From Polyangiaceae bacterium (GTDB lineage Bacteria; Myxococcota_A; Polyangia; Polyangiales; Polyangiaceae): DNA of 32,455 nucleotides. The notes beneath the pieces are model-generated. The model did not search any database. It saw only the letters and a program-made list of their open reading frames with translations, and had not been told where the DNA came from. The position numbers were made by a program, and so were the translations under genes. The stretch is taken from positions 1 through 32,455 of the forward strand of contig CANJMI010000028.1 in NCBI GenBank assembly GCA_947475525.1. Reading direction: 5' to 3'. This document shows positions 1 through 32,455 of this stretch, one piece after another. Position 1 is the first letter of the stretch. Each line of letters starts with the position of its first letter.

Positions 1-104
1 CGGCGGCGGCGGCGGCGGTGGTGGTCGTGGCGGCGGCGGTGGTCGCGGCGGCGGCGGCGGTGGTCGCGGCGGCGGTGGTCGCGGCGGCGGCGGCGGCGGC
101 GGCG
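1..104 (+). repeat. GGC/GGT/CGC low-complexity tract
   Basis: About 100 bases consist almost only of GGC, GGT and CGC triplets. The tract encodes the Gly/Arg tail of the gene entering from the left. Such tracts slip easily in replication and are prone to assembly error, so tail length may vary between strains. Confidence 0.9.
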
Positions 105-115
105 ATTCTTGGTGA
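1..115 (+). CDS. 3' end of a Gly/Arg-rich (RGG-tail) protein, truncated by window edge
   Basis: Reading from base 2, the frame gives 34 codons that are almost all Gly, interrupted by single Arg residues in an irregular (G)4-8-R pattern. It then reads Asp-Ser-Trp and ends at TGA 113-115. The choice of GGC/GGT for Gly and CGT/CGC for Arg is coherent codon use in this frame only; the other forward frames give poly-Arg/Trp or poly-Ala/Val. RGG-type tails are known from bacterial RRM RNA-binding proteins and DEAD-box helicases, where they bind RNA non-specifically. The catalytic or RRM part would lie left of the window, so the family is not decided here. A strong terminator 30 bases downstream supports a gene ending here. 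Confidence 0.6.
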   Translation, partial: GGGGGGGGRGGGGGRGGGGGGRGGGGRGGGGGGGDSW

Positions 116-144
116 GTTCCCTCAGCGCAGCCATGCGCTAATGA

Positions 145-174
145 CGGCGGGTTCCTTCGGGGGCTCGCCGTTTT
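145..174 (+). terminator. Rho-independent terminator with UUCG tetraloop
   Basis: Bases 145-155 pair with 160-170 over 11 positions (three G-T pairs) around the loop TTCG closed by C-G. Four T follow at 171-174. It lies 30 bases after the stop of the Gly/Arg-rich gene and isolates it from the kinase gene at 252. Confidence 0.8.
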
Positions 175-251
175 CCGTGAATGGGTCCGGGGGCCTTGGC
201 TCATGCCCTCGCGACCGAACGCGCTTTCCGGTGTAGGCTGCGAGCCCGCTC

Positions 252-1526
252 ATGTTGCTGGCTCCTGGCACCGCAGTTTCCGCGAAGTTGACGCTCGTGC
301 GCCTTCTCGGGGAGGGAGCGATGGGCAGCGTCTGGGTTGCAGACAGCGTGGGCTCGCCGCGACCGGTGGCCGTCAAATTCCTGGCCGCGCGCCCCTCCCG
401 CGACGCCCTCGCGCGCTTCCAGCGTGAAGCCTCGGCGGCCTCGAAACTCGAGAGCCCCAACGTCGTGCGCATTTTCGATCACGGTGCGACCGAGGACGGC
501 ACCCCGTACATCGTGATGGAGCTGCTCGAAGGCGAGACACTTGGCGAGCGGCTCACGCGTGTAGGTCGCCTCGGCCTCGATGACGTTGCAGCCATCGTTC
601 GCCAGATCGCCACCGCTCTCGACGCGGCCCACCGCCTCGGCATCGTCCATCGCGACATCAAACCCGACAACATCTTCATCGTTGGCGCCGACGACTTTCC
701 ACTCGTTAAATTGCTCGATTTCGGAATGGCGAAGCAGACGGACGGGACCGATCCCACGAGCGAGCTGACGGCCATGGGCGTCGCGGTAGGTACGCCCGAG
801 TACATGAGTCCCGAACAGGTGCTCGGTGGGCGTGACGTCGATCACCGATCCGACCTTTGGGCCCTCGGGGTCGTCGCTTACCGAGCGCTTGCCGGCGTTC
901 CACCGTTCGATGGCGCGTCACCTCACGCGCTCTTTTTCGCGATATGTCGCGGGGCTTATCGCCCGCTCGAAGAGGTCGGACTCGCGGCCCCTTTCGACCG
1001 CTGGTTTCAATCTGCGTTGAGCCCGAAGAAGACGAATCGTTTCGATAGCGGTCGTGCACTCGTGAGTGAATTCGACCTCGTCCTGCGGGAGGTGCGGGCA
1101 CTCGACGACGCATCCACCAACGAGGCGCTCGAGCCAACGGGCGAGTTCGATGCCTTCGCTCTGATGGAAGCCGCGACCGCCACCTCTGCCGCGGACGCGG
1201 CTGCCACGCAACAGAAGCGCGCGATTCTTGCGGCCCCTCCACTCGAACCAGACCTGCGGATAGACGAGTGGATCACCGAGTCGATGTCCATGCCACCGAC
1301 CGACTCGCATCCTGGCGAAACCTCCGCGCCGGGAGTGTTCGAGCGCGCATCGCAGCGTGGGGCGATTGCCGTCGTGGTTCGTGACGAGCTTGCGTCTCTC
1401 GAGGAAACCCCCTCCTCGGCACCTTCCTCGCTACCGGAGCGAAGGGGCCGAGCGAGCTTGGGAGTTGTTGCGTTCGTTATCCTCGTTCTGGCTGCCGTGG
1501 CTGCCGTGTTCCTTCGTGCGCGCTGA
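252..1526 (+). CDS. membrane-anchored Hanks-type serine/threonine protein kinase
   Basis: This 424-residue protein has a complete kinase domain at about residues 14-280. Visible motifs are the Gly-rich loop GEGAMGSVWVA (20-30), VAVK with Lys42, the helix-C Glu59, HRDIKPDN with catalytic Asp135, DFG at 156-158, and GTPEYMSPEQ closing the activation segment. A Ser/Thr/Glu-rich linker follows. The last ~22 residues are a hydrophobic segment ending in Arg, so the kinase should face the cytoplasm, held by a C-terminal anchor with almost nothing outside. The ATG at 252 gives 16 residues before the kinase core, exactly as in the second kinase of this window (9480-10883), which supports the start; there is no clear Shine-Dalgarno. 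Substrate is unknown. It lies 85 bases before the isoprenoid genes on the same strand and may be co-transcribed with them. Confidence 0.95.
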   Translation: MLLAPGTAVSAKLTLVRLLGEGAMGSVWVADSVGSPRPVAVKFLAARPSRDALARFQREASAASKLESPNVVRIFDHGATEDGTPYIVMELLEGETLGERLTRVGRLGLDDVAAIVRQIATALDAAHRLGIVHRDIKPDNIFIVGADDFPLVKLLDFGMAKQTDGTDPTSELTAMGVAVGTPEYMSPEQVLGGRDVDHRSDLWALGVVAYRALAGVPPFDGASPHALFFAICRGAYRPLEEVGLAAPFDRWFQSALSPKKTNRFDSGRALVSEFDLVLREVRALDDASTNEALEPTGEFDAFALMEAATATSAADAAATQQKRAILAAPPLEPDLRIDEWITESMSMPPTDSHPGETSAPGVFERASQRGAIAVVVRDELASLEETPSSAPSSLPERRGRASLGVVAFVILVLAAVAAVFLRAR

Positions 1527-1611
1527 CAAATCGAATTGACGAGGCCGAGCCTGGGCTTAGGCGTGGTACGTCCGTGATGCACACGCGCCGAACCACTCCG
1601 AGGAAGATGCG

Positions 1612-2697
1612 ATGACGGTCAAAGACCCCCGCTCGACTCCGCCGGCCGAGGGCGCCACGGCGCTCGTTCATCGCAAGGACCACCACATCGACATCTGCCT
1701 CCAGCAGGATGTCGGGTCCGCCCGATCGACTGGCCTCGGCGGCTATGCGATCGAGTACGACGCACTGCCCGAGATCGATCTCGCTGACGTCGACCTCGCC
1801 GTAACGGTTCTCGGGCGGCCGCTCCGCGCGCCTATTTTGATCGGTGCGATGACGGGCGGGACCGAGCGGGCCGGGGCCATCAACCGCAACTTGGCACGCG
1901 CAGCGGCGCGCACGGGAGTCGGCATGGCGCTCGGCTCGCAGCGCGCGATGATCGTCGACCCGTCGCTGACGGCCACGTTCGCGGGACGCGAGGCCGCGCC
2001 CGAGTTGCCGTTGCTCATCGGCAACGTCGGAGCCGTTCAGTTGAACTACGGCGTCGGCGCGGTGGCGATCCGCGCGGCCCTCGAGGCGGTTGGCGCTGAC
2101 GCGGTAAACCTCCATCTGAACGCACTTCAAGAGGCCATTCAGCCAGAGGGCGACACGCGCTTCTCTGGGCTGCATGCACGCATGACGGCGCTCATCCCCG
2201 AGCTTCGAGTGCCCGTCCTCGTCAAGGAAGTTGGCGCGGGGATCTCGCGTCGCGCGGCCGAAAAACTTGCGCTCTTGCCGCTTGCAGGCGTCGAGTCTGC
2301 GGGGGTCGGTGGAACGTCGTGGGCGAAGGTCGAGAGCTTTCGAGCGCCCGGCAACAGCGTGCAAGCCGAGGTCGGGCGCAGGCTCGCGGGCTTCGGTATT
2401 CCGACCGCCGACTCGATTCGACACTGCCGCGAGGCATTCGGCGACAGGCTTGTCATTGGGTCGGGCGGCCTGCGGAGCGGCTACGACGTCGCCGTGGCGA
2501 TCGCCCTGGGCGCCGATGTCGGGGCGCTCGCGAAACCGCTGCTCGAAGCCGCTGAGCTTAGTGAAGATGCCTGCGTGCACGCCTTGGAGACGTTGATCTA
2601 CGAGCTCCGAGTCGTTTGTTTTTGCGCCGGCGTCCGCAACATCCGCGAGCTCCGTACCGTGAGGCTTATCGCCGGTCCCGAGCACCAAAGCCGCTGA
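1612..2697 (+). CDS. fni: type 2 isopentenyl-diphosphate delta-isomerase (FMN/NADPH-dependent)
   Basis: This 361-residue enzyme interconverts IPP and DMAPP in the cytoplasm, giving the primer for prenyl chain synthesis. Family signatures are an N-terminal RKDHHIDI segment, MTGGTERAGAIN starting at Met80, the metal-binding NALQEAIQPEGD region with Gln173 and Glu174, and a C-terminal FMN-phosphate loop GSGGLRSGYD. Length fits the family (about 350). The start is well supported: AGGAAG at 1601-1606 lies 5 bases before the ATG. Its stop is 19 bases before the HMG-CoA reductase/prenyl synthase gene, so the two almost certainly form an operon. Type 2 isomerase is unrelated to the Nudix type 1 enzyme and is the form commonly found with bacterial mevalonate pathways. 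Confidence 0.95.
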   Translation: MTVKDPRSTPPAEGATALVHRKDHHIDICLQQDVGSARSTGLGGYAIEYDALPEIDLADVDLAVTVLGRPLRAPILIGAMTGGTERAGAINRNLARAAARTGVGMALGSQRAMIVDPSLTATFAGREAAPELPLLIGNVGAVQLNYGVGAVAIRAALEAVGADAVNLHLNALQEAIQPEGDTRFSGLHARMTALIPELRVPVLVKEVGAGISRRAAEKLALLPLAGVESAGVGGTSWAKVESFRAPGNSVQAEVGRRLAGFGIPTADSIRHCREAFGDRLVIGSGGLRSGYDVAVAIALGADVGALAKPLLEAAELSEDACVHALETLIYELRVVCFCAGVRNIRELRTVRLIAGPEHQSR

Positions 2698-2716
2698 TGC
2701 CACATCTGAGCTCACC

Positions 2717-5149
2717 ATGAACGCCACCTTCATCGACACCGAACCTGTAAACGTGCGCCTCCATTCGAGTGAGTTCAGCGGCTTTCACCGGCTTTCGCTC
2801 GAGGAGCGCCGCGCGTGCCTCGCGGAGGCGATAGGCCTGAGCGAGCGCGAGCTCGATATGTTGTCCTCCGACGGAGGCCTCTCGGACGAACAAGCGAATC
2901 GCATGGTCGAGAACGTCCTCGGCGTGATGAGCCTTCCGCTTGGATTGTGCGTGAATTTGCTGCTCGACGGCCGTGAATGTCTCGTGCCCATGGCGGTCGA
3001 AGAACCGAGCGTCGTCGCCGCGGCGAGCTTCGCGTCGAAGCTCCTGCGAGCCGGCGGCGGCGTGACCACCGAAGTCACCCCGCCGCACATGATTGGGCAA
3101 ATCCAGCTCCTCGATGTGCCCGACGTTGCAAGCGCCGAAGCCGCCGTGCTCGCGGCCAAGGCCGAGCTCCTCGCGGCCGCCAACGAGGGGCATCCAAGCC
3201 TCGTCGCCGCCGGTGGCGGTGCCATCGATCTCGAGGTCAAGCACCTCGCGCCACTGACCGAGGTCACGGGCGGCTTCCACGATCCGTGCGGCCCGATGAT
3301 GATCGTCCACCTCGTGGTCGACGTGCGCGATGCCATGGGAGCGAACGCCATCAACTCCATGTGCGAGCACCTAGCCCCTCGAATCTGTGAACTCTCCGGG
3401 GGCCGAGCGGGGCTGAAAATCCTCTCGAATTTGACCGATCGTCGCATGGTAATCGCGCGTGGACGCGTGCCGTTTTCAGCACTTGCGGGGCGTGGCTGCG
3501 GCAGCCCCGAGGAGCTCGCGCGGGGTATCGAGGAGGCCTCGGTATTCGCCGAGCGCGATCCCTACCGAGCGTGCACGCACAACAAGGGGATCATGAACGG
3601 CGTGGACTCCGTCATGCTCGCCTTCGGCCAGGATTGGCGCGCCGTCGAGGCGGGCGCCCATGCGTATGCGGCTCGCGACGGGCGCTACACGGCGCTCTCG
3701 CGCTGGCGCGTCGAAGGAGAGTTTCTCGTCGGGGTACTGGAGATGCCCCTCGCGGTGGGCACCGTCGGGGGTATCGCTCGCGTGCACCCAACAGTGAAAG
3801 TCGCGCGGCGCGTGGCCCGGGTGAACGGGGCCGCGGAGCTCGCTTCTATCGGCGCTGCCGTGGGGCTCGCGCAGAACTTGAGCGCGCTCCGTGCGATGGT
3901 CGCCGAGGGCATTCAGCGCGGGCACATGCGTCTTCACGCACGCAACGTCGCGGTCGAAGCCGGCGCGACCGGTGAGCGCATCCAGGAGGTCGCCGATCGA
4001 ATCGCGAGTCAACGCAACGTAAGCCTCGCCGCTGCGAAAGAAGCGCTCGCCGAGCTCGAGATCCAACGCCGCGCCGCGAGCACCATCCCGCCGATATACT
4101 CAGGCGACGTAGGTTCGATAGCTCTGCTCGAGCGATTTAGGGTCCTCCGCGACACGCACTGGCCCGAGATGGAAGAGCTGATGGGCCGGATGATGCGCGG
4201 CTCCACCCCCGCGGCCTCGACGCTCGTCGACATGTGCGACTACCACCTCACGACGGGTGGAAAACGTCTGCGCGCGCTCTTGCCCCTGCTCGTCGGCGAG
4301 GCACTCGGCGTCGACCCGAAGCGCATGGTCCCTTTCGGTGCCGCATGCGAGATGCTCCACAACGCAACGCTCGTTCACGACGACTTGCAGGACGGTGACC
4401 TGTTCCGCCGTGGTCGCATGACCGTATGGAATCGCTACGGCATCCCTCAAGCCGTGAACCTCGGCGACGCGATGTTCTACTTCGCGGTGCTGCTTACGCA
4501 ACAGCTCGATGCGCCTGCGCTCCGGCGCGAACAAGCAACGAAATTGCTCGTTTTCGAGACACTCCGGGTGATCGATGGCCAAGAGCGTGAATTCAGCCTG
4601 AAGACCAAGCCGGTCGTCGTGCTCGATGATTACTTCGCGATGGTCGAAGGAAAGACCAGTGGGCTCTTTGCACTTCCGATGGCGGGTGCCGCGACGTTGT
4701 GCGACGCCCCCGAGGAACTCTGCGCGGGGCTCGCCGAGTCTGCGCGCCACATGGGGGTCTTGTTCCAAATCCAGGATGACATGCTCGACCTTTACGGCGA
4801 GAAGGGCCGCGAACAACGCGGCAGCGACATCGCCGAAGGCAAGCGCAGCGTGCTCGTCGTCCACGCCCTCGAACACGGATCGAAGTCGGATGCGGGCTGG
4901 CTCCGCGAGGTCCTCGCTCGTGACCGTGCGGCGACGACCCAGCCGGAAATCGACCGTGCCGCGGCGCTCTTCATCGCGACGGGCTCGCGGCGTTTCGCGC
5001 TTCAGGAGATGACCGACCGCAAAGCGCGTGCACTCGCGGTGCCTGCCGTCGCTGCACGCCCCGAGCTTCAGGCGCTCGTTCGCGGCATGTGCGAGCTCTT
5101 CATGAGACCGATTCAGCCGTTGCTCGACGGCATCGAGCTCGGCCGCTGA
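2717..5149 (+). CDS. HMG-CoA reductase (class II) fused to trans-polyprenyl diphosphate synthase
   Basis: The protein has 810 residues in one uninterrupted frame. Residues ~15-430 are a class II HMG-CoA reductase that makes mevalonate. It carries the ENV catalytic Glu65, HNKGIMNG with Lys290, Asp306 in the following segment, and GHMRLHARN with His407, so the whole catalytic set is present. Residues ~470-810 are an all-helical prenyl transferase with GGKRLR, first Asp-rich motif DDLQD at 555-559 and second motif DDMLD at 687-691, both intact. The residues 4 and 5 before the first Asp motif are small (Thr, Ala). In known synthases this favours products of C20 or longer, so a GGPP-type product is inferred. 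The linker at ~435-470 is Ala/Glu-rich and helical. The mevalonate kinase, phosphomevalonate kinase and decarboxylase steps are not in the window. Normally these two enzymes are separate genes. Confidence 0.93.
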   Translation: MNATFIDTEPVNVRLHSSEFSGFHRLSLEERRACLAEAIGLSERELDMLSSDGGLSDEQANRMVENVLGVMSLPLGLCVNLLLDGRECLVPMAVEEPSVVAAASFASKLLRAGGGVTTEVTPPHMIGQIQLLDVPDVASAEAAVLAAKAELLAAANEGHPSLVAAGGGAIDLEVKHLAPLTEVTGGFHDPCGPMMIVHLVVDVRDAMGANAINSMCEHLAPRICELSGGRAGLKILSNLTDRRMVIARGRVPFSALAGRGCGSPEELARGIEEASVFAERDPYRACTHNKGIMNGVDSVMLAFGQDWRAVEAGAHAYAARDGRYTALSRWRVEGEFLVGVLEMPLAVGTVGGIARVHPTVKVARRVARVNGAAELASIGAAVGLAQNLSALRAMVAEGIQRGHMRLHARNVAVEAGATGERIQEVADRIASQRNVSLAAAKEALAELEIQRRAASTIPPIYSGDVGSIALLERFRVLRDTHWPEMEELMGRMMRGSTPAASTLVDMCDYHLTTGGKRLRALLPLLVGEALGVDPKRMVPFGAACEMLHNATLVHDDLQDGDLFRRGRMTVWNRYGIPQAVNLGDAMFYFAVLLTQQLDAPALRREQATKLLVFETLRVIDGQEREFSLKTKPVVVLDDYFAMVEGKTSGLFALPMAGAATLCDAPEELCAGLAESARHMGVLFQIQDDMLDLYGEKGREQRGSDIAEGKRSVLVVHALEHGSKSDAGWLREVLARDRAATTQPEIDRAAALFIATGSRRFALQEMTDRKARALAVPAVAARPELQALVRGMCELFMRPIQPLLDGIELGR

Positions 5150-5162
5150 GCGCCTGCGAAGT

Positions 5163-6179
5163 TCAAGGTTCCATCGCGGGCGAGTAGGCTCCGCGGGCCG
5201 CGAGCGCGTTTAGTTTCGCGCGGAGTGCGAACGCACTTTGGCCAGCCTGGACGTTGGCCGCTTTCCCCGACCAGGCTCGCAGCGCCGATTGCTGAAGCGC
5301 CCGCCCATACGAGAACGAGAGCTTCCACGGCAGGTTCTTGTGGCGCACGTTGATCGCGTTGAGGTTCGCGGTGGCTTCCGCCTCGCTCTGTCCACCCGAA
5401 AGAAACACGATGCCCGGAACTGCCGGGGGCACGCTCTGCTTCATCAGCCTCACCGTGGCGTCCGCGATGTCTTCGGTGGTGGATTGGTCTCTCGCCTTTT
5501 TTCCGGGGATCACCATGTTCGGCTTCAGCAAGATCCCTTCGAGCGCGACGCGGTGTTCGTAGAGCGCCTCAAAGACGAATGCGAGCGTGTGGCGCGAGAT
5601 CTCGTAGCAACGGTCGAGGCCGTGGTCGCCGTCCATCAGCACCTCCGGCGCGACTATCGGGACGATTCCCGCTTCTTGACAAAGGGCGGCGTAGCGGGCC
5701 AGCGCCTCCGCGTTCGCGCGCAAGCAAAGGTCGCTCGGGAGCCCCGGCGCGATGTCGATGACGGCACGCCACTTGGCGAACTCCACCCCACGCTTGGCGT
5801 AGCCGTCGAGGCGCTGACGAAGGCCGTCGAGTCCCTCGGTGATGCTCTCCCCCGGAGCGAAGGGCATAGGCTGTATGCCTTTATCGACTTTGATACCCGC
5901 GGCCACTCCTTCCTCTTGCAATAGCTCAATGAAGGTTCGGCCGTCTTTGGTGCGTTGACCGAGTGTTTCTTCACAGAATATGACGCCGCCAACATGGTCG
6001 GCCGCATCCTTCGTCGTAACGAGCAGCTCGCGGTAAGCGCGGCGATTCTCTTCGTTGTTATCGACCCCGAACATGGCGAAACGCTTGCCGATCGTGGCCG
6101 TGCTTTCGTCGGCCGCGAGCACGCCGCGGTACCCGCCGATGATGGCGTTGGCGATCTCATTCAGGGTGCGTTTGGACAT
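5163..6179 (-). CDS. class I fructose-bisphosphate aldolase
   Basis: This 338-residue protein is of the eukaryote-like class I family, which cleaves fructose-1,6-bisphosphate to DHAP and glyceraldehyde-3-phosphate through a lysine Schiff base. Seen are LAADES (Asp24), GVEFAKWRAV with Lys136, the Schiff-base motif GILLKPNMV with Lys219, and the phosphate-binding FLSGGQSE segment. Length is slightly shorter than the ~360 of animal enzymes. The ATG has GAGG four bases upstream on the coding strand. It converges with the reductase/prenyl synthase gene across only 13 bases and faces a divergent secreted-protein gene on its other side. It is a central-metabolism gene with no visible tie to its neighbours. 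Bacterial use of this class is less common than class II. Confidence 0.95.
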   Translation of the reverse strand: MSKRTLNEIANAIIGGYRGVLAADESTATIGKRFAMFGVDNNEENRRAYRELLVTTKDAADHVGGVIFCEETLGQRTKDGRTFIELLQEEGVAAGIKVDKGIQPMPFAPGESITEGLDGLRQRLDGYAKRGVEFAKWRAVIDIAPGLPSDLCLRANAEALARYAALCQEAGIVPIVAPEVLMDGDHGLDRCYEISRHTLAFVFEALYEHRVALEGILLKPNMVIPGKKARDQSTTEDIADATVRLMKQSVPPAVPGIVFLSGGQSEAEATANLNAINVRHKNLPWKLSFSYGRALQQSALRAWSGKAANVQAGQSAFALRAKLNALAARGAYSPAMEP

Positions 6180-6391
6180 GGTGCCTCGTCAGTCGTTCGT
6201 GAGACGAGCGGAACGCCGCCCCACGAGAAAACGTACACCCTCGCTCGTGAGAGCATGCGTCGATCCGAGGACCCTACGTTCGAAAGGAAGGACTTCTTGA
6301 ATGTCATGACCCATAGTCGGTAAAGTCCGCGGCGTGAGCTTCAGCGCGGGGTCGCTCTGTGCCGACGTGGCGTGAGCGAGAAGTAAGAATC

Positions 6392-7054
6392 ATGAATGCA
6401 CCAATATTTTTAATGGCTATGTCTGGGCTCGTTCTCGTGGCGCAGGTCAGCTGCACGAGCGAAGAAACGTCGAGCACGGCCGGTGCCGGCGGAGCTGCAT
6501 CGTCGAGCCAGTCCTCCACGAACTCATCGAACCAGTCCTCCACGAACTCGTCGAGCCAGTCCTCCACGAACTCGTCGAGCCAATCCTCCACGAACTCGTC
6601 GAGCCAGTCCTCCACGAACTCATCGAGCCAGTCGTCAACCACCGCGGCGGTGGCTACGGTATCGGTCACCGGAGGCGGCGTCGTTTACGTTCCGCATTGC
6701 AACCCCGTCACGAACGCGGGTTGCGAGCCGGGCTACGCTTGCGACTCGTCGATCAAATCGACGTTCATGTGCTACGAGCCGCCGAACGATGGGGCCCTGT
6801 GTGGCGCGTGCGACGTAAACGAGGGTCCGTGGTGCACAGGAGGGCTCACGTGCACCGACGACAAGGAGTGCGTGAAGTTCTGCTGTGACGATGGTGACTG
6901 CGGCACCGGGACCTGCTCGAAGGTGGACAGCGAGGGCGGGGTCCGTTTCGGCGGCGTCGACGTCGGTTTCTGCGTGAAGGACACTGGCAAGGCCGCGTGT
7001 GATGCGCCGGCGGTAGCGCCGTCCATGGGCAAGTGCATCACCGTGACACCGTGA
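6392..7054 (+). CDS. Cys-rich secreted protein or lipoprotein with SSQSSTNS repeats
   Basis: The 220-residue product starts with a hydrophobic signal (residues ~2-18) ending AQVSC. This resembles a lipobox, but position -3 is Gln, so lipid attachment is uncertain. Six 8-residue Ser/Thr/Asn/Gln repeats follow, then a region with about 18 Cys, probably disulfide-bonded. An upstream in-frame start at 6359 is possible, but the ATG at 6392 puts the hydrophobic signal at the N-terminus. The design of signal, low-complexity Ser/Thr linker and Cys-rich domain matches the lipoprotein at 27295 and is common in large myxobacterial genomes. I do not recognise a named family. A surface or envelope location is inferred, with no predicted activity. 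Confidence 0.8.
   Translation: MNAPIFLMAMSGLVLVAQVSCTSEETSSTAGAGGAASSSQSSTNSSNQSSTNSSSQSSTNSSSQSSTNSSSQSSTNSSSQSSTTAAVATVSVTGGGVVYVPHCNPVTNAGCEPGYACDSSIKSTFMCYEPPNDGALCGACDVNEGPWCTGGLTCTDDKECVKFCCDDGDCGTGTCSKVDSEGGVRFGGVDVGFCVKDTGKAACDAPAVAPSMGKCITVTP
6503..6640 (+). repeat. 24-bp tandem repeat, five full copies plus a partial
   Basis: Units of 24 bases begin at 6503, 6527, 6551, 6575 and 6599, with a partial sixth at 6623. Each encodes Ser-Ser-Gln-Ser-Ser-Thr-Asn-Ser with one or two base differences (one copy has Asn for the second Ser). The 24-base period keeps frame, so copy-number change would lengthen or shorten the linker without breaking the gene. Confidence 0.93.
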
Positions 7055-7087
7055 ACTGAGCGCGCTCGGCTACGAAGCGAAAGGCCC

Positions 7088-8554
7088 TCAGCGCAGGAAC
7101 TTCGCGAGGAAGGCGTCGCGACCATCTTCGGCGAAAAGGGGCGCGTTGCTCAATGCACCGTCGTGGACGACCGCGCTAAAATCGAGCGCGCCGTTGAAAG
7201 ACCCGCCAAGGTAGACGTTGCGCTCGGCGTCGATCGTCAGCGCGAGCTCGCAGTGCCCGCGCTCGCTGCAGTCGTCGTTCGCATCACCGAAGTGCCCGCT
7301 CCAGAGCAAGTGCCCCGACCGGTCGAACTTGGCGAGCAGATACCCCGCCGCGTCATCGGTGGTCCCGAGAGACACCCCGTCGATGCTAACCGAACCTCGG
7401 AACGCGCTGCTCACGACCAAGTTTCCTTCCGGGTCGAACATCGCCCGCACGTCGTCGAACTCGCACGTCGTCAGGTCGCACGCAGGGCGAACGATAGCGA
7501 GCTGCTTTTGCCACTCGAGCTGGCCGTTCGGTCGAAAATTCGCGACAACCAGATCGTGACCACGCGTCGCGACGAGTGGCCCCGCACCGAAGTCGAGCGT
7601 GCCGTCGAACCACGCGACGAGGGCCGAATAGCCACCCGGAGCGGCGGCCACTCGCGCGCCGCCGTGAGCAAGTCCGTTGCCGAAGCTGCGACTCCACTGC
7701 GCCGTGCCTTCAGCGTCGAATCGCGCGATGAACAGGTCCACGCCTCCGCTGTTTTGAAGTACGGGCATGCCGGCGAATTCGAGCTTGCCGACAAACTCAC
7801 CGCCGACGACAACGAAGTCATTGAGGCCGTCGACCGCGACGCTCTCGATTCGTTGAGGCGCGCCGTCGTCGTTCTGAATCGACCACAGGCACATGCCCGC
7901 TTTGTCGAGCTTCGCGAGAAAGAGATTCGGCTTTGTTTTCGCCGGGTAAGGCGCGCAGCCGCTGAACGTGAGCGAGCCTCCGTAGCTTCCGCCAAGCAGC
8001 GTGTTGCCGGCCGAGTCCACCGCGAGATCCAGCTTTTGTTCAGGTGAAACGAATCCTGCGCCGCCGAGTGCGCGGGCCGACTCGATGGCGCCCGAGGTCG
8101 CGCTCACGTCGAGGAGAAAGAGCGCATCGTCGCCGGTGGCTGTCGCCAGTGTGCCCGCTTGGGTGACAAGCTCACCTGTAAAGATCCCAGCGAGCTTCGA
8201 GCCTGAAGCCGCGAGTGGGCGCGCGACCGCCGTCGACTCGAGGGCGCCGAGTTGTTGAACGGCGCCCTCGCGGGAGAGCAAGGCCACGAACGCCGAGGTC
8301 GTGCCTTTTGTGCCGAGCGTTGCGGCCCCGAGTTGGAGATCGCCCTCGAACGTGCCTGCGGCGAGGATGGTCCCGGCTGAGGTCGCACCCAGGACGCGGA
8401 CGGAGGCATCACCGCTGCCCGTCAGCGCCGTGGACCACGTGACGTGCGCGGAGTCGCGCAGCGTGAGCCTGTCGTAGCCCGCAACGATATCGCAGCCCCC
8501 GAGCGTGGCCAGGACGATGAGGGCGGCTCCTCGGATGCGCGCGTGTGGTGTCAT
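7088..8554 (-). CDS. lipoprotein with beta-propeller-like (SBBP-type) repeats
   Basis: The 488-residue protein begins with a short signal and lipobox TLGGC (Cys21), so it is probably membrane-anchored outside the cytoplasm. The rest is built of repeats of about 60-70 residues of the pattern 'G-(S/T/E)-F/Y-x-G-x-L-x-F/L-G' followed by 'D-x-F-(L/I)-A-(K/R)-(L/F)-D-x-x-G-x-x-x-W'. These resemble SBBP/PQQ-like propeller blades frequent in myxobacterial surface proteins. Examples are the segments around LFLAKLDKAGMCLWS and LFIARFDAEGTAQWS. A few Cys pairs occur near the C-terminus. The ATG overlaps the upstream gene's stop by one base (TGATG on the coding strand), which implies translational coupling. 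No enzyme motif is visible; ligand binding or protein interaction is only a guess. Confidence 0.8.
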   Translation of the reverse strand: MTPHARIRGAALIVLATLGGCDIVAGYDRLTLRDSAHVTWSTALTGSGDASVRVLGATSAGTILAAGTFEGDLQLGAATLGTKGTTSAFVALLSREGAVQQLGALESTAVARPLAASGSKLAGIFTGELVTQAGTLATATGDDALFLLDVSATSGAIESARALGGAGFVSPEQKLDLAVDSAGNTLLGGSYGGSLTFSGCAPYPAKTKPNLFLAKLDKAGMCLWSIQNDDGAPQRIESVAVDGLNDFVVVGGEFVGKLEFAGMPVLQNSGGVDLFIARFDAEGTAQWSRSFGNGLAHGGARVAAAPGGYSALVAWFDGTLDFGAGPLVATRGHDLVVANFRPNGQLEWQKQLAIVRPACDLTTCEFDDVRAMFDPEGNLVVSSAFRGSVSIDGVSLGTTDDAAGYLLAKFDRSGHLLWSGHFGDANDDCSERGHCELALTIDAERNVYLGGSFNGALDFSAVVHDGALSNAPLFAEDGRDAFLAKFLR

Positions 8555-9468
8555 CAGAAGGTTCCCTCGAGGCCGAGCGACCCTGGCGTCACGGCGAGGC
8601 CGATTCGCAGCGGAGCCGGGGCAGCACCCTTGGGGCGCAGCCAGGTCAAGCCCGCCACTCCGACGAGGCTCCCGACTCCCGCGACAACGAAGCTTGCGGT
8701 CGCGGTGTGGGCAAGCGCGCGGCCTCGGAATAGGGCGTCTTCCTGGTACTGGAAGCAGATGTCATTCGGGCAATCGAGCGCCTTGGCTTCGAGGATGGCT
8801 GCGATGCCCGTGGCCGTGCCGACAACAAGACCCGTGGCGCCGAGACCAAATCCAAGCCAACTCAGCACCGGAAGCTGAAAGCCAGGCGAGCTACGGTCCG
8901 ACACCGGAGTGCGCGGCACCTCGAAACGCAATTGAATCGGGCGATTTTGCGCGCCCTGAACCGCGAGAATGCGCTGCGACACCGACCGGCCGCGGTGCGT
9001 CACTCGCACGTTATGCGGCCCAGGATCGAGCTCGAGAGGGAGCCCGTCGAGTGACAAAGCCAACGCGTCATCGTCGATCGCGACTTCGGCATCGACGACG
9101 TCGTGACCGTGTTCGTCGAGGGCTGCGACCACGACCGTTGGAATCGCCCGACGCACCTCTTCGAGCCAGCCGACGCATTTTACCTCAACCACGTCCGGGC
9201 ACTCGGGCTGTCCGCAAACGTAGAGCTCGGCGCGTGCCGATAGAAGCTGGCTGCGCCGGAGCAGTCGCTGCGCGCGCTTGAATGAGCCAACGCACCGCTG
9301 CTTGGTCGCCTCGTCGGTTGAGGCGGCGCCCTCGCGTGTCGGCTCGGTCGCGTTCACGGGGGGCGGCTCGGCAAACGCCGGTTTTACGAAAGTCGCGAGC
9401 ACGATCGCGATTGCCGTGACCGCCGAAGCGGCAGGCATGCGGCGCGAACCCACGCTGTCGAAACTCAT
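8554..9468 (-). CDS. PEGA-like exported protein with two C-terminal membrane helices
   Basis: The 304-residue protein of unknown function has a signal-like hydrophobic stretch at ~13-33 ending in AFAEP. A Cys-containing helical region follows, then a beta-rich domain at ~110-190 resembling PEGA-type domains (the 'LPLELDPGPHNVRV' and 'R-x-V-x-Q' pattern). Two hydrophobic helices at ~205-225 and ~255-275 are separated by a loop with CPNDIC. I recall similar proteins beside Ser/Thr kinases in Polyangiaceae. It sits 11 bases after the kinase stop and is coupled to the propeller lipoprotein. A membrane partner or sensor in the same pathway is therefore a reasonable inference. No catalytic motif is visible. 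Confidence 0.75.
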   Translation of the reverse strand: MSFDSVGSRRMPAASAVTAIAIVLATFVKPAFAEPPPVNATEPTREGAASTDEATKQRCVGSFKRAQRLLRRSQLLSARAELYVCGQPECPDVVEVKCVGWLEEVRRAIPTVVVAALDEHGHDVVDAEVAIDDDALALSLDGLPLELDPGPHNVRVTHRGRSVSQRILAVQGAQNRPIQLRFEVPRTPVSDRSSPGFQLPVLSWLGFGLGATGLVVGTATGIAAILEAKALDCPNDICFQYQEDALFRGRALAHTATASFVVAGVGSLVGVAGLTWLRPKGAAPAPLRIGLAVTPGSLGLEGTF

Positions 9469-9479
9469 CGGCGGCTGTT

Positions 9480-10883
9480 TTACATGCAGCCAGGTTTGGG
9501 TACCAGATCGCCCTCGCGGTCGAGCTCGTACGGATACTTACACTCGGGCTTAACGCGAGGTTGAGTGGTCGCCGTATCGACGTCGGTCTTGCTTCCGCGA
9601 GCCTCACGGCCGACGACGACGGGTGTGGTGTACGCGCGCGGAGGCGGCGAGCTCGAGGTCCCCGAGGGCGCAAGCGGCGGAGTCGCAACTGGCAGCTCGA
9701 CGGGAGCACTGAGTAGAACGTGTTCTACGGATGGTTCCGGCGCGGCGTCGGCCCATGGATCGCCGACGGATGGCAACGCGACGGGCGCGTTCGCCACGTG
9801 GGCCGGAGCGGCGCGGCGCAGCGCGGCATCGGCGAGGATGGCGAGGGCGAGGCCGCACGCGAGGGTCGCGGCGACAAAACGAGGCGAGCTGCTGCGGCTC
9901 CGGCGATGGCCCCCTCCGACTTCGGTCGACGAGCCCGACATGGTCGCCGCGCGCGCCTGAGCGTCCGCTTGTGCCGCTGCGTCGGGCTTTGGAGCCGCAT
10001 AGCGCGGAGGGCTTGGGCCACCCAGCAGCGAGGCGTTGGAGAAGGTGGCTTTGAGCGCTTCGCTCATGGCGGCGGCCGTAGCAAAGCGGTCCTTCGGTGA
10101 GGTTGCGAATGCGCGCGCGAAAAACGCATCGAGGTCGACCGCGAAGTCTCCTCCTTCGCTCGGAGGTCCGTAGTCCGAGTGGCAGATGGCGAGCGACAAA
10201 GCCGCGAGCGTTTCGCCTGAAAACGGGACCCGACCGACGAGCGCGCGGTAGGCGACCACCGCGAGTGACCATAGGTCCGATTGCGGCTCCGCCGTCCGGC
10301 TGCTCAGCAGCTGCTCGGGGCTCATGTACTCCGGCGTGCCCCACAGCGCCCCCGGGCTAGTGACGTCCTTTGCCTGGTTGCTCGGCAGTTGTTTCGCGAT
10401 ACCGAAATCGAGCACTTTTACGAAGAGCTCATGGCCCGAGTCGAGGACGAAGATGTTATCTGGCTTGATGTCGCGGTGAACGATGCCGAGGCCGTGCGCT
10501 TCATCGAGGACGCCGGCGAGTTGCGCGACCAGGGTCGTAAGTTCGGCGGGTTCGAGTCGCTCGCGGCGGGCGAGGAGTGCCCCCAGCGTCTCTCCGGCGA
10601 GGAGTTCCATCACGAGGTACGGGCGGCCGTCGTCGAGCTCCCCGCAGTCGAAGGTCTTGACGACGTGGGGGCTTCGAAGCTGAGCCGAAAGTGCCGCCTC
10701 TTTTCGAAACCGCCCGAGGACCGAGGGGGCCTGAGCTTCGAGGCCCGTGGCGACGAATTTTACCGCGACGTCGGTCTCCAGCTTGTCATGCCGAGCGACC
10801 CATACGCTGCCCATACCGCCGCGCCCGAGCGGACGCACCAGCGTCAGGCTCTCGCTTATGCGGCTACCGGCGCGGAAAAGCAC
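9480..10883 (-). CDS. transmembrane serine/threonine protein kinase with Cys-bearing extracytoplasmic tail
   Basis: This 467-residue kinase has a Gly loop GRGGMGSVWVA, VAVK, HRDIKPDNIF, LDFG and GTPEYMSPEQ. A basic Ser/Arg linker, a membrane helix and a ~100-residue Pro/Ala-rich region follow. The tail ends in C-x3-P-Y-x2-D-x3-D-x3-K-P-x-C, a Cys pair also known from other myxobacterial kinase tails and likely disulfide-bonded outside. The frame stays open to an ATG at 10997, but that start would overlap the endopeptidase gene. The GTG at 10883 gives a 16-residue leader of the same length and ending (LTLVR) as the first kinase, so I chose it. It heads a three-gene run with the PEGA-like protein and the propeller lipoprotein. 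Confidence 0.93.
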   Translation of the reverse strand: MLFRAGSRISESLTLVRPLGRGGMGSVWVARHDKLETDVAVKFVATGLEAQAPSVLGRFRKEAALSAQLRSPHVVKTFDCGELDDGRPYLVMELLAGETLGALLARRERLEPAELTTLVAQLAGVLDEAHGLGIVHRDIKPDNIFVLDSGHELFVKVLDFGIAKQLPSNQAKDVTSPGALWGTPEYMSPEQLLSSRTAEPQSDLWSLAVVAYRALVGRVPFSGETLAALSLAICHSDYGPPSEGGDFAVDLDAFFARAFATSPKDRFATAAAMSEALKATFSNASLLGGPSPPRYAAPKPDAAAQADAQARAATMSGSSTEVGGGHRRSRSSSPRFVAATLACGLALAILADAALRRAAPAHVANAPVALPSVGDPWADAAPEPSVEHVLLSAPVELPVATPPLAPSGTSSSPPPRAYTTPVVVGREARGSKTDVDTATTQPRVKPECKYPYELDREGDLVPKPGCM

Positions 10884-10929
10884 GAGTGGAAGATAGCAGG
10901 GTTGTCCCGTAGGAGCAGCGAAGACGCCG

Positions 10930-12219
10930 TCACCCGTTGGCAGCGTGATGCGGAGGGGGCAGGCGGCGCGGGGGAATGGCGATCCGCGGCGCGGCATGCA
11001 TCGGTCGCGTGCGTTGCACGATGACCTTTTGTGGAACGAGGTAGGTGCGGCCCGCGACGACCTTCAACCCGCGCAGGCGATTCGCTTTTTGGATGGCGAG
11101 CACCGTGGTGTTGAACTTCTTCGCGAGAACCGCCAGCGTCTCGCCTTTGTGAATGCGGTACGGAACGAGGCCTTCTTCTTCGCGCCGCAGGACCAGCCGG
11201 CGATCGGGGAGATACGGTAGCGCCCGGCGCCCAAGCTCCTCGGCGATCGGGTTGAAGAAGCGCACGTGAAGATGCGTATCGTGGCCGTGCACATGCCGAA
11301 TGAGCGCATTCGCGTTGTGGGTTCCGTATTGAAACAGGCTATCGAGCCACGCAGGGTCCTCGCCGGCCGAGAGTGCCCACGCCTTGAGCAGCTTCTGGAC
11401 CGAGAGGTTGACGAAGATGTATTCGACGTCGGTCTCGGTCACGAGCGCGCGCACGAGCTCCCAGCTTCGCGCGGCATCGAAGTTTTCGGCCGTCGCACGC
11501 TTGTACCAAGCGTTGTTCGTGCCCACGTAAAAGTAACCGAGGTCGACGTCGCGTCCTGATTGGTGGCTGCGGTGCGGGCTGAGTGGGCCGCCGCGTCGCG
11601 AGCTCAAGTGACCGACCTGAAGCGGTGGTGCCGCGGGGTGGAGCTCGTAGACTTTCGACATCGCGCGCGTGAGAAACTCGACGGTCTCCTGGGTGCCAAA
11701 GTTGGCGGAGCCATCGACGACGACCCAGTGCGGAGCAGACTGCATCGCGACGGGGTTCAAGAGGCCACCGGCGGCCGGCGTGCCGAGCGACAACGAGCCG
11801 AGCGAGGCTGCGTCCGCGGTCACTCGACGTCGAAGCTCGGCTTCGGGCAACGCCAAACGTGGGTCGGTCGATGGGGGGGCCGTTGCGTCGGCGTCGTAGG
11901 CACGGGGCGCATCCGGCTCGCCGTCGTCGATGCCACCTGTCTCGTAGGGCGCTTCGTCGCCGCCTGGGCTCGGATCTTCTTCCGTCGGTGTCGGGGCGGG
12001 CGCCGGGTCGAGCGGGGCGGCGCTTGGCACAGCCGCGATGGGCGTCGGTGTCGGGAGAGCACTTGGGGCAGGCGCGGTGATGCAGTCTCGCGTGAGCCGA
12101 GGCTCAACCGGGATCGTCGGAAGCTCGGCGGGGCCGTGCAGCTCTGCTCCATCGAGCGCTGCGCCATGTGCGGCGCAACCGAAGAGCGCGAGGGAGAACA
12201 ACGGTACGAGCCGCCGCAT
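10930..12219 (-). CDS. M74 (MepA-type) murein endopeptidase lipoprotein with LysM domain
   Basis: The 429-residue protein has an N-terminal signal MRRLVPLFSLALFGC ending in a lipobox (Cys15). A ~120-residue Pro/Glu/Asp-rich linker leads to a penicillin-insensitive murein endopeptidase domain. Zinc-site motifs are SHQSGRDVD (His219, Asp226) and HDTHLHVR (His316, His318). Residues ~340-390 form a LysM peptidoglycan-binding domain (YRIHKGETLAVLAKKFN, then an NRLRGLKVVAG stretch), and the tail is basic and Pro/His-rich. The family cleaves D-Ala-mDAP cross-links in peptidoglycan. ATGs at 12321 and 12252 are in frame, but the one at 12219 places the signal peptide at the N-terminus. Its stop is 46 bases before the kinase start. 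The role may be cell-wall remodelling or lysis of prey walls. Confidence 0.9.
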   Translation of the reverse strand: MRRLVPLFSLALFGCAAHGAALDGAELHGPAELPTIPVEPRLTRDCITAPAPSALPTPTPIAAVPSAAPLDPAPAPTPTEEDPSPGGDEAPYETGGIDDGEPDAPRAYDADATAPPSTDPRLALPEAELRRRVTADAASLGSLSLGTPAAGGLLNPVAMQSAPHWVVVDGSANFGTQETVEFLTRAMSKVYELHPAAPPLQVGHLSSRRGGPLSPHRSHQSGRDVDLGYFYVGTNNAWYKRATAENFDAARSWELVRALVTETDVEYIFVNLSVQKLLKAWALSAGEDPAWLDSLFQYGTHNANALIRHVHGHDTHLHVRFFNPIAEELGRRALPYLPDRRLVLRREEEGLVPYRIHKGETLAVLAKKFNTTVLAIQKANRLRGLKVVAGRTYLVPQKVIVQRTRPMHAAPRIAIPPRRLPPPHHAANG

Positions 12220-12321
12220 GCGGTCGGACTCTAGTCGCACTCGCTTCGTCATGTCACGCAGGGGAATCGCGGTCGCAAGGTCTTGTGCCCGCGGGCCGTT
12301 CGAGGGCGTGACGTATGTCAC

Positions 12322-12771
12322 TCAAGCCGGCTCGCGGACGTCGATGATCGCGATCTCGTACGCGAGGGACATCCCAGCAAACGGGTGGTTCGTGTCGACG
12401 TAAACGTCGCGCGCATCGAGGTGGGAGATGAAGAGCTCTACCGGTCGCCCATCCGGGGACTCCGCCTGGAACTTCATGCCGATGCGCAGCTCCGCGTTCT
12501 CGGGAAATGTGCCCCGCGGGATCGGCTGCGGACCGGGGCCTTTGCCACGAACGCCGTACCCTTCTTCGGCACCGATGGTGACCTGAAGTGATTCTCCGGC
12601 GCGTCGCCCCTCAAGCGCACGTTCGAGTCCAGGAACGACAGCGCCGCATCCGTGCACGTACGTCTCCGTTGCGTCGCCCGAGCCGTCTAGGTATTTGCCT
12701 CCGGTGTCGCGCAGCGTGAATTTGAGTTCGACGAGCTTGCCAGCTTCGATGACGGTATCGGTCCGCGGCAT
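12322..12771 (-). CDS. SlyD-like FKBP-type peptidyl-prolyl cis-trans isomerase
   Basis: The 149-residue protein starts [18 protein letters not shown]. It continues with the FKBP pattern V-H-G-C-G-x-x-V-P-G-L-E-x-A-L-x-G, then GAEEGYG and an insert-in-flap domain as in SlyD, returning to the FKBP fold near [12 protein letters not shown]. It catalyses proline isomerisation and acts as a chaperone; with no signal peptide it should be cytoplasmic. The His-rich metal-binding tail of E. coli SlyD is missing. The frame is open to an ATG at 12807, but that would overlap the divergent helicase gene. The ATG at 12771 matches the family's usual N-terminus and leaves 18 bases between the two starts. Confidence 0.9.
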
Positions 12772-12789
12772 ACCCGCTGGCGTAACCAC

Positions 12790-15714
12790 GTGAACGATCC
12801 GCTTCAAGCTGTGTTCGCTGCGATCCGCGAAGCTTGCGAGCCGCGGGACTGGTCACGCGGCGTGGAGCTGCAGCGCAGCGATGCCGTCGATGCACTCGTG
12901 GTCGGTGACCCCGTCGAGCTCCGTGTGCGCACGAAGGACCGAACGGTCGCCCCGACGGTGACGCTCCACCTCGCCGATTCCGAGTGGAGCTGCACCTGCG
13001 ACGGTGAGGACCCATGCGAGCATGTCGTCGCGGGGATCCTCGCGCTGCGGCAGGCGCGCAAGGAAGGGCGCGAGCTTGCGACGTCGAAGAAGGCAGGGGC
13101 CGAGATCGGTTATCGCCTGCTACGTGATGGCGATCGGATGGTCGTCTCTCGTGTCGCCGTGCGGGCGGGACAGGAGCATGCGATCGAAGGGACGCTCGGC
13201 GGGATCTTGGCGGGACGCGAGCCCGGACCGGAGCTCGAGCCGACGAAAGCCGATCTCACCATCGATCAGTTTCTCCTGCAAAATCGCGTAAGAAGTCTAC
13301 CCGCTGAGCGGTTCGCGCTCTTGCTCCCGCTTCTCGCGCAAGCCAAAGACGTAAGCCTCGACGGCGCCAAAGTCAGCGTGAGCGAGACGCCCCTCTGGCC
13401 CCACGTGATCCTCGAAGCGAATGGTCGCGGGTATCGGCTGCGCTTCGAGCGACCCAAAGGCGAAGTCGTGATCGTGGTGCCGGGGATCGCGTGCGTCGAC
13501 GGCGAACGCGTGCTGCCCGTTGGCGTGCCGGAGATCGTCGGCTCGCGGCTCGAGCGCCTGCCCTGTGAACAGCGTTTCGAAGGCGACCGGGTAGCGGAGC
13601 TCGTAACAAGGATCGTTCCCGAGTGGCGCAATCGAACCGACATCGAAGAGCGCACAACGCTCCCGTCACTCCAGGGCGAGCTTGCCGTGAGACCGCTCGT
13701 CGAGGTGACGCAGCGAGGCTCTCGGCTCCATGTCGTCGCGTCGATCGGTTACGGCGATCCGCTGCTCGCGCGGGTTGTCGGTGACGGCCTCCAGCGCGTT
13801 GCCGGCGCGAGGCTCCCGGTGATTGAGCGCAACCCCCGTGCGGAGCGGCGCGCCGCCGAGAGACTGCGCGAGGCCCTCGATTTGGTACCGGGGCGAGCAG
13901 CCGAAGTTTCAGGTCGTGAGGCCGTCGCGATGGCGGCAAAGTTACGCGCGCTCCACGGGTTCACGGTGCTCGGAGATGCCCACGACGTTCACTATCCGGC
14001 GGCGCTTTCGGTAGAGCTCAACGTCGATGCCGAGCGCTTCGATGTCGTCTTCTCGGGCGAGGCGGCCGGGGACGTGCGGCGCGTCGAGGCGTCGGCCGTT
14101 CTCGAGGCTTGGCGCGATGGCTCCGGTGTCGTGCCGCTCCTCGGCGGCGGTTGGGCCCCTTTGCCGACCGATTGGCTCGAGCGCTACGGCCACCGTTTGC
14201 GCGAACTCTTCGCCGCGCGCGATGCCTCGGGACGCGTCGCCGCTTACAGCAAGCCCGCGCTCGCTCGACTCTGTGCGGACCTCAATCATCCGGTCCCCGT
14301 CGAGCTCTCTCGCCTCGAGCCGCTCGTGCGCGACTTCGACGGCTTGCCTTGCGCGACCTTGCCTGACGACCTTCAAGCGGAGCTCCGTCCCTACCAGCGC
14401 CGCGGCGTCGATTGGCTGTGTTTTCTAAGGGAAGCCGGTCTCGGAGCGCTCCTTGCCGACGACATGGGCCTCGGCAAAACGCTGCAGACCTTGTGCGCGC
14501 TGCGAGGGCGTTCGCTCGTCGTCTGCCCGCGTAGCGTCGTGCACAATTGGGTCGACGAGCTGCGACGTTTTCGTCCGGGCCTCGCCGTCGGCGTCTACCA
14601 CGGCGTGCAGCGCTCGCTTCCCGATGCGGGTGTCGTCGTGACGACTTACGCCCTCCTGCGGCGCGACATCGACGCGCTCACGGCCATCCAATGGGATGCG
14701 GTGGTGCTCGACGAGGCGCAGGCGATAAAGAACCCGGAGAGCCTGGTCGCCGAAGCGGCGCACCGAATCAAAGCGACCTTTCGTGTCGCCTTGAGCGGAA
14801 CTCCGGTCGAGAACCGCCTCGAGGAGCTGTGGAGCTTGATGCACTTCTGCAATCCTGGCTTGCTCGGCGGGTTGCGGGCGTTCCGCGAAGACTACGAACG
14901 CCCGATCGCCGATGGCGTGCCCGACGCCGCGAAGCGTCTTCGCGAGCGAATTCGCCCGTTTTTGTTGCGCCGCAAAAAATCGGAAGTCGCGACCGACCTG
15001 CCTCCGCGGATCGAGTCCGTGTTGTCGTGCGAGCTCGAGCCCGATGAGCGCGCCGTCTACGATGCCGTGTTGCTCGCGACGCGCGCCTCGGTCGTGCGTG
15101 ACCTCGAAGCCGGGGGCAACGTGATGAAGGCGCTGGAGGCGCTACTTCGGCTGCGGCAAGCGGCCTGCGACATCACGCTCGTTCCCGGTCAGGGGGCGCG
15201 CTCCGAGCCGTCTTCGAAGGTGCAGCGGCTGATGGTCGCACTCGAAGTTGCCGCGGCGGACGGTCACAAAGCCCTGGTGTTCTCCCAATGGACGAGCATG
15301 CTCGATCGCGTTGAACGCGAACTCGATGGCGCGGGCATTCGCTTCACGCGTCTCGATGGCTCGACCCGGGATCGCGCTCAGGTCGTCGCCGAGTTTCAGA
15401 GCGAGGGCGGCCCCCCGGTGATGTTGCTCTCCCTCAAGGCAGGTGGAACGGGCTTGAACCTGACGGCGGCGGATCACGTGTTTTTGCTCGATCCTTGGTG
15501 GAATCCCGCAGCCGAGGATCAGGCGGCGGATCGCGCACATCGCATCGGGCAATCCCGCTCGGTGCTCGTCCATCGGTTGATCGCCAAGGACACCGTTGAA
15601 GAACGCATCCTTGAGCTCCAGAAGAAAAAGCGCGCACTCGCAGACGTGGCGCTCGACGATGCGGCCATGGCGGCAGCGCTCACGCGGGATGACCTGCTCG
15701 CGCTATTTGGCTGA
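12790..15714 (+). CDS. SNF2-family ATPase/helicase with N-terminal SWIM zinc finger
   Basis: This 974-residue protein starts at GTG. A SWIM zinc finger is formed by C68-x-C70, C76-x-H78. A poorly conserved middle region leads to the two-lobed SNF2 motor: motif I DDMGLGKT (Lys563), motif II DEAQ (641-644), motif [11 protein letters not shown]. The C-terminal lobe carries [28 protein letters not shown] and DRAHRIGQ. The family uses ATP to move along or remodel DNA-protein complexes; bacterial members such as RapA act on RNA polymerase, but the SWIM type is uncharacterised in most bacteria. It converges on the SDR-like gene across 11 bases. Its coding start lies 18 bases from the divergent SlyD gene, so its promoter must sit inside that gene or its own 5' region. 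Confidence 0.95.
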
Positions 15715-15725
15715 CGCTTCGCGGG

Positions 15726-16676
15726 TTAGCGGTCGCCGCCGTGACTCCGACGGGACGGATGCGGAAACGCCTGCCGATACTCGAACATCGCTTGCGCTTC
15801 ATCGACGAGGTGCGTGAAGCCCGTCGCACGACGGAACGCGCTCGAGTCGACGACGATGGCGTACTTGATGTGCGCGAGCGCGCCCGGCGACAGCTTCGGT
15901 AACCCGAAGTGGCCGAGCATGCGACCGAGGATCGGCTCGGGGATCGGCATCAGGCGCCTGCCGGTCTCACGGGCGAGGATGCTGAGCGGAATGGGCTGCG
16001 GACCGGCGACGTTGAACACGCCACGCGGCCTCTTCTCGAGGGCGGTGACCAGCGCGAGCACGACATCGCTCTCGTGCATGAACTGGAAGAGCGGGTCGAA
16101 GCCGAGGACTGCCGGGACCATGCCGCCGCGGATGAACGTCGCGAGCGTGCCGTGGCCGGTGGGACCGAGCGTGTAGCAAAATCGCAGCACGGTGGTCGTG
16201 AGCTCGGGTAAGCGCCACAGCGCCGAGCCTGCGTAAAGATCGGACGCGACGAGGTCGGCTAGCTCGGGGAATGTCGACAGCCCCATCGGCGGCTCGTCTT
16301 CCGAATGGTAGAGCGGCGACTCGGGCGAGGCGCCGTAATAGGTGTGACGCCCGACGAACACGCAGTGCGCGACACCCCAGGCTTTGCAGTGCTCGAAGAC
16401 GGCGCGCGTTCCGCCAAGGTTGATGCGATGGCGCTCTTCACCGCGTTCCGCAAGGTGGTTCACTGTCGCCATGTGAACGACCGCGTCGGGTCGAAGGCGA
16501 CGAAAGACGTCTTCGGTCGCGCGCTTTCGGAGGTCGACGAGGTGGACGGTGACGCCGTTGGGGGCGCCCGGCCATGGGCGGGAATCGATGCCTTCGACGA
16601 CGTGTCCCAATTCGACGAGTCGCGTCGCGAGTTGCTGCCCGAGTGTGCCCGAGATCCCTGGGATGAGGACCTTCAC
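15726..16676 (-). CDS. NAD-dependent epimerase/dehydratase-like protein (extended SDR), atypical active site
   Basis: The 316-residue protein starts at GTG (coding-strand GTGA overlaps the upstream acyltransferase stop by four bases, implying coupling). Residues 1-15 have the Rossmann nucleotide loop GISGTLG. Asp31 could select NAD, and the fold continues with HMATVNH and VGRHTYYG. In extended SDRs a catalytic YxxxK should follow at about residues 135-155; there I read FPELADLVASDLYA, without the Lys. It may therefore bind a nucleotide without normal SDR catalysis, or be divergent. The second half (RFCYTLGPTGHG, MHESDVVLALV, FNVAGPQPIPL) is typical for the family. Substrate is unknown. The coupling to an acyltransferase hints at lipid or glycolipid modification. 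Confidence 0.82.
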   Translation of the reverse strand: MKVLIPGISGTLGQQLATRLVELGHVVEGIDSRPWPGAPNGVTVHLVDLRKRATEDVFRRLRPDAVVHMATVNHLAERGEERHRINLGGTRAVFEHCKAWGVAHCVFVGRHTYYGASPESPLYHSEDEPPMGLSTFPELADLVASDLYAGSALWRLPELTTTVLRFCYTLGPTGHGTLATFIRGGMVPAVLGFDPLFQFMHESDVVLALVTALEKRPRGVFNVAGPQPIPLSILARETGRRLMPIPEPILGRMLGHFGLPKLSPGALAHIKYAIVVDSSAFRRATGFTHLVDEAQAMFEYRQAFPHPSRRSHGGDR

Positions 16677-17536
16677 GAGCGCGTTTCCGTCAGCAAGTCC
16701 GCGAGCTCGCGTGCGCGGAGTTCGCCGCGACGGAAGGCTGTGCCGAGGTCCATCAGCTCTGCGATCCGTTTCTTCATGCGCTCGACCTGCTCGGCGATAA
16801 TCTCGTCGTCTTCGCTGCCGTCACCCTCGAAAAGCATTGGCGCTCCGTAGAGCACGTCGAGTCGCACGGGCAAGGGAACCGGGACACCGTAGGGCGTGAT
16901 GGGTAGGTATGGGACGCCGAATAATTTTCCAAGGCCGTAGGCGTTGTGGACGGTGGGAATCGCGTCACCCCCACCGAGAAACGCGAGCGGAACGATCGGG
17001 GAGCGCGTCTGCAAGGCGAGGCGCATGAACCCCGTGCCGAACTTCACGAGCGCGTGGCGTTGCGGAAAAAGCTTCGCGGTGCCATTCGCGCCTTCGGGAA
17101 ACACGAGCAAGAGCCGCTCGGCTTCGAGCAATCGGAGCGCGTGTTCCGGGAGTCCCGTGAACTGGCCGCAGCGGCTCGCCCACTTGGAGGCGAAGGGTAC
17201 GTTTGCGATGAATTTCTCGATCATTCCATGCGCGAGGCGTGGCGGGTCGTGATCGAGCATGAGCGAAGTTATCACCATCCCGGCGTCGAGCGCGACACCG
17301 CCCGAGTGGTTTCCAACCAGCATCGCGCGGCCGCGGTTCGGGACGTTGGTGAGGCCGTGCGCGCGCACGCGAAAGTAGTGCCGGTAGAACCACCCAGAGG
17401 TGCGGAGCACCTGGCGCAGGTGCGGTCGAGATACGCCGAACGCGTCGGTGCCGTAGCGGTTGAACGGGAGATCGAGCGCCTCGACTCGCGCGCGGACTTC
17501 GCTCGTGACGCTCGTATCAGGGTGGGGCTTGGCCAT
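16673..17536 (-). CDS. PlsC-superfamily acyltransferase, H-x6-D variant
   Basis: This 287-residue protein transfers acyl chains to a lysophospholipid or similar acceptor at the membrane. The block I motif reads GNHSGGVALD (His77, Asp84). This is an H-x6-D spacing, as in the 'NHSGG' subgroup known from actinobacteria, rather than the usual H-x4-D. Block III, VFPEGANGTAK, is present, with an FGTGF(M)RLA segment after it. Residues ~80-95 are hydrophobic. The second acyltransferase in this window (24608-25447) has the classical motif, so the two are different subfamilies and probably have different acceptors. It sits 18 bases after the helical unknown and overlaps the SDR-like gene by four bases; the three form one operon. 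Confidence 0.88.
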   Translation of the reverse strand: MAKPHPDTSVTSEVRARVEALDLPFNRYGTDAFGVSRPHLRQVLRTSGWFYRHYFRVRAHGLTNVPNRGRAMLVGNHSGGVALDAGMVITSLMLDHDPPRLAHGMIEKFIANVPFASKWASRCGQFTGLPEHALRLLEAERLLLVFPEGANGTAKLFPQRHALVKFGTGFMRLALQTRSPIVPLAFLGGGDAIPTVHNAYGLGKLFGVPYLPITPYGVPVPLPVRLDVLYGAPMLFEGDGSEDDEIIAEQVERMKKRIAELMDLGTAFRRGELRARELADLLTETRS

Positions 17537-17554
17537 TCGAACTTCCAGCGGGCT

Positions 17555-18238
17555 TCACGCCATCGCGACGAGGCTACCTTGTTCGGCCGGGGTAGCGATG
17601 GCGTTGAGCTCGCGGTCGAGTCGCTCGAGTGTCGCGGTCGCGTCGCGGAGGGTGCTGCTGGCGAGGCCGCCGACCAGAGGCAGCGCGTCGAGGAGCCGGC
17701 GGACCTGGGCGCGTGTTCGCTCGGCGTAGTCGGTCGCGACTTCAGCCTCGCTCTTCGGGTAAAGAGTCGCGTGGAATTCGCGGCGAATCGCAGAGACTGG
17801 GCGCGCTTCGTCGAACACCGCATCGCGGAGCGCGTCGAGCACTTCGGGAGTGGGGGCCTCGGCGCGTCGGCTGTCGCGTTCTCCGAGCGCACGTGCGAAG
17901 TAATCGACCGAATCGAAGGACGGGAGCTTCGCCTCATCGCCATCGGCCTGCAGGAGCTCGGGCGCATAGCGCTCGATCGTTCGGTAAGAACCTGTCAGCT
18001 TTTCGACCGTGCCGCGCTTCAATGAGAGTTCCTCGGCGCAGTACGCGAAGAGGTCGATGTACCCCCACGCCTCGTAGAGCTTGCGCACCTTGATCTCGGA
18101 GAGCGCCTCGGCCATCTCGAGCCACGAACGCTTGAACCTTCGCGCACGGTGAAGCGCCTCGATGCGCATCGGATCGGCGCCCTGCGAGGCGAGCTCATCT
18201 GCGCGATCTTGGAGCTTGGTGCCGCCAACGGTCTTCAT
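17555..18238 (-). CDS. conserved-looking all-helical protein, possible HTH-type DNA-binding
   Basis: I do not recognise this 227-residue protein as a named family. It is predominantly charged, Ala/Leu/Arg-rich and likely all helical, without signal or membrane segments. The part around residues 40-90 (KLYEAWGYIDLFAYCAEELS then RGTVEKLTGSYRTIER) resembles the 'W-G-(Y)-x-(S/D)-F-x-x-Y-(C/V)-x-x-E-L-x-(L)-(S/K)-R' segment seen in small bacterial DNA-binding helical domains. DNA binding is therefore possible. The C-terminal half looks like a coiled or bundled region. ATG at 18238 is chosen; an in-frame ATG at 18283 would add 15 residues of odd composition but has AGGTG just before it. It is the first gene of the operon with the acyltransferase and SDR-like protein. 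Confidence 0.7.
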   Translation of the reverse strand: MKTVGGTKLQDRADELASQGADPMRIEALHRARRFKRSWLEMAEALSEIKVRKLYEAWGYIDLFAYCAEELSLKRGTVEKLTGSYRTIERYAPELLQADGDEAKLPSFDSVDYFARALGERDSRRAEAPTPEVLDALRDAVFDEARPVSAIRREFHATLYPKSEAEVATDYAERTRAQVRRLLDALPLVGGLASSTLRDATATLERLDRELNAIATPAEQGSLVAMA

Positions 18239-18330
18239 CGCCGCGCACGCTACTGCGACACATCCTTTCCATCCACCTCCCATTCACCTATACGTCTGGG
18301 CTTCCTCCTTGCCCCCTTTGCCGTACGTAC

Positions 18331-20577
18331 GTGCAAGTCAATCGCCTCAAAATCGTGCCGAGACCGTCCCTGCGCGTTCGCATGGAGACGTTGCTCGCGC
18401 TCGACAAAGACGATGAAGGCCTGATGCCGGTGCTCGAGCTGTCGTTCGAAGGCGTCGGAAGAAGCGGCCTCGACCCCAGCGCGGAGTGCGACGCGAAACG
18501 TCTGCTCGAGAGCTTCGGGGCCGTCGAGATCGCGTGTCTCGAGCACCTTGGCGTGCCCTACGGTTCGTCGGCGCAATACGTCGTCGATGTCGATGGCAGC
18601 GTGAACGGGTTCTGTGCCTTCTCGGCCTACGCGATACCCCAACTGAGGCAGCTTGGCTGGGAGGTGGACGTCGCGGAAGACTACCCGTACCGCGTCGTGG
18701 ACGGGGACGTGCCCTGGTACGTCGATGTCGCGCCGGACGAGCAGAAGCCCGACTGGTTCAATCTCGAGCTCGGAATCGCGATCGACGGACGACGCGTCAG
18801 CCTGCTGCCCGCGATGCTCGCGTTGCTCGACCGCATGCCCGACGACGGGCAGATGGCGAGCCTTGTGCGAATGGCAACTCGTTGCTTTGCGTTGCCGGTG
18901 GGCGAGGGTCACTACGTGGCGGTCCCCGCTGACCGTTTGCGCCGCATTTTAATGGTAGTTCGGGATCTGTGGGAGGGCACGGGCACGCCCCGAATGCGAC
19001 ACGGTGAGCCGGTGCTGGCCGTCGATGGATTGCGGGCGGTGGCGCTCACCGAACTGGACGCTGCGCTCGGCGAAGTCGGCGTTCCGGTGTCCCGTCGCGG
19101 CGGCGTGGAACTGCGCGAACTCGGCTGCGCGTTGAGCTCGCGCCCAGTCGAAGATTCGGTGCTCCCCCGCGGACTGCAAGTCGAGCTGCGTCCGTACCAG
19201 CGCGAGGGCGTAGCTTGGCTCCAGCACCTCGCCTCGCTCGGTGTCGGCGGCGTACTTGCCGATGACATGGGGCTCGGCAAGACGTTGCAGACCATCGCGC
19301 ACGTCTTGCTCGAGAAGGAATCCGGACGCCTCACGAGACCTGCGTTGGTGATCGCGCCGACGAGCCTCGTACCTGGCTGGGGCCGTGAGCTCGCCAAATT
19401 TGCCCCGCAACTTTCCGTGTTGTTGTTGCAAGGCGGGCGGCGCCACGAGCGTTTCGCAGAGGTGCGCGAAGCGGACGTGGTGGTGACGAGCTATCCGCTG
19501 CTCACGCGCGATATCGAGACCTTCGAGACGCAGGAGTTTCACCTGCTCGTGCTCGACGAAGCACAAGCGATAAAGAACCAACACAGCCGCGCGGCCGCAT
19601 CGGTGCGGGCGATCCATTCGAAGTACCGGGTGTGTCTCTCGGGTACGCCACTCGAGAACAACCTCGGCGAACTCTTCGCGCTGTTCGACTTTTTACTGCC
19701 GGGACTACTCGGCAGCCGGGAGCAATTCACCGTTGGTTTTCGGCAGCCGGTCGAGGCAGGTGACACGGACAAGCTCGACGTTCTGAGGCGTCGCGTGGCT
19801 CCATTTATCTTGCGCCGAATGAAGCGCGACGTTGCAAAGGAGCTGCCTCCCAAGACCGAGATCGTGAGGCCGATCGAGCTCGGTGACGATGAGCGCGAGT
19901 TCTACGAGAGCATCCGAGTCGCGGCGCACGCAGACGTTCGCGCGGCGATTCGCAAGAAGGGCATCGCCGCATCCACGATCCCGGTGCTTGCTGCACTGAT
20001 GAAGCTTCGCCAAGTGTGTTGCCATCCGAAACTCGTCAATTTGTCGGGCGCGGACGAGGTGGTGGGGGCCGCAAAGTTCGAGATGGTGACGCAGCTTTTG
20101 CGGAACCTCGTCAGCGAGGGGCGGCGCGTGCTCGTGTTCTCGCAGTTCGCGCGGATGCTCACGCTGCTCTCCGAGGCGCTCCTCGCCGAGGGGATTCGCC
20201 ACGTGACGCTGACTGGCGCCACCACAGACCGCCAGGCAAAGGTGGACGCGTTCCAGGAAGGTCGCGCGGACGTGTTCCTCATCAGCCTGAAGGCGGGTGG
20301 CACGGGTCTCACGCTGACCGCCGCGGACACGGTGATTCACTACGATCCGTGGTGGAACCCGGCCGCCCAATCGCAGGCGACGGACCGCGCTTACCGCATC
20401 GGACAGACCAAGCCCGTCTTCGTCTACAAACTTATCGTCGCGGGCAGCGTCGAAGAACGAATGCTGCGGCTGCAACAGCGTAAGCAAGCACTCGCGGATG
20501 CCATTCTCAGCACGGGCGTGACCGCCGCACCGCTCTCGGCCCAGGACGTCGAAGACCTGTTCGCGCCCCTCGATTGA
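18331..20577 (+). CDS. SNF2-family ATPase/helicase lacking the SWIM region
   Basis: This 748-residue protein starts at GTG. It has the same motor as the gene at 12790: motif I DDMGLGKT (Lys317), DEAQ at 409-412, SGTPLENN, then [28 protein letters not shown] and DRAYRIGQTKP. The N-terminus begins NRLKIVPRPSLRVRM, which in larger family members lies several hundred residues in, after the zinc-binding part. The motor is intact, but the usual N-terminal SWIM region is absent. The frame remains open upstream through the divergent gene's 5' part but shows no coding pattern there, so a longer protein is unlikely. It may be a naturally short form or a 5'-truncated copy. It is about 93 bases from the divergent helical gene's start. 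Confidence 0.92.
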   Translation: MQVNRLKIVPRPSLRVRMETLLALDKDDEGLMPVLELSFEGVGRSGLDPSAECDAKRLLESFGAVEIACLEHLGVPYGSSAQYVVDVDGSVNGFCAFSAYAIPQLRQLGWEVDVAEDYPYRVVDGDVPWYVDVAPDEQKPDWFNLELGIAIDGRRVSLLPAMLALLDRMPDDGQMASLVRMATRCFALPVGEGHYVAVPADRLRRILMVVRDLWEGTGTPRMRHGEPVLAVDGLRAVALTELDAALGEVGVPVSRRGGVELRELGCALSSRPVEDSVLPRGLQVELRPYQREGVAWLQHLASLGVGGVLADDMGLGKTLQTIAHVLLEKESGRLTRPALVIAPTSLVPGWGRELAKFAPQLSVLLLQGGRRHERFAEVREADVVVTSYPLLTRDIETFETQEFHLLVLDEAQAIKNQHSRAAASVRAIHSKYRVCLSGTPLENNLGELFALFDFLLPGLLGSREQFTVGFRQPVEAGDTDKLDVLRRRVAPFILRRMKRDVAKELPPKTEIVRPIELGDDEREFYESIRVAAHADVRAAIRKKGIAASTIPVLAALMKLRQVCCHPKLVNLSGADEVVGAAKFEMVTQLLRNLVSEGRRVLVFSQFARMLTLLSEALLAEGIRHVTLTGATTDRQAKVDAFQEGRADVFLISLKAGGTGLTLTAADTVIHYDPWWNPAAQSQATDRAYRIGQTKPVFVYKLIVAGSVEERMLRLQQRKQALADAILSTGVTAAPLSAQDVEDLFAPLD

Positions 20578-20592
20578 ATCGACACGCCGCGC

Positions 20593-20847
20593 TCAGTGTG
20601 AACCGATTGCCTGCCGCAAGGCGTCCGGGTTGACGACCTTGAGTCTGGGCTTGAGCGTGATGGCTCCCCGCTGCTCGAGCTCTTTCAGCGCCCGCGAGAG
20701 CGTCTCGGGCCCGGCGACATGCCAGCGCTCGCGACTTTCGACAGAGCCAGCGCCGTGCCGACGCTCCGCCCGGAGGAGGTGAGCTCCATGACGGAACCCA
20801 TGGCATTCGATGCGCAAGTCGCGTAGCTTGACCCGGGTCATAGCCAT
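20593..20847 (-). pseudogene. remnant of a Crp/Fnr-family regulator (HTH end only)
   Basis: The last ~45 codons before the stop at 20593-20595 encode GPETLSRALKELEQRGAITL and a KPRLKVVNPDALRQAI tail. This is the recognition helix and wing of a Crp/Fnr regulator, closely similar to the end of the intact regulator at 20897 (AETLSRVLRKLEEAGGITL...SPKLAV). Upstream in the same frame an ATG at 20847 is open, but the 40 residues it gives (Arg/His-rich) match neither the cyclic-nucleotide-binding domain nor the dimer helix, and the first HTH helix looks shortened (SRERWHVAG). The sensor domain is therefore lost. The alternative is a short functional HTH protein, which I think less likely. Confidence 0.7.
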
Positions 20848-20896
20848 CGCTTCACAAGGGCGACTATGACGGGGGCTAAGAGAGCGGAATACCAGA

Positions 20897-21571
20897 ATGC
20901 CCAAGCCAAAGTTCAAACCAGAGGCGCAGTCCCGCTCGACGGACGAGGATGCACTCCACAGCATCCTTCGTTTTCAGACGGACCGCTACGAAGCCGGAAA
21001 GCTCATTGAACTCGATGCGCCCGAAGGCGTGATCATCCACGTGCGACAGGGCCGCGTCCTCGCGACCACCGTCGACCAGTCCGGGCAGGAGACGCTGTGC
21101 GTCCTGCGTGATGGCGGCGCCATCCTCGGGCTCGAGTCACTCTCGGGAATGGTGCTGCCGTATTTCCTGTGGACGGTCACCGACGTCGAGCTTTCCATCG
21201 CATCGGCGACGCAGGCGCGTGAGTGGTTGCGCACCACTGCGCATCCGACCCAGGCGTTGATTCGAGCTTCCGTCGATGCGCTGCGACTCTGCCTGATCGA
21301 GCAGATGGCCCTCCACGGCTCTGCAACGACGCGGCTTGCACGGTTGATGATCACGTCGGTCGATGGCGAGCCCGAGCGAAAGATTCCGGCGGCCATGATG
21401 CTCGCGCTACCAAAGAATGTGCTCGCCCGCATGCTCCACATGCGCGCCGAGACCCTGTCGCGCGTGCTCCGCAAGCTCGAAGAAGCGGGCGGCATCACGC
21501 TCTCGCCGAAGCTCGCGGTCAAAAGCACCGAGCGGCTGGCCGAGATCGTCGAATCGCGCTCCGGCGAATAG
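20897..21571 (+). CDS. Crp/Fnr-family transcriptional regulator
   Basis: The 224-residue length and layout are typical of the family. An N-terminal cyclic-nucleotide-binding-like beta barrel at ~25-115 holds the segments HVRQGRVLATT, LRDGGAILGLE and VELSIAS. A dimerisation helix (~125-155) and a winged HTH with MRAETLSRVLRKLEEAGGI as recognition helix follow. The barrel lacks a clear R-x-A-T/S-x-V cAMP pocket and has no N-terminal Cys cluster for an Fe-S centre, so the signal is unknown. It stands alone, followed by a strong terminator at 21634-21662, and is divergent from the regulator remnant. The shared 49-base gap between the two starts probably held both promoters, and autoregulation is plausible. 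Confidence 0.92.
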   Translation: MPKPKFKPEAQSRSTDEDALHSILRFQTDRYEAGKLIELDAPEGVIIHVRQGRVLATTVDQSGQETLCVLRDGGAILGLESLSGMVLPYFLWTVTDVELSIASATQAREWLRTTAHPTQALIRASVDALRLCLIEQMALHGSATTRLARLMITSVDGEPERKIPAAMMLALPKNVLARMLHMRAETLSRVLRKLEEAGGITLSPKLAVKSTERLAEIVESRSGE

Positions 21572-21633
21572 TCGCCCGCTCGTTCACGCGCGGTGCTGTG
21601 TGGCTCTTCGGCTGACGCCTCATCACGCATAAC

Positions 21634-21662
21634 CGGTGGGCCTCGCGGTCCGCCGTTTTTTT
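21634..21662 (+). terminator. Rho-independent terminator after the Crp/Fnr regulator
   Basis: Bases 21634-21642 pair with 21647-21655 over nine positions (two G-T) around the loop TCGC, followed by seven T at 21656-21662. It ends the regulator transcript 62 bases after its stop and separates it from the DUF2330 gene. Confidence 0.88.
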
Positions 21663-21785
21663 GTGGCATGCTCGTTGCTGTTTGTAGCAAAGCGCATCAA
21701 AAAGCGCGGCATTTGGGACAATTCCAGGGAAATCGCGACTCGGTTGTCGCGGTAACTGGGACGAGCGTGGATGAGGAAGCTTCGA

Positions 21786-23267
21786 ATGAAAACTACGACT
21801 TATTTGCTTGGCCTGGGTATCGCCACAACGTTGCTCGTTTCGGCGCGGCCGGCGCAAGCGTGCGGCGGGTGCTTCGTTCCGAACACGGACAACACAGTGG
21901 TCACGGGGCATCGGATGGCCCTCTCCATTTCGATGAAGCAGAGCGTGCTCTGGGACCAAATCCAGTACGCGGGCAAGCCCGAGGAGTTCTCCTGGGTGCT
22001 GCCCGTCAAGAAGGGGGCGCGCGTCGAGCTTGCGAATGACGCATGGTTTGAGGCACTGGACGCCGCCACGTCGAGCGTTGTCCAGGGGCCGATGGCGAAT
22101 TGCGGCGGGGGCGGGTCCTCGAACCTCGGCGGTCCGTTCTTCGCGTGTGGAAGCTCGGACTTCCAGACGGCTTCCGCCGACAGCAGGGGATACCTTGAGC
22201 CCACCGTCACCGTCGTGCACGAGGGCACCGTGGGCCCCTACGAGACCGTGACGCTCGCGGCCGACGATCCGAGCGCACTCGAGAAATGGCTCGCCGATCA
22301 CGCGTACAACTTGCCCGAGGACATCAAGCCCACGGTGGCCGCGTACGTGAACGAGGGCTTCGACTTCATCGCGCTCCGGTTGATCCCCGGCGCCGGCGTT
22401 CAGGCGATGCGTCCCGTGCGCGTCGTGACGCCGGGTGCCGTGCTCGGGTTGCCGCTGCGCATGGTCGCGGCGGGCACCGGTGCCGAGACGGCGATCAAGC
22501 TCTTCGTGCTGGGGGAGGGCCGCTACACCGCGAAAGGATTCGAGAACCCCGTGTTGAACCACGACGACTTGGTTTGGAATTACGACACCCAGTCATCGAA
22601 TTTCTCGACGCTGCGCACCGCGGCGCTCGCGGCCAACGGGGGCAAGACCTTCCTCACGAGCTACGCTCGCCAAGGTAGCCTTCTCGGCGCAGCGCAAGAC
22701 GACTTAGGCCCCCTCACCTACCAAATCGGGTCGGAAGACTTTTCCTACAATCGTCAAGCCGACTCGATCGCCGCAGCTTACTTTTATCAAGGTGACGCCA
22801 ACGGCGACAAGGTCAGTAACGTGAACGATTGCGTGTCGGCCGCGAGCGCGGCGGCGAACATCTCGAAGCAGGTGGTCGACAATTGCGACGAAAACGGCAC
22901 CTGCTCGCCCGTCGGAGCAAACGAGCTTGCCGCGAGCACGTTCGTTTGCGGTGAGCTCGACGATCTCGCCGTGGCGCTCGGTGGCATGAACGCAGCCGAC
23001 GTGTGGGTGACCCGGCTCGAGGCGAATCTGCCGCGGGCGGCGTTGTCGCAGGATCTCGTGGTAGAGCCCGCCAGTGCCCAAGCATTCGTGCAGCACCGTG
23101 TGTTCGTCGACAAGACGATAAACGATCCGTGTGCTTCTGCGGCGGCACCCGGCGGAACGAAAGGCGCGGGGACTCCGAGCCTGCCGGGCGGCCTCGTTGG
23201 CGCGGGGCTGACGTTGGCCGCTGCCGCTTGGGCGGTCCGTCGTCGCCGCGACTTTGCGCGTGCATGA
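21786..23267 (+). CDS. DUF2330 secreted protein with EF-hand-like loop and MYXO-CTERM-like tail
   Basis: This 493-residue protein starts with signal peptide MKTTTYLLGLGIATTLLVSA cleaved near QA-CGG. The mature part opens with CGGCF, the hallmark of DUF2330, and the domain continues through SISMKQSVLWDQIQY and FSWVLPVKKGARVEL. A D-x-N-x-D loop, GDANGDKVSNVNDC (Asp337, Asn339, Asp341, Asn345, Asp348), resembles a dockerin/EF-hand calcium site. The C-terminus has a hydrophobic helix followed by AVRRRRDFARA, like MYXO-CTERM sorting tails though without an evident Cys motif. ATG 21771 is in frame, but GAGGAAG lies properly before 21786, so that start is chosen. Function of DUF2330 is unknown; attachment to the cell surface is likely. 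Confidence 0.88.
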   Translation: MKTTTYLLGLGIATTLLVSARPAQACGGCFVPNTDNTVVTGHRMALSISMKQSVLWDQIQYAGKPEEFSWVLPVKKGARVELANDAWFEALDAATSSVVQGPMANCGGGGSSNLGGPFFACGSSDFQTASADSRGYLEPTVTVVHEGTVGPYETVTLAADDPSALEKWLADHAYNLPEDIKPTVAAYVNEGFDFIALRLIPGAGVQAMRPVRVVTPGAVLGLPLRMVAAGTGAETAIKLFVLGEGRYTAKGFENPVLNHDDLVWNYDTQSSNFSTLRTAALAANGGKTFLTSYARQGSLLGAAQDDLGPLTYQIGSEDFSYNRQADSIAAAYFYQGDANGDKVSNVNDCVSAASAAANISKQVVDNCDENGTCSPVGANELAASTFVCGELDDLAVALGGMNAADVWVTRLEANLPRAALSQDLVVEPASAQAFVQHRVFVDKTINDPCASAAAPGGTKGAGTPSLPGGLVGAGLTLAAAAWAVRRRRDFARA

Positions 23268-23310
23268 TTGCAACGATGAACCCTGCTCGTGCATAGTTGG
23301 AAGGGTGAAG

Positions 23311-23523
23311 GTGGGTAATCGAAGCACTCGACGGGTAGCGATGAACGCCGCGTTACTCGCGCTGGTGTTCTCTCCTTCCCTCGTGAACTGCCGCGACGGC
23401 ACCGCCGCTGCCGCGAAGTGTTTCGACTCGACCCATCGCGCCCAATGCGACAGTTGCTGCAAGGCGGCCGGCCAGAAAGGCGCAACCTTCGCGCTCGGCG
23501 ATTGCCAGTGCCACAACGACTGA
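23311..23523 (+). CDS. very small Cys-rich lipoprotein
   Basis: This 70-residue product starts at GTG 23311, six bases after GGAAGG at 23299-23304. The N-terminus NRSTRR followed by VAMNAALLALVF and SPSLVNC is a good lipoprotein signal (basic, hydrophobic, lipobox VNC). The ~45-residue mature part has six more Cys (K-C-F, Q-C-D-S-C-C-K and D-C-Q-C-H), suggesting a compact disulfide-bonded or metal-binding module. An ATG at 23341 would remove the basic part of the signal. It ends 11 bases before the sphingomyelinase-like gene on the same strand, so the two are likely co-transcribed. I recognise no family. Confidence 0.65.
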   Translation: MGNRSTRRVAMNAALLALVFSPSLVNCRDGTAAAAKCFDSTHRAQCDSCCKAAGQKGATFALGDCQCHND

Positions 23524-23534
23524 CCGGGCCCGGC

Positions 23535-24359
23535 ATGCTGGGCCTCGAATTCAACCTCGCGGCGTTCAACGTGTTTCTTCGCTGGCGGTTGCCGGTATTC
23601 TTCGATGGCCAGCGTGCGCGCGCCGAGCGTCTCGGTCGCTTTCTCGACGATCCGTCGTTCGACGCCATCGCTCTCTCGGAAGTTTTCGACCACGAGAGCC
23701 GGTCATTGCTACTCGATGCGCTGCGCGATGCGTTTCCACACCGGACCCACCTCGTCGGCGCCCGCAACCGCAATTGGTTGCGCGGCAACGGCGGCGTGAT
23801 GATCCTGTCGCGCTGGCCAATTGAAGACGAGGATGAGCGGGTGTTCGAACCGCGCGCGCCGCTCGAAGAGCGCTTCGTCAACAAGGGCGTCGTCTACGCG
23901 CGGATCCGCAAAGGCGACCAGCCTATCCATGTTTTTGCGGCCCATGTGTACGCGCGGTTTCGCCCGCACGACGTGCGCTTTCACCAATTCGAAATCATGC
24001 GAGACTTCATCCGCGCGCGTGCCATCGGCGCAGATGAACCGGTGCTGATCGCGGGCGACTTGAACGTCCACCGCCAGTGTGTGCCCGACTACCGCGCGAT
24101 GCTCGACGTCCTCGATGCGGAACACCCCGAGACCGAAGGGCACGACGCCACGTACGACCCGACGCACAACCCGCTCGCGCTCGGCAGTGCACGGCTCTAT
24201 CTCGACTACGTCTTGTTCTCGCGCGCGCATCGTTTGCCCGATCGCGCATCGAACGAAGTGTTGCGGCCTACGTGCTCCGAGTGGCGCAGTTTTCCTTGGC
24301 AGACCCCGCGCCGCGACCTTTCCGATCATTACCCGGTGGTCGGGCGCTTCGCGTTCTGA
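23535..24359 (+). CDS. endonuclease/exonuclease/phosphatase-fold hydrolase, sphingomyelinase C-like
   Basis: The 274-residue protein of the EEP fold has the metal and catalytic residues in order: Glu49 in AIALSEVFD, His137 in FAAHVYA, Asp175 and Asn177 in AGDLNVH, a LDYVLFS segment, and Asp264-His265 in LSDHYPV. The 'A-L-S-E-V-F-D' and 'GGVMILSRWPI' wording is closer to bacterial/neutral sphingomyelinases than to exonuclease III or inositol phosphatases. Cleavage of a phosphodiester in a sphingolipid or phospholipid is inferred. No convincing signal peptide is visible, unlike secreted sphingomyelinases. The frame is open further upstream, but that part overlaps the small lipoprotein, and ATG 23535 starts at the fold's first strand. 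Confidence 0.82.
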   Translation: MLGLEFNLAAFNVFLRWRLPVFFDGQRARAERLGRFLDDPSFDAIALSEVFDHESRSLLLDALRDAFPHRTHLVGARNRNWLRGNGGVMILSRWPIEDEDERVFEPRAPLEERFVNKGVVYARIRKGDQPIHVFAAHVYARFRPHDVRFHQFEIMRDFIRARAIGADEPVLIAGDLNVHRQCVPDYRAMLDVLDAEHPETEGHDATYDPTHNPLALGSARLYLDYVLFSRAHRLPDRASNEVLRPTCSEWRSFPWQTPRRDLSDHYPVVGRFAF

Positions 24360-24607
24360 GGCGTTGAGCCGCAGCATTCGGTGTGCCCTTGGCTCGCCTC
24401 GGCCGTCAGCGGTCCCTCGCCTCGATGACGATGCTGCCGCAACCGTAGCGGCGCGCGCGCCTTGGGGGGGATCCGCCATTTCCAAAGACGCGCAGGCCCC
24501 CGTGCGTTAGGTCTGGATGACAGCCTGGTGGCGTTGACCACGGGCCGGGCGGAGACCGCTCGCGGAACGCGCCGCGTGCATCGACGCTACGACGCATAGA
24601 GGCCTCG
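24360..24607 (+). other. intergenic region
   Basis: These 248 bases lie between the sphingomyelinase-like gene and the acyltransferase. They hold GC-rich sequence including a G run near 24470 and, at the end, GAGG just before the acyltransferase ATG. I saw no gene, RNA signature or clear terminator. A promoter for the acyltransferase is likely but cannot be placed. Confidence 0.5.
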
Positions 24608-25447
24608 ATGGCGAACTCCAAGCTCAAGGACGGCACGAACCCCTTCGACGAGCTGCGCCCTTTCGAGCGCTTCGCCTACGGCGTCGGCAAAAAGATCAAC
24701 GAGACGCATCTTGGCAAGCAACTCTCGATGACCTGGGGTCATTGGATCGCAAAGCCCGGTCTCGCCCTGACGATCAACAGTCGCATCCGCCTTTTCGGTG
24801 TCGAAAATTTACCGAAACGCTCGATGCTGCTGCCGTCGAACCATCGCACGTACTTCGACCAATTCGCGCTCTTGATCGCGCTCTGGGAGCACTTCGAAAA
24901 ACCGCCCTACGTCTACGCCCCCGTGCGCAGCGCCTTCTTCTACGAGCGCCCCCTCGGTCTCCTGATGAACCTCGCCGTGGCTGGAAACGCGATGTACCCG
25001 CCCGTGTTCCGTAACGACCGCGGCGCTGGGCTGAATCGCACGATCATCGACACGTCCGTGCGCGTCTTGAACTGGTCACCGCGCACCGTGGTGGTGATGC
25101 ACCCCGAAGGCCGTCGCAATCCGAGTGACAACCCTTACGAATTTTTGCCCCCGAAATCGGGCATCGCTCGAATCGCCCTCGCCTCGCGCGCGCCTGTCGT
25201 GCCTTCCTTCGTGAACGGTTTGCCGCGCTCATTTGCGACGGTGCTCCGCCAACGCGTAACCGCAGGCGTCGAGCCCGTGCGCGTATTCATCGGGCCTCCT
25301 GTTCCCCTCGACGACCTCTACGAGCGCCCCGACGATCACGACGCGCAAACGGAAGCCTCGGCGCGCGTCATGGCGGCGATCGCGGCTCTCGGCGAAAAAG
25401 ACCGCGCCTTTATGCAAACGTGGAAGCAAGACTCAACCTCAGAGTGA
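24608..25447 (+). CDS. 1-acyl-glycerol-3-phosphate acyltransferase-like (PlsC family)
   Basis: This 279-residue protein has classical PlsC motifs: block I NHRTYFD (His79-x4-Asp84) and block III MHPEGRRN (Glu167). In between, the segment PVRSAFFYERPLGLLMNLAV gives a hydrophobic patch for membrane contact. It acylates lysophosphatidate or another lysolipid at the inner membrane. GAGG lies six bases before the ATG. Its last nine bases overlap the end of the convergent desaturase gene. With that desaturase it suggests local control of acyl chains, but opposite strands mean separate transcripts. The other acyltransferase of the window (16673-17536) belongs to a different subgroup. Confidence 0.9.
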   Translation: MANSKLKDGTNPFDELRPFERFAYGVGKKINETHLGKQLSMTWGHWIAKPGLALTINSRIRLFGVENLPKRSMLLPSNHRTYFDQFALLIALWEHFEKPPYVYAPVRSAFFYERPLGLLMNLAVAGNAMYPPVFRNDRGAGLNRTIIDTSVRVLNWSPRTVVVMHPEGRRNPSDNPYEFLPPKSGIARIALASRAPVVPSFVNGLPRSFATVLRQRVTAGVEPVRVFIGPPVPLDDLYERPDDHDAQTEASARVMAAIAALGEKDRAFMQTWKQDSTSE

Positions 25448-26569
25448 GAGTTCCACGCGCACGCGCGGCGAGGTCTTCCCACGCAGCATCGAGGTTCGCC
25501 CCACCGCCACGTCGAGCATCTTTTTGAATCGCGTGAGCACGCTCTCCTGAACGTAGGGCACGCCGTACTTTGCGCAGAGCGCTTTGACTTTCGGCTGCAC
25601 GCGCTGGTAGGCGCGCATCGACACATCGGGAAAGACGTGGTGTTCGATCTGGTAGTTCAACCAGAGGTGGGCAAAGTCGACGATGTCCGTACCCGTCGCG
25701 TAGTTCACCGAGCCTGCAACTTGGCGCACCATGCGCTCGGCCTTCGATGCGGGCCGCTCATCGAAACGGGGCAAGTCCTCACCGGAGTGGTTGGGTGCGA
25801 CCACGAAGAAAGTGTGCACATTCGTCAGCAGGTCGGCCGCGAGCGAGTTGACGAACGCCGATGCGACACTCCAAGGGCCAAGCGGCGCGAACAAGAGCGG
25901 CAGCGCGACGAAGTGATAGCCCGCCGCAGGCAAGTAGCATCGGAGCCACAGCGCCTTCGTGCGCGACGTGGCGTCGACGGCCGCGGCTCCTTTTCGATCG
26001 AGTTTCTCATCGCGGTCGAAGAGGGCGTGCAACGTCTTGGGCGCGTAATAAGAGGCACGCCACGTCAGCGCGAGCACGCCCATCAAGCCGTAGCGGACCG
26101 CCATCGGGTAGTCACGCAGCGCCTCGGTGTTGCGCTCGATCAGATCGGGATCGGTATCCTCCCCCGTGTGCGTGTGATGAAGCACGTTGTGCTCGTACGT
26201 CCACGCCTCGGGGAGCATCCAATCGGGCCAATCGACGAAACGGCGCCAACCTTTTGCAAAAACCTTGCTGGTGTAGCGCGCGGGCGTCCCAGGGACCTTG
26301 TCGTAACCACGGTGCCCACAATGGTGCATCAAGAGCCAGCGCGTCGAACGGCCAACGCTCAAGCACACCGCACTGACGGGGTTCGGCGCGAGACCGGCGG
26401 TTGCAAGTCCGACACCCGTCGCGAGTCGCCCCCACCACTCGACCCTCTGCAGGTGCGCCACGTCGTCTGCGCCGAGCGACGCCTCGATCTCACGGCGCAA
26501 CTCGAGGACCTCCGCATAGAAGCCTTGAGCGTCGATGAGGGAGAGATCGAGCGTGCGGGGGCGGGACAT
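25439..26569 (-). CDS. membrane fatty-acid (acyl-lipid or acyl-CoA) desaturase
   Basis: This 376-residue protein is an integral membrane di-iron desaturase that inserts a double bond into an acyl chain using O2 and electrons from a partner. The three His boxes are HHCGH at 82-86, HNVLHH at 127-132 and QIEHH at 307-311, followed by a cytosolic C-terminal part. The Q-I-E-H-H third box, rather than H-x-x-H-H, occurs in front-end type and some acyl-lipid desaturases, but no N-terminal cytochrome b5 domain is present. The frame is open 88 codons upstream to 26833, but that part is Arg/Ser-rich without sense; ATG 26569 gives a normal start. It overlaps the convergent acyltransferase by nine bases. 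The His boxes being intact, I expect an active enzyme. Confidence 0.92.
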   Translation of the reverse strand: MSRPRTLDLSLIDAQGFYAEVLELRREIEASLGADDVAHLQRVEWWGRLATGVGLATAGLAPNPVSAVCLSVGRSTRWLLMHHCGHRGYDKVPGTPARYTSKVFAKGWRRFVDWPDWMLPEAWTYEHNVLHHTHTGEDTDPDLIERNTEALRDYPMAVRYGLMGVLALTWRASYYAPKTLHALFDRDEKLDRKGAAAVDATSRTKALWLRCYLPAAGYHFVALPLLFAPLGPWSVASAFVNSLAADLLTNVHTFFVVAPNHSGEDLPRFDERPASKAERMVRQVAGSVNYATGTDIVDFAHLWLNYQIEHHVFPDVSMRAYQRVQPKVKALCAKYGVPYVQESVLTRFKKMLDVAVGRTSMLRGKTSPRVRVELSL

Positions 26570-26750
26570 CCTGGTGGCTCGAAACGAGGTGCCTACCACC
26601 CTTCTCGGGCGCAGAAAACTGCGAAACCGGCGGTAAATTCTGCGAGCCATCGACGCCGGCGAAAATCCGATGGAGGGTCGCGTGCGCTGCAAAACGCCCC
26701 CAAACCCAACGACCTGGCCTCTCGGCCGGGCGACCGAGAGGACTTCGAAC

Positions 26751-27182
26751 ATGAACGCACAAACCCGGCTTGGCACCTGCGCTATCGCGCTTGGCGCGCT
26801 CCTCCTCTCGGCTTGCAAAGGAGCCGAAGGCACCTACAAGCTCGACAAGGCCGAGACGAAGAAGTCGATGGAAGCGGAGCTCGAGAAGCTTCCGGAAGAT
26901 CAGAAGGGCATGGCCAAGCTGATGCTCGGGATGTTCGACTCGATGGACATGAGCATCGAGCTCAAGCCCGGAGGCGCCGCCGAGATGAAGGCCAGCACGG
27001 CGAGCGTTGGCGCAGGCGAGGCCCCGAAGACCGACGCGGCGCCCGGCAAGTGGTCGAAGGACGGCGACACGATCGTCATCGTCGAGGGCGGCAAGAAGGT
27101 CACCTGCACTCTCGCGGGCTCGAAGCTCACGTGCGCCGGCAGCGAGAAGTCGTCGCCGAAGCTCGTCTTCAATCGAGGCTGA
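26751..27182 (+). CDS. small lipoprotein of unknown function
   Basis: The 143-residue protein begins MNAQTRLGTCAIALGALLLSAC, a standard lipoprotein signal with lipobox LSAC (Cys22). The mature part starts GAEGTYKLDK, has a Lys/Glu-rich helical segment (~residues 32-60), and ends in a beta-rich portion (KWSKDGDTIVIVEGGKKVTC and two Cys). The pattern 'G-x-Y-x-L-D' at the start, then a W and a short beta sheet, resembles small lipocalin-like lipoproteins, but I cannot assign a family. The frame is open from 26670, but ATG 26751, preceded by GAGAGG, puts the signal at the N-terminus. It ends in a terminator at 27189-27231, so it is a single-gene unit divergent from the desaturase (about 180 bases between starts). 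Confidence 0.8.
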   Translation: MNAQTRLGTCAIALGALLLSACKGAEGTYKLDKAETKKSMEAELEKLPEDQKGMAKLMLGMFDSMDMSIELKPGGAAEMKASTASVGAGEAPKTDAAPGKWSKDGDTIVIVEGGKKVTCTLAGSKLTCAGSEKSSPKLVFNRG

Positions 27183-27188
27183 ACACCG

Positions 27189-27231
27189 ACGCGCAAGGAC
27201 CATTTCCGCGCTGCCCTTCGCGTCATTTTTG
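27189..27231 (+). terminator. Rho-independent terminator after the small lipoprotein
   Basis: Bases 27189-27194 and 27196-27199 pair with 27216-27225 (10 bp with C27195 bulged). The loop is 16 bases, and ATTTTT follows at 27226-27231. It starts seven bases after the stop codon. Confidence 0.7.
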
Positions 27232-27294
27232 AATGAACTATCAGCGCGTGGCGAGCTCAAGTACGCGAGCCATCAACCCTAGGAGACGATTCGA

Positions 27295-28446
27295 ATGAGA
27301 ACGATTGCTGTCACGGCCGTCATCGGCGCCGTGGTTGGAATGATGATGCTGGCACCCGCATGCAGCAGCGACGATAAGTCGAGCACGGCGGCGTCCACCA
27401 CGACGACGACCGGCACCTCTGCCGGCGGCTCCGGCGGCGCGACCACGTCGACGACCGGCAGCGGCGGCGGCAGCAGCGGCTGCGTCGAGGTAACCGCTCT
27501 CACCGGCTTCAAAGCCGGCGACGGCCAATTGTCTGGCAACGTCACCCCGAACATCTTCGGGATGGACCCCGACTCTGCCGGGATCTTGGTCCCGCCGATG
27601 ACGACGGGCACCGTGACGTTCAAGCCCATCATCGATGCGCAGGTCTGTGGTGCCACCGAGGTTTGCGCCGTCGTGCAGACGGACGTAACCGAGACGGCGA
27701 CGGGTGCGCTTTTCCTCGCGAAGAGCGGCAAGCTCGAGCTCACGGCTTTCGACGGTGGTTTTTACGCCACGGGTAGCCTGACCGACGTGACGTTCGAAGA
27801 GGTCACCGTCGACGATGCAACCGCTGCGGTCACTCCAGTTGTGGGCGGAAAATGCGTGCACTTCGCAAAATTCGCGTTCGACATCAAGGCTCCAATCAAC
27901 GGCTGGAGCTGCGATCCGTCCTATTTCGACGAGACGAAGGCGGGCGCGTCGGAGATCTTCTGCGACTGCGGATGTGGCGCGGTGGATCCGGATTGCGCGA
28001 GCGCGGCAAACAAGATCGACGGCTGCTTTGCAGGGCAGACCTGCGGCACCAAGGCGACCTGCGAAGGCGTGCCCGCGAAGTGGACGTGCATGCCGGACCA
28101 GTTCAACGGCGGCGTCGGCAACGGCTGCGACTGCGGCTGCGGCGTCCCCGATCCCGACTGCGATCTGATGCCAGCCGAGGCCGTCGAAGGCTGCAGCGCC
28201 GGCGCGAGCTGCAGCGCGGGCAAATGCATTCCCATGGGCTGGAAGTGCGACCCGAGTTTCTACGACGAAGACGAGCCCGGAGTGACCGCGAAAGTTTGCG
28301 ATTGCGGCTGCGGCATCGCCGATCCGGATTGCGCCGCCGCGACGCTCGCGAGCTGCGACTTCTGCAAGGACGAGGGTTCTTGCAGCACCAAGGAGTGCAA
28401 GGGCAACTTGGAAATCAACGCGACGAACAACGCCATCTGCAATTGA
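27295..28446 (+). CDS. lipoprotein with three Cys-rich CDCGCG-x2-DPDC modules
   Basis: This 383-residue protein has a signal ending in LAPAC (Cys23), a Ser/Thr/Gly linker (~28-60), a beta-rich domain with one Cys pair (~62-195), and three C-terminal modules at about 204-256, 263-311 and 316-367. Each module has W-(S/T/K)-C-x-P near its start, then CDCGCG followed two residues later by DPDC, and further Cys pairs. The high, regular Cys content suggests disulfide-stapled or metal-binding repeats. I know this motif from other myxobacterial secreted proteins but not a function for it. AGGAGA at 27281-27286 lies eight bases before the ATG, so the start is secure. A strong terminator follows at 28502. 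A surface location is inferred. Confidence 0.85.
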   Translation: MRTIAVTAVIGAVVGMMMLAPACSSDDKSSTAASTTTTTGTSAGGSGGATTSTTGSGGGSSGCVEVTALTGFKAGDGQLSGNVTPNIFGMDPDSAGILVPPMTTGTVTFKPIIDAQVCGATEVCAVVQTDVTETATGALFLAKSGKLELTAFDGGFYATGSLTDVTFEEVTVDDATAAVTPVVGGKCVHFAKFAFDIKAPINGWSCDPSYFDETKAGASEIFCDCGCGAVDPDCASAANKIDGCFAGQTCGTKATCEGVPAKWTCMPDQFNGGVGNGCDCGCGVPDPDCDLMPAEAVEGCSAGASCSAGKCIPMGWKCDPSFYDEDEPGVTAKVCDCGCGIADPDCAAATLASCDFCKDEGSCSTKECKGNLEINATNNAICN

Positions 28447-28501
28447 CCAGAGGGTGACGCGGGCTCGCTCTCCTCGGAGCGCGACGGCAAGCGTAGGTGA
28501 G

Positions 28502-28533
28502 CGGCCTGCCTCCTTTGGGAGGTGGGCCGTTTT
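28502..28533 (+). terminator. Rho-independent terminator after the Cys-module lipoprotein
   Basis: Bases 28502-28513 pair with 28518-28529 over 12 positions (two G-T) around the loop TTTG, then TTTT at 28530-28533. It closes the transcript of the lipoprotein gene ending at 28446. Confidence 0.85.
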
Positions 28534-28730
28534 CGTTCGGGGTTCGCCGAGCAACACGCTCTCCTCGTTACCGGCCGTCGTGACGTCGACATGGGCGGGT
28601 TCTTCGCTGAGCTGCAACGTATCGAGCGAGCGCCTCTCGGAGTGCCCTCGGGGACGCCTGCGAAACGTGACGTGCGCGCACGGCGTTGAATTTAGCGAGC
28701 ATTTCGTGGTTCCCTGATACTTTGAAGGCC

Positions 28731-30488
28731 GTGGATCGCTCCATCTTTCGCTCGGTTTTTTCCTGCTGTTTGCCCTCCCGTGGCGCGCTCGTGCTGCTCG
28801 GTGCGTTTGGGTGCGGTGGCAATAGCGATGCGGCCGTAATGCCTTCGCCGATTCCGGATTCGGCGCCCGTCGTCGAGGAAAATGAACCTCTGAAGCTCGA
28901 GCTCCTACAGCCTGCGCGGGCGGCCTTCATCGCCGCATCCGAGGGCCCCGAGATCGAGGTCGTCGGACGGGGAGCTTCGCCTGGACTGACGGTCAACGGC
29001 GAGTCCGTCACGCCGTTGCTGGATGGCTCGTGGAAGACGGTCATCTCGGCGCACACCGGGCTGAATGTGATTCATGCAGAAGACGAGCTGTCGAGCGTGG
29101 ACAGTCCGTTTCTCTTTGGTACCTTCGCAGCGCCTTCGAAAGCGCTGCCGGCGGCCTTGTCGGTTCGCATCAACGCGAGCGGCTTCAAAAACGCCGATCC
29201 GAAGATTGCAACGTTGACGCGCCTAGCCAAGCTTGCGGTGGACGACATCGATCTGCTCGGCCAGCTGAAGGGCCAGACGTTCTCGGGCACTTTCACCGGT
29301 GGTTCGTGGTCGTACAAGGTGTCGAGCACGAGCTACGCGGGCGTGCAGGTTTCGTTCGCACCCAGGAGCGGTGGCGCATCCTTCGAAGCGGCGGTGAACA
29401 AGGTTGCGGTGAAGGGCGTTCTCGCCGTGAAGGTGCTGTTCACCAAGACGGACAACGCGACCATCGCCGTGGATTCGACGACCGTGCGAGGTGATATCGA
29501 TGCGGCGCTCGTGAACGGTGCACTCACCGCAAAAGGCTCATCGATCACGAGCAAACTCCTCGGCTTTAGCTACGACTCGAACAACGCGGGGTTCCCTTGC
29601 TGCGTCGACTGGATATTGACGAAGGTGATGCAAAGCAACATCGAGTCGGCGGTGAAAGAGAAGGTCAAGGAGGTCATGGAGGGCAAGGTCGCGTTCGCGC
29701 TGAATCAGCTCGGCCTGCCGTCGACGATCGACCTGTCGAGCACCGGTTTCCCTGCAAAAATAGGCATCAAACAGGTTTTTGATGGGGCTTCCTTCACGGC
29801 CTCCGGTGCCACGCTGACGGCCCGGCTTCACTTCACCGGGAAGTACGCCGCGGACGCTCCGGGGGCGACCGCGCCGGGGTGGCTCGAGGTCGGCTCGAAG
29901 CCGCTCACCTTGGCGACGACGTCACCTCATGGAGTCACGCTTGCGCTCGATGCGGTGAATCAGGCGCTCTTTACCGTGTGGGGACAGAACGCGCTCACAC
30001 GCACCATCGACAACGTGCCGCTCGTGGGCTCGGTCACGCTGACCCCGATGCTGCCGCCCGTGGTGACGATGACGCCCGAAGGCAAGCTCATCGCCGCCCT
30101 CGGCGAAGTCGTGGTCGAGGCAGCACTCGCAGGCAATCCATGGAAGGCGGCGGTGTCGATCATCGATGAGGTCACGCCAAGCTTGAGCGCAGCGGCCGGT
30201 AAGTTGACGCTCGCCCCGTCGAAGAGCCCGCAGATTTCGTTGACCTGGCTCGACGCCGACCAGGTCGCGCCTTCGCTCCGTGCCGTGATTCAGGCGTTGA
30301 TCTTGAAGCAGGTTCCGTTGCTGCTCACCCCGATAGCGCTCCCTTTGCCGTCCTTGCCGCTCGCCGCGTTGGCGCCGAGTCAAGCGCTGATGGTGGCGGC
30401 TCTCGGGCCGACGTCGACGCTCACGCTCGACCTGAAGACGCATCGTGCAGCCATTCAAGGCGCGCTCATGCTCATGCCCATACCGTAA
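28731..30488 (+). CDS. lipoprotein with Ig-like domain and two-barrel BPI/LBP-like (TULIP) region
   Basis: The 585-residue protein begins at GTG with signal VDRSIFRSVFSCCLPSRGALVLLGAFGC (lipobox Cys28). Residues ~50-110 read as a bacterial Ig-like domain (LTVNGESVTPLLDGSWKTVI). The rest resembles the BPI/LBP fold. An extended beta region leads to GFPCCVDWILTKV and a long amphipathic helix (QSNIESAVKEKVKEV), much as in mammalian BPI after its barrel. A second barrel then carries LALDAVNQALFTVW, LPPVVTMTPEG and a Leu/Pro-rich tail with VPLLLTPIALPLPSLPL. TULIP barrels bind lipid in a hydrophobic groove, so lipid binding or transfer at the envelope is inferred. The resemblance is by eye, without a search. 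TTG at 28686 or 28722 could be alternative starts, but only GTG 28731 gives a compact signal. Confidence 0.6.
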   Translation: MDRSIFRSVFSCCLPSRGALVLLGAFGCGGNSDAAVMPSPIPDSAPVVEENEPLKLELLQPARAAFIAASEGPEIEVVGRGASPGLTVNGESVTPLLDGSWKTVISAHTGLNVIHAEDELSSVDSPFLFGTFAAPSKALPAALSVRINASGFKNADPKIATLTRLAKLAVDDIDLLGQLKGQTFSGTFTGGSWSYKVSSTSYAGVQVSFAPRSGGASFEAAVNKVAVKGVLAVKVLFTKTDNATIAVDSTTVRGDIDAALVNGALTAKGSSITSKLLGFSYDSNNAGFPCCVDWILTKVMQSNIESAVKEKVKEVMEGKVAFALNQLGLPSTIDLSSTGFPAKIGIKQVFDGASFTASGATLTARLHFTGKYAADAPGATAPGWLEVGSKPLTLATTSPHGVTLALDAVNQALFTVWGQNALTRTIDNVPLVGSVTLTPMLPPVVTMTPEGKLIAALGEVVVEAALAGNPWKAAVSIIDEVTPSLSAAAGKLTLAPSKSPQISLTWLDADQVAPSLRAVIQALILKQVPLLLTPIALPLPSLPLAALAPSQALMVAALGPTSTLTLDLKTHRAAIQGALMLMPIP

Positions 30489-30805
30489 CCAATAACGCGT
30501 TGATCTCCACTTGGCTCGGTCCGGTCTTGCTGGCCGGGGCAGCTGATGTTCGCGTTTCGGTGAGGGCGACCGGAGATCGAGCGACGCTGCGGGACTTCGC
30601 ACAAGCGAAGCGGTTGGTGGTGGGAAAGCGTGTGGTCTGAATTTGGGAGAGTGATGTTTAAAAAGGAAATACGCTCGTGGAACCGATGTGCTGCGCGGCC
30701 CGAGCTTTAACCAAAAACCGCGATGGGCGGAAATCGACCGAATGCCGAGACGGTTGAAGCAATTGCTTGAAGACGCGGCGGGCGGATTCGTGGTTTGAAT
30801 CTCCG
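30489..30805 (+). other. intergenic region with small hairpin and palindrome
   Basis: The first ~150 bases keep a frame open from TTG 30501 to a TGA near 30640 (about 45 codons, no start context). This may be leftover coding sequence. A perfect 6-bp hairpin, CTTCGC-ACAA-GCGAAG, lies at 30595-30610 without a T run. An A/T-richer stretch near 30645-30670 could be promoter DNA. A perfect 12-base palindrome, AAGCAATTGCTT, lies at 30757-30768, 38 bases before the next gene's ATG, and could be an operator. No gene is called here. Confidence 0.45.
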
Positions 30806-32119
30806 ATGCGCTGGCTGAAGGAGCTGTTGGGCCTGGAGGTGTCCCCCGACCGGACTACGGAGGGATGGCACTCGGGCGCGGAGGAGACTCGTGCCCGGAC
30901 CACGGCGGCCTACCTTGCCGCGGTGGGCCAACGTGCGGGCGTGGCGGGTGCGTTGGTAATTCCCCGCCCGGAAGACTATGGTTCCGCCCTCGCGGGCACG
31001 CTCCACGGGTTCCCACTTCAACTCACAATAACCGACGTGGGCAGCACCACCGGCGCTCTCGGCCTCCGCTATGCGTTGGCGGCCCCTGGATTCGACCTGG
31101 AGTACGATCCGGAGTGGGCAAAGGATGTCGCCGACGACGAGCACGAGGCACCACACAGGGTGTTCCTCTCGCCGAATATCTTTGTGGAACGCGAGGAAGC
31201 GGACGAGGAGGCCGACGCGTTTCGGGAGCTGCCGGCCGAGCTTCAGGCGCGGGTGCTCGCCGGAATGGTCACCCACCGCATCCGGTACTTCCGTTCGCGC
31301 AACGACGAGCTGAACCTCACGCTCTGGGACGAGCCCCGGGACGCGACCGACGCGGTGGGCTCGATGGTGGCGACGCTGTTGCTCGCGGCTGATGTGGCTC
31401 GCGCGCGCGGAGCCACCCCTCGCGGTCGGGCGGCGAAGCAGGTGCAGCCGAGGCACCCCTTCAAGGGCGAGGGCACCCTTCAGCAGCTTGGGTCGGCTTT
31501 TGCCGGAACGGTGGCGGCGCAGGTGCCTGGCAGCCGGGTGGTGGAGCGCAAGAACGACGACTGCATCGATGTGCGCTGGATGGATGGCCGATCAAACGTG
31601 CGGCTGGTGATCAACCTGGATGAGGTCGAACTTCACGTTGCTGTCCTGGCCGACGGCGTGCGCGGTGAGGTCACTCTCCGTTACGACCCGGAGGTGTCCA
31701 TCGAGCAGAACGTCTCGGACGACGACTGGGATCGGGCGCACCAGTACGTGTTCTTCGGCCCCTCCACATTCGTGGCTGGACCCGAGGCCATCGCGCGCGA
31801 ACAGGCGGCGATTCTCCAGGCGGTCCCCGCCGAGCTCCTCGACGCCCTGGTCGCCCAGATGAGCAGCTTGGAGATCGGCGAGGTTCATTTCGCCAACGGC
31901 ATGCTGCGGGCCTGCGTGTTCGACCTCAATGACATCGACGACGACGGAGACGCGGCGCTGGTGTTCGCCAGCGTGGTTGCGCGCGTAGCGGAAGCGCTGC
32001 CCCGCGGGACGATTGGAGCGGAGACGCGCGGGGAAGCCGTTCGTTGCGGCTACTGCCGTGGACTGTGGTTCGTGAGCGCCGAGCACCTGTCGTGCAGCAA
32101 CTGTGGCGCCTCCGCGTAG
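30806..32119 (+). CDS. unrecognised protein: two tandem homologous domains plus zinc ribbon
   Basis: The 437-residue cytoplasmic-looking protein has two halves that align. Residues ~66-200 contain LRYALAAPGFDLEYDPEW, RVFLSPNIFVE, ELPAELQARVLAGM and LNLTLWD. Residues ~262-396 contain VTLRYDPEVSIEQNV, YVFFGPSTFV, AVPAELLDALVAQM and LRACVFD. Each ends in an Ala/Val-rich helix (VATLLLAADVARA; FASVVARVAEA). A C-terminal zinc ribbon is formed by Cys414-x2-Cys417 and Cys430-x2-Cys433. I do not recognise the family or a catalytic motif. TTG at 30767 would add 13 residues; ATG 30806 is taken as start. An IS91-type remnant begins directly after the stop, so the region may have been reached by transposition. 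Confidence 0.7.
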   Translation: MRWLKELLGLEVSPDRTTEGWHSGAEETRARTTAAYLAAVGQRAGVAGALVIPRPEDYGSALAGTLHGFPLQLTITDVGSTTGALGLRYALAAPGFDLEYDPEWAKDVADDEHEAPHRVFLSPNIFVEREEADEEADAFRELPAELQARVLAGMVTHRIRYFRSRNDELNLTLWDEPRDATDAVGSMVATLLLAADVARARGATPRGRAAKQVQPRHPFKGEGTLQQLGSAFAGTVAAQVPGSRVVERKNDDCIDVRWMDGRSNVRLVINLDEVELHVAVLADGVRGEVTLRYDPEVSIEQNVSDDDWDRAHQYVFFGPSTFVAGPEAIAREQAAILQAVPAELLDALVAQMSSLEIGEVHFANGMLRACVFDLNDIDDDGDAALVFASVVARVAEALPRGTIGAETRGEAVRCGYCRGLWFVSAEHLSCSNCGASA

Positions 32120-32123
32120 CCCG

Positions 32124-32453
32124 GAGGCGATCCCAACGGTTGCGACATCGGGGGCCGCGCGGGTGGAAGCGACGCCTGGAGCGCCTGAACTCGGAGCGCC
32201 CGAGCCTGACCAACGTGGCCGCAACCACAGCTGGCCTGAACGGATGCGGCGCGCCTTCGGCTTCGACGTGCTCGCGTGCCCCACCTGCGGCGGGCGGATG
32301 CGCTTCTTGGCGCTCATTCTCTCGCCGCCGGCCATCCGCGCGATCCTCGACCACCTGGGCATTTCATGCCGCCAGTCGAAGTCAGCACCTCGCGGCCGCG
32401 CCCCGCCCGATAGCGATGCATCGTCTTTCATCGACGCTGAATCCGATTATTAA
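32124..32453 (+). pseudogene. C-terminal remnant of an IS91-family (Y2, HUH) transposase
   Basis: The frame ending at TAA 32451-32453 contains W-x-E-R-M-R-R-A-F-G-F-D-V-L, then CPTCGGRMRFLA and AIRAILDHLG followed by a Pro/Arg/Ala tail. This wording is characteristic of the extreme C-terminus of IS91/IS801-type transposases (W..L..R.F..DVL.CP.CGGRM). The catalytic HUH and double-Tyr domains, which would lie upstream, are missing: there the duplicated-domain gene ends at 32119. It is therefore a dead 3' fragment. A GTG at 32103 is only the formal ORF limit. The element's terminal oriT/ter ends are not identifiable. Confidence 0.78.
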
Positions 32454-32455
32454 AG

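Follow-up and report, generated by a model that had tools for sequence, protein, structure and literature searches.

The window, a stretch of 32,455 nucleotides from a Polyangiaceae bacterium, carries a gene for a protein that consists of a complete class II HMG-CoA reductase (HMGR), a joint of about 25 residues and a complete trans-prenyl synthase (PPS). The gene (2717..5149, plus strand) runs from ATG to TGA without internal stops and specifies 810 amino acids, and on the basis of its conserved sequence features the product is predicted to be a bifunctional enzyme with both activities. Sterol synthesis is classically controlled at HMGR. We consider it probable that this HMGR-PPS protein originated by loss of a stop codon in a squalene/sterol operon and was kept as a front end, with equal dosage and co-location of the two enzymes as the benefit. 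The fusion looks less like an isolated oddity than like part of a series of gene joinings within the squalene/sterol operon; its enzyme families are known, and it is their recurring covalent combination that appears new.

The HMGR domain (2717..4060, plus strand; residues 1-448) matched Pfam HMG-CoA_red (PF00368) over residues 28-408 with an E value of 3.2e-102 and 342.7 bits, covering positions 2-368 of the 368 in the profile, and passed the curated cutoff of NCBIfam TIGR00532, the class II 'degradative' subfamily (363.7 bits versus 259.95). The closest PDB sequence to this half was 6dio, from Delftia by its title (398.5 bits, residues 18-448), and Foldseek matched it to 6dio_B with a TM-score of 0.81 by target length. 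The catalytic residues span 2909..3937 on the plus strand and comprise E65 (2909-2911), K290 (3584-3586), D306 (3632-3634) and H407 (3935-3937), with roles that we take to be those established for the Pseudomonas mevalonii enzyme; all four are invariant among the nine fused proteins aligned. The C-terminal flap after the catalytic histidine is present in eight of these nine proteins, including the window protein, and is missing in genome G044, which accounts for the earlier placement of the joint in the HMGR of that genome.

The PPS domain (4139..5146, plus strand; residues 475-810) matched Pfam polyprenyl_synt (PF00348) at residues 502-739 with an E value of 5.1e-55 and 186.8 bits, and Foldseek matched it to 6kd7 with a TM-score of 0.87 by target length. 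The nearest solved sequence relatives of this half are GGPP and polyprenyl synthases. Both aspartate-rich motifs, DDLQD (4379..4393, plus strand; residues 555-559) and DDMLD (4775..4789, plus strand; residues 687-691), are kept in all nine aligned fused proteins, with variation in the third residue of each DDxxD. The initial annotation, which described a single 810-residue frame joining two complete enzymes and listed these motifs and the four reductase residues, agrees with the open frame and with the Pfam and TIGR00532 matches, and every residue lies where it was placed. None of the NCBIfam prenyl synthase models reached its cutoff, the FPP synthase model NF045485 scoring 106 bits versus 275. 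The family 2 encapsulin cargo model NF041169 was the top prenyl synthase model, yet an assignment of the PPS half as such cargo was rejected at 181.8 bits versus a cutoff of 450. An AlphaFold2 model of the window protein, built from 23 sequences, had a mean pLDDT of 80.5 with weak stretches at residues 1-27 and 51-76, and its pTM of 0.50 as a single chain leaves the two domains without a confident mutual placement.

The joint (4061..4138, plus strand; residues 449-474) varies in length among relatives. The same HMGR-PPS fusion was present in nine of the 183 genomes of the order, namely the window genome (G000) and three others of its genus (G001, G002 and G003, with fused frames 86%, 70% and 81% identical to the window protein) together with G133, G134, G113, G114 and G044, and again in a named MAG contig from Myxococcota bacterium IP29b_bin.29 (L103). 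The fifth genome of the genus, G004, has a contig that ends inside HMGR and is not assignable as fused or unfused. Selection was examined over joint codons 440-485 in six of the nine fused genes, those of G000, G001, G002, G003, G133 and G134; within this set the joint differs in length by at most two codons and the frame is open throughout. The three pairs among G000, G001 and G003 gave dN of 0.14-0.18, dS of 0.95-1.44 and dN/dS of about 0.1-0.2, whereas the ratio was 0.27 for G000-G002 (dN 0.33, dS 1.24) and 0.52 for G133-G134 (dN 0.45, dS 0.86). Within the genus, these values show purifying selection on the joint. An assembly join or frameshift at about 4090-4130, named in the initial annotation as the event that would reveal two separate genes, is not borne out by these data. 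Most of the compared genomes are draft assemblies with many contigs, and the copy in G027 is spread across several frames; nevertheless, on the basis of the same fusion in nine genomes and one named contig and of the selection acting on the joint codons, an artefactual joining of two genes can be practically dismissed.

Relatives of the window genome join further enzymes to the same reductase. In G003, an isomerase gene is followed by HMGR-PPS, by a squalene synthase (SQS) gene that overlaps the end of the fusion with its first ATG, and then by a squalene epoxidase-oxidosqualene cyclase (SE-OSC) frame, while G133 shows the order isomerase, HMGR-PPS, SQS-SdmB, SdmA and SE-OSC. An HMGR-PPS-SQS chain runs into the contig end in G113, and G114 has HMGR-PPS at one contig end and an open SQS-SdmB frame at another. 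The L103 contig encodes four enzymes in one chain, HMGR-PPS-SQS-SdmB, with 1551 amino acids counted from the ATG, followed by SdmA, one further gene and SE-OSC. A gene lying between SdmA and SE-OSC was tentatively labelled GGR by eye. Other architectures include HMGR-SQS-SdmB followed by SdmA and SE-OSC in G176, HMGR-SdmB in G048, G181, G038, G180, G058 and G178, and, in G044, HMGR-PPS with a fused squalene synthase and squalene-hopene cyclase behind it. The SE-OSC fusion was itself seen in G003, G133, G048, G181, L103 and others. A continuation of the long G048 frame into PPS was ruled out, as the frame continues into an SdmB-like reductase. The SQS label in relatives is based on Pfam SQS_PSY together with TIGR01559 at 107-147 bits, below the cutoff of 286.75, and the SdmB label on NF052578 as the best model at 294-305 bits, below the cutoff of 600, with HpnA as a second model on the same parts (220-240 bits versus 367.65).

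This HMGR lineage, delimited at E <= 1e-135, occurred in 24 of the 317 genomes of the class, and L103 is additional to these. Besides the nine fusions to PPS, the reductase is fused to SdmB with or without SQS in seven genomes (the six HMGR-SdmB genomes and G176), has an ambiguous partner in three (at a contig end in G053; damaged or degenerate in G177 and G179) and lacks a C-terminal partner in four (G510, G518, G519 and G521). The remaining genome is G027, with its copy over several frames and an intact PPS that is separate and lies elsewhere. A scan of named contigs with generic HMGR peptides gave at least 80 loci, of which 41 were Chloroflexota HMGRs by title, so that the named taxonomic range of the fusion is a lower bound; among the matches listed, only L103 and L105 matched the query beyond residue 500. 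Stand-alone PPSs of the same lineage, up to 59% identical, are found elsewhere in the phylum. They are like the window PPS in sequence, and in G412 such a PPS lies directly behind HMGR, but they differ in being separate genes.

A type 2 IPP isomerase gene (1612..2697, plus strand; TIGR02151, 345 bits versus a cutoff of 281.3) ends 19 nt upstream of the fusion and probably shares one operon with it. The isomerase lies directly upstream and co-directional in seven of the nine fused genomes (G000, G001, G002, G003, G133, G113 and G114), which extends the adjacency remarked on initially, and it also stands beside HMGR-SdmB in G048 and G181; in the available stretches of G134 and G044 it was not seen beside the fusion. 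Upstream of the isomerase is a Ser/Thr protein kinase gene (252..1526, plus strand), assigned by Pfam and kept in part of the group (G000, G001, G003 and G133). On the other side, a convergent class I fructose-bisphosphate aldolase gene (5163..6179, minus strand; NF033379, 477.1 bits) recurs as a neighbor in G001 and occupies the site where G003 has its SQS gene. The intermediate kinases and decarboxylase, predicted in the initial annotation to lie elsewhere, were located on contig C7 of the window genome, where separate genes lie together for mevalonate kinase, a protein like phosphomevalonate kinase (76.1 bits, short of the 165.7 cutoff) and diphosphomevalonate decarboxylase.

The fused gene was the sole HMGR match in the window genome, which is 98.9% complete, and the fused protein was likewise the sole match in G001, G002, G003, G133, G134, G176 and G044, with completeness of 67% for G002 and 86% for G044 bearing on these counts. 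The reductase half is therefore probably essential in these eight genomes, unless an MEP pathway exists there. A second HMGR is present in G113/G114 and in five Sandaracinus-type genomes searched, so the fused copy in those bacteria can be dedicated to sterols. Sandaracinus amylolyticus DSM 53668 is described in a passage of PMC4919349 as a producer of lanosterol and zymosterol.

The link to squalene and sterols differs among the fused genomes. In G000, the sole SQS_PSY match is a phytoene synthase-like gene on contig C11 among carotenoid genes, the SQHop_cyclase profile gave no match to a triterpene cyclase, and no operon-type SQS was found; as neither a cyclase nor such an SQS turned up, the window protein has the look of a front end that was kept. 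A triterpene cyclase and an operon-type SQS are both present in the same five of the nine fused genomes (G003, G133, G113, G114 and G044), where the SQS either adjoins or forms part of the fused gene, except in G114, which has it at a contig end. Neither was found in G000, G001, G002 (67% complete) or G134, so that the sterol link of these four is by kinship. When each genome was judged by its own SQS and cyclase, G003 was thus found to possess both and G000, from the same genus, neither.

In the HMGR tree of 36 rows, from which G412 had been dropped at 35% coverage, a single clade of 23 rows (100/98) takes in all fused rows, that of the window among them, together with the unfused G510 and the contig-ended rows; the unfused G521, G347, G518 and G519 lie outside. 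One group (95/95) unites the HMGR-SdmB rows with the four-domain, HMGR-SQS-SdmB and ambiguous ones and with G044. Parsimony on this tree, scored for 32 of the 36 rows (all except G027b, G053, G177 and G179), required two changes for any C-terminal fusion, interpreted as a single gain plus a loss in G510, and four changes for the PPS fusion. The placement of G510 is weak (80/30), and a single clade of the 22 fused-clade rows without it was not rejected (p 0.166). A single clade of SdmB-fused rows was rejected when G053, G177 and G179 were left out and was not rejected when these were included without G044 (p 0.214); with G044, this clade is already in the tree. The fused PPS domains do not form one group in the PPS tree, where G113/G114 and G044 stand apart and unfused rows are mixed in, in a topology with five of 19 branches well supported and an unsettled bootstrap. 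The split of the fused PPS domains together with the four changes makes independent PPS fusions possible. The SQS tree, from which G027 was dropped at 60% coverage, contains one very long row, G053, and the resolution of the PPS, SQS and SdmB trees is too low for dating the fusions. The simplest reading is that one or few fusion events took place in a tight operon and that chains were later extended, split or shortened by internal deletion. A four-domain form ancestral to HMGR-SdmB is plausible but not proven.

We propose that the N-terminal class II HMGR would make mevalonate, which mevalonate kinase, the phosphomevalonate kinase-like protein, the decarboxylase and the adjacent IPP isomerase would convert to IPP/DMAPP, and that the C-terminal trans-prenyl synthase would condense these into a short prenyl diphosphate. 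Judging from the SQS partners in relatives, this product is most likely FPP; GGPP may be formed as well. The fused gene would have originated when two neighbors, closely spaced in a squalene/sterol operon with the order HMGR, PPS, SQS, SdmB, lost the stop separating them; the same process would have joined three or four enzymes per chain in relatives, with internal deletions or splits as the probable source of the other combinations. In the window lineage, the sterol genes were apparently lost rather than absent from the start, and the fused front end may have been kept as the only HMGR. The benefit would be that the committing and the collecting enzyme are made in equal amounts and kept in one place, with no tunnelling of an intermediate. 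A more specific version, a genuine possibility that stops short of being probable, is that the window protein is the stump of a sterol multi-enzyme chain with HMGR-PPS-SQS-SdmB as its fullest form and an HMGR dedicated to sterols, trimming of which gave the HMGR-SQS-SdmB and HMGR-SdmB proteins of Sandaracinus-type sterol producers. If so, a single four-enzyme polypeptide would couple commitment to the mevalonate pathway with the building of prenyl chains, the formation of squalene and the C-4 demethylation of sterols.

The stop between the operon neighbors could also have been lost without consequence, both domains working as before and to no benefit, and such a neutral origin is nearly as easy to accept as to doubt. 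The gene order in unfused relatives equals the domain order, with only 7 nt in G412 and 23 nt in G510 between the HMGR stop and the PPS ATG, different relatives fuse different combinations, and G510 with its separate genes is nested, if weakly, among fused rows. However, the join has persisted within the genus although synonymous distances reach about 1 or more, it is kept in several families, and longer chains exist; together this would be much retention for no effect, which is suggestive without being proof. The initial annotation raised a stronger function as a possibility, a flux device in which HMGR and PPS are tied together, perhaps in a complex with the isomerase, and in a version with real substrate tunnelling we regard this as improbable. 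The isomerase position in seven of nine fused genomes fits such a device. Solved relatives of both the HMGR and the PPS domain type form dimers, which would allow a fused chain to build a larger assembly. Nevertheless, the product of HMGR is not a PPS substrate, the kinases and decarboxylase are separate genes on another contig, and the single-chain model places the domains without confidence. Direct channelling from HMGR to PPS is unlikely, as mevalonate has to be processed by mevalonate kinase, phosphomevalonate kinase, the decarboxylase and the isomerase to become usable for PPS.

A further alternative concerns the product, since the PPS half could have been repurposed to make GGPP or a longer chain for carotenoids, quinones or cell-wall lipid carriers instead of FPP. 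Under the chain-length rule for prenyl synthases, classical FPP synthases have bulky residues at positions -5 and -4 relative to the first aspartate motif. The window PPS has A550 and T551 at these positions and thus lacks bulky residues there, so that by this rule a product of C20 or longer would fit; several of its closest relatives of known structure carry the name GGPP synthase, and the operon-type squalene synthase and the cyclase were not found in G000. Set against this, orthologous domains adjoin or are fused to SQS, near SE-OSC or squalene-hopene cyclase, where FPP is needed, and SQS as the next partner in relatives argues for FPP as the PPS product. Two further PPSs of the window genome also lie beside menaquinone and carotenoid genes, one on contig C23, with menA and a gene for a menaquinone methyltransferase nearby, and the other on C11 adjoining lycopene cyclase, crtI and phytoene synthase-like genes, which leaves the general FPP supply to the fused PPS. 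A repurposed PPS therefore appears rather unlikely, and we prefer the squalene/sterol operon origin with FPP as the most likely product.

The initial annotation did not recall HMGR-PPS as a characterized enzyme, and we likewise found no description of it, and no publication on HMGR-SdmB or the longer chains, in the open-access literature searched, a body that leaves most subscription papers outside. Bacterial HMGRs joined to PPS, SQS and a likely sterol demethylase protein offer natural templates for one-chain terpenoid production, and the fusion series provides a genetic handle on the control of bacterial sterol synthesis. Additionally, because unfused forms and chains of two, three and four enzymes make up a graded set, the way in which multifunctional enzymes arise from operons can be tested directly.

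Finally, known fusions offer partial parallels. MvaE of Enterococcus faecalis, as outlined in part of PMC13001223, is an acetoacetyl-CoA thiolase fused to HMGR and thus, like the window protein, places HMGR in a natural bifunctional enzyme of the mevalonate pathway; its partner acts before HMGR, whereas the prenyl synthase of the window protein acts well after it. IspDF, which appears in the same source, also joins two non-consecutive isoprenoid steps but belongs to the MEP pathway and consists of other enzymes. The 'Rosetta stone' fusions IspH-UbiA and IspH-RPS1, mentioned in a section of PMC4746011, differ in their MEP pathway and in having a membrane prenyltransferase or a ribosomal partner, although IspH-UbiA resembles the window protein in joining a precursor-making enzyme to a prenyl-using one. 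The fused squalene monooxygenase/oxidosqualene cyclase of sterol-making bacteria has already been published (PMC10070321) and likewise joins neighboring sterol-pathway genes; it differs in covering later steps without HMGR. The CYP51-ferredoxin of Methylococcus, described in a passage of PMC13277303, similarly unites a sterol-pathway enzyme with a partner and differs in being a redox-partner fusion of unrelated enzymes.

A contig of Myxococcota bacterium IP29b_bin.29 carried a single 1551-aa frame (L103:1101-5753, + strand) in which HMG-CoA reductase (HMGR) is followed in turn by prenyl synthase (PPS), squalene synthase and finally an SdmB-like sterol demethylase protein, the SdmB label in relatives denoting a best match to model NF052578 below its curated cutoff and the squalene synthase label a likewise sub-cutoff TIGR01559 match with Pfam SQS_PSY. 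Sandaracinus-type genomes showed HMGR joined to an SdmB-like protein (L039:6434-9058, - strand; L204:10201-12822, + strand), and these genes are adjoined by SdmA-like and squalene epoxidase-oxidosqualene cyclase genes.

The fused HMGR-PPS gene of the order genome G044 (L035:3570-5798, + strand) is followed immediately 3' by a 1024-aa squalene synthase-squalene-hopene cyclase fusion (L035:5798-8869, + strand). Alignment of the fused proteins placed no C-terminal flap behind the catalytic His of the G044 HMGR, and this flap-less domain was the sole HMGR match in the genome, which is 86% complete.

The HMGR-PPS-squalene synthase region of genome G027 (L036:1164-4148, - strand) was distributed across several frames, and a second contig of this genome bears a separate, intact PPS. 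A 1203-aa frame (L211:7175-10783, + strand) consisted of an N-terminal squalene epoxidase, approximately 440 unassigned residues and a C-terminal divergent squalene synthase.

Within the window, two related Ser/Thr kinases (252-1526 and 9480-10997) share 48% over 270 residues, and the type encoded at 252-1526 adjoins isoprenoid genes in several relatives. Two SNF2-type helicases (12790-15714 and 18331-20577) lie near each other, and a secreted-looking protein (6359-7054) carries, close to its start, a short Ser/Thr/Asn/Gln repeat in successive tandem copies.
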